From: Actinoplanes regularis
GTDB lineage: Bacteria > Actinomycetota > Actinomycetes > Mycobacteriales > Micromonosporaceae
Direction of reading: 5' to 3'
NCBI RefSeq assembly: GCF_900188005.1
Contig: NZ_FZNR01000001.1
Span: forward strand, 310,001 to 374,000
Length of the DNA stretch: 64,000 bases
The position numbers were made by a program, and so were the translations under genes. The notes below the pieces were generated by a model. That model was given only the letters and a program-made list of their open reading frames with translations, was not told the origin of the DNA and did no database searches. Of the stretch, positions 1 through 64,000 are shown piece by piece. Every line of letters begins with the position of its first letter. Position 1 is the stretch's first letter.

Positions 1-663
1 CAGCCGGGAATTGCCGCCGCCCAGGTAGACCCGGTCCCAGAGGAAGACCGGCCGCAGCCCCTCGATCACGTTGCGGACCCGGCGGGACCAGAGCGCGTCG
101 CCCAGCCGGCGACGCTCGTGCTCGCCGATGTAGGTGTCGTAGGACATCCCCCAGCGCACCGGGGCCTGCGACATCTCCAGGTGCGGGGCGAGTTCGCCGC
201 CGTCGAAGAGGGCGCAGCCCAGCCCGGTCCCGAGGGTCAGCACCAGCTCGCAGCCGGTGCCCGCGACCACCCCGGCGCCGTGCACCTCGGCGTCGTTGAG
301 CACCAGGGTCGGCAGCCCGAACGCCTCGGCCAGCGCGGTCCGGGCGTCGAACCCACGCCAGGCCTCGAGCAGCTCGGGATCCACCTTTGTGCGGGGCCCG
401 CTCCTGGTCACGTAGTGCGGGGTGGCCACCACGACACCGTGCCGGATCATGCCGGGCATCCCGACCGTGACCCGGTCCGCGGTGGGTAGCTGGCCACCGA
501 GGTCGACCAGGGTCTTGACGAACAGGTCGGGCGGCAACGGGTACGGAGTCGGCACCCGGATCGGATGAGCCCGCATGGTGCCCGCGTCGTCGAGGACCGA
601 GCCCTTTATGCCGCCACCGCCACAGTCGATCGTCAGGGTGAAAGTCACGCCGCCAGTCTGCAT
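1..663 (-). CDS. ROK-family sugar kinase, polyphosphate-glucokinase-like (3' end cut by window edge)
   Basis: This leftward gene runs off the left edge; 221 residues are visible. The N-terminus carries a phosphate-binding loop of the ROK/actin-fold type (TIDCGGGGIKGS), a second loop (LTLGTGLGCALF) and a late glycine-rich YLGGGNS. The ROK zinc motif (GHxxCxCGxxGCxE) is not seen, as in polyphosphate glucokinases, so phosphorylation of glucose with polyphosphate or ATP in the cytoplasm is the best guess. The ATG at 663 is chosen because GGAGGT lies 7 nt upstream. A GTG at 648 is the alternative. It follows bioD by 25 bp on the same strand and may be co-transcribed, although no link to biotin is known. 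Confidence 0.72.
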   Translation of the reverse strand, partial: MQTGGVTFTLTIDCGGGGIKGSVLDDAGTMRAHPIRVPTPYPLPPDLFVKTLVDLGGQLPTADRVTVGMPGMIRHGVVVATPHYVTRSGPRTKVDPELLEAWRGFDARTALAEAFGLPTLVLNDAEVHGAGVVAGTGCELVLTLGTGLGCALFDGGELAPHLEMSQAPVRWGMSYDTYIGEHERRRLGDALWSRRVRNVIEGLRPVFLWDRVYLGGGNSRL

Positions 664-688
664 GCCGCCCACCTCCTGCGGAGGGTCG

Positions 689-1741
689 CTATCCCGCTTC
701 TTCGGCCCAAACGCGCCAATTATCCAGCACGCCGTACAGCGCCGGGGTGAGCCAGCCCGGGGCGGAGCGGCGGAAGACGCCGGGATCCATCGATCCAGCA
801 CCGGCCGGGAGGGCGCCGACCAGGTGCGGGAGCAGCTCGCTCAGGTTGGCCCAGTGCACCAGCTCCGGATCGGCGGGCCAGGCTCCGAGGATGACCTTGG
901 CGGACACCCCGCGGCGCTCCAGCGCCTCCAGGGTGAGCGCCGTGTGGTTCAGCGTGCCGAGCCCGGCCCGCGCCACCACCAGCACGTTCGCGGCGAGCGT
1001 GGTGGCCAGGTCGGCGAAGGTCCAGGGCTCGCCGGACGGGCGCAGGCCCATCGGCACCAGCAGGCCGCCGGCGCCCTCGACCAGGACCAGGTCGTGCTTC
1101 TCGGCCTCGGCCCGGATGCCGTCGACGACGTCGAAGAGCTCCAGCGGCGGCAGCTCGGCAACCTTGGCCGCGGCCAGCGGGGCGAGCGGCTCGGGATATT
1201 CCGCCAGGGTACGGACGGTGTCGGGACCGGCCAGCCGGGTGACCACCTCGGCGTCGGTCGGGGCGCCGGTGATCGTGCCGGTCTGACCCGGCTTGATGAC
1301 CGCCACCCGCAGGCCGGCGGCCTGGGCGGCGGCGGCCACGGCGGCGGTGGTGATGGTCTTGCCGACCTCGGTGTCGGTGCCGGTGACCAGGACGATCCCG
1401 CGCCACTCGATCGGGTCGGGGGTCCGGCGCGGCGCGGCCGCCGGGGTCTCGGCGGTCTCCGCGGACTCCGGCTCACCCTGCCCGGCGGCTTCCGGCTCGG
1501 CAGCCTCCGGCTCCGCCGGTGGGACGATCAAGTCGGCGGCCTCCGGCTCCGTCGGCGGGTCGACCGGGTCGGCGGCCTGATTCGGCTGCCCGCCCCCGTG
1601 CGTGTGCAACGGGTCGGCCGGGTCGAGCACCCGCGTCGGCGGCGCGACGGGCAGCCCGTGCCCGCCGCTGCGCCAGCCACGCGGCAACGGGGTGACCGCG
1701 ACCCCCGGGTAGGAGGCGGTCCGGAGAGGATCGGCGTTCAT
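689..1741 (-). CDS. bioD: Dethiobiotin synthetase with a long N-terminal extension
   Basis: BioD closes the ureido ring of 7,8-diaminopelargonate with CO2 and ATP, the step before BioB. The catalytic domain begins near residue 115 with the P-loop GTDTEVGKT (about 121-129), followed by VIKPGQTG and the loop VEGAGGLLVP. The first ~114 residues are not part of the family, which normally starts at the P-loop strand. They form a Pro/Glu/Ala-rich linker with degenerate EPEAA repeats. The ATG at 1741 overlaps the bioF stop as ATGA, which supports translational coupling and the long form. A GTG at 1750 is also in frame. I see no good start nearer the catalytic domain. It sits in the leftward bioF-bioD unit, divergent from bioB. 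Confidence 0.88.
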   Translation of the reverse strand: MNADPLRTASYPGVAVTPLPRGWRSGGHGLPVAPPTRVLDPADPLHTHGGGQPNQAADPVDPPTEPEAADLIVPPAEPEAAEPEAAGQGEPESAETAETPAAAPRRTPDPIEWRGIVLVTGTDTEVGKTITTAAVAAAAQAAGLRVAVIKPGQTGTITGAPTDAEVVTRLAGPDTVRTLAEYPEPLAPLAAAKVAELPPLELFDVVDGIRAEAEKHDLVLVEGAGGLLVPMGLRPSGEPWTFADLATTLAANVLVVARAGLGTLNHTALTLEALERRGVSAKVILGAWPADPELVHWANLSELLPHLVGALPAGAGSMDPGVFRRSAPGWLTPALYGVLDNWRVWAEEAG

Positions 1742-2892
1742 GGTGCGCACTCCACGATCACGTCCAGGGCCCGGGCGAAGTCCGCTTCGGGCACGCCCGC
1801 GTTGACGGTCAGCCGCAGGCGCGAGCTGCCGTCCGGGGTCGAGGGTGGCCGGAAACAGCCGACCGCCACGCCACGATCCCGGCAGTCGGCGGCCCAGGCG
1901 ACCGCGGCCTCGGGGCCCGGGGCGGGCACCGAGAGCACTCCGGCGGCCGGATCGACGACCGGGTATCCCGCCGCGCGCAGCCGCGCGGCGATCCGGGCAC
2001 CCCGCTCGAACAGCGTCGCACGCCGGTCCTCAGCGACCCGGGCCAGCTCGATCGCGGCGTGCACGCCGGCCACCACGGCCGGCGGCGGGGCGGTGTCATA
2101 GATGAAGGTGCGGCCGGTGTCGATCAGGTGACGGATCACCGGCTCCGCGCCGGCGATCACGCCGCCGGCGCCGCCCAGCGACTTGGAGAGCGTGGCGGTG
2201 ACGATGACATCGGGCTGCCCGGCCAGGCCGGCCGCCGCGACGCCACCCCCGCCGGAGGGCCCGAGCAGGCCGAGCGCGTGCGCGTCGTCGACGATCAGCA
2301 GCGCGCCGCGGGCCGAGGTGACCGCGTGCAGCTCGGCGAGCGGGGCCAGGTCACCGTCGACCGAGAAGACCGACTCGGTGACCACCGCGGCGGTGCGGCC
2401 CGGATGCGCGTCCAGGATCGCGGCGACGCCGGCCGGGTCGTTGTGCGGCGCGACCCGCACCGGCCGACCGGAGATCTTGCAGCCGTCGATCAGCGACGCG
2501 TGGTTGTACGCGTCGGAGACGACCAGGTCGCAGATCGCGGCGGCGGCGCGGACCACGGCCAGGTTCGCCAGGTAGCCAGAGGAGAAGACCAGCGCGTCGG
2601 CGGTGCCGAGCCAGCCGGCCAGCGCCGACTCCAGCGCGGCGTGCGCGTCCGTGCTGCCGCGGACCAGGCGCGACCCGGTGGCGCCGAGCCCGTACACCTC
2701 GAGTGCCGACCGCGCCGCGTCGATCACCGCGGGGTGATCGGAAAGGCCGAGGTAATCGTTGCCCGCCAGGTCGACGACCTGGTCGTCGGCCGCTCGCGGC
2801 CGCAGCTGACGGGTGAGCCCCGCCTTGGCCCGTTCACGGGCCAGGCGATCGAGCGACTCCAACCAGTCCGCCAAGACGCCCCCAGAGATCAC
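1738..2892 (-). CDS. bioF: 8-amino-7-oxononanoate synthase
   Basis: This PLP enzyme (384 residues) condenses pimeloyl thioester and alanine to KAPA, the first step of the biotin ring pathway. Typical features are LAGNDYLGLSDHP at the N-terminus, GSRLVRGSTDAH, the DDAHALG cofactor-contact motif, and the PLP-lysine motif SKSLGG followed by GGVIAG. The length is normal for the family. The GTG start at 2892 lies 9 nt after a TAGTTT -10-like box, so the leader is probably only a few bases long. Its stop overlaps the bioD start (ATGA). No BioA gene is in the window, so the aminotransferase must be encoded elsewhere. Confidence 0.93.
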   Translation of the reverse strand: MISGGVLADWLESLDRLARERAKAGLTRQLRPRAADDQVVDLAGNDYLGLSDHPAVIDAARSALEVYGLGATGSRLVRGSTDAHAALESALAGWLGTADALVFSSGYLANLAVVRAAAAICDLVVSDAYNHASLIDGCKISGRPVRVAPHNDPAGVAAILDAHPGRTAAVVTESVFSVDGDLAPLAELHAVTSARGALLIVDDAHALGLLGPSGGGGVAAAGLAGQPDVIVTATLSKSLGGAGGVIAGAEPVIRHLIDTGRTFIYDTAPPPAVVAGVHAAIELARVAEDRRATLFERGARIAARLRAAGYPVVDPAAGVLSVPAPGPEAAVAWAADCRDRGVAVGCFRPPSTPDGSSRLRLTVNAGVPEADFARALDVIVECAP

Positions 2893-2948
2893 GAGAACCG
2901 GAAACTACCACCCACCTCCGACAGTCTCCGTCGGGCCGGGGAGTCTGT

Positions 2949-2954
2949 AGGGTA
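2949..2954 (+). promoter_or_regulatory. -10 box for a leaderless bioB transcript
   Basis: TAGGGT is followed by exactly 6 nt and then the bioB ATG, so transcription should begin at the start codon itself. No Shine-Dalgarno sequence precedes the ATG. The whole bioF/bioB divergent spacer is only 67 bp. I see no convincing biotin-repressor palindrome in it. Confidence 0.55.
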
Positions 2955-2959
2955 CGGAC

Positions 2960-3955
2960 ATGCCTCAGATCCTCGACCGGGCGCGTGCCCGGGTCCTCGA
3001 CGGTGGCGCCGGCCTCGACCAGGCCGAGATCCTCGAGATCCTGCGACTGCCCGACGAAGACCTCCCTCAGCTGCTTCAGCTCGCCCACGACGTGCGGATG
3101 AAGTGGTGCGGCCCGGAGGTCGAGGTCGAGGGGATCGTCTCCCTGAAGACCGGCGGCTGCCCGGAGGACTGCCACTTCTGCTCGCAGTCCGGGCTCTTCG
3201 CGTCCCCGGTCCGCTCCGTCTGGCTGGACATCCCGTCCCTGGTGGAGGCCGCGCGGCAGACCGCCGCGACGGGTGCGACCGAGTTCTGCATCGTGGCCGC
3301 GGTGCGCGGTCCGGACCGCCGCCTGATGGACCAGATGCGCGAGGGCGTCAAGGCGATCAAGGAGGCGGTCGACATCCAGGTCGCCGCCAGCCTCGGCATG
3401 CTCTCCCAGGAACAGGTCGACGATCTGGTCGAGATGGGCGTGCACCGCTACAACCACAATCTCGAGACCTGCCGTTCCTACTTTCCGAACGTGGTAACCA
3501 CCCATTCGTGGGAGGAGCGCTGGACCACGCTGACGATGGTCCGCGAGTCCGGGATGGAGGTCTGCTGCGGCGGCATCCTCGGGCTGGGCGAGACGATCGA
3601 GCAGCGCGCCGAGTTCGCCGCGCAGCTGGCCGCGCTGGACCCGCACGAGGTCCCGCTGAACTTCCTCAACCCGCGGCCCGGCACCCCGCTCGGCGACCGC
3701 CCGGTGGTGGAGGGCAAGGACGCGCTGCGCGCGATCGCCGCCTTCCGGCTGGCGATGCCCAAGACCATTCTCCGGTACGCCGGTGGCCGCGAGATCACCC
3801 TGGGCGACCTCGGTACGCGTGAGGGGCTGCTCGGCGGCATCAACGCGGTGATCGTCGGCAACTACCTGACCACGCTGGGCCGTCCGGCCACCGCCGACCT
3901 GGACCTGCTCCAGGACCTGAAGATGCCGGTCAAGTCCCTGTCAGCGACGTTCTGA
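2960..3955 (+). CDS. bioB: Biotin synthase (radical SAM)
   Basis: BioB inserts sulfur into dethiobiotin using a radical-SAM [4Fe-4S] cluster and a sacrificial [2Fe-2S] cluster. The radical-SAM cysteines are C67-x3-C71-x2-C74 ([13 protein letters not shown]). YNHNLET and the N-P-R-P-G-T motif near the second half are also typical, and the length (331 residues) is normal. The start at 2960 is set by the leaderless promoter. The stop overlaps the next start (TGATG), which couples it to the BsaP-like gene. It is divergent from bioF-bioD, so the three biotin genes here form a compact locus. Confidence 0.96.
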
Positions 3956-4131
3956 TGTTCTGCGACCGGTGTGGGGAACCCGCCTCGGCCGGCGATCACA
4001 CGGCCTGTGCCGCAGCGCGTGAGCTGGAACCGCCCCGCTTCTGCCCGGAGTGCCGCCGGCGGATGAAGGTGCAGGTCGTGCCGACCGGCTGGACGGCGGC
4101 CTGTGTCGAGCACGGGCTTCGCGAAAGCTGA
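3955..4131 (+). CDS. bsaP: BsaP-like biotin synthase auxiliary protein (58 aa, Cys-rich)
   Basis: This is a 58-residue gene whose ATG shares one base with the bioB stop (TGATG), so the two are translationally coupled. It carries two CxxC pairs: FCDRCGEP at the N-terminus and FCPECRRR in the middle, plus two further cysteines (TACAA and AACVE). Mycobacteria have a similar small protein directly downstream of bioB (Rv1590) that is reported to support BioB activity, probably through its iron-sulfur cluster. The size, cysteine pattern and position all fit. Assignment rests on synteny and motif rather than an alignment. It ends just before a strong terminator hairpin. Confidence 0.8.
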   Translation: MFCDRCGEPASAGDHTACAAARELEPPRFCPECRRRMKVQVVPTGWTAACVEHGLRES

Positions 4132-4138
4132 GAACGTC

Positions 4139-4174
4139 GGTGGCGGCGGGCCTGAACCAGTACCCGCCGCCACC
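4139..4174. terminator. Bidirectional terminator hairpin between bsaP and the ACT-GNAT gene
   Basis: A perfect 12-bp stem (4139-4150 pairs with 4163-4174; GGTGGCGGCGGG) with a 12-nt loop sits between two convergent genes. No clear T-run is present on either strand, which is common in high-GC actinobacteria. Confidence 0.65.
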
Positions 4175-4186
4175 CCGCTCACCCCG

Positions 4187-5233
4187 CTAACTCGAGTTGG
4201 CGGGAGTCTCGTCGACCACCGGCTGGCCGGCCGCCGACAGGGTCACGCTGATCACCGTGCCGTCCCGCACCGTCGAGGAGTCCCCGAGCCGGCGCAGGGT
4301 GCGCAGCATCGCCACATCGTCCGCCGCGACGTGCGCCACCAGCGCGGCGAACCCGGCCCGCTCGGCGTGCGCGCGCAGCCGGCGCAGCAGCGCGGTGCCC
4401 AGGCCCCGGCGCTGCCAGGCGTCCTCGACCAGCACCGCGATCTCGCCCAGGTCGCCCTCGGCGAGCAGGGCGGCCATCGCCACCACCCGGCCGGTCGGCG
4501 CGATCGCGAGCAGCGTCATCCCGCGCGCCGGCTCCAGCAGGCGGCGCAGCCGATCCTCGGTCGGCACCCCGCCGCCCAGGTAGCGCCGGCGCAGGGCGTC
4601 GGCGGAGCAGTGCTGGTGCAGCTCATGGACGGCGGCCAGGTCGTCCGCGCCGGCCGGGCGCAGGATCACCTCGGCACCGTCCGGCAGCATGACCGTGACG
4701 TTCTCCCGCTGATGGCGGAGGACCGCGGCGGCCAACTCGACCAGGGCCCGCGCTCGCGCGTACTCCGCCGGGGTGAAGGCGGGCAGGGCGCGGAGCACCT
4801 CGTAGGAGCCGCCGGCCGGGTCGGCCAGCAGCATCCGGCCGCCGTGCACGCCGGGCAGCTCGGCGGGTGACTGCGGGCGCCAGCGCACGTCGGTCGCGTC
4901 GAGCAGGGTGAGCAGGGACTCGCCGAGCGCGTCCGGCTCGTGCACCAGGCGGCCGGCCATCGCCAGCACGCGGGTGGGCTGGTCGGCCAGGCCCTGCGCC
5001 TCGGCCCGGGCCACGAACGCGTCCTGCCCCCGGCCCTTGATCACGGCCGCCATCAGGTCGGACTCGGTCATCGCGTCCGGCGCGTCGACCAGGAAGTCGT
5101 CGACCGCGCCCGCCTCGGTGGTGTGCACCTGGACGGCGAGGATGTTCACCGACTTCAGGGCGAGACTCGCGGTCAGCACAGAGAGATAGCCGGGACGGTC
5201 ATCGACCGTTGCCCGGATCCGCCACAACGCCAT
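4187..5233 (-). CDS. ACT-domain GNAT acetyltransferase
   Basis: The 348-residue protein joins an N-terminal ACT-type amino-acid-sensing domain (about 1-75, starting WRIRATVDDRPGYL) to a C-terminal GNAT domain (about 180-340). The GNAT part shows the acetyl-CoA loop WQRRGLGTALLRRL. ACT-GNAT fusions in Micromonospora and Streptomyces are known as amino-acid-gated protein lysine acetyltransferases, so a similar role is likely; the effector cannot be told from sequence. The ATG at 5233 is preferred over an upstream GTG (5242) because AAGGAG lies about 8 nt before it. The neighbour upstream on the same strand is another ACT protein, 87 bp away. Confidence 0.82.
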   Translation of the reverse strand: MALWRIRATVDDRPGYLSVLTASLALKSVNILAVQVHTTEAGAVDDFLVDAPDAMTESDLMAAVIKGRGQDAFVARAEAQGLADQPTRVLAMAGRLVHEPDALGESLLTLLDATDVRWRPQSPAELPGVHGGRMLLADPAGGSYEVLRALPAFTPAEYARARALVELAAAVLRHQRENVTVMLPDGAEVILRPAGADDLAAVHELHQHCSADALRRRYLGGGVPTEDRLRRLLEPARGMTLLAIAPTGRVVAMAALLAEGDLGEIAVLVEDAWQRRGLGTALLRRLRAHAERAGFAALVAHVAADDVAMLRTLRRLGDSSTVRDGTVISVTLSAAGQPVVDETPANSS

Positions 5234-5320
5234 GCGGGGCACTCCTTTCGCTGGTCTCCAGAGTGCCCCGGCGTTGTTGCGGTGATATTGCTTGTAGCTG
5301 CGGTTTCCTCGTTAAGACGA

Positions 5321-6019
5321 TCACACCTGGGCGGGGGTGGCGGACGTCACGGCGTCCAGCCGGTCGCCCAGGATCTCCGCGGCGGCGCGGACCAGTTGGG
5401 CCACCCGGTCCACCTCGGTCACGTGGAACGCGGCGGCCGGCAGGTCCTCCTCGTCGGTGCGGGCAACCAGCAGCACCAGTCCGCCACGGCCGAACGGGGC
5501 GACCGCGTAACGCGGGCCGCCCGGCTCCGCGAACGCGCGGGCCCGCAGCGGGGTGACCTCGGGCAGACGCAGCGGGGACGGGGCGCGCCAGCTCGCGTAC
5601 GCCACCCGGGGCACGTTGGCGCCGCTGCGCGCGGCCCAGTCGGGCGAGACCGTGGCGGCGGCGGCCCAGTCCGCGGCGAGGAGCCCGGGCACCGCGTCGA
5701 CCAGGGTGGCCAGACCGTCCACCGGGTTCGCGGCGACCTGGGCGAGCAGCTCGGCGTCGTGGCCGCCGTTGACCGGTGCGCCGATCGCCTTCCAGACCCC
5801 GTCCACCTGGACTCCGGGGATCGCGGCGAGCCCGGCGAGCAGGCGCTCCACGCGGGCCGCACCCGGCCACACGACGGTGAAGTCGTCGACGGCCCGGCCG
5901 CCGAGTCGTTCCAGCACCACGACCTGGACGATGTCCGCGCCGGCGACCCCCAGGGTGCGCGCGATCTGGCCGAGAGCGCCGGGACGGTCCGGCAGGGTGA
6001 CTCGAACCCGCAGCAACAT
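5321..6019 (-). CDS. ACT-domain protein of unknown function
   Basis: The N-terminal ~75 residues form an ACT-type regulatory domain (LLRVRVTLPDRPGALGQIAR), clearly related to the one in the next gene. The remaining ~155 residues match no catalytic family I recognise and carry no obvious active-site motif. The whole protein is 232 residues and soluble. The ATG at 6019 has GGAGGAG 4 nt upstream, which rules out the longer in-frame reading to 6160. Being adjacent and co-directional with the ACT-GNAT gene, it may be a regulator or paralogous remnant, but that is inference. Confidence 0.72.
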   Translation of the reverse strand: MLLRVRVTLPDRPGALGQIARTLGVAGADIVQVVVLERLGGRAVDDFTVVWPGAARVERLLAGLAAIPGVQVDGVWKAIGAPVNGGHDAELLAQVAANPVDGLATLVDAVPGLLAADWAAAATVSPDWAARSGANVPRVAYASWRAPSPLRLPEVTPLRARAFAEPGGPRYAVAPFGRGGLVLLVARTDEEDLPAAAFHVTEVDRVAQLVRAAAEILGDRLDAVTSATPAQV

Positions 6020-6269
6020 GTAACTCCTCCCGTCGCGGACGGCCGGTGACGGCGTCCTGTGATCACCCTGCCCACTCGGCGTTTCCTCCCCGTTGCACGG
6101 CCGTGTCCTGGCCATCAAGCCGGGCAGGATGTGCCATATTTCACAACTCACAGTAAGCATCGCCGGGTCCGGCCCTCGCGTCGGCTGTCAGCTGTCAGAC
6201 ACCTGGGGCACGGGTCGCCGTGATCTGAACCGGGTCGAGTGACCCGGCGGCCCCGGGTGGTCACGGCGC

Positions 6270-6275
6270 TAGAGT
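6270..6275 (+). promoter_or_regulatory. -10 box for the Cys-rich small protein
   Basis: TAGAGT followed by 7 nt and then ATG (6283) suggests a leaderless or nearly leaderless transcript. No ribosome binding site is visible before the ATG. Confidence 0.45.
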
Positions 6276-6282
6276 TCAGCAC

Positions 6283-6402
6283 ATGATTTGCGAGGATTGC
6301 CGGAAGCAGCGGCACGGGGACTGCAAGGGCGGGTCGTGGTGCGACTGCCAGCACCGCAAGCCCGAACCGGTGCCCCCGGCGACCGGTCCTCCCGGGCCGT
6401 GA
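6283..6402 (+). CDS. Small Cys-rich putative metal-binding protein (39 aa)
   Basis: A 39-residue reading frame begins at ATG 6283 and its stop overlaps the next start (GTGA at 6399-6402). The first 24 residues hold five cysteines and two histidines in the pattern C3-x2-C6-x4-H11-x2-C14-x5-C20-x-C22-x-H24, which looks like a compact zinc or iron-sulfur knuckle. The last 15 residues are Pro-rich. I do not recognise the family. The leaderless-type promoter in front and coupling behind argue that it is translated. Its job is probably tied to the reductase it leads into. Confidence 0.6.
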   Translation: MICEDCRKQRHGDCKGGSWCDCQHRKPEPVPPATGPPGP

Positions 6403-7115
6403 CCGCCCTCCCCGCCGGCCTGCCCTCCGGCCGCGACGAACTGGTCGCCTGTTACCCGAGACTCGAGCGGTCCACCATTCGGGTGAACTTCATCGCCAGC
6501 GCCGACGGCGCGGTCAGCGTCGACGGCCTCTCCGCCGGGCTGCAGGGCCCCGGCGACAAGGAGGTCTTCGACACTCTGCGGATGGTCTGCGACGCGCTGA
6601 TCGTCGCCGCGGGAACGGTCCGCGCCGAGCGGTACGACGCCCTGCGCCTCACCCCCGAGGCCCGCGCCTGGCGGATCGCGCGGGGCCTGCCCGAGTTCCC
6701 GCTCATGGTGATCGTCTCGGGCTCGCTCGACCTGGATCCGACACAGTTGATCTTCTCGGATGCCCCGATCCGGCCGATCGTGCTCACCCGCCGCGGCGCC
6801 CCGGCCTCGCCGATCGCCCAGGTCGCCGAGGTGATCCCGGTCGGTGACGAGCGGGTCGACCTGGCCGCCGGGGTGCGGCTGCTGCACGAGCGCGGCGCCA
6901 CCCAGGTGCTCTGCGAGGGCGGTCCCGGCCTGCTCGGCTCGATGATCGCCGCGGACCTGGTCGACGAGCTCTGCCTCACGGTCGCACCGCTGCTGGCCGG
7001 CGGCGCGGCGGGCCGGATCGCGCAGGGCCCGCCGACGCCGCCGCGGCGGATGTCGCTGCGGCACGCATTGATCCGGGAGGACCTGCTCTTCCTCCGGTAC
7101 GCCCGGAAGAGTTGA
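6399..7115 (+). CDS. RibD C-terminal-type pyrimidine reductase family protein
   Basis: The 238-residue protein is a dihydrofolate-reductase-fold enzyme of the RibD C-terminal family, which in riboflavin synthesis reduces the ribosylamino-pyrimidine using NADPH. Recognisable elements are VNFIASADGAVSVDG at the N-terminus, DALIVAAGTVRAERY, the glycine-rich CEGGPGLLGSMI and LCLTVAPLLAGG. There is no deaminase domain, so it is a stand-alone reductase of uncertain substrate. The GTG at 6399 is chosen because it overlaps the upstream small ORF stop as GTGA. An in-frame reading to 6288 would overlap that ORF entirely. Confidence 0.83.
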   Translation: MTALPAGLPSGRDELVACYPRLERSTIRVNFIASADGAVSVDGLSAGLQGPGDKEVFDTLRMVCDALIVAAGTVRAERYDALRLTPEARAWRIARGLPEFPLMVIVSGSLDLDPTQLIFSDAPIRPIVLTRRGAPASPIAQVAEVIPVGDERVDLAAGVRLLHERGATQVLCEGGPGLLGSMIAADLVDELCLTVAPLLAGGAAGRIAQGPPTPPRRMSLRHALIREDLLFLRYARKS

Positions 7116-7225
7116 CCCGCGTGTCTGCGACAGCCCATCAAGATCTTGTGCATAACTCTGTGGATGGACCCCAGGAGTTGTGGCCGGCATCCAGCACGAG
7201 CGTTTTGTCGTACCTCTGAGGCACC

Positions 7226-9013
7226 ATGATCTCCGTGTCTGACGAAACTGAGCCGGCCCGCAGCGGAAAACCGAAGATGAACCCGGATCTGGGACCCGTC
7301 GGCCGGGTTCTCGGCACTGCCGACGCCACCCCCCTGCAGTTCTGGACGGCCGTCGCTCCCGGCAGCTACCTGCAGCTCGACGACGTCGTGGTGACCCAGC
7401 GGGACCTGCCGGACCGCGAGCCGGTGACGATCGCCGGAGTGGTCACCCAGGTCCGGGCCCGGCACGAGGGCGCTCAGTTCGACTCGGACGTGTTCGCCAT
7501 CGCCGACGGCACGCTGCCGGCCATGGTCCAGGAGGCGGCCGAGATCACCACCACCCGCGTCGACCCGGAGCTCTACGTGCCGCCCGCCCCGGGCGCGATC
7601 GTCCACCGGGCCTCCGGCGAGACCCGGGACGCCGCCCTGCACTTCGACCGGATGGAGCGGCGGGTCCCGATGGGCACCGGCCGCGACGGCGTCCCGGTTT
7701 TCCTCAACGCGGACTTCCTCGACGGCACCCGGGGCGCGCACGTCTCGATCTCCGGCATCTCCGGGGTGGCCACCAAGACCAGCTTCGCGACGTTCCTGCT
7801 CTACTCGGTGTTCCGCTCCGGTCAGCTGGGCGCCGACGGGGCGAACGCCCGCGCGCTGATCTTCAACGTCAAGGGTGAGGACCTGCTCTTCCTGGACCAC
7901 CCGAACACCCGGCTGGACGACGCCACCCGGGCGTACTACAAGCTGCTCGACCTGCCCGACAGCCCGTTCACCGACGTCCGGGTGTACGCGCCGCCCCGGG
8001 CCGGCGACTCGACCGGCTCGCCCGACGTCAGCGGGCGGCTGACCGGCGTCGACTCGTTCTACTGGACGCTCGAGGAGTTCTGCTCGGCGAAGCTCCTGCC
8101 GTACGTGTTCGCCGACGCCGACGACGAGCGTCAGCAGTACACGATGGTGGTCCACTCGGTCACCGCCCACCTGCACCGGTACGCGGTCCCGGCCGAGGGC
8201 GGGATCAGCATCGACGGCCGCCGCATCGGCTCCTACGGCGACCTGGTCGACCACATCGTCGACCAGCTCACCGACGACGAGACCCGGTCGATCTGGGCGG
8301 GCAGCGCGATCAACATGGGCACGGTCAACGCGTTCGCGCGCCGTCTGATCGGCAGCAAGCGCGACCTGTCGAGGCTGATCCGGGGCGATCTGGCGCAGCG
8401 CCGCCCGCACCAGATCAAGACCGCGGACAGTGCCCAGGTCACCGTCGTCGACCTGCACAACCTGCCGGATCGCGCGCAGCGGTTCGTGGTCGGCGTGACA
8501 CTGAAGTCGGAGTTCGAGGAGAAGGAGAAGTCCGGTACCGGCCGCCCCCTGCTCTTCGTGGTCCTCGACGAGCTGAACAAGTACGCCCCGCGGGATGGCT
8601 CCTCCCCGATCAAGGAGGTGCTGCTGGACATCGCCGAGCGCGGCCGCTCGCTGGGCGTGATCCTGATCGGCGCGCAGCAGACCGCCAGTGAGGTGGAGCG
8701 GCGGATCGTCACCAACTCGGCGATCCGGGTGGTCGGCCGCCTCGACCCGGCCGAGGCGTCCCGGCCGGAGTACGGGTTCCTTCCCCCCGCCATGCGCCAG
8801 CGGGCGCTGCTGGCCCGCCCCGGCACGATGTTCGTCAACCAGCCGGACATCCCGGTCCCGCTCTGCGTCGAGTTCCCGTTCCCGGCCTGGGCCACCCGCA
8901 AGTCGGAGGCCGGTCCCCCGCCGGCCGACTCGCACCGGTCGATCGTGCAGTCCGCCGACCCGTTCGCCGTGATCGGCGGACGGGCCGGGGCGGATGACGA
9001 CATCCCCTTCTAG
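7226..9013 (+). CDS. herA: HerA-type DNA translocase/helicase
   Basis: This 595-residue protein has an N-terminal beta-barrel region (about 1-115, HAS-barrel-like) followed by a FtsK/HerA ATPase core. The P-loop is G177-I-S-G-V-A-T-K184-T and the Walker B segment is VVLDELNKYA with D448/E449. ILIGAQQTASEVERR follows as a sensor region. HerA hexamers pump DNA for the NurA nuclease during 5'-end resection in archaea. It is the first gene of a rightward set with sbcD, sbcC and nurA, which strongly supports that role here. The start ATG 7226 has only a weak GAGG 4 nt upstream; a GTG at 7235 is an alternative. Confidence 0.88.
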   Translation: MISVSDETEPARSGKPKMNPDLGPVGRVLGTADATPLQFWTAVAPGSYLQLDDVVVTQRDLPDREPVTIAGVVTQVRARHEGAQFDSDVFAIADGTLPAMVQEAAEITTTRVDPELYVPPAPGAIVHRASGETRDAALHFDRMERRVPMGTGRDGVPVFLNADFLDGTRGAHVSISGISGVATKTSFATFLLYSVFRSGQLGADGANARALIFNVKGEDLLFLDHPNTRLDDATRAYYKLLDLPDSPFTDVRVYAPPRAGDSTGSPDVSGRLTGVDSFYWTLEEFCSAKLLPYVFADADDERQQYTMVVHSVTAHLHRYAVPAEGGISIDGRRIGSYGDLVDHIVDQLTDDETRSIWAGSAINMGTVNAFARRLIGSKRDLSRLIRGDLAQRRPHQIKTADSAQVTVVDLHNLPDRAQRFVVGVTLKSEFEEKEKSGTGRPLLFVVLDELNKYAPRDGSSPIKEVLLDIAERGRSLGVILIGAQQTASEVERRIVTNSAIRVVGRLDPAEASRPEYGFLPPAMRQRALLARPGTMFVNQPDIPVPLCVEFPFPAWATRKSEAGPPPADSHRSIVQSADPFAVIGGRAGADDDIPF

Positions 9014-9022
9014 GTTGGAGAC

Positions 9023-9028
9023 TAGGGT
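9023..9028 (+). promoter_or_regulatory. Possible internal leaderless promoter for sbcD
   Basis: TAGGGT ends exactly 6 nt before the sbcD ATG, in the 21-bp gap after herA. This would let sbcD-sbcC-nurA be transcribed without herA. No convincing -35 box is seen, so read-through from herA remains possible. Confidence 0.4.
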
Positions 9029-9034
9029 TCAGCG

Positions 9035-10183
9035 ATGCGCATCCTGCACACCTCCGACTGGCACGTCGGCAAGGTTCTGAAGGGCCGGAACCGCTTCGAG
9101 GAGCACACCCGGGTGCTCGCCCAGGTGATCGAGATCGCCCAGGCGGAGCAGCCCGACCTGGTGATCGTCGCCGGCGACCTGTACGACACCGCGGCGCCCA
9201 CGGCCGAGTCGACCCGCCTGGTCACCCGGGCGCTCTCCGCGCTGCGCAAGACCGGCGCGCGGGTCGTGGCGATCGGTGGCAACCACGACAACGGCCAGGC
9301 CCTGGACGCGCTGCGCCCGTGGGCCGACGCCGCCGGCATCGAGCTGCGCGGCTCCTTCAACGCGCCGCAGGACCTGCTCATCGAGGGGACCACGGCCGGC
9401 GGCGAGCGCTGGCGGCTGGTCGCCCTGCCGTTCCTCTCCCAGCGGTACGCGATTCGCGCCGTCGAGATGTACGAGCTGACCGAGGCGGAGTCGAATCAGA
9501 CCTACGCCGATCTGATCGCCCGGTTGATCGGCAAGCTGACCGAGTCCTTCGCCGAGCCCGGCGCGGTCAACCTGATCACCTCGCACCTGACCATGGTCGG
9601 CGCGAGCACCGGCGGCGGCGAACGGGAAGCGCACACGATCATGGGGTACGCGGTGCCCGCCACCGTGTTCCCGCAGAACACCCACTATGTCGCCCTCGGT
9701 CACCTGCACCGCTCGCAGCGGGTGATCGGCCCCTGCCCGGTGCGGTACTGCGGAAGTCCGCTCGCGGTCGACTTCGGCGAGGAGGAGAACGTCAGCTCGG
9801 TGGCGATCGTCGACGTCGCCGTGGACAAGGCCGCTCAGGTCCGGGACGTGCCGGTGACCTCGGCGCTCACCCTGCGCACGGTCCGCGGCACCCTGGAACA
9901 GCTCGCCACGGTGAACCTTCCGGACGCCTGGCTGCGTGTCCTGGTGCGCGAGGCACCCCGCCCCGGCCTGCGCGAGGACGTGCAGGAGCTGCTGCCGAAC
10001 GCTCTGGAGGTCCGCATCGACCCCGACATGCTGCCCGACCGCGCCGGCGCCCGATCGGCGGAACGGGCCGGCCGCTCGCCGCGCGAGCTCTTCAGCGACT
10101 ACCTGGACAGTCGCGGCAACGCCGAGGAGGGCGTCCGCGAGCTCTTCGACCAGCTGTACGACGAGGTGAGCAGCAACCAATGA
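9035..10183 (+). CDS. sbcD: SbcD/Mre11-type DNA nuclease subunit
   Basis: SbcD is the Mre11-like phosphodiesterase of the SbcCD complex that trims and opens blocked DNA ends. All metal-binding motifs are present: SDWHVG (D8, H10), VAGDLYD (D48), GGNHDN (N83, H84), TSHLTM, and LGHLH near the end of the catalytic domain. The protein is 382 residues, and the C-terminal ~100 residues form the SbcC-contacting capping region. The stop overlaps the sbcC start (ATGA). It sits between herA and sbcC in an archaeal-like gene order. Confidence 0.94.
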   Translation: MRILHTSDWHVGKVLKGRNRFEEHTRVLAQVIEIAQAEQPDLVIVAGDLYDTAAPTAESTRLVTRALSALRKTGARVVAIGGNHDNGQALDALRPWADAAGIELRGSFNAPQDLLIEGTTAGGERWRLVALPFLSQRYAIRAVEMYELTEAESNQTYADLIARLIGKLTESFAEPGAVNLITSHLTMVGASTGGGEREAHTIMGYAVPATVFPQNTHYVALGHLHRSQRVIGPCPVRYCGSPLAVDFGEEENVSSVAIVDVAVDKAAQVRDVPVTSALTLRTVRGTLEQLATVNLPDAWLRVLVREAPRPGLREDVQELLPNALEVRIDPDMLPDRAGARSAERAGRSPRELFSDYLDSRGNAEEGVRELFDQLYDEVSSNQ

Positions 10184-12678
10184 GGCCCCTGCGGTTGGAC
10201 ATGTCCGGGTTCACGGTGTTCCGCGACCAGACCACCGTGGACTTCACCGACGCCGACTACTTCGCCCTGGTCGGCCCGACCGGCTCGGGCAAGTCGACGG
10301 TGCTGGACGCGATCTGTTTCGTGCTGTACGGCCAGGTCCCGCGCTGGGGCGGGGCTCGGGGCATCGGCAACGCCCTGGCCCCGTCGGCTGTCGAGGCCCG
10401 GGTCCGCCTGGTCTTCGAGTCGGCCGGCGACCGCTACGTCGCGACCCGGGTGGTCCGCCGGGACGGCCGGGGCAACGTCAAGACGTCCGGCGCCGGCCTG
10501 CAGCTGATGCCGCCCGGCTTCGACGTGACCAAGCTGGACACCGGCATGGACCTGGAGGACCTCGGCGAGGTGCTGGCCGGCGTCCCCGCCGAGATGGACG
10601 CCGCGGTGCAGGTCGCGGTCGGTCTGCCGTACGAGCAGTTCACCAGCTGCGTGGTGCTGCCGCAGGGCCAGTTCGCCGACTTCCTGCACGCCAAGCCGGC
10701 CACTCGGCAGCAGATCCTGATCAACCTGCTGGGCCTGCAGATGTACGAGCGGGTGCAGGTCAAGGCGGCGGAGAAGGGGAAGGCCGCGGACGCCAAGCTG
10801 TCCGTGGTCGATCAGTCGCTGGTCGCGCTGGAGGACGCCACCGACGAGGCGGTCGAGACGGCGGCTGCACGCCTGGCGCGGATGCGTGAGCTGACCGGCG
10901 CGGTGGAGGCCGCGGTGCCGGGGCTGCGGGCGGCCCGGGCGGCGGAGGAGGCCGCGCGGGGCACCCGGGACACCCTGGACGCCGAGTTGGCGCTGATCAC
11001 CTCGGTCCGTACACCGGACGGCCTGGCGGAGGCGACCGGCGCCATCACCGCTGCCCGGGACGCCGCCACCCGGGCGGCGGAGGCGGTGCACGAGGCCGAG
11101 GAGTTCGAGGAGAAGGTCCGCGGCGAGCTGGTCGCGGCCGGTGACGCCGGGTCGCTGCGGCTGGCCCTGGACCGGCACACCGAGCTGGAGCGCCTCACCG
11201 AGCAGGAGGGCTGGTTCGCCGGCAAGGTCTCGGTCGCCGAGGTGGAGTGCCGGGACGCGCGGACCTCGGCCGACCTGGCCGAGTCCGAGCACACCGGCGC
11301 CCAGCAGCTGCTGGAGCAGGCCCGGCAGGACTACCGCGACGCCCAGCAGCGGGACCGCGCGGCCGCCCTGCGCGGGCACCTGACCGCCGGCGACAACTGC
11401 CCGGTCTGCGAGCAGCAGGTCACGGTGGTGCCGGAGGTGCCGCGCGAATCGGCGGTCCGGCTCGCCGAGGAGACCGGCACCGCCGCCCGGGAGGCGGCCG
11501 AGCTGGCCACCGCCCGCTGGCGGCAGCGCGACGCGGTCGCCCGCGACCTGGAGAGCGATCTGGAGCGCAAGCGCGGGCAGTACGAGCACCACCTGTCCCG
11601 GCTCGCCGAGGTGCGCAAGGCCGTGCAAGGGCTGCCCGGGGTCGCGGCGATCGAGCAGCGGCTCGCCGAGTTCGGCCGGTTGCAGGGCCGGCTGGAGGAC
11701 GCGACCGCGGCGGTCCGCGCGGCACGTGACGGCCTGCGCTCGGCGCAGGCGGCGGTCCGGGCCGCGGAGGAGCAGCAGCGCACCGCGTGGCGCAGGTTCG
11801 ACGCGGTCCGCGACGGCCTGGCGCGCTTCGTGCCCCCGCCCGCCGACCGGGACGACCTGGCCCGCGCCTGGCAGGCCCTGGTCGAGTGGGCCCGCGCCGA
11901 GCACGACGCCCGCACGGTCCGGCGGGAGGAGGCGCAGGCCGCCGTGCTCGCCGCCCACGAGGCCACCGCCGGGGCGCACGCGGCGATCGTGGCGCTCTTC
12001 ACCGACGCCGGGGTGCAGCCGCCGGCCGCGTCACCGCAGGACGCCGAGGCCACCCTGATCCGGGCGGCCGCCGTCACCGCGGAGCGGGCCGAGGCCGCCT
12101 GGCAGCGCCTGGTCGAGCGCCGCGAGCAGGCCCGCGAACAGCAGGAGCAGCGGATGTCCCTGCTGCTCGAGAGCCGGGTCGCGAAATCCCTGGCCGGGCA
12201 CCTGCGGGCGAACAACTTCGAGCGCTGGTTGCTCGAGGAGGCGCTCGACATGCTGGTCGACGGCGCGTCCCGGATCCTGCGCGAGCTCACCGGCGGGCAG
12301 TACGAACTGGTGCACGACAAGGGCGAGTTCTTCGTCATCGACCATCACGACGCCGGGCTGCGACGGGGCGTGCGCACGCTCTCCGGCGGTGAGACGTTCC
12401 AGGCGTCGCTCGCTCTCGCCCTGGCGCTCTCCGAGCAGCTCGCCGGGATGAGCACCACCGCGGCCAGCCTGGAGTCGATCGTGCTGGACGAGGGTTTCGG
12501 CACCCTGGACGCGGCGACGCTCGACGTGGTCGCGGCCACCCTGGAGAACCTGGCCGCTCGTGGCGACCGGATGGTCGGGCTGGTCACCCACGTGCACGCG
12601 CTCGCCGAGCGGGTGCCGGTCCGGTTCGAGGTGCACAAGGACGCGCGGACCGCGTACGTCGAGAGGGTCGGCTTGTGA
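10180..12678 (+). CDS. sbcC: SbcC/Rad50-type SMC ATPase
   Basis: The 832-residue partner of SbcD has the full Rad50 architecture: Walker A GPTGSGKST (G32-S39), a long Ala/Glu/Arg-rich coiled coil, a zinc hook C407-P-V-C410 at the coil apex, the ABC signature LSGGET from about residue 734, and Walker B VLDEGFGTLD (D770, E771). It is shorter than E. coli SbcC (about 1,050), mainly in the coils. The ATG at 10180 overlaps the sbcD stop; longer in-frame readings upstream lie over sbcD and are shadows. The stop in turn overlaps the nurA start (GTGA). Confidence 0.94.
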   Translation: MRPLRLDMSGFTVFRDQTTVDFTDADYFALVGPTGSGKSTVLDAICFVLYGQVPRWGGARGIGNALAPSAVEARVRLVFESAGDRYVATRVVRRDGRGNVKTSGAGLQLMPPGFDVTKLDTGMDLEDLGEVLAGVPAEMDAAVQVAVGLPYEQFTSCVVLPQGQFADFLHAKPATRQQILINLLGLQMYERVQVKAAEKGKAADAKLSVVDQSLVALEDATDEAVETAAARLARMRELTGAVEAAVPGLRAARAAEEAARGTRDTLDAELALITSVRTPDGLAEATGAITAARDAATRAAEAVHEAEEFEEKVRGELVAAGDAGSLRLALDRHTELERLTEQEGWFAGKVSVAEVECRDARTSADLAESEHTGAQQLLEQARQDYRDAQQRDRAAALRGHLTAGDNCPVCEQQVTVVPEVPRESAVRLAEETGTAAREAAELATARWRQRDAVARDLESDLERKRGQYEHHLSRLAEVRKAVQGLPGVAAIEQRLAEFGRLQGRLEDATAAVRAARDGLRSAQAAVRAAEEQQRTAWRRFDAVRDGLARFVPPPADRDDLARAWQALVEWARAEHDARTVRREEAQAAVLAAHEATAGAHAAIVALFTDAGVQPPAASPQDAEATLIRAAAVTAERAEAAWQRLVERREQAREQQEQRMSLLLESRVAKSLAGHLRANNFERWLLEEALDMLVDGASRILRELTGGQYELVHDKGEFFVIDHHDAGLRRGVRTLSGGETFQASLALALALSEQLAGMSTTAASLESIVLDEGFGTLDAATLDVVAATLENLAARGDRMVGLVTHVHALAERVPVRFEVHKDARTAYVERVGL

Positions 12679-13643
12679 CACGGATGTTCGTCGACATGTG
12701 GGACCCGGCGTACGGGGCCAGTTTCGAGGGCGGGGAGGGCGAGGGTCCGGCCTCGCCCAGCAGCGCGCAGGTCGACACGGACGTGGAGGTGCCGGCCGCC
12801 GAGTGGGCGCCGATCGGGGTTCCGGCCGGCGCCTCCCCGCCGGACGTGGTGTTCCTGGTCGACGGGGTGCGGCGCAACGACGCCGGGTTGTGGACGGCCG
12901 AGGAGGACGGGACGTCGTACGCGGGGCTGGCCGCGTCGTACGCCGCCGGGGTGGTCCGGTGTGACCTGGCCCGGGGCGCCGCCGAAATGGTCGGCGCCCG
13001 GGTCGGCCGGGGCCTGTTCACCGCCAGCCCGTCGGCCGGCGATCTGCAGGCCGGAACGGTCCGCTACGAGCTTCACCGGATCAACGGTGGTGGTGAGGCG
13101 AGCAAGCTGCCGGCCGCGGTGCAGGGGCCGCTGACCGCGTTGGAGATCGAGATCTCCAGCGCCGCCCGGGACGGTGGCTCGGACGGCGCGGATTTGCTGA
13201 TCGTGGACGGCCCGTTGCGCAACCGGCGGCAGCTGCCGCGCACGATCGGTTACGTGAAGACCCAGCAGAAGCAGTATCTGCCGGCGGCGCTGACCACCGT
13301 GGTGACCGCGTTGCGGCCCGGGCAGCGGACCCCGGTCTTCCATCTCGGGACGATCTGGGGCGGCTGGTCGTGGTACCTGCGGCTGCCCGGGTCGACCGGG
13401 GCGCCGTGGTCCGGGATCGTCCGGGTGGAGTGCTCCCCCGACCTCACCGTGGAGCAGGCGATCGAGCTGGCCGAGCTCTCCGGGGCGACGCTGCCGAGGT
13501 TCGCGTCGGCGTCGTACAAGGATCCTCGCGCCCCGCAGAACCTGGTGCCGATCGCCGGGCTGGAGCGGCGGCTGCGCGGCATGCTCGGGGACGCCCGGGT
13601 GCTGCACCGGGCACTGGCGTTGGCCACCGCCCACTCACGCTGA
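12675..13643 (+). CDS. nurA: NurA-domain 5'-3' nuclease
   Basis: This 322-residue protein is a NurA-type nuclease. Two acidic strand-end motifs are visible, VFLVDGVRR (D63) and DLLIVDGPLRNRR (D178), followed by GYVKTQQKQYL and a C-terminal NLVPIAGLERRLR. NurA has an RNase H-like fold and degrades the 5' strand while HerA drives the DNA. The GTG start overlaps the sbcC stop as GTGA, so all of sbcD-sbcC-nurA are translationally coupled. The call is strengthened by herA three genes upstream. A hairpin lies just after the stop. Confidence 0.85.
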   Translation: MTRMFVDMWDPAYGASFEGGEGEGPASPSSAQVDTDVEVPAAEWAPIGVPAGASPPDVVFLVDGVRRNDAGLWTAEEDGTSYAGLAASYAAGVVRCDLARGAAEMVGARVGRGLFTASPSAGDLQAGTVRYELHRINGGGEASKLPAAVQGPLTALEIEISSAARDGGSDGADLLIVDGPLRNRRQLPRTIGYVKTQQKQYLPAALTTVVTALRPGQRTPVFHLGTIWGGWSWYLRLPGSTGAPWSGIVRVECSPDLTVEQAIELAELSGATLPRFASASYKDPRAPQNLVPIAGLERRLRGMLGDARVLHRALALATAHSR

Positions 13644-13652
13644 TCGCGGCGA

Positions 13653-13679
13653 CCGGCGCGGCACCGGGAGCCGCGCCGG
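13653..13679 (+). terminator. Hairpin after nurA
   Basis: A perfect 10-bp stem (13653-13662 with 13670-13679; CCGGCGCGGC) and a 7-nt loop lie 9 bp after the nurA stop, followed by a second GC palindrome (13680-13693). No T-run follows, so termination is plausible but not certain. Confidence 0.45.
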
Positions 13680-13982
13680 CGGCCGGGCCCGGCCGGGACG
13701 GCGCGGTGCCCGGCGGCACGGGGCGTGGGCCGAGAGGCCCTCGGCGGGACTCCATGGTCGTACCCCCGAAGGGTTTGAATCTCCGCTTGTCTCATTTTTC
13801 GGGACGAGCGCCCGCATACCGGAACAAGACGCCCCGTTCGCGAAAATTCACCGAACCGGTTGCGCCGCGGCCCCGGACGAACCGGGAAAGCCCGGCCGAC
13901 CTCGCACAGCAGCCGCACAGGATGCGGCGCCAACAAACCGCCCACAAGGCATAGAAAGCGCGCAAGCAGCAAGATCAAGACA

Positions 13983-13996
13983 TGGGAGCGCTCCCT
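13983..13996. promoter_or_regulatory. CebR/LacI-type operator-like palindrome
   Basis: TGGGAGCGCTCCCT contains a perfect 12-bp palindrome and differs at one position from the published Streptomyces CebR operator TGGGAGCGCTCCCA. It lies 400 bp before the sigma gene and 340 bp after nurA, with no sugar-use gene nearby. Whether it is bound is unknown. Confidence 0.45.
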
Positions 13997-14384
13997 ACCG
14001 GGTGTCGCTCGAAAGGGTCCAAGAGTTATCCGGGCATCCTCCGAACGGTCCGGCGGCCACGCCATTCACCACACATTACTCATCCGTGCGCACCCAGCGG
14101 AATCATGCGTTCACGGAGCGAGATCGAGCCCTCTCCGGGCGGGGAAATTATTTCCAGAGGCATGTCTCGGGCCCGATGTCACTGAGTATCATTCCGCCTT
14201 ACCTGGCGTCCGAATCGGCGTAGATCAATCCCCCTGTGATCCGCGACCCGGCACGCCGTCACGATCGTCACAGCGGAGGACCCTTGAGACCGAGTGTCCC
14301 GGAAATTCTCGCGCCGGCATTGATCCCGGCCGGGCTCCCCAGCCGTATCTCAGGCGACGGGGAAAGGTCCGGGCGGAGGTATCG

Positions 14385-15062
14385 ATGCATGCGGTGGCCG
14401 AGCGGCTCACTTCGGAGAGGGTTCGTGTGATGGCGCGACACTCCGGAAACAGGTGGCAAGCACTCGACGGAGGCCGCGGCGCGCAGGAAGACGCCGGTTC
14501 CGCGATCCCCCGTCAGTCGGCGCGCCACGGCGCGCCGAGCAACAGCGCGACCCATGAAGACACCCTCGTCAAGCTGCTCTACGAGGAGCACGCCGGCCCG
14601 TTGCTGATGTTCGTGCTGCGGCTGACCGGTGGTGACCGGCAGCGGGCCGAGGACATCGTGCAGGAGACCCTGCTGCGGGCCTGGCGCAACGCGCACCGGC
14701 TCGGTGCGCAGGGCCAGCAGTCGCTGCGCCCGTGGCTGGTCACGGTGGCCCGCCGGATCGCGATCGACGAGCACCGCAGCGCCAACGCGCGCCCCGCGGA
14801 GACGTACGACCGCGAGCTGGAGAGCTTCCCGAGCACCGCGGACGACACGGACCGGGTGCTGCAGTCCATGACGGTGTCGGACGCGCTCCGCCAGTTGAGC
14901 CACTCGCACCGGGAGATCCTGATCGAGACGTACTTCCGGGGCCGGACCGTGCCCGAAGCGGCCGAAGTTCTCAACCTTCCACTGGGGACGGCCAAGTCCC
15001 GCGTGTATTACGCTCTGCGTGCGCTGCGTACCGCTCTGCAGCAGCGGGGGGTGACGGGATGA
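14385..15062 (+). CDS. ECF RNA polymerase sigma factor, SigL-like
   Basis: The 225-residue protein has sigma region 2 (LVKLLYEEHAGPLLMFVLRLTGG, then AEDIVQETLLRAWRN) and region 4 (LRQLSHSHREILIETYFRGR to GTAKSRVYYALRALR), with no region 1.1 or 3. It resembles mycobacterial SigL and, like it, is followed by a zinc anti-sigma gene. The ~55 residues before region 2 are low-complexity. ATG 14385 is chosen because GGAGGT lies 4 nt before it; a longer frame to 13860 crosses the leader without a start signal. The stop overlaps the next start (ATGA). Confidence 0.9.
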   Translation: MHAVAERLTSERVRVMARHSGNRWQALDGGRGAQEDAGSAIPRQSARHGAPSNSATHEDTLVKLLYEEHAGPLLMFVLRLTGGDRQRAEDIVQETLLRAWRNAHRLGAQGQQSLRPWLVTVARRIAIDEHRSANARPAETYDRELESFPSTADDTDRVLQSMTVSDALRQLSHSHREILIETYFRGRTVPEAAEVLNLPLGTAKSRVYYALRALRTALQQRGVTG

Positions 15063-15835
15063 CCAAGGAAGAGCACTACGACGTTGCGTCCTACGCCCTC
15101 GGCGTGCTCGGCGACCGGGATGCCGCCCGGTTCGAGGACCACCTGATCGACTGCCCGCAGTGCGCCTTCGAGCTGGAGTCCTTCGTCCAGGTCGCGGACG
15201 CGATGGCGGACGTCGACGTGGAGGCTCTGCTGGCCGCGGAGAAGTCGGAGAAGGACGGCGTCCTCCTCAGCAAGATGATCCACGAGGTGGGCACCGACCG
15301 GCGCCGGGCGAACAGCCGCCGGCTCTACTCGCTGGCCGCCGCGGTGGTGGTCTTCGCGATGCTCTCCATCGGCTCGCTCTTCGCCGGCGGCAAGTGGCTC
15401 GCCCCGGAGCCGACGTCGCCCGCCAACAACACCGCTCTGCGCGACAGCAGCCAGCTCGACCCGCTGCCGGACAGCGACGGCGTGCCCATCGGCGGCACCG
15501 CACTGCCCGGCAAGAACTACAGCGGCACCGACTCCCGCAGCAACGTCAGCGCCGCGGTCGGCCTGGAGAAGAAGGACTGGGGCACCCAGATCTCCTTCGC
15601 GGTCTCCAACATCAAGGGCCCGAAGACCTGCGCGCTGACCGTGGTGCACACCGACGGCACCTCGGAGCGGGTGGCCACCTGGACGATCGGCGACAAGGGC
15701 TGGGGCACCGCGGCCAACCCCTCCCCGCTGATGTTGCAGGCGGTGACCGGAACGGCACGCGAAGACATCGCCCACGTTCAGGTTCAGGAACTGTCGACGA
15801 GCGGTAACGGCGAGACGCTTATCAGCATTCCGTAA
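15059..15835 (+). CDS. Zinc-type anti-sigma factor, single-pass membrane protein
   Basis: This 258-residue protein starts with a ZAS-type anti-sigma domain whose zinc motif is H28-x3-C32-x2-C35 (HLIDCPQC). One membrane segment follows at about 93-115 (LAAAVVVFAMLSIGSLFAGG), then an extracellular ~140-residue domain that could sense envelope conditions. It should hold the upstream sigma factor at the membrane, as RslA does for SigL. The start overlaps the sigma stop (ATGA), giving coupled, near-equimolar translation. A strong terminator follows 17 bp after its stop. Confidence 0.9.
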   Translation: MTKEEHYDVASYALGVLGDRDAARFEDHLIDCPQCAFELESFVQVADAMADVDVEALLAAEKSEKDGVLLSKMIHEVGTDRRRANSRRLYSLAAAVVVFAMLSIGSLFAGGKWLAPEPTSPANNTALRDSSQLDPLPDSDGVPIGGTALPGKNYSGTDSRSNVSAAVGLEKKDWGTQISFAVSNIKGPKTCALTVVHTDGTSERVATWTIGDKGWGTAANPSPLMLQAVTGTAREDIAHVQVQELSTSGNGETLISIP

Positions 15836-15852
15836 TCACACGAACACGATTA

Positions 15853-15883
15853 GGGTCCAGCCGGCATCGGCTGGGCCCTTTTT
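15853..15883 (+). terminator. Intrinsic terminator after the anti-sigma gene
   Basis: An 11-bp stem (15853-15863 with 15868-15878, one G-U pair) with loop GCAT is followed directly by TTTTT. This is the clearest classical terminator in the window. It separates the sigma/anti-sigma pair from the exported-protein genes downstream. Confidence 0.9.
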
Positions 15884-16034
15884 GCTGACCGGGTCCGTCA
15901 TATACGTGCGCGACCCCTCGGAGGGTTCAAACAAAAATTCTCCAATTTGATCGAACCGAATGTTCAACCGCCGCCGCGCTGCTCGCGTACTACAGCGCGG
16001 ACACGCCAGAGGTATCGATCAGTCGGAGGAGCCC

Positions 16035-16736
16035 GTGGCACCGGAGAAGCGCAAGTTGATGGTCGCCAGCGCGGCGCTGGCCGCTTTGGTCGCATTGTCC
16101 GGCTGCGCTCCGGCCGGACTCGACGCGGCCGACTACGGCAACGCCGCTGAGCCCGCCGCCGCCGACGTGGCCGCCACCCCGGGCGCCGCGGCGACGGACG
16201 GGGCGGTCGACCCGAACGCGGCCGGCACCGCGGAACCGGCACCGGCCGGTGCCGCTTCCGAGGTTAGTGACGATCTGGTGACCAAGTCGCTCACCGGCAC
16301 CGCGGTGGCGCGGATGGGCAAGGTCGTCGAGGACCAGGACGGCTTCGTGCTCTACCGGTTCGACAACGACAGCGACGACCCGGCCAAGTCCAACTGCAAC
16401 GGCGACTGCGCCAAGGTCTGGCCGCCGTCCCTGACCAACGACGGCAAGCCGACCCTCAAGGGCGTCGACTCGAAGCTGGTCGGCACGGTCACCCGGGCGG
16501 ACGGCACCAAGCAGCTCACCCTCAAGGGCTGGCCGCTCTACCGCTACATCGGTGACAAGAAGCCCGGTGAGTGGAAGGGCCAGAACGTCAGCGGCAAGTG
16601 GTTCGTGATCACGCCGACCGGCGCCAAGAACCTCACGTGCCTTCCGAAGATCTCCAAGCCGGTCGCCCCGCCCGCGGGCGACTCGGGCAGTGATTCCAGT
16701 GGCGCCGGCGGCTCCGGCAGCGACTACAGCTACTGA
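16035..16736 (+). CDS. Secreted lipoprotein with two Lipoprotein_15-type repeats (COG4315-like)
   Basis: The 233-residue protein has a lipoprotein signal ending in the lipobox LSGC (about residues 16-19), a ~70-residue Ala/Pro/Gly linker, and two related modules of the secreted-repeat family. The first has DGFVLYRFDND and CNGDCAKVWPP; the second has LTLKGWPLYRYIGDKKPGEW. The biochemical role of this family is not settled. The GTG at 16035 is chosen for GGAGG 5 nt upstream; the frame to 15960 lacks one. It lies just downstream of the sigma/anti-sigma pair and is followed 17 bp later by the DUF4142 gene, so it is a likely target of that sigma factor. Confidence 0.82.
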   Translation: MAPEKRKLMVASAALAALVALSGCAPAGLDAADYGNAAEPAAADVAATPGAAATDGAVDPNAAGTAEPAPAGAASEVSDDLVTKSLTGTAVARMGKVVEDQDGFVLYRFDNDSDDPAKSNCNGDCAKVWPPSLTNDGKPTLKGVDSKLVGTVTRADGTKQLTLKGWPLYRYIGDKKPGEWKGQNVSGKWFVITPTGAKNLTCLPKISKPVAPPAGDSGSDSSGAGGSGSDYSY

Positions 16737-16753
16737 GAGTGGTGGGAAAAGAA

Positions 16754-17509
16754 ATGAAGTCCTGGCTGATGGGTGCCGCGGCGGTGACGCTGGCGTTCAT
16801 GATGACGCCGGCCAGCGCCGCCCGCGCCGACGACGCGGTGCCGGTGCCTCCGAACACGGGGCTGACCGACACCGCGAAGGGCACGATCAGTGCCGCCGAC
16901 CGTGACTTCGTGATCAAGGTTCGGCTCGCCGGTCTGTGGGAGATCCCGGCCGGCAACATGGCTCAGGAGAAGTCGGACGACCCGAACGTCGTCAAGATCG
17001 GCAAGTCGATCGCGGCTCAGCACGTCTCCCTGGACAGTCTGGACCGGGCCGCGGCCAAGAAGCTCGGCATCGACCTGCCGAACCAGCCCAACGGCGACCA
17101 GCAGGGCTGGCTCGCCGAGATGCGTAACGCCTCCGGGGCGCAGTTCGACCAGATCTTCATCGACCGGCTCCGCGCCGCGCACGGCAAGATCTTCCCGGCT
17201 ATCGCCACCATCCGGGCGTCGACCCGCAACGACACCGTCCGGAAGCTGGCACAGCAGACCAACCAGTTCGTCATGACGCACATGACCCTGCTGGAGAGCA
17301 GCGGGATCGTCGATTACGGGGCGCTGCCGACCGCACCGGCTCCGGCTACCGGCCAGAAGGGCCCGGTTCCGATCGACAACCAGATGATCGCCGCTGCCAG
17401 CAACGGCGGCGGAGTGCCGGGTCTCAGCAACACCGTAGTTCTGCTCGTCCTTGCTGCCGCGCTCGTGGTGGGAGTGATCACCACCATGCGCATCTTCCGC
17501 GCCCGGTAG
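16754..17509 (+). CDS. DUF4142-family exported protein with C-terminal membrane anchor
   Basis: The 251-residue protein has a signal peptide cleaved near ASAARA, a helical DUF4142 domain (about 45-190: FVIKVRLAGLWEI, AAQHVSLDS, FVMTHMTLLESS) and a C-terminal transmembrane segment (VVLLVLAAALVVGVI) ending in a short Arg-rich tail. DUF4142 proteins are ferritin-like helical bundles of unknown function. The start ATG 16754 has GGTGGG about 7 nt upstream. It is 17 bp after the lipoprotein gene and 47 bp before the next exported protein, so all three probably form one unit with a shared envelope role. Confidence 0.8.
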   Translation: MKSWLMGAAAVTLAFMMTPASAARADDAVPVPPNTGLTDTAKGTISAADRDFVIKVRLAGLWEIPAGNMAQEKSDDPNVVKIGKSIAAQHVSLDSLDRAAAKKLGIDLPNQPNGDQQGWLAEMRNASGAQFDQIFIDRLRAAHGKIFPAIATIRASTRNDTVRKLAQQTNQFVMTHMTLLESSGIVDYGALPTAPAPATGQKGPVPIDNQMIAAASNGGGVPGLSNTVVLLVLAAALVVGVITTMRIFRAR

Positions 17510-17556
17510 CCCCCGAGATAAATCGCCCCGACGGCGACGAAGAAAGGTGTCACCCC

Positions 17557-18840
17557 ATGCGAAGGTCCAAGTACCGGCGCCCTGGTAGCTCCACGGGCTC
17601 CACGTGGTTCAGCGGGCGTCGCCGGATCATCGCCGTGGCGGCCACGCTCGCGGCGTTCGGCGGCATCGTCACGGTTACGCAGATCTCCAGCGCGAGCACC
17701 AACGACAACACCAAGTCGGCGCTCGCGGCCTGCGACAACCTGAAGGCCGGTGGTCAGACCAAGCTCTCCACCAACACCCGCCGGAACACGTACACCACCA
17801 ACAACGGCACGGTCACCCAGCACCCGGACGACGGTGCCGGGGACGTGGCGACCACCGCCCAGGTGCGCGCCCGGTGCCGGGACTGGGTGATGAACAACGT
17901 CGCCAACGCGCAGACGAACCGGCGCCGGAACAACGGTGGCGGGAAGAACAACGGCGGTGGCAACAACAACGGCGGTAACAACAACGGTGGCGCCGCGACC
18001 AGCGCGCCGGCCAACGGCGGGGCCGCTACCAGCGCTCCGGCCGATGGTGGCGCCGCGACCAGCGCCCCCGCCGACGGTGGGGCCGCTACCTCCGCTCCGG
18101 CCGACAACGGCGGGAACAACAACGGCGGTGGCGACAACAACGGTGGCGGCAACAACAACGGTGGTGCCGACAACGGTGGCAACAACAACGGGGGCGGCGA
18201 CAACAACGGCGGTAACAACAACGGCGGCGGGAACAACAACGGCAACAACAACGGGGGCAACGGCACCGCGGCTCCCAGCACGCCCCCGCCCGGCGCCGGC
18301 CTCGGCATCCTGACCAACAGCTGCGCCACCAGCAACCTGCCGCAGCACGACGGTTTCCAGAAGGGCGACCGCTGCGTCAGCACCGAGTTCGGTGAGGTCG
18401 GCTCGGCGGCGAACAACCCGTCGCTGCTGATCACCCAGGCGCCGCGTCAGGTCAACCGGAACACCCCGTTCACCCTCCAGATCAGCACCCGCAACCTGAT
18501 CCGTGACCGGTTCCTCGCGGCCGGCCAGGGCGGTTACTACGTGGAGTCCAGCGTCCTGCAGAACGGCCTGGTCCGCGGTCACTTCCACACCGCCTGCCGG
18601 ATGCTCGCCAACACCAACGAGGCCCCGGCCCCGGAAGGTGTGCCGGCGTTCTTCGTGGCGACCGAGGACAGCAAGGGTGGTGCCACCCCGGACTCGGTCA
18701 ACATCCAGGTGCCCGGCCTGCCGACCGCGGGTACCGCGCAGTGCGCCTCGTGGGCCGGTGACGGTTCGCACCGCATCCCGATGATGGAACGCGCCAACCA
18801 GACCCCGGCCTTCGACGTGGTCAAGATCCGGGTGCGCTGA
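17557..18840 (+). CDS. Exported Asn/Gly-rich repeat protein of unknown function
   Basis: The 427-residue product has a signal-anchor (IIAVAATLAAFGGIVTV, about 30-46), an N-terminal ~80-residue region with two cysteines, a ~110-residue linker of GGAATSAPAD and NNGG repeats, and a C-terminal ~180-residue globular domain with four cysteines. I do not recognise a catalytic motif in that domain. The linker is typical of cell-wall-spanning spacers. AAAGG lies 10 nt before the ATG. It follows the DUF4142 gene by 47 bp and ends at a hairpin, closing the sigma-linked cluster. Confidence 0.75.
   Translation: MRRSKYRRPGSSTGSTWFSGRRRIIAVAATLAAFGGIVTVTQISSASTNDNTKSALAACDNLKAGGQTKLSTNTRRNTYTTNNGTVTQHPDDGAGDVATTAQVRARCRDWVMNNVANAQTNRRRNNGGGKNNGGGNNNGGNNNGGAATSAPANGGAATSAPADGGAATSAPADGGAATSAPADNGGNNNGGGDNNGGGNNNGGADNGGNNNGGGDNNGGNNNGGGNNNGNNNGGNGTAAPSTPPPGAGLGILTNSCATSNLPQHDGFQKGDRCVSTEFGEVGSAANNPSLLITQAPRQVNRNTPFTLQISTRNLIRDRFLAAGQGGYYVESSVLQNGLVRGHFHTACRMLANTNEAPAPEGVPAFFVATEDSKGGATPDSVNIQVPGLPTAGTAQCASWAGDGSHRIPMMERANQTPAFDVVKIRVR
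17989..18108 (+). repeat. Four 30-bp tandem repeats inside the exported repeat protein
   Basis: Four copies of a 30-bp unit encode GGAATSAPAD-type decapeptides. Copies 1 and 3 share GGCGCCGCGACC while copies 2 and 4 share GGGGCCGCTACC, so the array looks like a duplicated 60-bp pair. Irregular AACAACGGCGGT-type repeats continue to about 18260. Confidence 0.85.
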
Positions 18841-18867
18841 GCAAGCAGCTCGCGGAGCACAGCCGTT

Positions 18868-18911
18868 CGACGGGTCCGAACCCCTCCGGGGACCCCCCTT
18901 CGGGCCCGTCG
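18868..18911 (+). terminator. Hairpin at the end of the exported-protein cluster
   Basis: A 13-bp stem (18868-18880 with 18899-18911; CGACGGGTCCGAA with one G-U pair) encloses a smaller CCCC/GGGG hairpin. It lies 28 bp after the stop of the repeat protein and has no clear T-run. Confidence 0.6.
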
Positions 18912-19017
18912 ACCGTCCTTCCCCCTGCCGGACGTGAACCGCGGCTGCCCGGCCTCCACCCGGGGCACCGCTCCGCAACCGGGTGATCGAGCCTTCTCGG
19001 GCGTTCGATCACCGTCC

Positions 19018-19055
19018 GATGGCCCTGACCCCCAGGTTCTGGGGACAGGGCCATC
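19018..19055 (+). terminator. Second strong hairpin before the glycosylase gene
   Basis: A perfect 10-bp stem (GATGGCCCTG, 19018-19027 with 19046-19055) encloses an inner CCCC/GGGG pair. A third, smaller hairpin (19 bp span loop, arms GGTGATCGA) precedes it at 18982-19013. These stems block any longer reading of the downstream gene. Confidence 0.55.
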
Positions 19056-19081
19056 GGCTTGTTCCCGGCCTGTTCGCGAGG

Positions 19082-19087
19082 CACAGT
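19082..19087 (+). promoter_or_regulatory. -10-like box for the glycosylase gene
   Basis: CACAGT ends exactly 6 nt before the GTG at 19094, the same spacing as the TANNNT boxes elsewhere in the window, with C in place of the first T. It suggests a leaderless transcript. Confidence 0.35.
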
Positions 19088-19093
19088 TTGGCG

Positions 19094-20002
19094 GTGACCA
19101 CCGAGGTGAAACGCCGTCTGACACCGCCGGAGCGGTACCGATTCGGTCCCTCGGTCCGCTCACTGCTGGTTCCCGGGCACGATCCCTGCGGGCTCTTCCG
19201 GGACGACGAGTTCTGGTTGGCGATTCGCACTCCGGAAGGGGCCGCGACCCTCCACCTCGCCCGTGCCGGCGGGGAACTGCACGCCACCGGCCTCGGGGCG
19301 GGGGCGGCCTGGGTCGCCGAGCGCGCCGACGCGATCGCCGGCCTCCGCGACGACGTCTCCACCTTCGCCGCGCTGGCCGGGAGACATCCGGTGGTGGCCC
19401 GGCTGGCGAAGACCTTCTCCGGGGTACGGATGCCGGCCACCGGCCAGGTCTTCCCCCGGCTGCTGCGCGCGATCCTGGAGCAGAAGGTCACCGGCCTCGA
19501 GGCGCACCGGTCGTACCGGGCGACCTGCCGGCACTTCGGCGAACCCGCGCCCGGCCCGGCCGGCCTGGTGCTGCCACCCGATCCGGCCGCCGTGGCGGCC
19601 CGCGCCTACTGGGAGTTCCACCCGTTCGGCGTCGAGCAGCGCCGCACCCAGACCCTGTTGCGCGCCGCGCAGGTCGCCGAGCGCCTGGATCGGTGTGCCG
19701 ACTCGGCGGAGGCCACGGCGCGGATGACCGCGCTGCCGGGGATCGGGCCGTGGACCGCGGCCGAGGTGGTCCGGACCGCCTTCGGCGACCCGGACGCGGT
19801 CAGCGTCGGCGATTACCACATTCCCAACACCGTGGCGTACGCCCTGGCCGGCGAGGCCCGCGGCACCGACGAGCGGATGCTCGAGCTGCTCGAGCCGTTC
19901 CGCGGGCACCGCGGCCGGGTCTGCGACCTGCTCGCCATGGGCGGGCTGATGGCACCACGGCACGGTCCGCGAAGGCCGGTGCGGTCCTTCGCCCGCTTCT
20001 GA
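19094..20002 (+). CDS. AlkA-type DNA-3-methyladenine glycosylase
   Basis: The 302-residue protein is a helix-hairpin-helix DNA glycosylase that removes alkylated bases. The hairpin motif LPGIGPWTAAEV and the catalytic-aspartate segment AVSVGDYHIPN are both present, preceded by the core FPRLLRAILEQKVT. The N-terminal ~100 residues form the AlkA-type extra domain. The GTG 19094 start is chosen from the -10-like box 6 nt upstream and because the in-frame extension to 18983 runs through the terminator-like hairpins. A TTG at 19088 is possible. The next gene begins 28 bp downstream on the same strand. Confidence 0.85.
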   Translation: MTTEVKRRLTPPERYRFGPSVRSLLVPGHDPCGLFRDDEFWLAIRTPEGAATLHLARAGGELHATGLGAGAAWVAERADAIAGLRDDVSTFAALAGRHPVVARLAKTFSGVRMPATGQVFPRLLRAILEQKVTGLEAHRSYRATCRHFGEPAPGPAGLVLPPDPAAVAARAYWEFHPFGVEQRRTQTLLRAAQVAERLDRCADSAEATARMTALPGIGPWTAAEVVRTAFGDPDAVSVGDYHIPNTVAYALAGEARGTDERMLELLEPFRGHRGRVCDLLAMGGLMAPRHGPRRPVRSFARF

Positions 20003-20017
20003 GGCCGATGGACCCGC

Positions 20018-20023
20018 TACCGT
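20018..20023 (+). promoter_or_regulatory. -10 box for a leaderless CNNM/CorC transcript
   Basis: TACCGT is followed by 6 nt and then the GTG at 20030. No Shine-Dalgarno is present. Confidence 0.5.
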
Positions 20024-20029
20024 GATCGG

Positions 20030-21307
20030 GTGAATGATACGGGCGGTGAAATCCTTCTCGTCCTGATTCTCGTGCTGGTCAACGCCGCGTTCTCGGGCAG
20101 CGAGATGGCCTTGGTCTCACTGCGGGACAGCCAGGTCCAGCGCCTGGAGCGGCAGTCCCGCGGCGGTCGCGTGCTGGCCCGCCTGGCGCGTGACCCCAAC
20201 CGCTTCCTCGCCACCATCCAGATCGGCATCACCCTGGCCGGTTTCCTGGCCTCGGCGATCGCCGCGGTCTCGCTCTCCGAACCGCTGATCGGTCCGCTCG
20301 GCTTCCTCGGCTCGGCGGCCCGCCCGGTCGCGGTCGTCCTGGTCACGGTCGTGCTCGCGTTCGTCACGCTGGTCCTCGGCGAGCTGGCCCCGAAGCGGGT
20401 CGCGTTGCAGCTGACCGAGGGCTGGTCGCTGCTCGTGGCCCGCCCGATCTACCTGCTCTCCACCGCCTCCCGGCCACTCGTGTGGCTGCTCGGCCGGGCC
20501 ACCGACGGGGTGGTCCGGCTGGCCGGCGGCGACCCGCGGGCGAAGCGCGAGGAGGTCACCGCCGAAGAGATCCGCGAACTGGTCGCCGCCCAGCGGGACT
20601 TCTCCGCCGAGCAGCGGACCATCATCGCCGGCGCCTTCCAGATCGCCGACCGGATCCTGCGGGAGATCCTGGTCCCCCGCCGCGACGTGCTCACCGTGCC
20701 TATCGGCACGCCGGCCGCCGAGGCGCTGCGCCTGCTGATCGCCGGCGGGCACTCCCGGGCGCCGGTGGCCGGGCCGGCCGGGCTGGACGACGCGCTGGGC
20801 GTGGTGCACCTGCGCGACCTGATCGGCGCGAGCGGCCTGGTCGAGGAGCTGGCCCGGCCGTGCGTCTACCTGCCGGAGACGCTGCGGGTCTCGGACGCGC
20901 TACGGCAGCTACGCGCGGAACGCCGGCAGCTGGCCCTGGTGGTCGACGAGCGGGGCGCGGTGGACGGCATCGTCACCATGGAGGACCTGGTCGAGGAGAT
21001 CGTCGGGGAGATCTACGACGAGACCGATCCGGAGGTGGCGGCGGTCGTCCGGGAGCCGGACGGCGCCCTGCTGCTGCCCGGCTCGTTCCCCCTGCACGAC
21101 CTGGGATTCGACGGGCACGGCGACTACACCACGATCGCCGGGATGGTGCTGGCGTCGCTCGGGCACATCCCGACCAAGCCCGGCGAGCAGGTCGCGCTGC
21201 CCGGGTTCACCGCCGAGGTGGTCGAGGTGACCGGCCGGGCGATCACCCGAGTCCGATTGCGAGCCGTGGCCTCCGCCGACGTTTCACCGCACCCGGGGGC
21301 CGGGTAA
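20030..21307 (+). CDS. CNNM/CorC-HlyC family membrane protein with CBS domains
   Basis: The 425-residue protein has the standard layout of this family: an N-terminal DUF21/CNNM membrane domain (about 1-190) with FSGSEMALVSL in the first helix region, then two CBS motifs (about 205-325, including VHLRDLIGA and VDGIVTMEDLVEEIVGEI), then a C-terminal CorC_HlyC domain. Members are linked to magnesium and cobalt efflux or homeostasis, though many are annotated as hemolysins. The GTG start follows a leaderless promoter. The next gene, a lipid kinase, begins 11 bp after its stop. Confidence 0.9.
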   Translation: MNDTGGEILLVLILVLVNAAFSGSEMALVSLRDSQVQRLERQSRGGRVLARLARDPNRFLATIQIGITLAGFLASAIAAVSLSEPLIGPLGFLGSAARPVAVVLVTVVLAFVTLVLGELAPKRVALQLTEGWSLLVARPIYLLSTASRPLVWLLGRATDGVVRLAGGDPRAKREEVTAEEIRELVAAQRDFSAEQRTIIAGAFQIADRILREILVPRRDVLTVPIGTPAAEALRLLIAGGHSRAPVAGPAGLDDALGVVHLRDLIGASGLVEELARPCVYLPETLRVSDALRQLRAERRQLALVVDERGAVDGIVTMEDLVEEIVGEIYDETDPEVAAVVREPDGALLLPGSFPLHDLGFDGHGDYTTIAGMVLASLGHIPTKPGEQVALPGFTAEVVEVTGRAITRVRLRAVASADVSPHPGAG

Positions 21308-21317
21308 CGGCGGCGAC

Positions 21318-22217
21318 ATGAGTACCCACCGCACGATCGCCGTCGTCGCCCATCAGGGCAAGACTCTCGGTGGCGGCCTGGACGAGCTGCGCCGTCGGCT
21401 CACCGACCGCGACATCGAGGAGCTCTTCTGGTACGAGGTGCCGAAGAGCCGCAAAGCCCCGAAGCGGGTACGCAAAGCGCTCGCCAAGGATCCGGACCTG
21501 CTCGTCGTCTGGGGCGGCGACGGGATGGTGCAGCGCACCCTGGACGTGGTCGCCCGGTCCGGCTCGAAGGTGCCGGTCGCGATCATGCCGGCCGGGACCG
21601 GCAACCTGCTCGCCGGCAACCTGGGCATTCCCACCGATCTCGAGGAGGCCGTGCGAATCGCCTTCGAGGGCTCCCGACGCCGGCTGGACCTCGGAAAGCT
21701 GGACGGCGAGCACTTCGCGGTGATGGCCGGCGTCGGCTTCGACGGCGCGATGATCAAGGACGCGGACGGTGCGCTCAAGGACCGCCTGGGCAAACTCGCG
21801 TACGTCTGGACCGGTGTCCGGAACGTCCAGGGCGAGGCCGCGCGTACGAAGATCAAGGTGGATGGCGCGACCTGGTTCGACGACACCGCCAGCTGTGTGC
21901 TGATCGGCAACGTCGGGACGATCACCGGCGGGATCCAGGCGTTCGACGAGGCGGTGCCGGACGATGGCTGGCTCGACGTCGGGGTCGCGACCGCGCAGGG
22001 CGCGCTGCAGTGGGCCCGGACGCTCGGGACGATGGCGGTGAAACGGTCGGACAGCTCGCCGTTCGTCCGCACGACACGGGCCCGGAAGATCGACGTCAAG
22101 CTGGACTCGAAGCTGGAGTACGAACTCGATGGCGGCGCCCGGTCACGGACCAGGCAATTCACCGCCAAGGTCGTTCCGGGCGCCGTCGAGATCTGCGTGC
22201 CGGCTCGCGCCGACTAG
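21318..22217 (+). CDS. Diacylglycerol/sphingosine kinase-family lipid kinase
   Basis: The 299-residue protein has the DAGK catalytic fold. The nucleotide-binding motif VVWGGDGMVQRTL is followed by the invariant IMPAGTGNLLAGNLG segment, and later by GVGFDGAMI. It should phosphorylate a diacylglycerol-like lipid at the inner membrane face. The ATG is 11 bp after the CNNM gene, with only a weak GGCGG upstream, so it is likely co-transcribed and partly re-initiated. Its stop abuts the convergent metallo-hydrolase gene with no gap. Confidence 0.88.
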   Translation: MSTHRTIAVVAHQGKTLGGGLDELRRRLTDRDIEELFWYEVPKSRKAPKRVRKALAKDPDLLVVWGGDGMVQRTLDVVARSGSKVPVAIMPAGTGNLLAGNLGIPTDLEEAVRIAFEGSRRRLDLGKLDGEHFAVMAGVGFDGAMIKDADGALKDRLGKLAYVWTGVRNVQGEAARTKIKVDGATWFDDTASCVLIGNVGTITGGIQAFDEAVPDDGWLDVGVATAQGALQWARTLGTMAVKRSDSSPFVRTTRARKIDVKLDSKLEYELDGGARSRTRQFTAKVVPGAVEICVPARAD

Positions 22218-23324
22218 TCAGGCGATCTGCTGCCACCAGCCGTCGACCGGCGGCGGGTTGTCGACGTCGACGCGCTCGCCGGGGCGCGGGATCGCCAGCC
22301 GCACGCCACGGGCCTTGGCCTCGCTCCAGGTCCGGTCGGCGGGCTCGGGCCAGTCGTGCAGGGCCAGGTTGAACGTCGCCCAGTGGACCGGGATCATCAG
22401 GCCGCCACGGACGTCGACGTGCACCGAGACGCCGTCCTCCGGGAACATGTGGATGTCGGGCCAGGCGTCGCCGTACGCCCCGACCTGCACCAGCGTGACG
22501 TCGAACGGGCCGTGCTCCGCGCCGATCGCGGCGAAGCCGGGAAAGTAGCCGGTGTCACCGGAGTAGAAGGCCCGGCGGGTCGATCCCTTGATCACCCAGC
22601 TGGCCCAGAGGGTCTCGTCCCGGTTGAAGCCACGCCCGGAGAAGTGCCGGGCGGGGGTCGCGATCAGCTCGAGCGAGCCGATCCGGTGCGACTCGTTCCA
22701 GTCGAGCTCGATGATGCGGGAGGCGGGGACACCCCAGCGCTCCAGGTGCGCGCCCACGCCGAGCGGGACCAGGAACGGGGCGGCCTGCAGGTCGACCAGG
22801 TTCCGGATGCTCTCCATGTCGAGGTGGTCGTAGTGGTCGTGGGAGATCACGACCGCGTCCAGCGGGGGCAGCTCGCGCAGCGGGACCGGCGGCTGGTGCA
22901 GGCGGCGCGGGCCGGTCAGGCGGGACGGGGAGCAGCGCTCGCTCCAGACCGGGTCGAGCAGCACCCGGCTGCCCTCGATCTCGATCAGCGCGGAGGAGTG
23001 CCCGTACCACGTGACGTGCAGGCCGTCGGCGGGCGCCGGGGCCGGGGGCGGCGTGAGCACCGGGATCGGCTGGTGCGGCCGGCGAGCGTCGCGGTCGGTC
23101 ACCGCGGCGACGAACAGCCGGGGCATGGAGGCGGCGGCCACCTCGGTCGCGGGCACGGTGTTGCGGAACTTGCCGCCGGAGAACTGCGGAGAGGCCTCCA
23201 TCCGGGCGCGGCGCGCCCCGCGCGCTCTCGCGCCGATCTGCGCGGGCAGATCGCGAGCGGCCCAGACCGCCGCGGCGCCGAGGGCCAGAGCCATCACCGT
23301 ACGAGTACGAACACGCTTCGCCAT
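22218..23324 (-). CDS. Metallo-beta-lactamase-fold hydrolase, NAPE-PLD/UlaG-like, membrane-tethered
   Basis: The 368-residue protein has a short N-terminal hydrophobic segment (MALALGAAAVWAA) and a MBL-fold domain with the signature VVISHDHYDHLD, VTWYGHSSALIEI before it, and later histidine/aspartate ligands in PARHFSGRG and YSGDTGYFPGF. The layout matches NAPE-hydrolysing phospholipase D relatives, so a lipid or phosphodiester substrate is possible. The ATG at 23324 lies 6 nt after a CAGACT -10-like box, so the transcript may be leaderless. It converges on the lipid kinase, with stop codons adjacent. Confidence 0.83.
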   Translation of the reverse strand: MAKRVRTRTVMALALGAAAVWAARDLPAQIGARARGARRARMEASPQFSGGKFRNTVPATEVAAASMPRLFVAAVTDRDARRPHQPIPVLTPPPAPAPADGLHVTWYGHSSALIEIEGSRVLLDPVWSERCSPSRLTGPRRLHQPPVPLRELPPLDAVVISHDHYDHLDMESIRNLVDLQAAPFLVPLGVGAHLERWGVPASRIIELDWNESHRIGSLELIATPARHFSGRGFNRDETLWASWVIKGSTRRAFYSGDTGYFPGFAAIGAEHGPFDVTLVQVGAYGDAWPDIHMFPEDGVSVHVDVRGGLMIPVHWATFNLALHDWPEPADRTWSEAKARGVRLAIPRPGERVDVDNPPPVDGWWQQIA

Positions 23325-23400
23325 ACGCCCAGTCTGACCTGATCGAGGGCGTCTCGCCCACCGGCTCCCTCAGCCTGCGCTCAGCAAGTAACGCGTGTGA

Positions 23401-23406
23401 CACACT
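23401..23406 (+). promoter_or_regulatory. -10-like box for the LURP-one gene
   Basis: CACACT ends 6 nt before the GTG at 23413, in line with the other leaderless starts here but with C in the first position. Confidence 0.3.
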
Positions 23407-23412
23407 GCCGCG

Positions 23413-23991
23413 GTGACGATCGATATCCTCCAGCAGCAGACGCAGCTCATCGTGCGTCAGCGCATCCGTTTGATGGTCAACCAGTACGAGGTGCACGCCG
23501 CCGGCCCCGACGGCCAGGAGGCCGGTCTCCTCGCCTTCGCCCAGCAGAAGCGGTTGGCGTTCAAGGAGCAGGTCACCCTCTACACCGACGACACCAAGCA
23601 GGTCCCGGTGCTCGGCTTCAAGGCGCGTCAGGTGATCGACCTGGGCGCGACCTACGACGTGCTCGACGCGGCCGGCACCCCCATCGGCCTGTTCCGCAAG
23701 AAGTTCGGCGCCTCGCTGCTCCGCTCCACCTGGGTGCTGGAGCAGCCGGGCTGGCCGGAGATCGTCGGCCAGGAGCGGAACCAGTGGGTGGCGCTCATTC
23801 GCCGCTTCGTCGACGAGCTGTCGTGGCTGCCGTACCACTTCGACTTCGTGGTCGCCGGTCGCCCCGCGTTCTCCGTCGAGCGCAAGTGGGGTTTCCGGGA
23901 CACGTACCGGGTCGCGATCCACGAGCCGAACCTGGACCGTCGCCTGGTCATTGCGATGGCCGTGGCGCTGGACGCGTTGCAGTCCCGGTAA
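23413..23991 (+). CDS. LURP-one-related (Tubby-like fold) protein
   Basis: The 192-residue protein matches the LURP-one-related family, a Tubby-C-like beta-barrel: IRLMVNQYEVHAA, repeated beta strands, and the conserved pattern YDVLDAAGTPIGLFRKKFGASLLRSTW. Bacterial members have no established function; plant relatives act in defence. There is no signal peptide or membrane segment, so it is cytoplasmic. The GTG start is supported by the -10-like box 6 nt upstream. The dGTPase gene follows 11 bp after the stop, so the two may share a transcript. Confidence 0.75.
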   Translation: MTIDILQQQTQLIVRQRIRLMVNQYEVHAAGPDGQEAGLLAFAQQKRLAFKEQVTLYTDDTKQVPVLGFKARQVIDLGATYDVLDAAGTPIGLFRKKFGASLLRSTWVLEQPGWPEIVGQERNQWVALIRRFVDELSWLPYHFDFVVAGRPAFSVERKWGFRDTYRVAIHEPNLDRRLVIAMAVALDALQSR

Positions 23992-24002
23992 TCTCCCGAG
24001 GC

Positions 24003-25469
24003 ATGGACGATCCACGTGCCCAGCGGCTCTTCGGCGATACCACGGTCGCCCCCGGTGACCTCGCCTTCAGCCCGTTCCGGGTGGACCGCGACCGGATCGT
24101 CAGCTCGCCGTTCTTCGCCCGCCTCGCCGGGGTCACCCAGGTGATCAGCCCCGGCGGGGCCGGGCTGCTGGTGCACAACCGGCTCACGCACAGTCTGAAG
24201 GTGGCCCAGGTGGCCCGGGCGATCGCCGAGCGGGTCCGGGACGGCGACCCGGACCTCGCGGACAAGCTGGGCGGCTGTGACCCGGACGTGGTGGAGGCCG
24301 CGGCGCTCGCACACGACCTCGGGCACCCGCCGTTCGGGCATCTCGGCGAGCGCGTGCTGGATCGGCTGGCCCGGCAGCGCCTCGGGCTGCGGGACGGCTT
24401 CGAGGGCAACGCCCAGTCGTACCGGATCGTGACCAGCACCGAGATCGGTGGGCAGGCCACCATCGGACTCAACCTGACGAACGCCACCCGCGCGGCGATC
24501 CTGAAGTACCCGTGGACCCGGCACGGACATCCGGAGCCGCACCCGCGGTTCATGGACCCGCCGCCACGCGGTGCGGCCGTCCACCCGGACGAGCCGGACG
24601 GCGGGTCGGCGAAGTTCGGGGCGTACTCCACCGAGATCGACGACGTCCGGGCGGCACGGGCGGCGTTCGCCGGGCGGGTCGCGGACTGGCAGCAGACCGT
24701 CGAGGCCTCGGTGATGGACACCGCCGACGACATCGCGTACGCCATCCACGATCTGGAGGATGTGCACCGGGTCGGTGTGTTGCAGCAGGGCTCGGTCGCC
24801 ACCGAGTTGATGGCCTGGCAGCGCTGGGGCACCGCGACCGACCTGAAGCGGGCCGGCGGCGCGATCGAGTCGCTGCGCCGCAGCCTGCACCGTAAGGAGA
24901 GCTGGATCGCCGACGACGACGCGTTCGCCGATGCGGTCGAACTGGTCCGCGCCGAGCTGGTGGACGGCCTGCTGGCGCAGCCGTTCGACGGTTCGGTGGC
25001 GGCCGAGGCGCGGGTGGCGGCGTTCTCGGCGACCTGGACCCGGCGGCTGGTCGACTCGGTGGAGATGACCGAGCAGGCGGCGGTCCGCAGCGGGCACGTG
25101 CAGCTGACCGTGGCGCAGTGGCACGAGGTGCAGATCCTCAAGTTCGTGCAGAACCGGTTCGTGCTGGCCCGGCCGGATCTGGCGCTGCACCAGCGCGGTC
25201 AGGCGCGGTTGCTGGCGACGCTGGTGGAGGCGTTGCTGGCCTGGCTGACCGACCCGGAGGAGGCGGACCGGCTGCCACGGAGGCTGCGGGACCTGGTGGA
25301 GCTGGGCGAGGCGGAGCTGCCGAAGGGCACGCCGGAGCGGCTGGCCCGGGCGCGGGGGCGAGCGGTGATCGACTTCGTCGCCGGGCTGACGGACAGCCAG
25401 GCCGTCGGCCTGATGGACGCGCTCTCCGGCCGGTCGCGGCAGCTCTGGACCGACGTCTTCGTCCTCTGA
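24003..25469 (+). CDS. dgt: Deoxyguanosinetriphosphate triphosphohydrolase family protein
   Basis: This 488-residue HD-domain enzyme should hydrolyse dNTPs to nucleosides and triphosphate. The N-terminal RLAGVTQV and HNRLTHSLKVAQVAR segments and the HD metal motif AHDLGHPPFGHLGE (about residues 102-115) are diagnostic, with DTADDIAYAIHDLED providing the later acidic ligand. Length fits the Dgt family. The ATG 24003 is preceded by TAATCT 8 nt upstream, suggesting a very short leader; an in-frame extension to 23397 overlaps the LURP-one gene and is a shadow. Confidence 0.92.
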   Translation: MDDPRAQRLFGDTTVAPGDLAFSPFRVDRDRIVSSPFFARLAGVTQVISPGGAGLLVHNRLTHSLKVAQVARAIAERVRDGDPDLADKLGGCDPDVVEAAALAHDLGHPPFGHLGERVLDRLARQRLGLRDGFEGNAQSYRIVTSTEIGGQATIGLNLTNATRAAILKYPWTRHGHPEPHPRFMDPPPRGAAVHPDEPDGGSAKFGAYSTEIDDVRAARAAFAGRVADWQQTVEASVMDTADDIAYAIHDLEDVHRVGVLQQGSVATELMAWQRWGTATDLKRAGGAIESLRRSLHRKESWIADDDAFADAVELVRAELVDGLLAQPFDGSVAAEARVAAFSATWTRRLVDSVEMTEQAAVRSGHVQLTVAQWHEVQILKFVQNRFVLARPDLALHQRGQARLLATLVEALLAWLTDPEEADRLPRRLRDLVELGEAELPKGTPERLARARGRAVIDFVAGLTDSQAVGLMDALSGRSRQLWTDVFVL

Positions 25470-25485
25470 GCTTCTCCGGCCGGCG

Positions 25486-26115
25486 CTATTTCCGCCCGGC
25501 CCGCTTGATCCTCGAGCGCAGCACCCGGGTGGCCAGCGGGCCCAACTCGTCCATCACCTCGACCAGCACCGCGAGCTGGTCGATCGCGTCGAGCGCCCGC
25601 CGGCCACCCTCCGCGTCGATCCCCTCGAAGAGCTCCAGCCCGACGAAGGCCGACGAGATCGCCTGCGCCAGCCCCGGCACGTCGGCCACCTCGGCGATCG
25701 GCGATCCGGCCAGCACCCGGTGCAGCACCGTCTCGATCTCGGCGGTCCAGAGCTGGAACGTGCCCCGGATCGACTCGGCCAGCCGCTCGTTGTTCTGCGC
25801 CGCGGCGAGGGTCTGCGCGAGCACCGACACGTTGCCCTGGGCCAGCTCGGTGGTGTGCAGGTCACGGCCGACCTCGAGCAGCTCGCGCAGCGAGGTGACC
25901 GCGGCGAACCGGTCGGCGTAGTACGCCACCCGCTGCTCGGTGGCCTGCCGGCAGGCCGCACCGAGCAGGTCGTCGACCGAGCCGAAGTGGTAGAAGACCA
26001 GCGCCTGATTGACCCCGGCCGCGGCGGCGATGCTGCGGGCCGAGGTCCCGGTCACCCCGTGGTCACGCACGGCGGCGAGGGCCCCGTCGAGCAGGCGTTG
26101 CTTGGTGTCGCTCAC
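25486..26115 (-). CDS. TetR-family transcriptional regulator
   Basis: The 209-residue protein has an N-terminal TetR helix-turn-helix (about 9-50: LLDGALAAVRDHG, TSARSIAAAAGVNQALVFYHF) and a helical ligand-binding C-terminal domain. It is the last gene of a three-gene leftward operon; its GTG overlaps the stop of the membrane protein upstream (GTGA), and GGAGG lies 8 nt before it. Two matching 18-bp palindromes in front of the operon's first gene are probably its own operators, which would make the operon autoregulated. The inducer is unknown. Confidence 0.92.
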   Translation of the reverse strand: MSDTKQRLLDGALAAVRDHGVTGTSARSIAAAAGVNQALVFYHFGSVDDLLGAACRQATEQRVAYYADRFAAVTSLRELLEVGRDLHTTELAQGNVSVLAQTLAAAQNNERLAESIRGTFQLWTAEIETVLHRVLAGSPIAEVADVPGLAQAISSAFVGLELFEGIDAEGGRRALDAIDQLAVLVEVMDELGPLATRVLRSRIKRAGRK

Positions 26116-27365
26116 CGTTCTCCTCCGGCCGGGTGGGGTGGTGCGATCTGGGCATCGGTGATCAGTTGCGCGAGACGATCAACCGCCGGGAGGCGAAGAA
26201 ACCATCCGACGTACGCCCATCCGAGTCCCAGATGATCGAACGCGGACGCGACCGCCGCCACCCCCGTGGCGGAGTATCCGTCGCCGGCCGTGTAACGGGC
26301 CCGCCACAACGTCGTCGGATGGGTCGCGGCGGGCACGAGATCCAACCGTACGGGTGATCGCCGCGCCATGAAGTCCCGGGTCGCCGAGCACGGGCCGCAG
26401 TCGTCGTCCAGCCAGATCCGGGCCGGCTCGACCGCCGGGTACGGCTGGGCCCGGGGCAGCCAGTCACGCACGTGCCGGCGATAGTCGAGCCATTCGGCGC
26501 CGTGCCGTCCGATCAGGTCACCCCGCTCGTGCGGCGCGGCGACACCGGCCGAGAACGCGATCGCGACGAGGGCGGCGGCGGCCAGCGCCAGGCTGTGCGC
26601 GACGCCGGCCAGCAGGAGCAGCTCGGCGATCATGCTGAGCTGCATCGGGTTGGCGACATAGGCGTACGGGCCGGTGGTGACCAGCCGCGCGGGCGGATCC
26701 CAGGGGAACGGGGTGCCGCCACCGCGTACCGCGAACTCGCGGACCGCGGCCACGGCCGGCAACCCGAGGACGGCGGCGACCTGGGCGAGCACGCCGAGCA
26801 CCGGACCGGGCAGGTCGAGCAGGTGGCGCCAGGAGCCATCGCCGAGCGTGAACGCCGCGGTCGGCAGCAGCCACAGGATCAGGCCGGTGAAGACGATCAT
26901 CTGAAGCCCGACCCGCGCGTACAACCGGCGTCCGGTGGCGGTCCAGCGCCCGAGCAACTGGGCCGGGAGAGCGACCACGGCCAGGCCGAGAAACTCGCCG
27001 TGCAACCACGACGGTTCGAGGTGGAGCAGCGGCTCGAGGCGGGGCATCGCCAGCAGGTCGATCCAGAACAGCAGACCGAGCGCGACCGGAAGGCGCAGGT
27101 AGCGGTGGAGCAGGACCGGGATCGGACCCCAGAGGGCGGCCCAGCCGAGCCACAGGTCGACCGGCATGCCCCGATAGGCGGCGTCGACCTGGGCGAACTC
27201 GTACCAGTGGAAGGCGACGGCGAGTTCGTTGAGGGCGGCGATACCGAGCAGGGCGGCCAGGAAGGAGAGGAAGGCGCCCACCCGGTCCTTCCGGCCGCAC
27301 GGCGTTCCCGCTCCCACCACGGCCAGGGCCGGCAGCAGGAGGGCCAGGTACCGGATCAGCGTCAT
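26112..27365 (-). CDS. Integral membrane methyltransferase-like protein fused to a DUF393 (DCC) domain
   Basis: The 417-residue protein begins with about eight hydrophobic helices. Around residue 233 it carries TGPYAYVANPMQLSMIAE, typical of isoprenylcysteine/phospholipid methyltransferase membrane enzymes that use SAM. From about residue 315 the C-terminus has the DUF393 thiol motif LDDDCGPC (C-x2-C) with a short thioredoxin-like fold. I have not met this fusion often; it suggests a redox-linked lipid modification. ATG 27365 overlaps the stop of the SRPBCC gene (ATGA). A longer frame to 28379 is antisense shadow of the gene upstream. Confidence 0.75.
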   Translation of the reverse strand: MTLIRYLALLLPALAVVGAGTPCGRKDRVGAFLSFLAALLGIAALNELAVAFHWYEFAQVDAAYRGMPVDLWLGWAALWGPIPVLLHRYLRLPVALGLLFWIDLLAMPRLEPLLHLEPSWLHGEFLGLAVVALPAQLLGRWTATGRRLYARVGLQMIVFTGLILWLLPTAAFTLGDGSWRHLLDLPGPVLGVLAQVAAVLGLPAVAAVREFAVRGGGTPFPWDPPARLVTTGPYAYVANPMQLSMIAELLLLAGVAHSLALAAAALVAIAFSAGVAAPHERGDLIGRHGAEWLDYRRHVRDWLPRAQPYPAVEPARIWLDDDCGPCSATRDFMARRSPVRLDLVPAATHPTTLWRARYTAGDGYSATGVAAVASAFDHLGLGWAYVGWFLRLPAVDRLAQLITDAQIAPPHPAGGER

Positions 27366-28303
27366 CGCAGGGCCAGCATGTCCAGCACGTGAGCCGCCCC
27401 GGCGTGCATGAAACGATCCTGGAGCGGTCCGAAGTACCAGCTCGGGTCGAGGCCGCGCCGGTAGTCGATCCGCAGCGTGACCGCCGTCCCGCCGGCCACC
27501 GCGTGCCAGCTGAGCGTGGCGTCCCGCATGCCCACCCAGCGGTTGGTGATCGAGGTGTCCTCGACGACCGCCCAGGTGACCCGCTCCGGACCGGCATCGC
27601 GCACCTCGGTGACGATGTCCCCGCCCGGCCCGTGCGAGCTGCCGTGATAGGCGAATGTCCAGCGGTCCCCGGTCTCGAGACCGTCGCCGTGCACGTGCTC
27701 CGGCATCGGCACGCCGAGCGCCCGCAGCGACAGCGACCTGGTGTCCACCGGTGCCGGGCCGGCCTCGATCATCGCCCGTACCTGCTCCGGGGCGAGCGCG
27801 ACCACCCGGGTGACCTCGACCGACTGATCCGGGTGCACCCGGAAGGCCGGACTCGTCCCCTCGAATCCGCCGGCCAGCAGCAACGGCAGCGGCAGGACGG
27901 CCAGGGTGCGGCGCCCCCCACGCTCCGCCGCCCGCAGCACGCCGGTCACCCCGTGCACGACCAGGTATACCAACGGCGCGGCGAGCAGGACGCAGATGGC
28001 GCCCTCGTGCAGCCAGACCGCCGCCAGCAGCAGGGCGATCGTCGTCATCCGGAACGCCTTGCCGTGCGCGCTGCGGCCCGGCGTCAGCGCCAGCGCGACC
28101 GCGAGCAGGATCGGGAGGGCCACGAAGAGCAGCGCGCTGTCGGCCCGCCCCGACCGCACCGTCACGACGAAGGCCGCCAGCCCGACGACCCCGACCAGCC
28201 CCGCGAGCCACCAGTTGGCCGGACGGATCTTGGCCTTCTCCAGCTCCGGTGGCACCGCCCAGTTGTTCGCCGCCGGCTGGGACGACTCCGCTGAGTTCCG
28301 CAT
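27362..28303 (-). CDS. Membrane protein with a C-terminal SRPBCC-like domain
   Basis: The 313-residue first gene of the TetR-controlled operon has four to five membrane helices in its first 140 residues, followed by a ~160-residue domain that resembles the SRPBCC/polyketide-cyclase fold (a helix-grip lipid-binding fold) with VEVTRVVALAPEQVRAMIE at its start and GGTAVTLRIDYRRG near its end. ATG 28303 is chosen for GAGGTG 7 nt upstream; a GTG at 28318 is less likely. Coupled by ATGA to the methyltransferase-DUF393 gene, it may deliver or bind the lipid that enzyme modifies, but that is inference. Confidence 0.7.
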   Translation of the reverse strand: MRNSAESSQPAANNWAVPPELEKAKIRPANWWLAGLVGVVGLAAFVVTVRSGRADSALLFVALPILLAVALALTPGRSAHGKAFRMTTIALLLAAVWLHEGAICVLLAAPLVYLVVHGVTGVLRAAERGGRRTLAVLPLPLLLAGGFEGTSPAFRVHPDQSVEVTRVVALAPEQVRAMIEAGPAPVDTRSLSLRALGVPMPEHVHGDGLETGDRWTFAYHGSSHGPGGDIVTEVRDAGPERVTWAVVEDTSITNRWVGMRDATLSWHAVAGGTAVTLRIDYRRGLDPSWYFGPLQDRFMHAGAAHVLDMLALR

Positions 28304-28344
28304 TCGGATACACCTCACCCCTGTTCAGGAGCGGTCGCCCCCCG

Positions 28345-28362
28345 TTTGAGCGACCGCTCAAA
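28345..28362. promoter_or_regulatory. TetR operator 1 (start-site proximal)
   Basis: TTTGAGCGACCGCTCAAA is an 18-bp palindrome with 8-bp arms around a central AC. It overlaps the expected transcription start (about 28360) of the leftward SRPBCC operon. The near-identical site at 28379 and the TetR gene in the operon make autoregulation very likely. Confidence 0.78.
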
Positions 28363-28366
28363 CCGA

Positions 28367-28395
28367 AGGCTAGACGCATTTGAGCAACTGCTCAA
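28367..28395 (-). promoter_or_regulatory. Promoter of the SRPBCC-methyltransferase-tetR operon
   Basis: On the minus strand TTGAGC (28390-28395) and TAGCCT (28367-28372) are separated by 17 bp. The -35 box lies inside operator 2 and the start point inside operator 1, so a bound repressor would block RNA polymerase. Confidence 0.6.
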
Positions 28396-28396
28396 G
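28379..28396. promoter_or_regulatory. TetR operator 2 (-35 region)
   Basis: TTTGAGCAACTGCTCAAG repeats the operator-1 pattern with 34-bp centre-to-centre spacing (about three helical turns). One outer base pair is broken. Confidence 0.72.
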
Positions 28397-28488
28397 TCCA
28401 GAGAAACGCCAGGCCCGACGGGTTGCGGTGGCGACTTACGTGATTGCGGTGTAAGTATGTAATCACTGCAAGGACCGAGGAGGTCGTC

Positions 28489-29043
28489 ATGCGTTTTCGT
28501 CCCGCCCCGCCCGGGGCCCGCACCGAGCCGCCGCCCGCTGACGACGCCGCCGCCTGGGTGACCGGCGCGGTGCCGGACGGGTGGTTCACCGAGCCGCCCG
28601 AGGTCGTGGTCGACCGCGACGAGATCATCATCTGGGGCCGGCTGCCCGAGCCGGACCTGGCCGCCGAGGCCACCGACGCCGATCGGGCCGCCGCCCAGGG
28701 CGGGCGGATCGCCCAGTTCCGGGAGAACACCCGGGACGACCGGATCCGGGTCGCCCGCCAGGTCGAGCACCGCTACCAGCGCAAGGTCGCCTGGGGTGCA
28801 CGCTGTGGCGACGCCTCGGAGCTCTACACGCACCTGGCCGCCCCGGTGATGACCCGGCTGCGCCAGCCCGAGCGGCAGGTGCTCGACACCCTGGTCGACG
28901 CGGGCGTCGCCCGCTCCCGGTCGGACGCGCTCGCCTGGTGCGTCCGCCTGGTCGGCCAGCACACCGAGGACTGGCTGTCCGACCTGCGCACAGCCATGAC
29001 AAAGGTCGACGAGCTCCGCCGCCAGGGCCCCAACACCAACTGA
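28489..29043 (+). CDS. Conserved-looking protein of unknown function, RHH-like C-terminus
   Basis: The 184-residue product is soluble with a Pro-rich N-terminus. A central VVDRDEIIIWGRLPEPDL strand region is followed by a C-terminal helical part (RQPERQVLDTLVDAGVARSR, DALAWCVRLV) that resembles a ribbon-helix-helix or degenerate DNA-binding segment. I do not recognise the family. The ATG has a strong GAGGAGG 5 nt upstream. It is divergent from the TetR-controlled operon. Overlapping inverted repeats at 28435-28466 (CTTAC/GTAAG and GTGATT/AATCAC) lie just before it and could be a binding site. Confidence 0.68.
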   Translation: MRFRPAPPGARTEPPPADDAAAWVTGAVPDGWFTEPPEVVVDRDEIIIWGRLPEPDLAAEATDADRAAAQGGRIAQFRENTRDDRIRVARQVEHRYQRKVAWGARCGDASELYTHLAAPVMTRLRQPERQVLDTLVDAGVARSRSDALAWCVRLVGQHTEDWLSDLRTAMTKVDELRRQGPNTN

Positions 29044-29058
29044 GCTGGGGTAACCCAG

Positions 29059-29175
29059 ACCGTCGATGGCGAGAGCGCCGAACTGCGGCCAGCGAAGCGC
29101 AGTCGTTTCCGGTGCTCTCGCCATCGGCCTGAAGGGGCGAAATGCCGCCGAGCGAAGCGAGGCAAGCAAGCCCAG
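29059..29175 (+). repeat. Palindromic intergenic element, copy A
   Basis: A 13-bp inverted repeat (CGATGGCGAGAGC at 29064-29076 with 29114-29126) holds a smaller CTGCG/CGCAG stem. It is followed by the tail GAGCGAAGCGAGGCAAGC ending in AGCTAG. A similar tail follows the long palindrome at 39774, so this looks like a dispersed element. It also separates two rightward genes and may act as a terminator. Confidence 0.55.
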
Positions 29176-29176
29176 C

Positions 29177-29182
29177 TAGGGT
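29177..29182 (+). promoter_or_regulatory. -10 box for a leaderless HipA-like gene transcript
   Basis: TAGGGT is followed by 6 nt and then the GTG at 29189. The first two bases of the box come from the end of the palindromic element, so the element abuts or supplies this promoter. Confidence 0.5.
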
Positions 29183-29188
29183 GATCGG

Positions 29189-29911
29189 GTGCTGCGCGAG
29201 GTCACCGCTATCCGTTATGTCACCCCACTGCGAGAGGGTGGTTCGCTGCCCGGCGTCGTCGAGGCCGACGACCTGGGGACATACGTGGTGAAGTTCCGTG
29301 GCGCCGGGCAGGGGCCGAAGGCGCTGGTCGCCGAGGTGATCGCCGGGGAGCTGGCGCGCCGCCTCGGCCTGCCGGCGCCGGACCTGGCCCGGGTCGAGCT
29401 GGACCCGGTGGTGGCCCGCGCCGAGCCCGACGAGGAGATCCAGGAGCTGATCAAGGCCAGCGCCGGCGGCAACCTCGGGATGGACTTCCTGCCCGGCTCG
29501 CTGGGTTACGACCCGATCGCGCATCCGGTCGAGGCCGGCCTGGCCAGCCGGGTCCTCGCGTTCGACGCGTTCGTCGAGAACGTGGACCGCAGCTGGCGCA
29601 ACCCGAACCTGCTGATCTGGCACGGCGACCTGTGGCTGATCGACCACGGCGCCACCCTCTACTTCCACCACAACTGGGCGCGGGCGGAGAGCGTGGTGCA
29701 CCGCCCCTACAAGTGGGACGACCACGTGCTCAAGCCCTACGCCACGCTGCTCGCCACCGAGGGTCCGGCGCTCGCCGCCCGGATCACCCCCGAACTGCTC
29801 GCCGAGGTGGTCGCGCTGGTCCCGGAGGACTGGCTGGAGGACGGCGACCGGGACGCATACCTCGGCCATCTCACCCGTCGCGCCGCGCAGCCGGAGGCCT
29901 GGCTGCCGTGA
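29189..29911 (+). CDS. HipA-like kinase family protein
   Basis: The 240-residue protein is a short HipA-type kinase fold. It has a nucleotide-binding strand with TYVVKFRGAGQG (Lys), the catalytic loop FDAFVENVDRSWRNPN (D..N..D pattern) and the metal-binding IDHGATLYF. It lacks the N-terminal HipA domain and is about half the size of true HipA toxins. The stop overlaps the start of the DUF3037 gene (GTGA), so the two are coupled. Such pairs are widespread in bacteria but without a proven function as far as I know. It could phosphorylate a protein substrate, possibly the DUF3037 partner. Confidence 0.82.
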   Translation: MLREVTAIRYVTPLREGGSLPGVVEADDLGTYVVKFRGAGQGPKALVAEVIAGELARRLGLPAPDLARVELDPVVARAEPDEEIQELIKASAGGNLGMDFLPGSLGYDPIAHPVEAGLASRVLAFDAFVENVDRSWRNPNLLIWHGDLWLIDHGATLYFHHNWARAESVVHRPYKWDDHVLKPYATLLATEGPALAARITPELLAEVVALVPEDWLEDGDRDAYLGHLTRRAAQPEAWLP

Positions 29912-30279
29912 AGAAGATCCCCTACGAGTACGCCGTCATCCAGGCCGTGCCCCGGATCGAACGCGGCGAAGTGATCAACGTCGGCGTACTGCTCTACTGC
30001 CAGCGCCAGGATTTCCTGGCCGCCCGCACCCACCTGGACGAGCGGCGCCTGCTCTGCCTCGACCCGGCCGCCGACGTGACCGCCGTCCGAGGCGCGCTGG
30101 AGTCCTGGGAGAAGACCTGCTCCGGCGGTGGCGCGTCCGCCGGGATGAAGCTCGGCGAGCGCTTCCGCTGGCTGGTCGCCCCGCGCAGCACGATCCTCCG
30201 GGCCGGCCCGGTCCACATGGGGCTGGCCGACGACGCGGGCGCTGAGCTGGAGCGACTAGTCGGCCTCCTGGTTCACTGA
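29908..30279 (+). CDS. DUF3037-family protein
   Basis: The 123-residue soluble protein matches DUF3037: IPYEYAVIQAVPRIERGEVINVGVLLYC at the start, then a helical part with KLGERFRWLVAPRSTIL and a C-terminal hydrophobic stretch. Its function is not known. The GTG overlaps the HipA-like kinase stop (GTGA), implying tight stoichiometry. Its last 24 bp overlap the 3' end of the convergent transglutaminase gene, so the two transcripts are antisense at their ends. Confidence 0.82.
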   Translation: MKKIPYEYAVIQAVPRIERGEVINVGVLLYCQRQDFLAARTHLDERRLLCLDPAADVTAVRGALESWEKTCSGGGASAGMKLGERFRWLVAPRSTILRAGPVHMGLADDAGAELERLVGLLVH

Positions 30280-31152
30280 CGCCAGCTCCACCGCGTAGCG
30301 AGCGCCCCGCGGCGAGGCGCAGAAGACGGTCGCTCCGGGATGGAGCCGGGAGTCCTCGGCATAGCGGGCGCCCAGCTTCTGCTCGGCGGCATCGTCCCCG
30401 GCATCGGCGGCGATCAGCAGGTCGGCGATCTCGTCCAGGTGGGTGAGGTCGTCCGGAAGCTCGGTGGGGAGCTCGGACCACTCCATCCGCGAATATGGGA
30501 TGCCCTCCCCGAAGAGGTCCCAGAGCAGCAGCTCGTCGCCCATCCGGTGGGCCAGCTCCCTCGTCAGATAGTCCAGGATCAGCCACGGCCCGCCGATCTC
30601 GTGGTCGGGCCCCACCCCGTACGTCGAAGGGTCGATCTCGCCTCGCCGCATGGCTCGCCAGGTCTGCGCCGCGGTGTGCAACCCGGCCGGGGTCAGCGGC
30701 ACATCCGAAAGGTCCACCCCGGGGTCCACGCCGATCCACCGCGACCCGTCGTGGTACTCCGCGATCACGTGGTCGACGTGAAAATTCGGCACCAGGTATC
30801 CGGCGAAGCCCACCCGGCTGCGCGCCGGGACCCCGTGCGCCCGCAGCGCCGCGACGGTCAGCAGCGCCGCGTCCCGGCAGCAGCCGACCAGCCGCTGCTC
30901 GATCGGCCGGGGCGTATCGAGCGGCGCCCCGCCGAACCGCTCGTGGTCGAGATCGAGCATCCGGCTCACCCAGCGTGTGTCGATCTCGGCGAGCCGCGAT
31001 GGCGGGAAATCGATGCCGGAAGCGCGGTAGTGCACGGTCAGATTGCGCACGACCCCACCGATCGCGGCGACGTCACCGCGCAGCGCGGCGAGCCGCTCGT
31101 GGTGCCGGCCCGGGTCGGAGAATCGGGTCTGCCGGGTCCAGTCCATCCTCAT
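30256..31152 (-). CDS. Transglutaminase-like cysteine-protease-fold protein
   Basis: The 298-residue protein has the transglutaminase-core triad: Cys in LVGCCRDAALLTVAALRAHG, His in NFHVDHVIAEYH and Asp in IGVDPGVDL. There is no signal peptide, so it should work in the cytoplasm as an acyltransferase or protease of unknown target. ATG 31152 shares one base with the MerR stop (TGATG), so they are coupled; ATG 31146, with GGAG 8 nt upstream, is the alternative. The stop overlaps the DUF3037 gene on the other strand by 24 bp. Confidence 0.8.
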   Translation of the reverse strand: MRMDWTRQTRFSDPGRHHERLAALRGDVAAIGGVVRNLTVHYRASGIDFPPSRLAEIDTRWVSRMLDLDHERFGGAPLDTPRPIEQRLVGCCRDAALLTVAALRAHGVPARSRVGFAGYLVPNFHVDHVIAEYHDGSRWIGVDPGVDLSDVPLTPAGLHTAAQTWRAMRRGEIDPSTYGVGPDHEIGGPWLILDYLTRELAHRMGDELLLWDLFGEGIPYSRMEWSELPTELPDDLTHLDEIADLLIAADAGDDAAEQKLGARYAEDSRLHPGATVFCASPRGARYAVELASVNQEAD

Positions 31153-31982
31153 CACTCCTCGACAGGTTGAGCCACGCGGCAGAACGGGTCGTCGCCGGCC
31201 AGCCGCTCCCAGTGGTTCAGGTAGATCTCCCGGGGCGGACCGGCGGCCACCAGACCGGCCGTGGTCACGTGCTGGTGAACCGCCTCGTAGGCGGCCGTGA
31301 TCCGGGGGTAGAAGCAGTCGTCGCGCAGCACCTCGGCGTAGGCCAGCAGGCGTCCCGGCTCCAGCCGGAGCGTGATCTCCCCGCTCGGCTCGACCGGTCC
31401 CGAGCAGGGCACGCAGACCTCGATGGTGGCCTCGGTGTCCGGGGTGACCAGACCGTGAAAGACCACCCAGTGCTCCGGGCCGTGCACGGCGCCCTGCTCG
31501 TCGAGGTGCGCCCGGATCGCCCACTGGGCGGTGCCGATCGCCGGCACCAGGGCCTGCTGATCGACCTGTGCGCGGATGGTGGCCACCTTGCGCCCGGAGC
31601 GGCGCTCCATCCGTACGGCATAGTCCCTTTCCGGGTCGTCGCCGTGCGCGAGCCTGGTCCGCAACCAGAGGTAGCTGGATCGGCGCGCCTCCATGGCCGC
31701 GTCCTCCCCGGCCCACCAGCGGTCGAGGCGGGTGACCGCTTCCGCGTCGGAGAGTGCGAGCATCTCCCCGATCGCCGCGAGCGGCACGCCGAGCCGGCGC
31801 AGCATGCTGATCCGGCGGGCCCGGTCCAGCTGATCGGCGGTGTAGCGGCGATAGCCACTGGGCTCGTCGACCTCGGCGGGCGGCAGCAGGCCGGAGACGT
31901 CGTAGAGCCGGAGCGCCTTGATCGAGAGCCCGGCCAGCCGGCCGAACTCCCCGATGGACAAAGCGGTGGGCTGCGATCTCAT
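31152..31982 (-). CDS. MerR-family regulator with GyrI-like effector domain
   Basis: The 276-residue protein has an N-terminal MerR helix-turn-helix (SIGEFGRLAGLSIKALRLYD, GYRRYTADQLDRARRI), a short coiled-coil linker, and a C-terminal ~150-residue effector domain of the GyrI/SOUL type (EVLRDDCFYPRITAAYEAVHQ). Such proteins sense hydrophobic drugs. The ATG 31982 has no good ribosome binding site and longer frames begin at 32102 in the ligC promoter region, so the start is a best guess. It is coupled by TGATG to the transglutaminase gene and divergent from ligC. Confidence 0.85.
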   Translation of the reverse strand: MRSQPTALSIGEFGRLAGLSIKALRLYDVSGLLPPAEVDEPSGYRRYTADQLDRARRISMLRRLGVPLAAIGEMLALSDAEAVTRLDRWWAGEDAAMEARRSSYLWLRTRLAHGDDPERDYAVRMERRSGRKVATIRAQVDQQALVPAIGTAQWAIRAHLDEQGAVHGPEHWVVFHGLVTPDTEATIEVCVPCSGPVEPSGEITLRLEPGRLLAYAEVLRDDCFYPRITAAYEAVHQHVTTAGLVAAGPPREIYLNHWERLAGDDPFCRVAQPVEE

Positions 31983-32058
31983 GCTGTCGATGGTGGAGTC
32001 TGCCCCAGGGGCCGGGTAAAGGGCTTCACGCTCGGAACTTTCACGGCAGACTGGGCGG

Positions 32059-33126
32059 ATGCAGCTGCCGATCCAGCACCCGGTCAAGCCGATGCTCGCC
32101 AAACCCGTCGCGGAGATCCCACCGGGGCAGATCTACGAGCCGAAGTGGGACGGGTTCCGGTCGATCATCTTCCGGGACGGCGACGAGGTGGAGATCGGCA
32201 GCCGGAACGAGAAGCCGATGACCCGCTACTTCCCCGAGGTCGTGCGGGCGGTGCTGGCCAACTTCCCGGAGCGGGCGGTGATCGACGGCGAGGTGATCGT
32301 CGCCGACACCGGGCGCAACACCCTCGACTTCGAGGCCCTGCAGCAGCGGATCCACCCCGCGGCCAGCCGCGTCAAGCTGCTCTCCGAGCAGACCCCGGCG
32401 GGCTTCGTCGCCTTCGACCTGCTCGCGCTCGGCGACGAGGACCTGACCCTGCTGCCCTTCGGGGAGCGGCGGGAACGCCTGGTGCGGGCGCTGGCCGGGG
32501 CCGAGCCTCCGGTGTACGTCACCCCGGCCACCGACGACCTGGCCACCGCCCGGCGATGGTTCGAGCAGTTCGAGGGCGCCGGGCTGGACGGCCTGATCGC
32601 CAAGGGCCCGGAGCTGACCTACCAGCCGGACAAACGGGTGATGTTCAAGATCAAGCACAAGCGCACCGCGGATTGCGTGGTGGCCGGCTACCGCGTGCAC
32701 AAGTCGGCCGAGAACCGGATCGGCTCGCTGCTGCTCGGCCTCTACGACGAGCGGGACGTGCTGGCCTCGGTCGGGGTGATCGGCTCGTTCCCGATGAAGG
32801 TGCGCGAGGAGCTGTTCGAGGAGTTGCAGCCGCTGGTCACCGGGTTCGAGGGCCATCCCTGGGACTGGGCCGCGCACGCGCAGGGCGAGCGCACCCCGCG
32901 CAAGAACGAGACGAGTCGCTGGAACAGCGGCAAGGACCTGTCGTTCACCCCGCTGCGCCCGGAGCGCGTGGTCGAGGTCCGCTACGACTACATGGAGGGT
33001 GTCCGGTTCCGGCACACCGCCCAGTTCGAGCGCTGGCGGCCCGACCGCGAGCCCCGGACCTGCACGTATGAGCAGCTGGAACGCCCGGTGAGCTTCGATC
33101 TGGCCGAGGTGCTCACCAGCCGCTGA
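32059..33126 (+). CDS. ligC: ATP-dependent DNA ligase, LigC type
   Basis: The 355-residue ligase has the adenylation motif EPKWDGFR (lysine nucleophile, about residue 30), RNEKPMTRYFP (motif Ia region), DGEVIV (motif III), FDLLALG, DGLIAKG (motif IV) and FKIKHKR (motif V), followed by an OB domain. It lacks the polymerase and nuclease domains of LigD, so it matches mycobacterial LigC, which works in excision repair. A primase-polymerase of the LigD family lies 2 kb downstream on the other strand, as LigC's usual partner. ATG 32059 follows CAGACT by 6 nt. Confidence 0.9.
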   Translation: MQLPIQHPVKPMLAKPVAEIPPGQIYEPKWDGFRSIIFRDGDEVEIGSRNEKPMTRYFPEVVRAVLANFPERAVIDGEVIVADTGRNTLDFEALQQRIHPAASRVKLLSEQTPAGFVAFDLLALGDEDLTLLPFGERRERLVRALAGAEPPVYVTPATDDLATARRWFEQFEGAGLDGLIAKGPELTYQPDKRVMFKIKHKRTADCVVAGYRVHKSAENRIGSLLLGLYDERDVLASVGVIGSFPMKVREELFEELQPLVTGFEGHPWDWAAHAQGERTPRKNETSRWNSGKDLSFTPLRPERVVEVRYDYMEGVRFRHTAQFERWRPDREPRTCTYEQLERPVSFDLAEVLTSR

Positions 33127-33183
33127 GCGCCGGGCTCCGGACGACCGGCTAGCCTGGGTGCCCAGCCGTGGAAAGGTCGCCCC

Positions 33184-34755
33184 GTGCCCCGTCGATCACG
33201 TTCGGCCATCGCCCTGCTCGCCGTGATGGTCATGACCACCGGGGGCTGCACCGTGCCCGCGTTCGCGCCGAAGGGCGCGGGTGATCCGGCCACCTCATCG
33301 GACGGGGTGCCGGCCGCCGCCTCGACGCTCGGCGCGCCGGCGCAGTGGTCCCCCTGCTCCGGGGTGCCGGAGAAGCTGGTCGGCCGCGGTGCGGCGGGGA
33401 TGAGCTACGACTGCGCCACGGTCGCGGTGCCGCGCGACTGGTCGCGGCCGAAGAACGGGCAGACGTACGACATCTCGATGATCCGTGTCCACTCCAAGTC
33501 GCAGCGCAACCGGATCGGCTCGCTCCTGCTCAACCCCGGCGGCCCGGGCGGCTCCGGCATCGACCTCGCCGTCTACCTCTCGTTCGGGCAGAGCCTGGGC
33601 GGCCTGCCCAAGGAGATCACCGACCGGTTCGACCTCGTCGGCTTCGACCCGCGCGGGGTGGGCCGTTCCAGCCCGCTCAAGTGCATCAGCGACAGCGACC
33701 AGGACGCCAGCTTCGCCGCCGACCCGGACCCGGTCAGTCAGGCGGAGTTCGACGAGGTCGTGGCGCTGAACAAGCGGATCGCCGACGGCTGCGGCCAGAA
33801 GTACGGCGACCAGTTGCCGAACTTCTCCACCGAGCAGGCGGCCCATGACATGGACGCGCTGCGCATCGCGGTGGGTGACAGCAAGCTGAGCTACCTGGGC
33901 TTCTCCTACGGCACCCTGCTCGGCGCGACGTACGCGCAGCTCTTCCCGCAGAACATCCGGGCCCTGGTGCTGGACGGCGCGGTCGATCCCACGGAGAGCT
34001 ACGTGCAGGGGTCGGAGAGCCAGGCCAAGGGCTTCGAGCGGGCGTTCGGCAACTTCACCACGTGGTGCAAGGCGAACGCCGGCAAGTGCCCGGTCTCGGC
34101 CGACCCGCGCAAGGCGGTGACCGACGCGCTGGCCAAGGCCGAGTCCTCCCCGGTGAAGTACCGGGACGGGCGCGAGGCCACCTCGGGCTGGGTCTTCGTC
34201 GGGCTGATCTCGTCGCTCTACACCGAATCCGGCTGGAGCAGCCTGGCGCAGGCGATCGCCGACCTGGCGGACGGCGACGCCAAGGGCATCCTGGACCTCG
34301 CCGACCAGTACGCCGAGCGCGAGCGGGACGGCAGCTACTCCAACCTGTTCGACGCCAACCTCGCGGTGAACTGCGCGGACACCGACGGGGCGCCGACCGT
34401 CGCCGAGGTTCGCAAGCTGCAGTCCGAGTGGCGGAAGAAGTACCCGGTCTTCGGCGCCCCGCTGGCGCTGGGCATGCTGCCGTGCACGTACTGGCCGGGC
34501 AAACGGGACCCGTTCCCGGCCGGCAAGGCGAACGGGGCACCGCCGATCGTCGTGGTCGGCACGACCGGCGACCCGGCCACGCCCTACGAGAACACCGCGG
34601 ACCTGGCGAGCATGCTGGGCAGCGGGCACGTGCTGACCTGGGAGGGCGAGGGCCACACGGCGTACCCGTCGACCGACTGCATCGTGTCGGCCGTGGACGG
34701 TTACCTCATCGATCTGACAGTGCCGAAAGCCGGCCTGCGCTGTCCGATCAAGTGA
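33184..34755 (+). CDS. TAP-like alpha/beta-hydrolase lipoprotein (secreted tripeptidyl-aminopeptidase type)
   Basis: The 523-residue protein has a lipoprotein signal ending at TTGGC (about residue 22), the oxyanion motif LLNPGGPGGSGID, FDPRGVGRSSP, the nucleophile GFSYGTLLG, the acid VVVGTTGDPATPYEN and the histidine GEGHTAYP, followed by a TAP-like C-terminal lid. Streptomyces homologues are tripeptidyl aminopeptidases that act outside the cell. GTG 33184 has GGAAAGG about 8 nt upstream, and a TAGCCT -10 box sits near 33151. It lies between ligC and a GNAT gene without obvious functional link. Confidence 0.9.
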   Translation: MPRRSRSAIALLAVMVMTTGGCTVPAFAPKGAGDPATSSDGVPAAASTLGAPAQWSPCSGVPEKLVGRGAAGMSYDCATVAVPRDWSRPKNGQTYDISMIRVHSKSQRNRIGSLLLNPGGPGGSGIDLAVYLSFGQSLGGLPKEITDRFDLVGFDPRGVGRSSPLKCISDSDQDASFAADPDPVSQAEFDEVVALNKRIADGCGQKYGDQLPNFSTEQAAHDMDALRIAVGDSKLSYLGFSYGTLLGATYAQLFPQNIRALVLDGAVDPTESYVQGSESQAKGFERAFGNFTTWCKANAGKCPVSADPRKAVTDALAKAESSPVKYRDGREATSGWVFVGLISSLYTESGWSSLAQAIADLADGDAKGILDLADQYAERERDGSYSNLFDANLAVNCADTDGAPTVAEVRKLQSEWRKKYPVFGAPLALGMLPCTYWPGKRDPFPAGKANGAPPIVVVGTTGDPATPYENTADLASMLGSGHVLTWEGEGHTAYPSTDCIVSAVDGYLIDLTVPKAGLRCPIK

Positions 34756-34774
34756 CGCTGCCAAGATAGCGATC

Positions 34775-35230
34775 ATGGAATTTCGAGTCGCCACCGTCAC
34801 CGACGTCCCGGCCGTGCTGGCCCTGCTCGCCGACGACGCGATCACCCGGGAACGTGGATACGGCGAGGTTCCGACCGGGCTCGAGCCGACGATCCGGGCC
34901 GCCTTCGAGGCGATCGAGGCCGATCCGAACAACGAGCTGATCGTGGCGGTCGAGGACGGTGTGGTCGTCGGCAGCTGCCAGCTCACCTGGATCCCGGGGC
35001 TGAGCCGTGGCGGCGGGTGGCGGCTGCTGGTCGAGGCGGTCCGGATCCACGCCGACCGGCGCGGGCGCGGGCTCGGCGCGGAGATGATGCACTGGGCGAT
35101 CGAGCGGGCCCGGCAGCGCGGTTGCCGGATGGTCCAGCTGACCACGGACAAGCGGCGCACCGACGCGCACCGCTTCTACGAGCGGCTGGGCTTCGTCGCC
35201 TCGCACGAGGGCATGAAGCTCACTCTCTGA
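34775..35230 (+). CDS. GNAT-family N-acetyltransferase
   Basis: The 151-residue protein is a single GNAT domain. The acetyl-CoA loop is RRGRGLGAEMMHWAIERA and the C-terminal RFYERLGF is typical of small-molecule or antibiotic acetyltransferases. The substrate cannot be told. It follows the peptidase gene by 19 bp. The last 11 bp overlap the 3' end of the convergent primase-polymerase gene. Confidence 0.88.
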   Translation: MEFRVATVTDVPAVLALLADDAITRERGYGEVPTGLEPTIRAAFEAIEADPNNELIVAVEDGVVVGSCQLTWIPGLSRGGGWRLLVEAVRIHADRRGRGLGAEMMHWAIERARQRGCRMVQLTTDKRRTDAHRFYERLGFVASHEGMKLTL

Positions 35231-36242
35231 CGCGGTCACGGTCCTTGGAGGGCTGGACCCGCTTCGGCTCGCCCGCCATCTTCGGATGCTCCGGCGGGTA
35301 CGGCATGTCCCCCAGCCCGGCCTTCTCGTCCCGCTCCACCCACTCCAGCAGCGGCGTCAGGTCGTGCGCGAGGTCGTCGATCCCGGCGTGCGGGTCCCCG
35401 ATCTCGCCGATCCGCTTCGGCACCGTCCGCAGGTCGAAGTCGTCGGGCTCGACCCGGGTCAGCTCGTCCCAGGTGACCGGCGTGGAGACGGTGGCCCGGG
35501 GATTGGCCCGCAACGAGTACGCGCAGGCGATGGTCCGGTCCCGGGCCATCTGGTTGAAGTCCAGGAACACTTTCTGGCCGCGCTCCTCCTTCCACCAGGC
35601 GGTGGTGATCCCGGCGGGGTTGCGCCGCTCCACCTCGCGGGCCAGCGCGATCGCGGCCCGGCGCACCTGCACGAAGTCCCAGTGGGGCGCGATCCGGACG
35701 TAGACGTGCACGCCCCGGCCGCCGGACGTCTTGGGGTAACCCACCCAGCCGAGCTCGTCGAGCACCTCGTGCACCACCTCGGCGGCGGCGGTCACGTCCC
35801 CGAAGTTCAGCCCCGGCTGCGGGTCGAGGTCGATCCGCAGCTCGTCCGGGTTGTCCGGGGTGGACCCGCGGACCGGCCACGGGTGGAACACCACGGTCCC
35901 CATCTGCGCGGCCCATGCCACGTGGGCGAGGTCGGCGGGGCAGAGCTCGTCCGCCGTACGCATGCTCGGGAATTTGATCGTCGCGGTCTTGATCCAGTCC
36001 GGGACGCCGCGGGTGGGGATCCGCTTCTGGAAGAACGCCTCCCCGTCGAGACCGTCCGGGAAGCGTTGCAGGGTGGTGGGCCGGTCGCGCAGCGCGCGCA
36101 GGATGCCGTCGCCGACCGACAGGTAGTACTCGAAGACGTCCCGCTTGGTGTAGCCACGCTCGGCGAAGACGACCTTGTCGGGGCTGCTCAGGCGCACGGT
36201 GTGGCCGGCGATCTGGTGTTCTTCCGCAGCGGCTTTCGGCAT
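35220..36242 (-). CDS. LigD-type primase-polymerase domain protein (Prim-PolC-like)
   Basis: The 340-residue protein is a stand-alone polymerase domain of the LigD family. The metal motif ELRIDLDPQPG and the histidine motif KTSGGRGVHVYV, plus HTVRLSSPDKVVF at the start, are characteristic. Mycobacterial Prim-PolC works with LigC in filling short gaps and in ribonucleotide insertion, and here the ligC gene is 2 kb away, so they are likely partners. It has no ligase or phosphoesterase domain. The start ATG 36242 is 6 nt after a TAGGGT -10 box on the minus strand. Confidence 0.9.
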   Translation of the reverse strand: MPKAAAEEHQIAGHTVRLSSPDKVVFAERGYTKRDVFEYYLSVGDGILRALRDRPTTLQRFPDGLDGEAFFQKRIPTRGVPDWIKTATIKFPSMRTADELCPADLAHVAWAAQMGTVVFHPWPVRGSTPDNPDELRIDLDPQPGLNFGDVTAAAEVVHEVLDELGWVGYPKTSGGRGVHVYVRIAPHWDFVQVRRAAIALAREVERRNPAGITTAWWKEERGQKVFLDFNQMARDRTIACAYSLRANPRATVSTPVTWDELTRVEPDDFDLRTVPKRIGEIGDPHAGIDDLAHDLTPLLEWVERDEKAGLGDMPYPPEHPKMAGEPKRVQPSKDRDRVRE

Positions 36243-36248
36243 GTCCCG

Positions 36249-36254
36249 ACCCTA
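36249..36254 (-). promoter_or_regulatory. -10 box for a leaderless primase-polymerase transcript
   Basis: Read on the minus strand TAGGGT is followed by 6 nt and the ATG at 36242. The box sits directly beside the terminator of the LPXTG gene. Confidence 0.5.
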
Positions 36255-36265
36255 TGACAAAAGTC

Positions 36266-36296
36266 GAGGGCCACCCGACAAAGCCGGGTGACCCTC
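36266..36296 (-). terminator. Terminator of the LPXTG gene
   Basis: A 12-bp stem (36266-36277 with 36285-36296, one G-U) with a 7-nt loop is followed on the minus strand by CGACTTTTGT, so it should end leftward transcripts. Confidence 0.75.
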
Positions 36297-36318
36297 ACAA
36301 ATCGGACATATATTTAGA

Positions 36319-36894
36319 TCAAGAAACCTTGCGGCGACGGGTGTACCAGAGCGCACCGGCGCCCGCGGTCACGAGCACGGCACCGACGCCGATGGTGGCA
36401 CCCACCGGACCGCCGGTCAGCGGCAGCGAACCGGAGCTGACCTCGCCCTTGGTCGTCGGCGACGGGGTCGCCGTCGCCGGGCTCAGGCTGGGCGGGATCG
36501 AGGCCGCGGCCACCTGCCCGACCGGCAGGCTGGGAGCCGGGCTGCCGTAGCCCTTGTGCCCGCGGGTGGCGCCCGTCGCGGTCTCGCTCGGGGTCACCGC
36601 GGCCGGCGCGGCGGCAGCCGGCGCCGTGGTGGCCGCCGGAGCCGTGGTGGCCGCCGGAGCCGCCGCGGCCGGAGCCTCGGAACCGTAACCGGCCTGTCCA
36701 CGGGTCGGAGCGACCGCGGCCGGAGCCACGGCGCCGTAACCCGCGTGGCCCCGGTCCGGGCTGGCCATGACGGCCGGGTGCCCGGCCTCGACGCCGACAG
36801 CGGCGGCGAGAACCGGGGACGAGACGGCGAGCGCGGCGAAGGCGGTGACGCCGGCCGCGGGGAGGCCCACGGCCAGTCGACGAACAAAGCTCAT
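36319..36894 (-). CDS. LPXTG-anchored surface protein with RGHxGYG repeats
   Basis: The 191-residue protein has a signal peptide (LPAAGVTAFAALAVSSPVLA), an Ala/Pro/Thr-rich body, and a C-terminal sorting signal LPLTG (an LPXTG variant), a hydrophobic helix and RRRK tail. Three short motifs, RGHAGYG, RGQAGYG and RGHKGYG, punctuate the body. A sortase should link it to peptidoglycan, but none is encoded here. ATG 36894 has only a weak GGGA upstream. The role is unknown; Ala-rich spacer content suggests a wall-spanning display protein. Confidence 0.78.
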   Translation of the reverse strand: MSFVRRLAVGLPAAGVTAFAALAVSSPVLAAAVGVEAGHPAVMASPDRGHAGYGAVAPAAVAPTRGQAGYGSEAPAAAAPAATTAPAATTAPAAAAPAAVTPSETATGATRGHKGYGSPAPSLPVGQVAAASIPPSLSPATATPSPTTKGEVSSGSLPLTGGPVGATIGVGAVLVTAGAGALWYTRRRKVS

Positions 36895-36994
36895 GAGGAG
36901 TTCCCGTTCTGTTGCTGTTGAGTACGGTTGCATGGTCGCACGGGAGCTTAGCGGGGAATGCCCGTTTTACCCGAAAAGACCCTCCGGCGCGTCT

Positions 36995-37480
36995 TCAACT
37001 CGGAAGACCACCGAATCGGTGACTTCGCCATAAATGGGACAAAGCAAACACCTTGAGCTCGAACTGCGGGTCCGCGGCGAACAGGCCCCCGCTGTACGGA
37101 GCGTGAAGCTGCACGCTGGCCCCCGAATCGAGGTAGACCGAGACCACGTTGCGCCGGCCCCGGCGCTCCGCGCGCAGGTCGACCACGTGCTTCCAGGCCG
37201 CCTCGCCCTCCCCCAGCAACGACGACGTCCGGATCCCCCGGCTGCCGACCTCGACCCCGGTCCGGCGGCCCGACATGATCCCGATCGCGACGCCGAGCAG
37301 CAGCGGCGCGAACACCAGCAGCGCCCAGGACCAGCCCGGCGGGCTCACCGGCCCCGGCCAGAACAGGGTCGCGATCACCCCCGTCGTGACACTCGCCGCC
37401 GCGCTCAGCGCGCCGAGGTAGAGGCCGTGGCCGAACGCCTGCTGGAAGGTCGGCCGGAACGTCGGGGATGCAGCTTCCAT
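36995..37480 (-). CDS. Two-helix membrane protein with PH-like domain
   Basis: The 161-residue protein has two membrane helices (about 13-35 and 43-65) followed by a ~85-residue beta-rich domain (GVEVGSRGIRTSSLLGEGEAAWKHV, SVYLDSGASVQLHAP) that resembles the bacterial PH-like fold of small actinobacterial membrane proteins. Its function is unknown. The ATG 37480 has only a GAG upstream; a longer frame to 37684 overlaps msrB. It is divergent from msrB with a 73-bp gap and ends 100 bp before the LPXTG gene. Confidence 0.65.
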   Translation of the reverse strand: MEAASPTFRPTFQQAFGHGLYLGALSAAASVTTGVIATLFWPGPVSPPGWSWALLVFAPLLLGVAIGIMSGRRTGVEVGSRGIRTSSLLGEGEAAWKHVVDLRAERRGRRNVVSVYLDSGASVQLHAPYSGGLFAADPQFELKVFALSHLWRSHRFGGLPS

Positions 37481-37540
37481 AGACGGCTCAACGGTTCGAC
37501 GGCGCGCGCCGCCGCACCGCCGGTGCGACGGCTCACGACG

Positions 37541-37546
37541 TACGGT
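37541..37546 (+). promoter_or_regulatory. -10 box for msrB
   Basis: TACGGT is followed by 7 nt and the ATG at 37554, a near-leaderless arrangement. Confidence 0.45.
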
Positions 37547-37553
37547 TGACGGC

Positions 37554-37961
37554 ATGGCAACTGAGGAGACCGCGCTGCCCACCACTGAGGACGAGTGGCG
37601 GATCCGGCTCAACCCGGCCGAGTTCAAAGTGCTCCGCGAGGCGGGCACCGAGCCCCCCTGGAGCGGGGAGTATGTCGAGACCAAGACCGAGGGGATGTAC
37701 CGCTGCCGCGGCTGCGGCGCTGAGCTCTACCCGAGCGACACCAAGTTCGACTCGCACTGCGGCTGGCCGTCGTTCGACGACGCCATCCCGGGCGCGGTCA
37801 AGGAGATCGAGGACCGCACCCTCGGGATGACCCGCGTCGAGATCCGGTGCACGCGCTGCGACGGGCACCTGGGCCACGTGTTCCGGGGCGAGGGCTTCAC
37901 CCCGAAGAACACGCGGCACTGCGTGAACAGCCTGTCGATCAGGCTCGACCCGCGGGACTGA
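37554..37961 (+). CDS. msrB: Peptide-methionine (R)-S-oxide reductase
   Basis: The 135-residue MsrB repairs the R form of oxidised methionine. The zinc cysteine pairs CRGCG and CTRCDGHLGHVF, the SHCGWPSF substrate segment and the catalytic Cys in RHCVNSLSI are all present, and the length is typical. It is leaderless or nearly so. Its last 23 bp overlap the convergent folA gene. Confidence 0.95.
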   Translation: MATEETALPTTEDEWRIRLNPAEFKVLREAGTEPPWSGEYVETKTEGMYRCRGCGAELYPSDTKFDSHCGWPSFDDAIPGAVKEIEDRTLGMTRVEIRCTRCDGHLGHVFRGEGFTPKNTRHCVNSLSIRLDPRD

Positions 37962-38427
37962 TCGGCGACTCGAGGTCCTCGACCAGGAACCGGACGCCGT
38001 TCGACGCGGTCAGCCATCCCGTGGAGGCGGTCACCCGCCACTCCGGGCCGAGCTCCGGGGCGTAGGTGTCACCCGTGACGTCCAGGTCGACGGTCGTCCG
38101 CACGATGTGCCCGGCCCTGGGCAGCAGAGCGGCGTAGACCGCCGCGCCGCCCATCACCCAGAAGTCGTCCCCGGCGATCTCCGCCGGATCGTGGACGACC
38201 TCCGCGCCCTCCGCCGACCAGGACCGGTCCCGGGTGAGCACCACGTTGCGCCGCCCCGGAAGGGGGCGGCGCGGCAACGAGTCCCAGGTGGCGCGGCCCA
38301 TCACCACGGTCGCGCCCATCGTGCGCTCCTTGAAGATCGCCTGCTCGCCCGGGACGTGCCAGGGGATGGCTCCCCCGGCGCCGATCACCCGGTTCCGGGC
38401 CTCGGCCCAGATCATGTGCACGGTCAT
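37939..38427 (-). CDS. folA: Dihydrofolate reductase
   Basis: The 162-residue DHFR regenerates tetrahydrofolate after thymidylate synthesis. It has the NADPH and folate motifs [34 protein letters not shown] and [15 protein letters not shown] 38427 overlaps the thyA stop (ATGA), so it is coupled to thyA, the enzyme that makes its substrate. Its 3' end overlaps msrB on the other strand by 23 bp. Confidence 0.94.
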
Positions 38428-39221
38428 ACGGCCACCGGCGCCTTGATCGCCGGGTGGTGGCGGTAGTCGATCAGATGGAAGTCCTCGAAGCGGTGGGAGA
38501 ACAGATCCGGCGCGGGGGCGATCTCCAGTTCGGGGAACGGGTACGCGTCCCGGCTGAGCTGTTCCCGCACCTGCTCGACGTGGTTGTCGTAGATGTGGCA
38601 GTCGCCGCCGACCCAGATGAAGTCACCCGGCATCAGCCCGACCTCGTCGGCGATCATGCGGGTGAGCAGGGCGTACGACGCGATGTTGAACGGCACGCCG
38701 AGGAAGAGGTCGGCGCTGCGCTGGTAGAGCTGGCAGGAGAGCCGGCCGTCGGCGACGTAGAACTGGAACATCGCGTGGCACGGCATCAGCGCCATCTTGC
38801 CCAGATCGCTCACGTTCCAGGCCGAGACCAGCATGCGCCGCGAATCCGGGTTCTTTCGGAGAGTGTCCAGAATCTCGGAGATCTGGTCGATGTTCCCCTC
38901 GGGCGACGGCCAGGACCGCCACTGGTAGCCGTAGACCGGGCCCAACTCCCCGTCCGGGGCGGCCCACTCGTCCCAGATGGTCACACCCTGGTCGCGCAGC
39001 CACTGGACGTTCGTGTCCCCGCGGAGGAACCAGAGCAGCTCGACGGCGATCGACTTGAAGTGCACCCGCTTCGTCGTGACCAGCGGAAACCCCTGGGACA
39101 GGTCGTAGCGCAGGCGCTCACCGAAGAGGCTGCGGGTGCCGGTCCCGGTGCGGTCGCTCTTCGCGGTCCCGGTCTCCAGCACCCGCCGGAGAAGTTCTTC
39201 GTACTGCGTGTCAACGGCCAT
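38424..39221 (-). CDS. thyA: Thymidylate synthase (ThyA type)
   Basis: The 265-residue enzyme methylates dUMP with methylene-tetrahydrofolate. The catalytic-Cys motif [10 protein letters not shown], the dUMP-binding [22 protein letters not shown] and the [10 protein letters not shown] loop are complete, and the length matches the E. coli type. The ATG 39221 is preceded by AAAAGGG 2 nt upstream. It leads the thyA-folA operon. Confidence 0.96.
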
Positions 39222-39274
39222 GGCCCTTTTCTAACAGACCGCCGTAGACCGCCGGACGCTCCTCCACAAGCGAA

Positions 39275-39280
39275 TACGCT
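39275..39280 (+). promoter_or_regulatory. -10 box fixing the ElaA start
   Basis: TACGCT is followed by 6 nt and ATG 39287. This favours the ATG over the GTG at 39281, which would lie against the box. Confidence 0.5.
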
Positions 39281-39286
39281 GTGCCG

Positions 39287-39736
39287 ATGCACCCGGAACC
39301 ACACGACGAGCCGCGTGTCGCGTCCTTCCGCGACCTCACCACCACCACGCTGTACGAGATCCTCCGCCTGCGCAGCGACGTGTTCGTGGTCGAGCAGCAG
39401 TGCGTCTACCCCGACCTGGACGGTCGCGACACCGAACCCGGCACCCGGCACGTGTGGTTCGCCCGCGACCGGGAGATCCGCGCCTATCTACGGATCCTCG
39501 ACGACCACGGCGTGGAACGGATCGGCCGCGTGGTGACGGCCAAGTCCGCACGGGGCACCGGGCTGGCCGGCCGACTGCTGGAGCACGCCCTGGAAATCAT
39601 CGGCAACCGCCCCAACGTCCTCGACGCCCAGTCATACCTGACCAAGTTCTACACCCGCTACGGCTTCAAACCCACCGGCCCCGAATTCATCGAAGACGGA
39701 ATCCCCCACACCCCCATGCGCCGCCCACCCCACTAA
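39287..39736 (+). CDS. ElaA-type GNAT acetyltransferase
   Basis: The 149-residue protein matches the ElaA subgroup of GNAT enzymes: LYEILRLRSDVFVVEQQCVYPDLDG is the signature, followed by GRVVTAKSARGTGLAGRLLE as the acetyl-CoA loop and YTRYGFKPTGPEFIEDGIPH at the end. Substrates of ElaA are unknown. The ATG 39287 is chosen from the leaderless promoter. Its stop is followed by the long palindromic element B. Confidence 0.87.
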   Translation: MHPEPHDEPRVASFRDLTTTTLYEILRLRSDVFVVEQQCVYPDLDGRDTEPGTRHVWFARDREIRAYLRILDDHGVERIGRVVTAKSARGTGLAGRLLEHALEIIGNRPNVLDAQSYLTKFYTRYGFKPTGPEFIEDGIPHTPMRRPPH

Positions 39737-39761
39737 CAACACCCACCCTTAACCACACCCC

Positions 39762-39902
39762 CGGCGATTGCCGCCGATGAGTTGAGGCCCGGTTTTCCGA
39801 CGGCCGCGGGTTTTGCGGACGTTGGAAAACCGGGCCTCAACTCATCGGTTACAAGGCAATCGCCCGCGGAGCGAAGCGAAGCCAAACCAGCAGAGCTAGC
39901 TA
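39762..39902 (+). repeat. Long palindromic intergenic element, copy B
   Basis: A perfect 25-bp inverted repeat (39774-39798 with 39824-39848, starting CCGATGAGTTGAGGCCCGG) lies inside an outer pair GGCGATTGCC/GGCAATCGCC (39762-39771 with 39856-39865). It is followed by the tail GAGCGAAGCGAAGCC ending in AGCTAG, which resembles the tail of the element at 29.1 kb. It sits between convergent genes and would be a very strong bidirectional terminator. Its last bases include the hemQ stop codon. Confidence 0.7.
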
Positions 39903-40601
39903 AGGCAGCGCCGCAGCCAATTCGCTGATCGAGCGGCGCCGGCCGGTGTAGAACGGCACCTCCTCGCGGACATGCCGGCGCGCCCGGGAGGCCCGCAGGT
40001 CACGCATCAGATCGACGATCCGGTGCAGCTCGTCCGCCTCGAACGCCAGCATCCACTCGTAGTCGCCGAGGGCGAACGACGCGACCGTGTTGGCGCGCAC
40101 GTCCGGGTACCCGCGGGCCATCTGGCCGTGCTCGGCGAGCAGCTCGCGGCGCTCCGCGTCGGGCAGCAGGTACCACTCGTAGGAGCGGACGAACGGGTAG
40201 ACGCAGACGTACGACCGGGCCTCCTCGCCGGCCAGGAACGCCGGCAGGTGGCTCCGGTTGAACTCGGCCGGCCGGTGCAGCGCCATCTGCGACCAGACCG
40301 GGACCAGGTGCCGGCCCAGCACGGTGCGCCGGAACAACGAGTACGCCTCCTGCAGGGCGTCCGGGTCGCCGGAGTGCCACCAGATCATGATGTCCGCGTC
40401 GGCACGCAGCCCGGACACGTCGTAGGTGCCGCGGATCGTCACGTCCTTCGCCGCCAGCTGCTCGAAGAGCGCGTCGACCTCACCGGCCAGGTTGTCGCGC
40501 AACGCCGGCAGCGGGGTGGACACCCGGAAGACCGACCACATCGTGTACCGGATGGTGGCGTTGAGCTCGTTGATCCGAGCCGCGTTGGTCTGCTCGCTCA
40601 T
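39900..40601 (-). CDS. hemQ: Coproheme decarboxylase (HemQ, chlorite-dismutase family)
   Basis: HemQ converts coproheme III to heme b, the last step of the coproporphyrin-dependent pathway of actinobacteria. The 233-residue protein has the family core: [61 protein letters not shown] in parts, and [18 protein letters not shown] 40601 overlaps the cgoX stop (ATGA). It is the last gene of hemE-cgoX-hemQ. Confidence 0.93.
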
Positions 40602-41989
40602 GCTTCCTCCAAGTAACTGCTCACATCATCCGCCGCCCGCTCACCACTGGCCACACAGACCGGGATGCCCACCCCGTCCAGGGCCGCGCCGGCCAGCGCC
40701 AGCCCCGGGGGCAACGCGGCCCGTGCCGCCCGCACCCGATCCGGGTGGCCCGGCGTGTACTGCGGCAATCCGCCGCCCCAGCGCTGGATCCACGACTCGG
40801 CCGCCGGCGGCAGCTTCCGGCCGGCCAGCTCGCCCAGTTCCCGGTGCGCGATCTCGAGCAGCTCCGGGTCGCTCAGCTGCAGGCGCTCCTGCTCGCCGGC
40901 CCGGCCCAGCGAGGCCCGCACGATCACCGGCCCGTCCGGCCCGGTCAGGTGCGGCCATTTCCGGGTGAAGAAGGTGGCCGCCTTGACCAGGGTGCCCTCG
41001 CCCGGCGGGACCAGGAAGCCGGAGAGCTCCGGCAGCGGTGTGCCGGGCGGCAGGGCCATCCCGACCAGCGCGACACTGGCATAGTCGAGCTCGCCGATCG
41101 GCGCCGCGGCCTGCGGCGCGACGCCGGACAGCAGCCGGGCCGCCGGCTTCGCCGGGACGGCCAGGATCACCGCGTCCACCTCGTCGGTGCGCGGGTCCGG
41201 CACCGCTCCCAGGGTGAGCCGCCATCGACCACCGGTACGAACGATCTCCCGCACCGGCAGTCCGAGACTGATCCGCGCCCCGGCCGCCGCGACGGCCGCC
41301 CCGATCAGCCGGCTCATCCCGCCGTCCACGGCCGCGAAGACCGGCTGCCCGGGGGTTCGCTTGCTGAGCGCCTGGGCCGCCCGGACCGCGCCCCGCAGCG
41401 TGTGCTCGGTCTCCGCGGTGCGGGCCAGCTGCGGCATCGTGGCGCGCAGCGAGAGCCGGTCGGCGCGGCCCGCGTAGACCCCGCCGAGCATCGGGTCGAC
41501 CAGCCGCTCCACCACCTGGGCGCCGTACCGCGAGCGGACCAGCTCACCGACCGCGATGTCCTCGCCCGGGGCGAGCAGCGGACGGCCGGTGTCCCGGTCG
41601 GCGGAGTCCTCCGGCAGCGCGACCCCGTCCAGGGCCGACAGGTCGCCGGGCACGCCGACCAGGGTGCCCGGCGGAATCCGGACCAGCTCGCCGCCGATCG
41701 CCAGCGCGGCCGGCTGGGCGGCCGGATGCACCAGGGCGTCACCCAGGCCGACCCGGCGGGCGAAGGCCACCGCCGGGGACTCGCCGCCGTCGGGGCCGCT
41801 GTTCAGGAACGACTCGGCGCCGCGCTCGACCGGGACGCCGGTCAGCTCACCGGTGCGCAGTTTGCCGCCGAGGGCGTCGCCCTGCTCGTACACGATGATC
41901 TCGGTGTCCGCGGGCATCACGTCCCGCAGCCGCACGGCGGCCGCCAGCCCGGCGATGCCGCCGCCGATGACCGCGATCCGCTTCCGCAC
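40598..41989 (-). CDS. cgoX: Coproporphyrinogen III oxidase (CgoX/HemY, FAD)
   Basis: The 463-residue flavoprotein oxidises coproporphyrinogen III to coproporphyrin III. The FAD motif [17 protein letters not shown] starts at residue 5, followed by [16 protein letters not shown], and the C-terminal FAD segment is [20 protein letters not shown]. The GTG at 41989 is chosen for GGGAGG 9 nt upstream; the GTG at 41998 abuts that site. It is 87 bp after hemE and coupled to hemQ by ATGA, together giving the coproporphyrin branch of heme synthesis. The ferrochelatase gene is not in the window. Confidence 0.92.
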
Positions 41990-42076
41990 GCTCCCCACCC
42001 TCCCAGGCCGCGCGCTCCGCCGCCCAGCGGGGTCAGCCTGTGTGACGCGGACCGGCCCGGCCCAGGGCCGAAGGGC

Positions 42077-43111
42077 CTATCGGGCGGAGACCTCGTGCAC
42101 CAGGGCGACCAGCCGGGTGAGGATCTCGGGGTCCGTCTCGGGCATCACGCCGTGACCGAGATTGAACACGTGACCCGGCGCCGACCGGCCCTGCTCCAGC
42201 ACCCGGCGGGCCTCCCGCTCGACGACGTCCCAGCCGGCGAAGAGGATCGCCGGGTCCAGGTTGCCCTGCACCGCCCGCTCCGGGCCGATCCGCTTGGTGG
42301 CCACGTCCAGTGGGGTACGCCAGTCGACGCCGACCACGTCCGCGCCCGCCTCGCCCATCGCCTCCAGCAGCACCGCGGTGCCCACCCCGAAGTGGATCCG
42401 CGGCACGCCGGCCTCGGCCAGCCCGCGCAGCACCGTCGCCGAGTGCGGCATCACATATCGCCGGTAGTCCGCCTCGGAGAGCGCGCCGGCCCACGAGTCG
42501 AACAGCTGCACCGCGCTGACCCCGGCGGCCACCTGCGTCCGCAGGAACGTCAGGGTGATCTCCGCGAGCCGGCCCAGCAGGGCCTCCCACAGGTCAGGCG
42601 CGCCGTACATCATCGCCTTGGTCTTCAGATACGTCCGCGACGGCCCGCCCTCGATCAGGTAGCTGGCCAGCGTGAACGGGGCCCCTGCGAAGCCGATCAG
42701 CGGGGTCGCGCCGAGCTCGGCGACCAGCAGCCGGACCGCCTCGGCGACGAAGTCCACGTCGTCCGCGGTGATCGGACGCAGCCGCTCCAGGTCTGCCGCG
42801 GACCGGATCGGCTCGGCGACGACCGGACCGGTGCCGGCGACGATGTCCAGGTCGACACCGGCCGCCGCGATCGGGACCACGATGTCACTGAACAGGATCG
42901 CCGCGTCCACGTCGTGCCGGCGGACCGGCTGCAGGGTGATCTCGGTGACCAGGTCGGGCCGGCGGCACGACTCGAGCATGCCGATCCCCTCACGGATCTT
43001 GCGGTACTCGGGCAGCGAACGCCCGGCCTGCCGCATGAACCAGACCGGCGTGTGCGGCCCCGATCGGCCACGACAGGCCCGAACGAACGGGGAATCCTCG
43101 AGAACGGTCAC
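42077..43111 (-). CDS. hemE: Uroporphyrinogen decarboxylase
   Basis: HemE decarboxylates uroporphyrinogen III to coproporphyrinogen III. The N-terminal signature [16 protein letters not shown] and [17 protein letters not shown] are diagnostic, with FDSWAGAL and [25 protein letters not shown] in parts further on. Length with the GTG 43111 start is 344 residues, which is normal; a longer frame to 43228 would run into the divergent DUF3000 gene. No ribosome binding site stands out, so the start is tentative. A TACGGT -10 box near 43169-43174 (minus strand) could serve it. Confidence 0.93.
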
Positions 43112-43181
43112 CACGTCATCGTGCCACGTGCCCGAAGAAGCCCCGGCGGCGCGGCGACGGCGGCCGGACCGTAGATCGGCA

Positions 43182-43187
43182 TACTCT
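43182..43187 (+). promoter_or_regulatory. -10 box for a leaderless DUF3000 transcript
   Basis: TACTCT is followed by 6 nt (TCCCCC) and ATG 43194. There is no ribosome binding site. Confidence 0.55.
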
Positions 43188-43193
43188 TCCCCC

Positions 43194-43766
43194 ATGGCGT
43201 CCCCCTCCGCTGTTCCCGAGGCGTTCACCCGCGCGGTGGCCGCGTTGCGCGCGGACTCGCCACGGCCGGAGATCCTGCTCGAGGAGATCGCCGCGCCGCA
43301 GCGTCTCGCGCCCTACTCCTTCGCGCTCAGCGCCACCGTCCTGCGCGCCGGCGACGAGGTCGCCAGCGGCCGGCTCATCCTCCTGCACGACCCGGCCGGC
43401 CACGACGCGTGGCGCGGCGACCTCCGTCTGGTCACCCTGGTCACCGCGGAGCTGGAAGCCGACCTGGCGACCGACCCGCTGCTGCCCGCCGTGGCCTGGA
43501 CCTGGCTGACCGACGCCCTCGACCAGCACTCGGCCACCTACACCGCGATCGGCGGCACGGTCACCCAGACCGCCTCCACCCGCTTCGGCGAACTGGCCGG
43601 CCCGGCCCCCACCGCGGACCTGGAGGTCCGCGCCTCCTGGACCCCGATCTCCGACGACTTCGTCGCCCACCTGCGCGGCTGGTGCGCCATGCTCGCCTCG
43701 ACCGCCGGTCTCCCACCACCCGGCGTCGCCTCCCTCTCCGACCGCCACCGCACCCCCGCCTCCTGA
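43194..43766 (+). CDS. DUF3000-family protein
   Basis: The 190-residue actinobacterial protein matches DUF3000: [47 protein letters not shown] in parts, and [22 protein letters not shown] near the end. Its function is unknown, but it is almost always found divergent from hemE and upstream of RNase D in actinobacteria. Here the start is leaderless. The expected RNase D gene is displaced by about 2.4 kb of repeats and a protease gene. Confidence 0.85.
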
Positions 43767-43794
43767 CCCGGCCGCCCCACCGCCACGCACCCAC

Positions 43795-44052
43795 CTCTTG
43801 CCCAACTCACCACCACGCGGCCCACCCCTGCCCAACTCACCACCGCGTGGCCCACCCCTGCCCAACTCACCCTCACGCGGGCCATCACCCCCCAGCCCAC
43901 CATCACGCGGCCCACCACCGCGCGGCCCACCACCGCGCGGCCCACCACCGCGCGGCCCACCACCGCGCGGCCCACCATCACGCGGCCCACCACCGCGCGG
44001 CTTACCGCCGCCCAGCCCACCACCGCGCGGCTTACCGCCGCCCAGCCCACCG
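43795..44052. repeat. Tandem 30-bp and 15-bp repeat array
   Basis: Three imperfect ~30-bp units starting GCCCAACTCACC run from about 43799. They are followed by about eleven 15-bp units of CACCACCGCGCGGCC type to about 44050. Because both units are multiples of 3, frames stay open on both strands. The only frame that does not overlap a gene (43798-44703, TTG start) has many A-ending codons and no ribosome binding site, so I treat the region as non-coding. Confidence 0.7.
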
Positions 44053-44274
44053 CCGCGCCACGAAAACCTCCAGGTCCGCGCTCCGGTATGCCGAAACCCG
44101 CGCCCCGCTGCCGCCGGCGCCGCCCCTCCCCACGCGGTTTCTTTTCCGGGTACGACCGATGGCGTCCCGCCTCCAGCCCTCTCGGGCCAAGTCCCGTGCC
44201 GCTCCCGCGCGAGGCACCCGCGACCCAAGACCGCCACGCGCCCCCGGCTGGCTCCCACGAGCCCGTCCTCGTCC

Positions 44275-44526
44275 CCGAAACCGCCACCAGACCCAGTCCA
44301 CGGTCCCGAGCCGGCCCTCACAGACGCATCCCGGCCCGCGAAACCGCCACCAGACCCAGCCCGCAACACCGAGCCGGGCCACACGGGCGTATCCCGACCG
44401 GCGAAAACACCACCAGACCCAGCCCGCAACTCCGGGCTAGGCCACACAGACGTATCCCGGCCCGCGAAACCGCCACCGGTCCCAGCTCGCAAGACCGAGC
44501 CGGGCCGCACGGACCTGTTCCGACTC
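44275..44526. repeat. 63-bp tandem repeat, about four copies
   Basis: Units starting near 44275, 44338, 44401 and 44464 share GCGAAACCGCCACCAGACCC and a downstream CGTATCCCGGCC-type end, at exactly 63-bp spacing with moderate divergence. The span from 43767 to 44732 contains no gene I can support beyond these repeats. The period equals 21 codons, so coding origin cannot be excluded. Confidence 0.75.
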
Positions 44527-44732
44527 GAGAAATCACTGGCGGGCCAACTGGGCTTGGGCACCGGGCGGTTTGAGGTCTTCACGAGCGTGGCCGGTGGGCG
44601 CCGGACGGTCCGGCGCCGCGCCTGCGCCGCGCGAGAGCATCACGGGGCTCGGCCGAAAAGCCTGCCCACGAGGCTCCATCGGCCGTACTGCGAAAAGGGT
44701 TAAAGCAGTTAACTCGCCTACCCGGACCGAAA

Positions 44733-44763
44733 CAGCCCGGGCCGGGATGGGCGGCCCGGGCTG
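44733..44763 (-). terminator. Terminator downstream of the protease gene
   Basis: A perfect 11-bp stem (CAGCCCGGGCC, 44733-44743 with 44753-44763) is followed on the minus strand by TTTCGG. It should end leftward transcripts from the protease gene. Confidence 0.7.
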
Positions 44764-44778
44764 GTTGACCGGAAGGGA

Positions 44779-44930
44779 TCAGCAGACGCCGGAGGCGCTG
44801 CAGGCTACGACCGAAGCGATCAGTTGACGTCGAAGAGGCTGCGGTGGCGAAGGGATCACCAGACCCGGGCGCTGGGTGGCAAGGGTCAGCAGACGTCGAA
44901 CGTGCTGCAGGCTGTGGCGATCGGGATGGC
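44779..44930 (-). repeat. Degenerate copies of the protease gene's 3' end
   Basis: The last ~40 bp of the protease gene (from 44886) are echoed at 44779 and 44820. On the minus strand the copy at 44779 reads IASVVACSASGVC then stop, closely like the true end IPIATACSTFDVC then stop. The copy at 44820 is weaker. This looks like small tandem duplications of the C-terminal coding end. Confidence 0.6.
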
Positions 44931-46034
44931 GAGGCCGATGCCTTCGGCGTCGCGGGCCTTGGCCGTGGCCAGCCCCACCACCTGCTTGCTGGTGTTGACC
45001 ACCGGGCCGCCGGAGTTGCCGGGGTTGATCGGGGCGTCGAACTGGATCGTCGGGCCGTCGGCGTCGTCCTCGCGGAAGGCGCTGATCACACCCGTGGTGA
45101 CCGTGTCGTCGAGGCCGAGCGGAGCACCCACCACGACCACCTGCTGGCCCGGCTTGACCTGGCCGGGAGCGACACCGAGCGGCGCGATCCGCTGCTTGGC
45201 GCGGAGCAGGGCGAGGTCCTTGCTCTCACTCACCTTGACGATCGTCGCGCTGATCCTGGTCGAGCCGCGCTCCAGGGTGACCGAGCGGCCCCCGGCCTTC
45301 CAGACCGATTCGACGACGTGGAAGTTGGTGAACAGGTTCGCGGTGCCGCCGCTGGCCTTGGTGCCGACCGAGAACGCGGTGCCGGTGAAGTCTCCGGCGC
45401 GGACCCGGAAGACGCTGGGGAGGGCGGCCGAGGCGATGCCCTCGGGGTCGAAGACGGTGGTGAGGGCCTTCTCCAACTCGGCGCTGCGGTTCTTCTCGCC
45501 GGCGACCTGGGTGGCGAGCGCGTTACTGCTCTTGATCATGGTCTCGATGCGGTACGCCTGCCAGGCGGTGACCGCGAGCAGGACCACGACCAGGCCCAGG
45601 ATCACCGTCCTGGCCTTCCCGGAGCCCGACAGAGCGGACATCCGGGCGGATCGCGGGGCGGCCGGCTCGTAGGCCGGGGCCGGCGTGGCATACCCGGGGG
45701 CGCCGTAGGCCGCGGCCGGCTGCTCGAACCGGGGCTGCTCGAATCCGGGCTGCTCGTACTGAGGCTGCTCGTACTGAGGCTGCTGGTACTGGGGCTGCTC
45801 GTATCGGGACTGTCCGCTGGGCTGCTGCTCGTAACCCGGCGACTCGGACCAGCGCGGGGCCGGCTCGGGCGTGGACCACGACGGCCCCTGCTCCCAGGAG
45901 CGCGGCTGTTCCGCCCACGGATCCTCCGGACGGCGGTATCCGTCACCGTGCCGCTCGTCCTGCCGCGAGGCGTAGCGGTCCCGCTGCGGCTCGGGTGAAC
46001 CGGCTGGGGTGAAGGGCTCGTAGGTGGCGGTCAT
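44886..46034 (-). CDS. Membrane-anchored trypsin-like serine protease (HtrA-like, no PDZ)
   Basis: The 382-residue protein has a ~140-residue cytoplasmic N-terminus rich in Gln/Pro/Tyr with YEQPQ repeats, one membrane helix (VILGLVVVLLAVTAWQA, about 143-160), a short coiled coil and a chymotrypsin-fold protease domain. The triad is visible: His in FTNFHVVESV, Asp in SKDLALLRAK and Ser in NPGNSGGPVV. There is no PDZ domain, and the protein ends in a Cys-x5-Cys tail. ATG 46034 has GGGAGG 8 nt upstream. It should act on the outer face of the membrane. It lies, unusually, between DUF3000 and RNase D. Confidence 0.88.
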   Translation of the reverse strand: MTATYEPFTPAGSPEPQRDRYASRQDERHGDGYRRPEDPWAEQPRSWEQGPSWSTPEPAPRWSESPGYEQQPSGQSRYEQPQYQQPQYEQPQYEQPGFEQPRFEQPAAAYGAPGYATPAPAYEPAAPRSARMSALSGSGKARTVILGLVVVLLAVTAWQAYRIETMIKSSNALATQVAGEKNRSAELEKALTTVFDPEGIASAALPSVFRVRAGDFTGTAFSVGTKASGGTANLFTNFHVVESVWKAGGRSVTLERGSTRISATIVKVSESKDLALLRAKQRIAPLGVAPGQVKPGQQVVVVGAPLGLDDTVTTGVISAFREDDADGPTIQFDAPINPGNSGGPVVNTSKQVVGLATAKARDAEGIGLAIPIATACSTFDVC

Positions 46035-46166
46035 CCGCACGGCCTCCCGGTGGTCTCGGCGTGGCACTCGGGTATACGGAGCAAACCGCGCAATGGTTGA
46101 ACCAGGAAGTCGATCGAGAATCGACGCGCCGGGACCCGGCTGCGCACGGCAAGGGTGTGACCCCCG

Positions 46167-46172
46167 TACGGT
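46167..46172 (+). promoter_or_regulatory. -10 box for a leaderless RNase D transcript
   Basis: TACGGT is followed by 6 nt and GTG 46179. Confidence 0.55.
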
Positions 46173-46178
46173 TACGGA

Positions 46179-47483
46179 GTGACCGACGAAACACCCCTGC
46201 GCCGTCGGGACGCGCCGGAGTCAGCAGGGGACGGACCGCACGCCGTGCCGCCCGACCCGAGTTCTGGCGGTTCCGAGGCTGTTCCCCTGACCGCGCCCCG
46301 CGATGGCACCCCCGCGCCCGTGGAGAGCGCCGCCGAGCTTGCCGAGCTCGTGGCCCGGATGGCCGCGGGCACCGGCCCGGTCGCCGTCGACGCGGAGCGC
46401 GCGTCCGGCTACCGGTACACCCAGCGGGCGTACCTGGTGCAGTTACGCCGGGCCGGCGCCGGCACCGTGCTGATCGACCCGTTGCCGCTGGACGACCTGC
46501 GCACCCTGGACGTGGCTCTGGCCGACACCGAGTGGGTGCTGCACGCCGCCAGTCAGGACCTGCCCTGCCTGGCCGAGCTCGGGATGAAGCCGCGCCGGCT
46601 CTTCGACACCGAGCTGGCCGCCCGGCTGGCCGGGTTCGAGCGGGTCGGCCTGGCCGCGCTCACCGAGCTGCTGCTCGGCTTCTCCCTGGAGAAGCATCAC
46701 TCGGCGGCGGACTGGTCGACCCGGCCGCTGCCGGAGTCCTGGCTCACCTACGCCGCGCTCGACGTGGAGCTCCTCACCGACCTGCGCGACCTGCTCGCCG
46801 CCGAGCTGGACCGGCAGGGCAAGGCCGCCTGGGCCGCGGAGGAGTTCGCGGCCCTGGTGGCCGGCGCGGACCGGCCGCCCCGGGTGCGCGCCGATCCGTG
46901 GCGCCGCACCTCGGGCATCCACCGGGTGCGCGGTGCGCGGGCCCAGTCCCGCGTCCGTGCGCTCTGGTACGCCCGCGACGGCGTCGCCGCCCGCCGCGAC
47001 TCGGCGCCCGGCCGGGTGCTGCCCGACTCGGCGATCGTGGCCGCGGCCGAGGCCGATCCGAAGGACGAGCGGACCCTGCTCGCCATCCCCGGTTTCGGTG
47101 GCCGTTCGGTGCGCCGTCTCGCCAAGATCTGGCTGGACGCGCTGGACCAGGCCCGGGCGCTGCCGGACGACGCGCTGCCGGTGAACCAGCCGGTGGAGGG
47201 TCCACCCCCGCCGCACCGCTGGGCCGAGCGCGACCCGGTGGCCGCGGCTCGCCTGGCGCGCTGCCGGCAGGTCGTGGTGGGCACCGCGGAGACGCACCGG
47301 CTGCCGCCGGAGAACCTGATCAGCCCGGATTACATCCGCCGGCTGGCCTGGTCCCCGCCGGACGAGATCAGCGCGCAGACGGTGAGCGACACGCTGCGCG
47401 GCTTCGGGGCGCGTAACTGGCAGGTCGGGCTGATCGCGAGCCAGCTGGCCGCGGTTCTGCCTCCGCCAGCAGCGGCTTTGTGA
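46179..47483 (+). CDS. rnd: Ribonuclease D (DEDD exonuclease with HRDC domain)
   Basis: RNase D trims RNA 3' ends. The 434-residue protein has the DEDD exonuclease motifs VAVDAERASGY (Exo I), HAASQDLPCLAELG (Exo II) and WLTYAALDVELLTDL (Exo III), followed by an HRDC nucleic-acid-binding domain (about 240-310) and a C-terminal helical domain. The first ~50 residues are low-complexity. The GTG start follows a leaderless promoter. It precedes fadA-fadB in the conserved actinobacterial order. Confidence 0.92.
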   Translation: MTDETPLRRRDAPESAGDGPHAVPPDPSSGGSEAVPLTAPRDGTPAPVESAAELAELVARMAAGTGPVAVDAERASGYRYTQRAYLVQLRRAGAGTVLIDPLPLDDLRTLDVALADTEWVLHAASQDLPCLAELGMKPRRLFDTELAARLAGFERVGLAALTELLLGFSLEKHHSAADWSTRPLPESWLTYAALDVELLTDLRDLLAAELDRQGKAAWAAEEFAALVAGADRPPRVRADPWRRTSGIHRVRGARAQSRVRALWYARDGVAARRDSAPGRVLPDSAIVAAAEADPKDERTLLAIPGFGGRSVRRLAKIWLDALDQARALPDDALPVNQPVEGPPPPHRWAERDPVAAARLARCRQVVVGTAETHRLPPENLISPDYIRRLAWSPPDEISAQTVSDTLRGFGARNWQVGLIASQLAAVLPPPAAAL

Positions 47484-47568
47484 ACTTTGTCGAGGGCCTG
47501 GCAGTCTCTAGTTACCGGCGAGTAGCATCGGCGGCACATTTGGGTTCACGCCCGCTAGGAGGCTTGCT

Positions 47569-48765
47569 GTGCCCCGTGAAGTACGCGAGGTCGTCTTCGT
47601 CGACGGCGTCCGCACCCCGTTCGGCAAGGCGGGCGGCATGTACGCCGAGACCCGCGCCGACGACCTGGTGATCCGCTGCATCCGAGAACTGGTCAAGCGG
47701 AACCCCCAGCTCCCGCCGGAGCGCGTGGACGAGGTCGCGATCGCGGCCACCACCCAGACCGGCGACCAGGGCCTGACCATCGGCCGGACCGCGGCCCTGC
47801 TCTCCGGGCTGCCGAAGACGGTCCCCGGCTACGCCGTCGACCGGATGTGCGCCGGCGCGATGACCGCGGTGACCAACGTCGCCGGCGGCATCGCGATGGG
47901 GGCGTACGACATCGCCGTGGCCGGCGGCGTCGAGCACATGGGCCGGCACCCGATGGGTGAGGGCGCCGACCCGAACCCGCGGATCCTGACCGAGAAGCTG
48001 GTCGACCCCTCCGCCCTGGTGATGGGCTCGACGGCGGAGAACCTGCACGACCGGCTCCCGCACATCACCAAGGAGCGGACCGACGCGTTCGCGCTGAACT
48101 CGCAGATCAAGGTCGCCAAGGCGTACGCCAACGGCAAGCTGCAGCCGGACATGGTCCCGGTCGCCATCCGCAGCTCGGAGCTGGGCTGGGGCCTGGCCAC
48201 CGTCGACGAGGCGCCGCGCGAGACCTCGATGGAGAAGCTCGCCACCCTGAAGACCCCGTTCCGCCCGCACGGCCGGGTCACCGCGGGTAACGCGGCCGGC
48301 CTCAACGACGGTGCCACCGCGGCGATCCTGGCCGACGAGGCGACCGCCCGCGAGCTGGGCCTGCCCGTCGCGATGCGGATGGTGTCCTTCGCCTACGCCG
48401 GCGTCGAGCCGGAGATCATGGGTTACGGCCCGATCCCGTCGACCGAGAAGGCGCTGAAGAAGGCCGGCCTGACCATCGACGACATCGGCCTGTTCGAGCT
48501 GAACGAGGCCTTCGCGGTGCAGGTGCTGGCGCTCCTGGACCACTACGGGATCGCCGACGACGACCCGCGGGTCAACCCGTGGGGCGGCGCCATCGCCATC
48601 GGCCACCCCCTCGCGTCCTCCGGCGTGCGCCTGATGACGCAGCTCGCCCGGCACTTCGAGGAGCACCCCGAGGTCCGGTACGGCATGAACGCGATGTGCA
48701 TCGGTATCGGCATGGGTGGCACCGTGATCTGGGAGAACCCGAACTGGGAAGGCTTCGACAAGTGA
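47569..48765 (+). CDS. fadA: Acetyl-CoA acyltransferase (thiolase)
   Basis: FadA cleaves 3-ketoacyl-CoA to acetyl-CoA plus a shortened acyl-CoA. The nucleophile Cys is in VDRMCAGAMTAV, and the C-terminal catalytic motifs are NPWGGAIAIGHPLASSG and GMNAMCIGIGMGG. Length (398) is normal. The GTG 47569 has AGGAGG 6 nt upstream. Its stop overlaps the fadB start (GTGA), so both subunits of the beta-oxidation complex are made together. Confidence 0.96.
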   Translation: MPREVREVVFVDGVRTPFGKAGGMYAETRADDLVIRCIRELVKRNPQLPPERVDEVAIAATTQTGDQGLTIGRTAALLSGLPKTVPGYAVDRMCAGAMTAVTNVAGGIAMGAYDIAVAGGVEHMGRHPMGEGADPNPRILTEKLVDPSALVMGSTAENLHDRLPHITKERTDAFALNSQIKVAKAYANGKLQPDMVPVAIRSSELGWGLATVDEAPRETSMEKLATLKTPFRPHGRVTAGNAAGLNDGATAAILADEATARELGLPVAMRMVSFAYAGVEPEIMGYGPIPSTEKALKKAGLTIDDIGLFELNEAFAVQVLALLDHYGIADDDPRVNPWGGAIAIGHPLASSGVRLMTQLARHFEEHPEVRYGMNAMCIGIGMGGTVIWENPNWEGFDK

Positions 48766-50825
48766 TCGAGAACCCGAACGAGGTAGTAACCAAGGCTCTC
48801 GTCCGCTCCGTCCGGGTCCCCGGTCTGGACAAGCCGGTCGCGCTGATCACCCTGGACAACGGCTTCGACCACAAGAAGCCGAACAGCTTCGGTCCGGCCG
48901 GCCTGCGCTCGCTCGACGAGGCGATCACCGCCGCCATCGAAGCCGACCCGGCGTTCATCGCGGTCACCGGCAAGCCGTACATCTTCTGCGTCGGCGCCGA
49001 CATCACCGGCATGCCGCTGCTCTCCTCCCGCGAGCAGGCCGTCGAGCTGGGCGAGCTGGGTCACCGGGTGTTCGCCCGGCTGAAGAACAGCGAGATCCCG
49101 ACGTTCGCGTTCGTGAACGGCGCGGCGCTCGGCGGTGGCCTCGAGGTCGCCCTGCACTGCCACTACCGCACGGTCTCCACCGGTGCGGCCGCGCTCGGCC
49201 TGCCCGAGGTCGCGATCGGCCTGATCCCCGGCTGGGGCGGCAGCCAGCTGCTGCCGAACCTGATCGGCATCGCCGGCGCCGCCCAGGTGATCCTGCAGAA
49301 CCCGCTGACCCAGAAGGTGCTGCGCCCGAAGCAGGCCAAGGAGATGGGCGTCGCCGACGCGCTCTTCGAGGCGGCCGACTTCCTGGAGGACTCGCTGGCC
49401 TGGGCCGCGGGCGTCGTCAAGGGCGACATCGCGGTCGAGCGTCCCGAGATCGACCGGGACATGTGGGACGGCGTGCTCTGGTTCGCCAAGAACCAGCTGG
49501 ACGAGAAGCTGCACGGCGCGGTCCCGTCCGCCAACAAGGCCCTGGAGCTGCTGGCCCTGGCCAAGGAGGCGTCGTTCGAGGACGGCACCGCGGCGGAGAC
49601 CGAGGCGCTCGCCGACCTGATCATGGGTGACGAGGCGCGTGCCAGCCTGTACGCGTTCGACCTGGTGCAGCGCCGCGCCAAGCGCCCGGTGGGCGTACCG
49701 GACGCCAAGCTGGCCCGCAAGGTCACCAAGGTCGGCATCGTCGGCGCCGGTCTGATGGCGTCCCAGCTGGCCCTGCTCTTCCTGCGCCGCCTGCAGGTCC
49801 CGGTGGTCCTCACCGACCTGGACCAGGCCCGGGTGGACAAGGGCGTGGCGTACGTCAACGAGCAGATCGACAAGCTGGTCGGCAAGCGCCGGATGGACGC
49901 CGGCACCGCGGCCAAGCTGCGCGGCCTGATCAGCGGCTCGGTGGACCGGTCGGTCTTCGCCGACGCCGACTTCGTGATCGAGGCGGTCTTCGAGAACCTC
50001 GAGCTCAAGAAGCAGATCTGGGCCGAGTTCGAGAAGATCGTCAAGCCGGAGGCGATCCTCGCCACCAACACCAGCTCGCTCTCCCTGACCGAGATGGCGG
50101 CCGACCTGGAGCACCCGGAGCGGGTCGTCGGCTTCCACTTCTTCAACCCGGTCGCGGTCCTCCCGCTGCTGGAGATCATCAAGGGTGAGAAGACCGACGA
50201 CGCCACGGTGGCCACCGCGTTCGCCGTCGGCAAGGAGCTGAAGAAGTCCTCGGTGCTGGTCAAGGACGCCCCGGCGTTCGTGGTCAACCGGGTGCTCACC
50301 CGCTTCACCAGCGAGGTCTTCAAGGCCATCGACGCCGGCACCCCGCTGGACGTGGTGAACGAGGCGTTCGACCCGATGGGTCTGCCGATGCGGCCGATCG
50401 CGCTGCTGCAGCTGGTCGGCCCGGCGGTCGCGTACCACGTGGGCGAGACGCTGCACACCGCGTTCCCGGACCGGTTCGTGGACAGCCCCAACCTCAAGAA
50501 GATCGTCGACGCCGGCCTGCCGCTGCTGGTCGACGACGAGATCAACGCCGAGGTCGTCAAGCTGCTCGACGCCGGCGACGCGCCGCTCACGGCCGACGAG
50601 GTGCGCGCCCGGGCGCTCGCCGCGCTGGCCGAGGAGATCCGGATCATGCTCGACGAGGGTGTGGTCGCCGAGGCGCAGGACATCGACCTGTGCATGATCC
50701 TCGGTGCGGGTTACCCGTTCCACCTCGGTGGCATCACGCCGTACCTGGACCGCAGCGGCATCGCGGAGCAGGTCACCGGTAAGCGGTTCCTGCCGGACGG
50801 CCTGGCGAACGTTCGCCGCGCCTGA
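48762..50825 (+). CDS. fadB: Trifunctional-type 3-hydroxyacyl-CoA dehydrogenase/enoyl-CoA hydratase
   Basis: The 687-residue FadB joins an N-terminal enoyl-CoA hydratase (VGADITGMP, and GGGLEVALHCHYRT near the oxyanion hole) to a NAD-binding 3-hydroxyacyl-CoA dehydrogenase (VGIVGAGLMASQLALLF, then FHFFNPVAVLPLLEII and the C-terminal helical domains). It matches the mycobacterial FadA/FadB trifunctional enzyme. The GTG 48762 overlaps the fadA stop (GTGA). A strong terminator follows 12 bp after its stop. Confidence 0.95.
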   Translation: MIENPNEVVTKALVRSVRVPGLDKPVALITLDNGFDHKKPNSFGPAGLRSLDEAITAAIEADPAFIAVTGKPYIFCVGADITGMPLLSSREQAVELGELGHRVFARLKNSEIPTFAFVNGAALGGGLEVALHCHYRTVSTGAAALGLPEVAIGLIPGWGGSQLLPNLIGIAGAAQVILQNPLTQKVLRPKQAKEMGVADALFEAADFLEDSLAWAAGVVKGDIAVERPEIDRDMWDGVLWFAKNQLDEKLHGAVPSANKALELLALAKEASFEDGTAAETEALADLIMGDEARASLYAFDLVQRRAKRPVGVPDAKLARKVTKVGIVGAGLMASQLALLFLRRLQVPVVLTDLDQARVDKGVAYVNEQIDKLVGKRRMDAGTAAKLRGLISGSVDRSVFADADFVIEAVFENLELKKQIWAEFEKIVKPEAILATNTSSLSLTEMAADLEHPERVVGFHFFNPVAVLPLLEIIKGEKTDDATVATAFAVGKELKKSSVLVKDAPAFVVNRVLTRFTSEVFKAIDAGTPLDVVNEAFDPMGLPMRPIALLQLVGPAVAYHVGETLHTAFPDRFVDSPNLKKIVDAGLPLLVDDEINAEVVKLLDAGDAPLTADEVRARALAALAEEIRIMLDEGVVAEAQDIDLCMILGAGYPFHLGGITPYLDRSGIAEQVTGKRFLPDGLANVRRA

Positions 50826-50836
50826 CCGATTCACAC

Positions 50837-50872
50837 CGCCGCCCCCGCCCGGTCTGCCGGGCGGGGGCGGCG
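50837..50872 (+). terminator. Terminator after fadB
   Basis: A perfect 16-bp GC stem (50837-50852 with 50857-50872) with loop TCTG is followed by TTCTGT. It ends the fadAB transcript. Confidence 0.85.
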
Positions 50873-50929
50873 TTCTGTCGTACGGGGCGGATAGGCTGCG
50901 CCACGTCACCCCTGATCATGGAGTTGTCA

Positions 50930-51751
50930 ATGTCGCAGGACCCTTACGCCGGCCAGCCCTTCCCCGGTGTGCCGAACCCGAACGTGCCTTCGCACGACCC
51001 GGCCCCGGACCAACCGCCGACGCTGCCCTTCACCCCGGCCTACGCGCAGCCCACGCCGGATCAGGCGCAGCCGGCCCCGGGCTATCCGCCGCCCGCTCCG
51101 GGCTACTCCGGGTACCCTCAGCCGGCCTACGGCGCGCCGGGATTCCCGCCCCCCGCACCGCCGAAGAAGTCTCGGACCCTGCTGATCGTCCTGCTCTCGG
51201 TGGCCATCGCACTGGTGCTCTGCGTCGGTGGTCTCGCCGTGGTCGGCCTTCTGGCCAAGAAGAACGACGACGACAAGAAGGCCGCCGCCGCCAAGATCAC
51301 CGTGGTTGAGCCGGTAACGCTGGGTGGCCGGGAGAAGCTGGAGAGCGCGGAGTTCACCGAGGTCACCAAGACGATGAAGGCCGGTCTGCTCAAGGATTAC
51401 CCGGGCGCGACACAGTCCGTCGGCGCGTTCTACGGTGAGCCCGCCAAGAAGGACATGGTGATGGCGATCGCCGTCGCCGCCCCGATCCCGAACCCGAAGC
51501 TCGAGCTCAACAAGAACTTCACCAACCTGACCCTGACCGGGATCACGGCGGAGAACGTCACCGACGTCGACGCGGGCCCGCTCGGTGGTGTGGCCAAGTG
51601 CGGCGACAGCAGCATCTCCGGGATGGACGTCGCGATCTGCGCCTGGACCGACGACGGCAGCGTCGGCGTGGTCTTCTTCTACAACGCCACCAAGAGCACC
51701 ACGCAGAAGGAGTTCATCTCCCTCCGCTCCGAGCTCGAGAAGACCAGCTAA
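50930..51751 (+). CDS. Pro-rich single-pass membrane protein of unknown function
   Basis: The 273-residue protein has a Pro/Gln/Tyr-rich cytoplasmic N-terminus (about 1-80, with QPAPGYPPPAPGYSGYPQP-like repeats), a membrane helix (LLIVLLSVAIALVLCVGGLAVVGLL in part, about 85-105) and a ~160-residue extracellular domain with two cysteines. No family is recognised. ATG 50930 is chosen for GGAG 6 nt upstream; ATG 50918 is also in frame. A TAGGCT -10 box near 50892 gives a normal leader. Its stop overlaps the convergent histidine kinase stop by 4 bp. Confidence 0.72.
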   Translation: MSQDPYAGQPFPGVPNPNVPSHDPAPDQPPTLPFTPAYAQPTPDQAQPAPGYPPPAPGYSGYPQPAYGAPGFPPPAPPKKSRTLLIVLLSVAIALVLCVGGLAVVGLLAKKNDDDKKAAAAKITVVEPVTLGGREKLESAEFTEVTKTMKAGLLKDYPGATQSVGAFYGEPAKKDMVMAIAVAAPIPNPKLELNKNFTNLTLTGITAENVTDVDAGPLGGVAKCGDSSISGMDVAICAWTDDGSVGVVFFYNATKSTTQKEFISLRSELEKTS

Positions 51752-52977
51752 CCGCCGCTTCTCGGCACGCTGGCGGTCGCGGCCACCACAGGTGTGGTGT
51801 CCGCGGCCGGCAGCGAGACGGTGACCTCCAGCCCGCCGTCGGGCAGGGCGACCGCGGAGACCGTGCCGCCGTGCGCGTCGCACACCGCCCGGACGATCGA
51901 GAGCCCCAGGCCGGAGCCGCGCGATCCGGTCCGCTCCCAGCCGCCCCGCCGGAACGGCTCGAACAGCCCCGGCACCTCGGACTGATCCACCTCGTGCCCG
52001 GTGTTGCCGACGATCAGCCGGGCCTGCCCGCCCACCGAGGTGGTCCGCAGCCAGAGCCGGCCGAGCAGGTGGTTGTACCGGATCGCGTTCTCGACCAGGT
52101 TGCCGGCGAGCCGGTCCAGCAGACTGGGGTCGCCCACCACCGGGGCCGCCTCGAGCTCCGTGGTGACCTCCAGCCGCATCCGCTCGGCCTCGTTCCGCAC
52201 CGCCGACAGCCCGTTGTAGGCGCTGGTGGCCAGGTCGGCCGGCACCTTGCGGACCAGCCGCCGGCCGGACTGCGCCTCGGAGCGGGCCAGCACCAGCAGG
52301 GCGTCGACCAGGCCGTTGGCCCGCATCGAGGCGTCGCGCACCACCCGGGCCATCCGGCGGTACTCGGCGACGTCGGCCTCGGGGTCGCTGAGCGTCACGT
52401 CGATCTCGGTCCGCATCACCGCGAGCGGGGTGCGCAGCTCGTGCGAGGCGTTCGCGACGAACCGCTTCTGCGACTCGAACGCTCCCGCCAGCCGGTCCAG
52501 CATCGCGTCGAACGTCCGGGCCAGCTCGGCCACCTCGTCGTCCGCCCCGGCGTACCGGATCCGCTGGTCCAGCGTCTCCTCGCCGAGCCGCTGGGCGGTC
52601 TGGGTGACGTTGTGCAGGGGACGCAGGGCGCGGCGGGTCAGCAGGTATCCACCGGCGGTCCCGATGATGCCGATCGCGACCAGCGCGCTCAGCCCTTTGA
52701 TCAGCAGCTGGTCGGAGGCCTGATCGATCATCTCGGTCTGCCAGGACCGCGCCTCATGAACGCTGCCGTTCTTCAGCGTCACGGTCGAGCCGGCGCGCAG
52801 CTCGTCGGCCGGGTGCAGGGACTCGTCGACCAGCAGCCAGGCCAGCATCACCAGCACCGCACCGGCCGTGACCAGGAGGATCCCGTTCAGCAGGGTGAGC
52901 CGCAACCGCAGGGTGGGCCGCAGCAGCCGGTGCAGCACGCTCTGCAGCTGACCCTGTTGACCGTGGTAAACGGTCAC
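51748..52977 (-). CDS. Sensor histidine kinase (HAMP-HisKA-HATPase)
   Basis: The 409-residue kinase has two membrane helices (about 27-48 and 92-112) around a ~40-residue external loop, a HAMP linker (RRALRPLHNVTQTAQRLG), the phospho-His box ASHELRTPLAVM (His about 179) and an ATPase domain with NLVENAIRYN, GNTGHEV and RGSGLGLSIVRAVCDAHGG in parts. GTG 52977 overlaps the regulator stop (GTGA). The external loop is too small to guess its signal. It pairs with the regulator upstream, much like CutRS of Streptomyces. Confidence 0.93.
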   Translation of the reverse strand: MTVYHGQQGQLQSVLHRLLRPTLRLRLTLLNGILLVTAGAVLVMLAWLLVDESLHPADELRAGSTVTLKNGSVHEARSWQTEMIDQASDQLLIKGLSALVAIGIIGTAGGYLLTRRALRPLHNVTQTAQRLGEETLDQRIRYAGADDEVAELARTFDAMLDRLAGAFESQKRFVANASHELRTPLAVMRTEIDVTLSDPEADVAEYRRMARVVRDASMRANGLVDALLVLARSEAQSGRRLVRKVPADLATSAYNGLSAVRNEAERMRLEVTTELEAAPVVGDPSLLDRLAGNLVENAIRYNHLLGRLWLRTTSVGGQARLIVGNTGHEVDQSEVPGLFEPFRRGGWERTGSRGSGLGLSIVRAVCDAHGGTVSAVALPDGGLEVTVSLPAADTTPVVAATASVPRSGG

Positions 52978-53636
52978 GTGGTCACGACCCGGTAACCGGC
53001 GCCGACGACGGTCTCGATCAGCGGCGGATCCCCGAGCTTCTTCCGCAGGGTCATCACGGTCACCCGGACCGTGGTGGTGAAGGGATCCGTGTTCGCGTCC
53101 CAGACCCGCTCGAGCAACTCCTCGCTGGAGACGACCGCGCCGCCCGCCTTGAGCAGCACCTCGAGCACGCCGAACTCCTTGTTGGTGAGCTCCACCGGCA
53201 CCTCGCCGCGGGTCACCGCCCGGCGGCCCGGGTCGAGGACCACGTTGCCGACGCTGAACACCGGTGGCGCGGGCGGGGTGGCCCGCCGGCCCAGCGCCTG
53301 CACCCGGGCCACCAGCTCGTCGAAGGCGAACGGCTTGGGCAGGTAGTCGTCGGCCCCGAGCTGCAGACCCTCCACCCGATCGGCGACCGAGCCACTGGCG
53401 GTGAGCATCAGCACCCGGGTCAGCGCACCGGACTCCACCAGGGCGGCGCAGATCTCGTCACCGTGCATGCCGGGCAGGTCGCGGTCCAGCACCACCACGT
53501 CGTAACGGGTCACGTAGGCCATCTCGTGGCCTTCCAGTCCGTCGTACGCGACGTCGACCGCCATCCCGTGCCGTCGCAGACCGCGAGCGATGGCGTCGGC
53601 CATCGTCCGCTCGTCCTCCACCACCAGCACGCGCAT
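52974..53636 (-). CDS. OmpR-family response regulator
   Basis: The 220-residue regulator has a receiver domain with phospho-acceptor D51 (VVVLDRDLPG) and the LPKPFAFDEL lysine region, followed by a winged-helix DNA-binding domain (LTNKEFGVLEVLLKAGG, FTTTVRVTVMTLRKKLG, GAGYRV). ATG 53636 has GGAGG 6 nt upstream. It is coupled to the kinase gene by GTGA and is divergent from a lipoprotein gene, a possible target. Confidence 0.94.
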   Translation of the reverse strand: MRVLVVEDERTMADAIARGLRRHGMAVDVAYDGLEGHEMAYVTRYDVVVLDRDLPGMHGDEICAALVESGALTRVLMLTASGSVADRVEGLQLGADDYLPKPFAFDELVARVQALGRRATPPAPPVFSVGNVVLDPGRRAVTRGEVPVELTNKEFGVLEVLLKAGGAVVSSEELLERVWDANTDPFTTTVRVTVMTLRKKLGDPPLIETVVGAGYRVVTT

Positions 53637-53751
53637 CGCAGACCTCCGTAACCGCTGGGCGGCCCCGCCGGCCGTAGCTGAAGGCTACCGAAGCCGCCAA
53701 ACGCGGGGACCGCGCTGACCCGGCCCGACCGGCACCGCGGCGCTGATCACG

Positions 53752-53757
53752 TACAGT
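53752..53757 (+). promoter_or_regulatory. -10 box fixing the small lipoprotein start
   Basis: TACAGT is followed by 7 nt and GTG 53765. The other candidate GTG (53756) overlaps the box, so it is unlikely. Confidence 0.45.
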
Positions 53758-53764
53758 GCCACCT

Positions 53765-54208
53765 GTGAAAATCGTCTTTGCTGCCGCCGTGACTGCCACG
53801 CTGCTCCTGAGCGGCTGCGGGCTGACCGGCGACAAGCCCGAGGGCACCCCGTGCGAGCGCTGGCTCGAGACCCAGAAGCAATTCATGCTGGGCAGCCGGA
53901 CGGCCGCGCCGGAGGCGCAGGAGATGCGGCGGGCGGTGCAGAGCAAGGGCAAGGGCGAGCCGCTGCCGGAGGCGGAGCGCCAGAAGATCTGGGCGGCGTA
54001 TTACGGAGCCCAGGCGACCGCCTACCGCGAGATCGCGGAGGACACCACCGATCAGAAGCTGCACGACGCGTTCATCGCGATGGCGGACGATCACCAGCGG
54101 GCGGGCGACACCTTCGGAATCCCCGCGCAGAACGGCCTGATGGACGTCCTGCAGATCTGCGACATCGGCACCGACGAGAACGCCGGCACCCCCAGCGCCG
54201 GCGCCTGA
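53765..54208 (+). CDS. Small lipoprotein of unknown function
   Basis: The 147-residue protein has a lipoprotein signal with lipobox LLSGC (about residue 18) and a mostly helical mature part with two further cysteines (TPCERWLE and QICDIG) that may form a disulfide. No family is recognised. The GTG 53765 is set by the -10 box. It is divergent from the two-component system, which could regulate it. Its stop lies 3 bp before the stop of the convergent beta-propeller gene. Confidence 0.7.
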   Translation: MKIVFAAAVTATLLLSGCGLTGDKPEGTPCERWLETQKQFMLGSRTAAPEAQEMRRAVQSKGKGEPLPEAERQKIWAAYYGAQATAYREIAEDTTDQKLHDAFIAMADDHQRAGDTFGIPAQNGLMDVLQICDIGTDENAGTPSAGA

Positions 54209-54211
54209 TCG

Positions 54212-55561
54212 CTAGACCCGGTACGCCCAGATCCGCAGTCCGCCCGACGACCGGCAGACCAGGTAGTACGCGTCCGAGTCGCACTCCCCGAGTCCGCTGC
54301 CGGCCACCCCGAGCCGGTGGATCTCCGCGTGTCCGGGCACCACCGCTGCGAACACCCGCCCGTCCCGTTTCTCCTTACGGCTCAGCAGCAGCGGCTCGTC
54401 GGCCGCCCCGCCCACCTGCCCGGCCCAGCCGGCCAGGTCCACCCGCAGCTCCCCGGTGCGCGGGTCGGCCAGCCGCACCGGCTCGCCCGAGGCGGCGTCC
54501 GTCTCCAGCACGTAGCCGGCGCGGATCGCCAGGTCGACGTCCTCCTGCACCCGCCACCGGGCCTGCCCGGTGCCCGGGTCGAGCACCCGCAGGTCGCCGT
54601 GCTCGCCGTCGCAGAGCACGTCCTGGCAGTCGGCCGGGTCGGCGACCAGCTCCGGCACCTTGCGGGACCACAGCTGCCGCAGGGTCCGGGCCTCGAAGGC
54701 GACCTGCCGGCCGGGGTTCTGATAGCTGATCAGGGCGACGTCGCCGAGCAGTGAGCCGCTGGCCGGCCCCTGCCCGGCGAACTGCGGCAGCTCGGTCTCC
54801 CGAAGCGGTTTCCCGGTCCGGCCGGCGACCAGGGTGAGCCGCCGGGACGAGGTGATCAGCACGGCCGGCTCGGCACCGGGCACCTGGTCGACGGTCACCG
54901 AACCGCCCGGCGTTGAGGTCCAGAGAGTCCGCCCGTCGCTCAGATCCAGGCCGCGGACCTCGGTGCGCAGCGGCGGCTCGGTGTGCGGCTCGCCCGTGGC
55001 CGAGAAGTAGAGCGGGCCCGGATCGCCGGACTCCTGGTCGTACTCGGTGCCGGGGCGGAACACCCGGTCCACCGTGACGCCGATGCCGCTGCCCGGGAGC
55101 ACGGTCACCGCGATCGGGGAGGACCAGCGGATCAGGCCGGTGTCCGCGTCCACCGCGGTGGTGGCGACGCCGGCGGTCAACAGCACCACCTCACCGGCCT
55201 GCCGGACGGTCACCGAGGCGACCGGGATGATGCCGCGCTCGCCACCGGCCGGGACCTCGATCGTCCAGAGCCGGACCGGCGGGGCGGCCGGGCCCCAGGC
55301 GGTGACGGACGGCTCCCGCCCGGTGCTGTCGACGGTGTAGAGCCGGCCACCGGCGAGTTGGATCGGGCCGTCCGGAGCGATCGAGGCGGTGACGGCGCCG
55401 AGATAGCGCCAGCGGATGGCGGCGGCGGGCGCCGCGCCGCCCAGGACGGCGAGCAGAACCAGGGCCAGCAGCAGGCCGGTGCGGCGATAGGCGGAGAGCG
55501 GGGGGCGCGAGGCGTGCGGCGGGTCGAGGTGGGCTTCGCGGTCCAGCTCGATCAGCGCCAC
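54212..55561 (-). CDS. PQQ-type beta-propeller membrane protein, copy 2
   Basis: The 449-residue protein has one N-terminal membrane helix (LLLALVLLAVLGGAAPAA, about 29-46) and an external domain of repeated beta-propeller blades, with DGRTLWTSTPGG, DTGLIRWSS and GTGQARWRV-type motifs typical of PQQ-like (BamB-like) repeats. No catalytic residues are seen, so it is probably a scaffold or sensor. GTG 55561 lacks a clear ribosome binding site. It is 27 bp after its paralogue, so the two are a tandem duplication in one unit. Confidence 0.8.
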   Translation of the reverse strand: MALIELDREAHLDPPHASRPPLSAYRRTGLLLALVLLAVLGGAAPAAAIRWRYLGAVTASIAPDGPIQLAGGRLYTVDSTGREPSVTAWGPAAPPVRLWTIEVPAGGERGIIPVASVTVRQAGEVVLLTAGVATTAVDADTGLIRWSSPIAVTVLPGSGIGVTVDRVFRPGTEYDQESGDPGPLYFSATGEPHTEPPLRTEVRGLDLSDGRTLWTSTPGGSVTVDQVPGAEPAVLITSSRRLTLVAGRTGKPLRETELPQFAGQGPASGSLLGDVALISYQNPGRQVAFEARTLRQLWSRKVPELVADPADCQDVLCDGEHGDLRVLDPGTGQARWRVQEDVDLAIRAGYVLETDAASGEPVRLADPRTGELRVDLAGWAGQVGGAADEPLLLSRKEKRDGRVFAAVVPGHAEIHRLGVAGSGLGECDSDAYYLVCRSSGGLRIWAYRV

Positions 55562-55588
55562 ACCCCGTCCTTTCCCGTACGGCCTTGC

Positions 55589-56911
55589 TCAGCCCGGGCC
55601 GACTGCCTCGTCGTAGGCCCACACCACCAGTTCACCGATCATCTCCCGGCAGATCAGCCGGCCGGGGGCAGCCTCGCAGTCGCCGGTCCCGGCGGGCAGC
55701 AGGGCGATCGGCCGCAGATGTCCGGTGACCTGGTCGGCGACCGCGACCATGGTACGCGCGCCGACCGGCACCTCTCGGATGACCAGCAGGTCGCCGGCGC
55801 TGTTCGCCCCGGCCAGCGGCAGCCAGCCGGTCAGGTCGACCAGCACCCGGCCGGTCACGCTGTCCACCAGGCCGACCGGCCGGCTGATGTCGGTGTCCGG
55901 GTAGGCCAGCAGGACGGAGCCACGCTCCTCGACGGCCTGCCAGCGGGCCCGGGTCCAGCGCCGGTCCCCGGTCTCCGGGTCGACGGCGTGCACGCCGTAC
56001 TGGCCGAGGAGGCAGGCGAGCAGGCCGCAGGCGCGTACCTCGAAGGTGCCGTCGGCGACTTCACTCCAGAGCGGACGCAGCGTCACCGGGTCGTACGCGG
56101 AGACCTCCATCCCGCTCAGCCCGGGATGCCGCAGCAGCACGACCCCGCCCGCCACCACCGGGTTCTCCGGGCCGTAGTTGGCCGCCGGCAGATCCCGGGT
56201 GGCCAGCAGCCGGCCGTCGGCGACGTCGTAGAGGACAGCGGTCCGGTCGTCGCGGACCACCAGCATCCGGGGGCTGGTGTCGGCGGGACCGGGCACGCCG
56301 AGCACCACCGCGGTGGACGGCACCCGTAGCTGCCAGCGGCTGGTTCCGGTGATCGGGTCGAGCACCTCGATCAGGCCCTGCACACGGCGGTTGCTGCCGG
56401 AGAGACTGCGCGTCCCGGTCACCGCGAGCAGCGCGTCGCTGCCGGTGAAGGTGATCACGCTGCGCGGGTTGTCCCAGGCCTTGGCTCCGGTGGTCAGCGA
56501 GATCGCGGCGGTGCCGTCCGAGGGGCGGCCGCCGGTCCACGGCTGCGTCAGCAGGAGGCCGTCGCCGGTGCGCAGCCGATAGACCGGGGTCGTCCCGTCG
56601 GCCTGCCAGCGCAGCGCTCCGGTGCTCAGGTCGTACGCGGTGACCAGGCCGGAGGTCTGGATGAGCAGCCGACCGGCGTCAGGGATCGCGTAAGGGTCGG
56701 CGGGGCCCATCGGGATCCGCAGCAACGGGGTCAGCGGCGGCTTCGGCAGGGTCGCCGAGGCGGCCGAGCTGACCAGCAGCAGCACCGCGACCAGGACCGG
56801 CGTGAACCAGCGCGGGGCGGCGGCCCGCCAGGGCCGCTCGTAGGTCTCCGGCTCACCCCGGCCGAGCCCGAGGTCGATGACGACCGGCTCGCCGAACGGC
56901 TCCGCACCCAT
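55589..56911 (-). CDS. PQQ-type beta-propeller membrane protein, copy 1
   Basis: The 440-residue protein has a ~35-residue cytoplasmic start, one membrane helix (FTPVLVAVLLLVSSAASA, about 36-53) and an external propeller with blades such as STGALRWQADG, ITGTSRWQLRV and ETGDRRWTRAR. It is a paralogue of the next gene. ATG 56911 is 6 nt after a TAGATT box on the minus strand, so it is leaderless. It begins 47 bp after the dxs stop on the same strand but has its own promoter. Confidence 0.82.
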   Translation of the reverse strand: MGAEPFGEPVVIDLGLGRGEPETYERPWRAAAPRWFTPVLVAVLLLVSSAASATLPKPPLTPLLRIPMGPADPYAIPDAGRLLIQTSGLVTAYDLSTGALRWQADGTTPVYRLRTGDGLLLTQPWTGGRPSDGTAAISLTTGAKAWDNPRSVITFTGSDALLAVTGTRSLSGSNRRVQGLIEVLDPITGTSRWQLRVPSTAVVLGVPGPADTSPRMLVVRDDRTAVLYDVADGRLLATRDLPAANYGPENPVVAGGVVLLRHPGLSGMEVSAYDPVTLRPLWSEVADGTFEVRACGLLACLLGQYGVHAVDPETGDRRWTRARWQAVEERGSVLLAYPDTDISRPVGLVDSVTGRVLVDLTGWLPLAGANSAGDLLVIREVPVGARTMVAVADQVTGHLRPIALLPAGTGDCEAAPGRLICREMIGELVVWAYDEAVGPG

Positions 56912-56917
56912 CCGTCA

Positions 56918-56923
56918 AATCTA
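56918..56923 (-). promoter_or_regulatory. -10 box for the leaderless beta-propeller transcript
   Basis: Read on the minus strand TAGATT is followed by 6 nt and ATG 56911. Confidence 0.5.
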
Positions 56924-56958
56924 ACGGTTCAGTAACGGAGCCGCCCGTCGTGCTTCTG

Positions 56959-58896
56959 TCAGAGCGCGGGCTGCTCCACCGGGTGGCCCGCGTCCAGCCG
57001 GGAGACCCACTCGGTCACGTCCCGGGCGATGTCCTGCGCGGTCAGACCGAGCGAGGTGAGGATCTCGGCACGGGTGCCGTGCGGGTGGAAGCCGGCCGGC
57101 ACGCCGAAGTCGCGCAGCGGCACGGGCACCCCGGCGTCACGCAGCGCGGCGGCCACCGCGTCACCGACGCCACCGGTGCGGATGCCGTCCTCCAGGGTCA
57201 CCACCAGACGGTGCTGGGCGGCCAGGCCGGTCAGCTCGATCGGCACCGGGCGGACCCAGCGCGGGTCGACGACGGTGACGCTGTAGCCCTGCTCCACGAG
57301 CCGCTCCGCGGTGTCCAGGCCGAGGCCCACGAACGAGCCCACCGCGACCACCAGGATGTCCCTGCGCCCGTCCGGGCGGGGCTCGGTCTCACGCAGCACG
57401 TCGACCTGGCCGACCCGGCGCAGCGCCGGGGTGTCTGCGGCGACCGCGCCGGTCGGGAAGCGCACGATGGTCGGGCCGTCGTCGACCGCGACCGCCTCGC
57501 GCAGCTCCTCGCGCAGGGTGGCGGCGTCCCGGGGCGCGGCGAGCCGGAGGCCGGGGACCGCGCCGAAGACGCTCATGTCCCAGATGCCGTAGTGGCTCGG
57601 GCCGTCGGGGCCGGTGACGCCGGCCCGGTCCAGCACGAAGGTGACCGGCAGGGCGTGCATCGCCACGTCGAGCAGGACCTGGTCGAAGGCGCGGTTCAGG
57701 AACGTCGCGTAGACCGCGACCACCGGGTGCAGGCCACCCATCGCCAGGCCGGCCGCGCTCGTGGCGGCGTGCTGCTCGGCGATGCCGACGTCGTACACCC
57801 GCTCGGGGTACTTCTTGGCCAGCGTGGCGATGCCGGTCGGCTCGGCCATCGCGGCGGTGATGCCGACCACGTCCGGCCGCTCGTCGGCGATCTTCACGAG
57901 CTCCTCGGCGAAGACCTTCGTCCACTTCAGCGACGGCTTCGCGGTGAGCGCGCCGGTCTGCGGGTCGAACGCGCCGGGGCCGTGCAGGCAGTCCGCCTCG
58001 TCCTGCTCGGCGGGGCGGTAGCCGTAGCCCTTGCGGGTGACCGCGTGCACGATGACGGGCGCGTTGAAGCCCTTGGCCCGCCGCAGCGCGGACTCCATCG
58101 CCTGCTGGTCGTGGCCGTCCACCGGGCCGATGTACTTCAGGCCCAGGTCCTCGAACATCGGCTGCGGGCTGATCGCGTCCTTGATGCCGCGCTTGACCGC
58201 GTGCAGCACCTCGAAGACCGGCTTGCCGACCACCGGGGTCGAGCCGAGCGCGTCCTTGACCAGGTCGAGCACCTTCTCGTAGCCGGGGTTCAGCCGGAGG
58301 GTGGAGAGGTGGTCGGCGAGGCCGCCGATGGTCGGTGCGTACGACCGGCCGTTGTCGTTGACGACGATGACCAGCCTGTTCTTGGTGGCGGCGATGTTGT
58401 TGAGCGCCTCCCAGCACATGCCACCGGTCAGCGCGCCGTCACCGACCACGGCCACCACGTGCCGGTCCTCGCCGCGCAGCGCGAACGCCTTGGCCAGGCC
58501 ATCGGCGTAGGAGAGGGCGGTGGAGGCGTGCGAGTTCTCGATGAGGTCGTGCTCGCTCTCCGCCTGGCTCGGGTAGCCGGTCAGGCCACCTCGCTGGCGG
58601 AGCAGGTCGAAGCCCTCCTGGCGACCAGTGACGATCTTGTGCACGTACGCCTGGTGACCGGTATCGAAGAGGATCTTGTCGCGGGGCGAGTCGAAGACCC
58701 GGTGCATCGCGAGGGTCATCTCGACCACACCGAGGTTCGGGCCGAGGTGGCCCCCGGTCCGCGACACCTTGGCGACCAGGAAGTCACGGATCTCGGCCGC
58801 GAGCAGGGTCAACTGCTCCGGGGTCAGCCGCTTGAGAGCACCGGGATCGGTGACGGCCGACAGCAGGCCGGCCGGGGTCGAGGGGGAGTCGCTCAT
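56959..58896 (-). CDS. dxs: 1-deoxy-D-xylulose-5-phosphate synthase
   Basis: Dxs condenses pyruvate and glyceraldehyde 3-phosphate to DXP, the first step of the non-mevalonate isoprenoid pathway, using thiamine diphosphate. The 645-residue protein has the ThDP motif [29 protein letters not shown], the catalytic Glu in [10 protein letters not shown], and [15 protein letters not shown] 58896 is the first residue of normal length; TAGACT lies 8 nt upstream on the minus strand, so the leader is very short. It is divergent from the symporter gene. Confidence 0.95.
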
Positions 58897-59035
58897 GAGG
58901 AAGCAGTCTATCGGGGTGCCGTCCGGCCGCGACCTGGAGTGAACGGACAGGTCCCGAATCCTCCACACCACCTTCACAATCCCCAGACGGATGAGGTTTT
59001 CCGTGGTAGGCAGTGATTCGATTCACAGTTACGAG

Positions 59036-59041
59036 TACGGT
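59036..59041 (+). promoter_or_regulatory. -10 box for the leaderless symporter transcript
   Basis: TACGGT is followed by 6 nt (GCATGC) and ATG 59048. Confidence 0.55.
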
Positions 59042-59047
59042 GCATGC

Positions 59048-60415
59048 ATGTCCGTCGATGCCCCGCGGCGCCGGGACCGCAGCCACCTCCTCTACCTCGC
59101 CGTGCTTCTCGCGATGGCCCTCGGGATCACCGTGGGCTTCCTCTTCCCGGACTTCGCGATCGAGCTCAAGCCGCTCGGCACCGGCTTCGTCGCCCTGATC
59201 CGGATGATGATCGCCCCGGTGATCTTCTGCACCCTGGTGCTCGGCGTCGGCTCGATCCGGCGGGCCGCCCAGGTCGGCCGGGTCGGCGGCCTGGCCCTCG
59301 GCTACTTCCTGATCATGTCGACCGTCGCCCTGGCGATCGGCCTGGTCGTCGGCAACATCCTGCATCCCGGATCCGGCCTGCACCTGAGCGAGGAGGTCGC
59401 GCGGACCGGCACGGCCCAGGTGAGCAAGCAGGCCGAGGGGGGCGTCGACTTCGTCCTGGGCATCATCCCGGACACCCTGATCTCCGCGCTGACCAGTACC
59501 CAGGTGCTGCAAACGCTGCTGGTGGCGCTACTGGTCGGGTTCGCCGTGCAGTCGCTGGGTCCGCGTGGCGAGCCGGTGATCCAGGCGGTCGCGCTGGCCC
59601 AGCGGGTGGTGTTCAAGATCCTCGCGATGATCATGTGGCTGGCGCCGATCGGCGCGTTCGGCGCGATGGCGGCGCTGGTCGGCGCCACCGGCTTCGACGC
59701 GCTGAAGAGCCTGGCCGCCATCATGGCCGGCTTCTACATCACCTGTGCGATCTTCGTGTTCGCGGTCCTCGGGCTGCTGCTCCGGCTGGCCGCCGGGATG
59801 TCGATCTTCCGGCTGCTGCGGTACCTGGCCCGCGAGTTCCTGCTGATCCTCTCCACGTCGTCGTCCGAGTCGGCGCTGCCCCGGCTGATCGCCAAGATGG
59901 GCCACCTGGGCGTCAGCCGGCCGGTGGTCGGGATCGTGGTGCCCACGGGCTACTCGTTCAACCTGGACGGCACCGCGATCTACCTGACCATGGCCTCGCT
60001 CTTCATCGCGGACGCACTGGACCAGCCGCTCTCCACGGGTCAGCAGATCGGCCTGCTGCTCTTCATGATCGTGGCCTCCAAGGGCGCCGCCGGTGTCACC
60101 GGCGCCGGCCTGGCGACGCTCGCCGGCGGCCTGCAGAGCCACCGCCCCGACCTGGTCCCAGGCGTTGGCCTGATCGTCGGCATCGATCGCCTGATGTCCG
60201 AGGCCCGCGCCCTGACCAACTTCGCCGGCAACGCGGTCGCCACGGTCCTGATCGGCACCTGGACCCGGGAGATCGACCGCGAGCAGGTCGAGCGGGTCCT
60301 CTCCGGCGCCGCTCCGTTCGACGAGTCCAGCTTCGACGACGATCCGCACTCCGCCGTCACCGCCTCCCCCACCTCCGCGCCGCAACCGGGCACGGCTTCG
60401 ACCGCGAGCTCCTGA
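59048..60415 (+). CDS. Dicarboxylate/amino-acid:cation symporter (DAACS family)
   Basis: The 455-residue integral membrane protein matches the DctA/GltP family of sodium- or proton-coupled transporters. Eight helices are visible with hairpin motifs ILSTSSSESALPRL (the serine-rich HP1 tip), GYSFNLDGTAIYLTMASLFIA (TM7 NxDGT motif) and NFAGNAVATVLIG (TM8). This points to uptake of C4-dicarboxylates, aspartate or glutamate. A ~55-residue polar tail follows. ATG 59048 is fixed by the leaderless promoter. Confidence 0.92.
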   Translation: MSVDAPRRRDRSHLLYLAVLLAMALGITVGFLFPDFAIELKPLGTGFVALIRMMIAPVIFCTLVLGVGSIRRAAQVGRVGGLALGYFLIMSTVALAIGLVVGNILHPGSGLHLSEEVARTGTAQVSKQAEGGVDFVLGIIPDTLISALTSTQVLQTLLVALLVGFAVQSLGPRGEPVIQAVALAQRVVFKILAMIMWLAPIGAFGAMAALVGATGFDALKSLAAIMAGFYITCAIFVFAVLGLLLRLAAGMSIFRLLRYLAREFLLILSTSSSESALPRLIAKMGHLGVSRPVVGIVVPTGYSFNLDGTAIYLTMASLFIADALDQPLSTGQQIGLLLFMIVASKGAAGVTGAGLATLAGGLQSHRPDLVPGVGLIVGIDRLMSEARALTNFAGNAVATVLIGTWTREIDREQVERVLSGAAPFDESSFDDDPHSAVTASPTSAPQPGTASTASS

Positions 60416-60484
60416 CCCGCCGTCGGGTGGTTCTTTCCGGCACCCCGGCCGCCCGCCGGGCTACCGCATCCGGCATCCTGGGAG

Positions 60485-60562
60485 GCAAGCAGCGACTGGC
60501 GGCACGAGGATGGTCGAACCATCGGGGAGCTCGTCACGGGAGTCGACCGCCTGGGCTCCCCG
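60485..60562 (+). ncRNA. ZTP (pfl) riboswitch upstream of folD
   Basis: The 5' part has GACTGGCGGCACGAGGATGG with a GGTCGAACC loop and CGGGGAGC, and the 3' part has ACCGCCTGGGC. These match the conserved halves of the ZTP/ZMP-sensing pfl motif, whose pseudoknot pairs GGCG with CGCC. It sits 16 bp before the folD start with GAGGAG at about 60566-60571, so ligand probably controls ribosome access. folD is a classic target of this riboswitch. Confidence 0.88.
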
Positions 60563-60578
60563 GCCGAGGAGCAGACAT

Positions 60579-61451
60579 ATGACCATCGAGACCACCGGCG
60601 CCCGCCTCCTGCCCGGCGCGCCGGTCGCCGAGGCCGTCCTGGCCGACGTCCGCGACCGGGTCGCCCGCCTCAAGGAGCGCGGCATCCGGCCCAGCCTCGC
60701 CACCATCCTGGTCGGCGACGACGACGCCAGCGCCGGCTACATCCGGATCAAGCAGAAGCAGGCCGGCGAGCTCGGTTTCGAGTCCCCGCACCGGCACCTG
60801 AGCGGCGACGTCACCCAGGACGACCTGCTCAAGGTGATCGCCGAGTTCAACGACGACAAGGACGTGCACGGCGTCCTGATCCAGTACCCGATCCCGGCCC
60901 ACCTGGACTACGACGCGGCGCTGCAGACCCTCGACCCGGACAAGGACGTCGACGGGATGCACCCGCTCAACATGGGCCGGCTCGCGGTCGGCCTGCCGGG
61001 CCCGCTGCCCTGCACCCCGGCCGGCATCGAAGCGCTGCTGGCGCACCACGGCATCGAGGTGGCCGGCCGCGAGGTGGTCATTCTCGGTCGCGGCGCCACT
61101 CTGGGTCGCCCGCTCGCGATGCTGCTCGCGCAGAAGCGCCCGACCGCGAACGCCGCCGTCACCGTGGTGCACACCGGGGTCAAGGACTGGCCGCGCTACA
61201 CCCGGCGCGCCGAGATCCTGATCGCCGCGGTCGGTGTCCCCGGCATCATCCAGCCGGAACACGTCAAGCCCGGGGCGACCGTGATCGGCGCCGGCGTCCG
61301 CTACGAGGGCCGCCGCCTGCTGCCCGACGTCGACGAGTCCTGTGCCGCGGTGGCCGGCGCCATCACGCCACGGGTCGGCGGGGTCGGCCCCACCACGGTC
61401 GCCATGCTCTTCCGCAACGCCGTCAGCGCCGCCGAGCGCGCCAACCCGTGA
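60579..61451 (+). CDS. folD: Bifunctional methylene-THF dehydrogenase/methenyl-THF cyclohydrolase
   Basis: FolD interconverts methylene-, methenyl- and formyl-tetrahydrofolate, feeding purine and formyl-Met synthesis. The 290-residue protein has the catalytic Y-x3-K motif in SAGYIRIKQKQAGELG, the VLIQYPIPAHLD loop, DVDGMHPLNMGRL, and the dinucleotide site VILGRGATLGRPLAMLL. ATG 60579 has GAGGAG 7 nt upstream; the in-frame extension to 60510 lies inside the riboswitch. It is preceded by a ZTP riboswitch, which fits its role in one-carbon supply for purines. Confidence 0.96.
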   Translation: MTIETTGARLLPGAPVAEAVLADVRDRVARLKERGIRPSLATILVGDDDASAGYIRIKQKQAGELGFESPHRHLSGDVTQDDLLKVIAEFNDDKDVHGVLIQYPIPAHLDYDAALQTLDPDKDVDGMHPLNMGRLAVGLPGPLPCTPAGIEALLAHHGIEVAGREVVILGRGATLGRPLAMLLAQKRPTANAAVTVVHTGVKDWPRYTRRAEILIAAVGVPGIIQPEHVKPGATVIGAGVRYEGRRLLPDVDESCAAVAGAITPRVGGVGPTTVAMLFRNAVSAAERANP

Positions 61452-61551
61452 CCTCCCGGCCGGCTCTCCGGACACCCGGCGAGCCGGCCGCCCCTCCCCG
61501 GCCCGGCCGGCCGGCGCTCACGATCGCCGGGACCGGCTCCGGAGAGCGGCG

Positions 61552-62814
61552 TCAGGCGGGCAGGAAGAGGGCGACACACTCGACGTGCTGAGTCATCGGG
61601 AAGCAGTCGAACGCGCGCAACTCCGCGAGCTGCCAGCCCAGCGACCGGAACGTCTTCACGTCCCGGGCCAGCGCCGCCGGATCGCACGCCACGTAGACGA
61701 CCGCCCGGGGTTCCGCCGCCGCGATGCCCCGGACCACCCCGGCGCCCGCACCGGCCCGCGGCGGGTCCAGCACGACCAGATCGACCGGCCCGGCGATCCG
61801 GCGCCGGCTCAGCGCCGTCTCGACCGCGGCCTGGACCACCTCGACCCGGGGCAGGTCGGCCAGGTTGGCACGGGCCGCGGCCACCCCGGCCGGGGACGAC
61901 TCGACCACCGTGGTCCGCGCGCCGGTCAGCGGGGCCACGGCGGCGGCGAACAGGCCCGCTCCCCCGTACAGGTCCCAAGTGACCTCACCCTCGGCCGGCC
62001 GCAGCATCTCCAGCACCGCCGTGGTCAGCGTCGCCGCGGCCTCCGGGTGCACCTGCCAGAAACTGTCCGGCGGGATCTCCCAGGTGCGGCCGCCGACGAC
62101 CTCGGTGACCCGCTCCGGGCCGGAGAGCCGGGCGAGCCCGGTCCCGTTCGGTTCCTCCGTGGGGTCTCCGTCCGCGGAACCGGACGTCCCGGCCGGGCGC
62201 TCCAGCGTGACGACGTCACCGCCGCTGGAGGCGACCGCCTGGAGCGCGGCGGAGCCGGGCCACGAGCGCCGGAGCAGATCCAGCTCCTGGATCGCCGGGT
62301 GGGCGATCAGGCAGCGGTCGATCGGCACCACCTGGTGTGACCTGTGCTGAAGCAGCCCGGGGCGGTCGGCGGCGTCGACCGCGTACCGGATCCGGCTGCG
62401 CCAGTTCAGGAGCCCGGTGCCGAGCGGCTCCGTCCGTACGAAAATCTTGTCCTGCTCCTCGGGCGTCAGCCCGCCCAACCGGCTCAGCTGTTCCCGGACC
62501 ACCTGCGTCTTCCACCGCAACTGCGCGTCGGCCGAAACGTGCTGGAGGTCGCAGCCACCGCAGCCGCCCGGGTGGGCGAAGCGGCAGGGCGGCTCGACCC
62601 GGTCCGGGGACGCCTCATGGATCTCCACCGCGTCGGCGCGCAGGTAGCCGCGGTGCCGCTCGGTGATCTCCGCGGTGACCCGCTCGCCGGGCAGCGCGTG
62701 CCGGACGAAGATCACCCGGCCGTGCGGGCCGCCGAAGCGGGCCACGCAGTGCCCGCCGTGCGCCGGCGCGCCCACGGTCAGCTCGATCCGGTCGCCCTCG
62801 ACGAGATCATCCAT
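61552..62814 (-). CDS. RNA uracil-5-methyltransferase (RumA/TrmA family) with TRAM domain
   Basis: The ~420-residue protein has an N-terminal TRAM RNA-binding domain (about 1-60), an iron-sulfur cysteine set (C in EPPCRFAH, CGGC in PGGCGGCDLQH, and a fourth in DRCLIAHP) and a SAM-binding domain with DLYGGAGLFAAAVA, VVLDPPRAGAG and YVACDPAALARD, where the catalytic Cys lies. It methylates U in tRNA or rRNA. ATG 62814 is used here; a TTG at 62826 overlaps the permease stop (TTGA) and cannot be excluded. It is 8 bp after the permease stop, so they are likely co-transcribed. Confidence 0.9.
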   Translation of the reverse strand: MDDLVEGDRIELTVGAPAHGGHCVARFGGPHGRVIFVRHALPGERVTAEITERHRGYLRADAVEIHEASPDRVEPPCRFAHPGGCGGCDLQHVSADAQLRWKTQVVREQLSRLGGLTPEEQDKIFVRTEPLGTGLLNWRSRIRYAVDAADRPGLLQHRSHQVVPIDRCLIAHPAIQELDLLRRSWPGSAALQAVASSGGDVVTLERPAGTSGSADGDPTEEPNGTGLARLSGPERVTEVVGGRTWEIPPDSFWQVHPEAAATLTTAVLEMLRPAEGEVTWDLYGGAGLFAAAVAPLTGARTTVVESSPAGVAAARANLADLPRVEVVQAAVETALSRRRIAGPVDLVVLDPPRAGAGAGVVRGIAAAEPRAVVYVACDPAALARDVKTFRSLGWQLAELRAFDCFPMTQHVECVALFLPA

Positions 62815-62822
62815 GGGGGTCG

Positions 62823-64000
62823 TCAAGACTGCTCGCCGCCGCTCTGATCGGAATCGGACGTGGCAGTGGCGGAAGCGACATCCGCAGGCCGGACCCGAGG
62901 GCCACGCGCCGGCGCGTGGCTCAGCCCACGGTCCAGCCGGTCCAGGTCACGGTCCTGGCTGGAGCGCAGCTGCCACGGCACGCTGGTCACCATCACACCC
63001 GGCTCGAAGAGCAGCCGGCCCTTGATGCGCAACGCACTCTGGTTGTGCAACAGGTTCTCCCACCAGCGGCCGACCACGTACTCCGGGACGAAGACGGTGA
63101 CCACGTCGCGCGGCGAGGCGCGGCGCACGCTCTTCACGAAGTCGATGATCGGCCTGGTGATCTCCCGGTACGGCGAGTCGACGACGGTGAGCGGGACCGG
63201 CAGCTCGCGGCGTTCCCACTCGGCCTGGATGTTGCGGGTGTCCTTGTCGTCGACGTTGACCGTGACCGCGGTGATCGTGTCCGGCCGGGTGGCCTGCGCG
63301 TAGGCCACCGCCCGCAGCGTCGGCAGGTGCACCTTGCTGACCAGCACCACCGCGTGGTTGCGGGACGGCAGCACCGGCCGCTCCTCGGTGGGCTGCAGCT
63401 CCTCGGAGACCCGGGTGTAGTGCCGGTGGATGGCCAGCATCAGCACGTAGAACAGGATCATCGCGGCGATCGCGATCCACGCGCCGAGCAGGAACTTGGT
63501 GATCAGCACCACGATCAGGACCGCGCCGGTCAGGCCCATGCCGAACGTGTTGATCGCCCGGGAACGGATCATCTGACGCCGGCGTTCCGGATCGCGCTGG
63601 ATCTTCAGCAGCCGGTTCCAGTGCCGGATCATGCCGCCCTGCGACAGGGTGAACGACACGAACACGCCGACGATGTAGAGCTGGATCAGCCGGGTGGTCT
63701 CGGCCTGGAACCCGACGATCAGCACCACCGCGGCGATGGCCAGGAAGAGAATGCCGTTGCTGAAGGCCAGCCGGTCACCACGGGTGTGGAACTGCCGGGG
63801 CAGGTAACGGTCCTGGGCCATGATCGAGCCGAGCACCGGAAAGCCGTTGAACGCCGTGTTCGCCGCGAGGAACAGGATCAGCGCGGTGATCGCGCCGGTC
63901 ACCATGAAGAGGAACGAGTCCGCGCCGAACACGGTCTGCGCGAGCTGCGCGGTGACCGTCTTCTGCTCGTAGAACCCGGTGCCGGACACGATCTGCGTGG
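62823..64000 (-). CDS. APC-superfamily permease, KimA-like potassium transporter (5' end cut by window edge)
   Basis: About 392 residues are visible from the C-terminal half; the start lies beyond the right edge. Six or so membrane helices are seen, including NTAFNGFPVLGSIMAQDRYLP and LYIVGVFVSFTLSQGGMIRHW in parts, which resemble KimA (YdaO) potassium importers. A ~190-residue cytoplasmic tail follows with HAVVLVSKVHLPTLRAVAYA and VTVFVPEYVVGRWW, like the C-terminal domain of KimA. The tail end is polar and disordered. It is followed by the RNA methyltransferase gene. Confidence 0.82.
   Translation of the reverse strand, partial: TQIVSGTGFYEQKTVTAQLAQTVFGADSFLFMVTGAITALILFLAANTAFNGFPVLGSIMAQDRYLPRQFHTRGDRLAFSNGILFLAIAAVVLIVGFQAETTRLIQLYIVGVFVSFTLSQGGMIRHWNRLLKIQRDPERRRQMIRSRAINTFGMGLTGAVLIVVLITKFLLGAWIAIAAMILFYVLMLAIHRHYTRVSEELQPTEERPVLPSRNHAVVLVSKVHLPTLRAVAYAQATRPDTITAVTVNVDDKDTRNIQAEWERRELPVPLTVVDSPYREITRPIIDFVKSVRRASPRDVVTVFVPEYVVGRWWENLLHNQSALRIKGRLLFEPGVMVTSVPWQLRSSQDRDLDRLDRGLSHAPARGPRVRPADVASATATSDSDQSGGEQS

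Follow-up and report, generated by a model that had tools for sequence, protein, structure and literature searches.

Does the herA-sbcD-sbcC-nurA locus of the actinobacterium Actinoplanes regularis encode a machine for the resection of DNA ends, and is this machine of archaeal type? The locus lies in a 64,000 nt stretch of DNA (contig NZ_FZNR01000001.1, positions 310,001 to 374,000), here called the window. In archaea the operon order is herA-mre11-rad50-nurA. Linkage and co-transcription of these archaeal genes are described in PMC2288612. HerA-NurA is usually presented as a peculiarity of archaea or of Deinococcus-Thermus, with an obscure role, and recent work doubts that it acts in resection. 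Among the titles listed in our literature searches, none is on a herA-sbcD-sbcC-nurA operon in actinobacteria. Homology, gene linkage and a promoter element make it likely that the locus is a DNA-damage-responsive HerA-SbcCD-NurA end-resection operon.

Open reading frames and homology confirm that the four genes are real, intact and all located on the forward strand (Table 1). As given in a preliminary description of the window, 21 bp separate herA from sbcD, and the sbcD/sbcC and sbcC/nurA junctions overlap by 4 bp each (ATGA and GTGA). The sbcC frame is nested within a longer mechanical ORF (9319–12678). The herA gene itself was described correctly, but not its start: the ORF called from ATG 7226 (7226–9013, 595 aa) begins with a codon that straddles a conserved -10 element. 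Because of this overlap, and since GTG 7235 follows 7 nt after the -10, like the GTG of recA, herA translation probably starts at GTG 7235.

Table 1. Features of the herA-sbcD-sbcC-nurA locus (positions in the window).
Feature	Position	Strand	Description
herA	7235..9013	+	Hexameric translocase of bacterial (Deinococcus) type; GTG favoured over ATG 7226 as start; 7f6d HerA, E 6e-148
sbcD	9035..10183	+	Mre11-like nuclease, 382 aa; NCBIfam sbcd, E 1.3e-52
sbcC	10180..12678	+	Rad50-like ATPase, 832 aa; CPVC hook at residues 407–410; NCBIfam and Pfam matches
nurA	12675..13643	+	Bacterial-type NurA nuclease, 322 aa; 7f6d NurA, E 1e-19; model pLDDT 90.9
Promoter element TGTCGTAC-N8-CACCAT (PafBC/RecA-NDp-like)	7206..7227	+	-10 at 7222–7227; genus conservation, recA-element spacing
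Degenerate DnaA-box-like repeats	7159..7187		TGTGGATGG at 7159–7167, TGTGGCCGG at 7179–7187; second one read by eye

By sequence comparison, the closest solved relatives of HerA and NurA are those of the radiation-resistant bacterium Deinococcus radiodurans (NurA-HerA, PDB 7f6d, 7wrw and 7wrx) and not the archaeal models; both proteins belong to the same families, and the ATPase, pore and nuclease residues are kept. HerA aligns to 7f6d_B over nearly its full length in two stretches (residues 24–321 and 363–562), with 57% identity across 481 aligned columns. When the numbering of D. radiodurans HerA (drHerA) is mapped onto the window protein, nine of the 11 residues named in PMC9960219 are identical: K175 and T176 (Walker A), D487 and E488 (Walker B), K217, D220, R495, R513 and R552. 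The two others are replaced, drHerA R154 by D163 and drHerA R96 by E106; an R96A mutant of drHerA without defect is reported in the same source (PMC9960219). Walker A has the form SGVATKTS, in common with drHerA.

NurA shows 35% identity to D. radiodurans NurA (drNurA) across 275 columns. All three mapped residues are kept: D53, K201 and R309 of drNurA correspond to D63, K195 and R285, which are invariant in 61 aligned sequences; beside these and D178, E157 is also present. W9 is nearly invariant; W8 of drNurA fell outside the alignment. The model predicted from the 61 sequences (pTM 0.89) has, by structure comparison, an RNase H-like fold of the bacterial NurA type. Its best matches are Thermotoga NurA (1zup; Z 24.4, rmsd 3.0 over 275) and Deinococcus NurA (7f6d; Z 24.2, rmsd 3.0 over 297), whereas Sulfolobus NurA reaches Z 14.0, the TdpAB nuclease subunit 13.7 and EndoV 11.2. 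The preliminary description had tied its reading to the recognition of both proteins in alignments and profile searches. The general models missed them: a profile scan with Pfam gave no match for HerA, the NCBIfam archaeal HerA (NF040819) scored 10.6 of 970 bits, far under its curated cut-off, and Pfam NurA (PF09376) scored 13.3 of 21 bits, with zero matches in the genome. Homology to the bacterial complex and the predicted fold nevertheless identify HerA and NurA, with the acidic residues matched. The motifs listed beforehand are all present (HerA P-loop K184/T185, SbcC CPVC 407–410, NurA D63 and D178).

SbcD exceeds the cut-off of its NCBIfam model clearly (179 bits against 77.65) and is the single SbcD match in the whole genome (10.03 Mb in 76 contigs searched). 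The best NCBIfam match of SbcC is sbcc (E 2.4e-75, 254 bits, under the 478.5 of that long model), and Pfam AAA_23 and SbcC_Walker_B are both above cut-off.

How widespread is this set of genes? HerA at 150 bits or more, our threshold for a close relative, occurs in 66 of the 296 sampled genomes of the phylum, and 64 of these 66 also have a NurA match. Within the genus, nurA is present in 36 of 36 genomes searched and the herA start region was located in the same 36, compared with nurA in 3 of 24 other genomes of the order; the full four-gene order was scanned in a few genus loci (the window, L129–L134 and L205). In L132, nurA had been overlooked by the profile scan, yet it was found in the genus nurA search. 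Among the confirmed relatives (the best 80 of at least 580), those named within the phylum belong to Acidimicrobiia, Nitriliruptoria, Glycomycetaceae, Streptosporangiaceae and Micromonosporaceae, and those beyond it to Cyanobacteriota, Deinococcota, Chloroflexota and Gemmatimonadota. Lone loci from metagenome-assembled genomes are titled Pseudomonadota and Bacteroidota; these titles may be wrong. A viral scan gave 2 loci only (26–28%), and a phage collection 2 records (under 26%).

The gene order was compared over 154 loci, after ten duplicates or fragments had been skipped and HerA sequences under 450 aa removed. The order of the window, herA-sbcD-sbcC-nurA (order A), is found in 64 of them, two of which carry an extra weak SbcC match in front, and nurA-herA-sbcD-sbcC (order B) in 49. 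Another 18 loci show nurA-herA followed by nothing or only by sbcD in the available stretch, and 23 are incomplete. There is no third order: all 113 complete loci follow either A or B. In some order-A loci several kb separate herA from sbcD. A link of bacterial sbcDC to a herA homologue is already in print, as sbcD and sbcC are described downstream of hepA in Oceanithermus profundus (PMC5448004). The same source places nurA ahead of hepA in Thermus (PMC5448004), a nurA-first arrangement which corresponds to order B. The D. radiodurans locus differs from the actinobacterial one, where herA and nurA enclose sbcDC behind a damage-type promoter. To our knowledge, sbcDC is not located beside nurA-herA in D. 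radiodurans. These two genes are described there as an operon of their own (PMC9960219).

The promoter element is what is new on HerA-NurA-SbcCD clusters. At the same place upstream of herA, GTC[AG]nAC-N8-CAnnAT is present in all 36 sequences of the genus, window included; it recurs in 3 of 33 other loci, two of them Micromonosporaceae with the element at the same place and one probably a chance match. The herA element TGTCGTAC, with spacing 12, matches the recA element of the genome, TGTCATAC, but its -10 is CACCAT. We take TTGTCRGTG-N8-TANNNT to be the consensus of the mycobacterial RecA-NDp/PafBC promoter, and on this basis link the herA element to PafBC. Activation of the RecA-NDp motif by PafBC is reported in PMC6789036, its reach beyond mycobacteria and the presence of AdnAB and RecA in the M. 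smegmatis regulon in PMC8223512, and sigma adaptation at a -26 motif as the mode of PafBC in PMC11804915. Our element resembles this regulon in having TGTC and TANNNT spaced as in that consensus and recA among the targets. It differs in the four bases after TGTC, which are RTAC in Actinoplanes; furthermore, the regulator is putative and the target here would be HerA-NurA-SbcCD.

In its general form, TGTC-N12-TANNNT, the element lies upstream of the first cluster gene in 34 of 129 loci, namely 18 of 64 herA-first and 16 of 65 nurA-first ones (two of the 67 nurA-first loci have no upstream DNA). Judged by title or kinship, all 34 belong to Actinomycetota. Summed over the other spacings from 6 to 20, there were 0 (herA-first) and 5 (nurA-first) matches, and upstream of the internal genes spacing 12 gave none (nurA 0 of 64, herA 0 of 67). 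Upstream of sbcD it was found in 15 of 126 loci (L167, L175 and L197 omitted), more precisely in 12 of the 22 loci in which sbcD is more than 300 nt away from herA versus 3 of 106 in which it is closer. Thus, the parts of a split cluster tend to retain the same control, and in 10 loci both parts carry the element. Inside 493 upstream windows, spacing 12 accounts for 51 of 76 matches, against about 2 expected from the background; outside the windows, this background is even across spacings (41 at 12, 21–49 overall). These counts include related genomes and so are not independent, and the spacing test was run after alignments had revealed the conserved block, the element not having been named beforehand; spacing 12 is, however, that of the mycobacterial consensus.

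The A. regularis genome contains 27 matches to TGTCRTAC-N8-TANNNT, compared with 0 for the reversed control. They precede recA, radA, uvrB, dinB and polA, among others. Of 16 scanned downstream proteins, seven belong to repair or replication (RecA, RadA, UvrB, Pol IV, Pol I, a DEDD/GIY-YIG nuclease and an AlkZ-like glycosylase); the other nine are not recognised repair proteins, five having other domains and four no domain. At 17 of the 27 matches a start codon follows 6–8 nt past the -10. The CANNNT form (22 matches, 1 in the control) was too noisy as a general regulon marker. Neither the LexA box GAACnnnnGTTC nor the strict TTGTCRGTG form occurs in 23 herA upstream sequences. Two genes of the genome score above the PafA cut-off, and a WYL-WCX regulator lies some 3 kb away from one of these.

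The genus herA upstreams also contain DnaA-box-like repeats: 31 of 36 have at least one box with no more than one mismatch, and in total there are 59, whereas 100 shuffles gave 1.9 on average and never more than 6. In the window there is only a copy with 2 mismatches.

The preliminary description had proposed a second or alternative route of resection. Two long frames of 1244 and 1226 aa lie side by side in the genome, both with PDDEXK_1 matches; one of them was scanned and has UvrD and PDDEXK domains. These frames are probably an AdnAB-like pair, so that here a second route fits. In the stretch read (L247), the element was not found upstream of the pair. Setting the gene order against adnAB over the actinobacteria, as had been suggested, we found by hand count that at least 51 of the 66 HerA-positive genomes have an open frame of 900 aa or more with a PDDEXK_1 match, a count in which AdnAB, AddAB and RecB are not told apart and frame lengths vary between scans for one and the same place (390 versus 891 in G283). 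For three HerA-positive genomes of family f45 (G219, G304 and G315), no long PDDEXK_1 frame is among the matches listed; in this family an alternative route may hold.

How might the operon work? After damage, a PafBC-type activator would drive a leaderless herA-sbcD-sbcC-nurA transcript. SbcCD may open or tether blocked DNA ends, and a HerA hexamer would thread the duplex and pass it on to a NurA dimer bound at the HerA HAS barrels. By cutting the 5' strand, NurA would then provide RecA with a 3' tail, and the whole machine would work beside AdnAB. Duplex threading and cutting by HerA-NurA are proposed here by analogy with D. radiodurans biochemistry, whereas for the cooperation with SbcCD it is linkage and shared promoter elements that suggest it. 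With its catalytic motifs intact, the coupled HerA-NurA-SbcCD resection machine of the preliminary description is still the best reading. Some observations speak against this reading: the herA -10 is CACCAT and not TANNNT, the strict element is found in only about a quarter of the first-gene upstreams, nine of the 16 scanned downstream proteins are not recognised as repair proteins, and drHerA R154 and R96 are replaced. In D. radiodurans and Thermus, moreover, the damage resistance of mutants is reported as modest or even improved (PMC9960219), and an antiviral role has been proposed for archaeal HerA-NurA (PMC12977600).

It is conceivable, if clearly less probable than joint resection, that SbcCD and HerA-NurA share their regulation by damage but serve separate steps or substrates, SbcCD hairpins and crosslinks, HerA-NurA fork or segregation work. 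This overlaps with the preferred explanation and shares its damage-response part. Seventeen of the 154 loci, many from Deinococcota, have nurA-herA without sbcD or sbcC in the available stretch, herA stands alone in nine, the DnaA-box-like repeats hint at a link to replication, and a complex of all four proteins is putative. However, the linkage is kept in loci of Actinomycetota, Cyanobacteriota, Deinococcota, Chloroflexota and Gemmatimonadota, and ten loci carry the element on both parts.

An unlikely function is anti-phage defence, in which HerA-NurA and SbcCD would degrade invading linear DNA, like Sir2-HerA or DUF4297-HerA. A Streptomyces plasmid copy adjoins TIGR02678, TIGR02680 and DUF2397 genes, which presumably are Wadjet-like, and a Chloroflexota plasmid copy is near TIR and HEPN genes. 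PADLOC models match HerA weakly (mad8 31.6 bits, HerA 24.5) and SbcC moderately (mad3 92.2). A paper of 2026 argues for a possible antiviral role of archaeal HerA-NurA in place of resection (PMC12977600). On the other hand, NurA has no PADLOC match, and among the 10 flanking ORFs there are no defence families or known effectors (four gave a Pfam family, six none). The preliminary description had left the choice between repair and defence undecided. A repair-type promoter resembling that of recA, the presence of nurA in every genome of the genus searched, and an operon that holds the only SbcD favour repair over defence, falling short of proof. The genus-wide operon, the damage-type promoter, the sole SbcD and an AdnAB-like pair elsewhere make the question directly testable in culturable actinobacteria.

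The gene order remains to be explained. The HerA tree was calculated from 96 of 155 sequences (near-copies, fragments, incomplete loci and three viral rows omitted; identical HerA occurs in the locus pairs L093/L197 and L140/L158), the NurA tree from 89 rows and the SbcD tree from 87. In the HerA tree, order A (48 rows) forms one clade with SH-aLRT 99, nested in order B (44 rows, a label which also covers nurA-herA rows without sbcDC), and all five outgroup rows start with nurA-herA. The SbcD tree likewise shows order A as one clade inside order B (support 100). With NurA alone, two order changes are required, although a one-clade tree scores better and is not rejected (p-AU 0.861). Most parsimoniously, the HerA gene tree suggests a single relocation of nurA, which left the front of the operon for its end. 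Family f23 holds both orders (4 and 5 loci), so order tracks the HerA gene tree and not the family; gene transfer or loss likely contributed to the pattern, too.

A gift of the operon from archaea is highly improbable, despite the identical order and the archaeal origin suggested for Deinococcus-Thermus genes in PMC12977600 and PMC5448004: the archaeal HerA and Pfam NurA models stay below cut-off, order A is a single clade inside order B in the HerA and SbcD trees, and the NurA data do not reject this. As the trees were calculated without archaea, an older transfer is conceivable. The name archaeal-style is apt for the gene order, and probably for a similar machine, but not for the proteins, which are of Deinococcus type. 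Since order A lies inside order B, it probably came to resemble the archaeal order by convergence, assuming that archaea fall outside these trees.

More tentatively, and with somewhat less than even confidence, one may see here a bacterial resection machine in its own right that several phyla possess. The ancestor of one large HerA clade would have shifted nurA to the operon's end in a single event, and in actinobacteria the machine would have become a PafBC-induced, LexA-independent second resector beside AdnAB, tied in Actinoplanes also to DnaA through the boxes in its promoter region. The NurA tree and family f23 complicate a simple change of order and lowered our confidence in this wider scenario. 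The findings also suggest separate origins of this gene order in bacteria and in archaea.

The promoter element TGTCRTAC-N8-TANNNT, a variant of which lies upstream of herA in the window, occurs at 27 sites in the Actinoplanes regularis genome itself (L248-L274), and these sites likely delineate a damage regulon. Besides repair genes, the scanned proteins encoded downstream of these sites include WGR, NADAR, YjbR, AraC-type and DinB_2 domains. The cut-off for the ligase family PafA was exceeded by two genes on different contigs of the same genome (L275 on C42 and L276 on C67), which may thus possess a second PafA-like ligase.

The region upstream of herA also carries repeats which we call DnaA-box-like on the basis of TGTGGAYAA, taken here to be the DnaA-box consensus. 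Such repeats were found in 31 out of 36 sequences of the genus (the window, L216-L243, L129-L134 and L205), where 59 boxes were observed versus 1.9 expected. There are at most three per upstream region, in a single orientation. The examined loci of Dactylosporangium and Phytohabitans have them upstream of herA, too.

Sequence features located in the window
Feature	Position	Strand	Remark
DnaA-box-like repeats	7159-7187		upstream of herA; degenerate
Second TGTCRTAC-N8-TANNNT site, TGTCGTACGGGGCGGATAGGCT	50876-50897	+	

In the HerA tree, five MAG loci (L165, L170, L176, L181, L182) cluster together within the clade of the order herA-sbcD-sbcC-nurA. Their record titles name Gemmatimonadota (in single cases BD2-11 clade and Gammaproteobacteria), and this joint placement suggests transfer or mislabelled bins. 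Another genome, G203, holds two HerA-type clusters, one close (L107) and one distant (L120), both ordered nurA-herA-sbcD-sbcC.

One copy of this operon sits on a Streptomyces plasmid (L070), where TIGR02678, TIGR02680 and DUF2397 genes as well as an ImmA/IrrE peptidase lie in its vicinity. Three viral contigs (L073, L074, L075) bear nurA-herA, with neither sbcD nor sbcC seen within the stretch examined; in one of them, Marinitoga camini virus 1, a LexA-like gene is located near nurA-herA.
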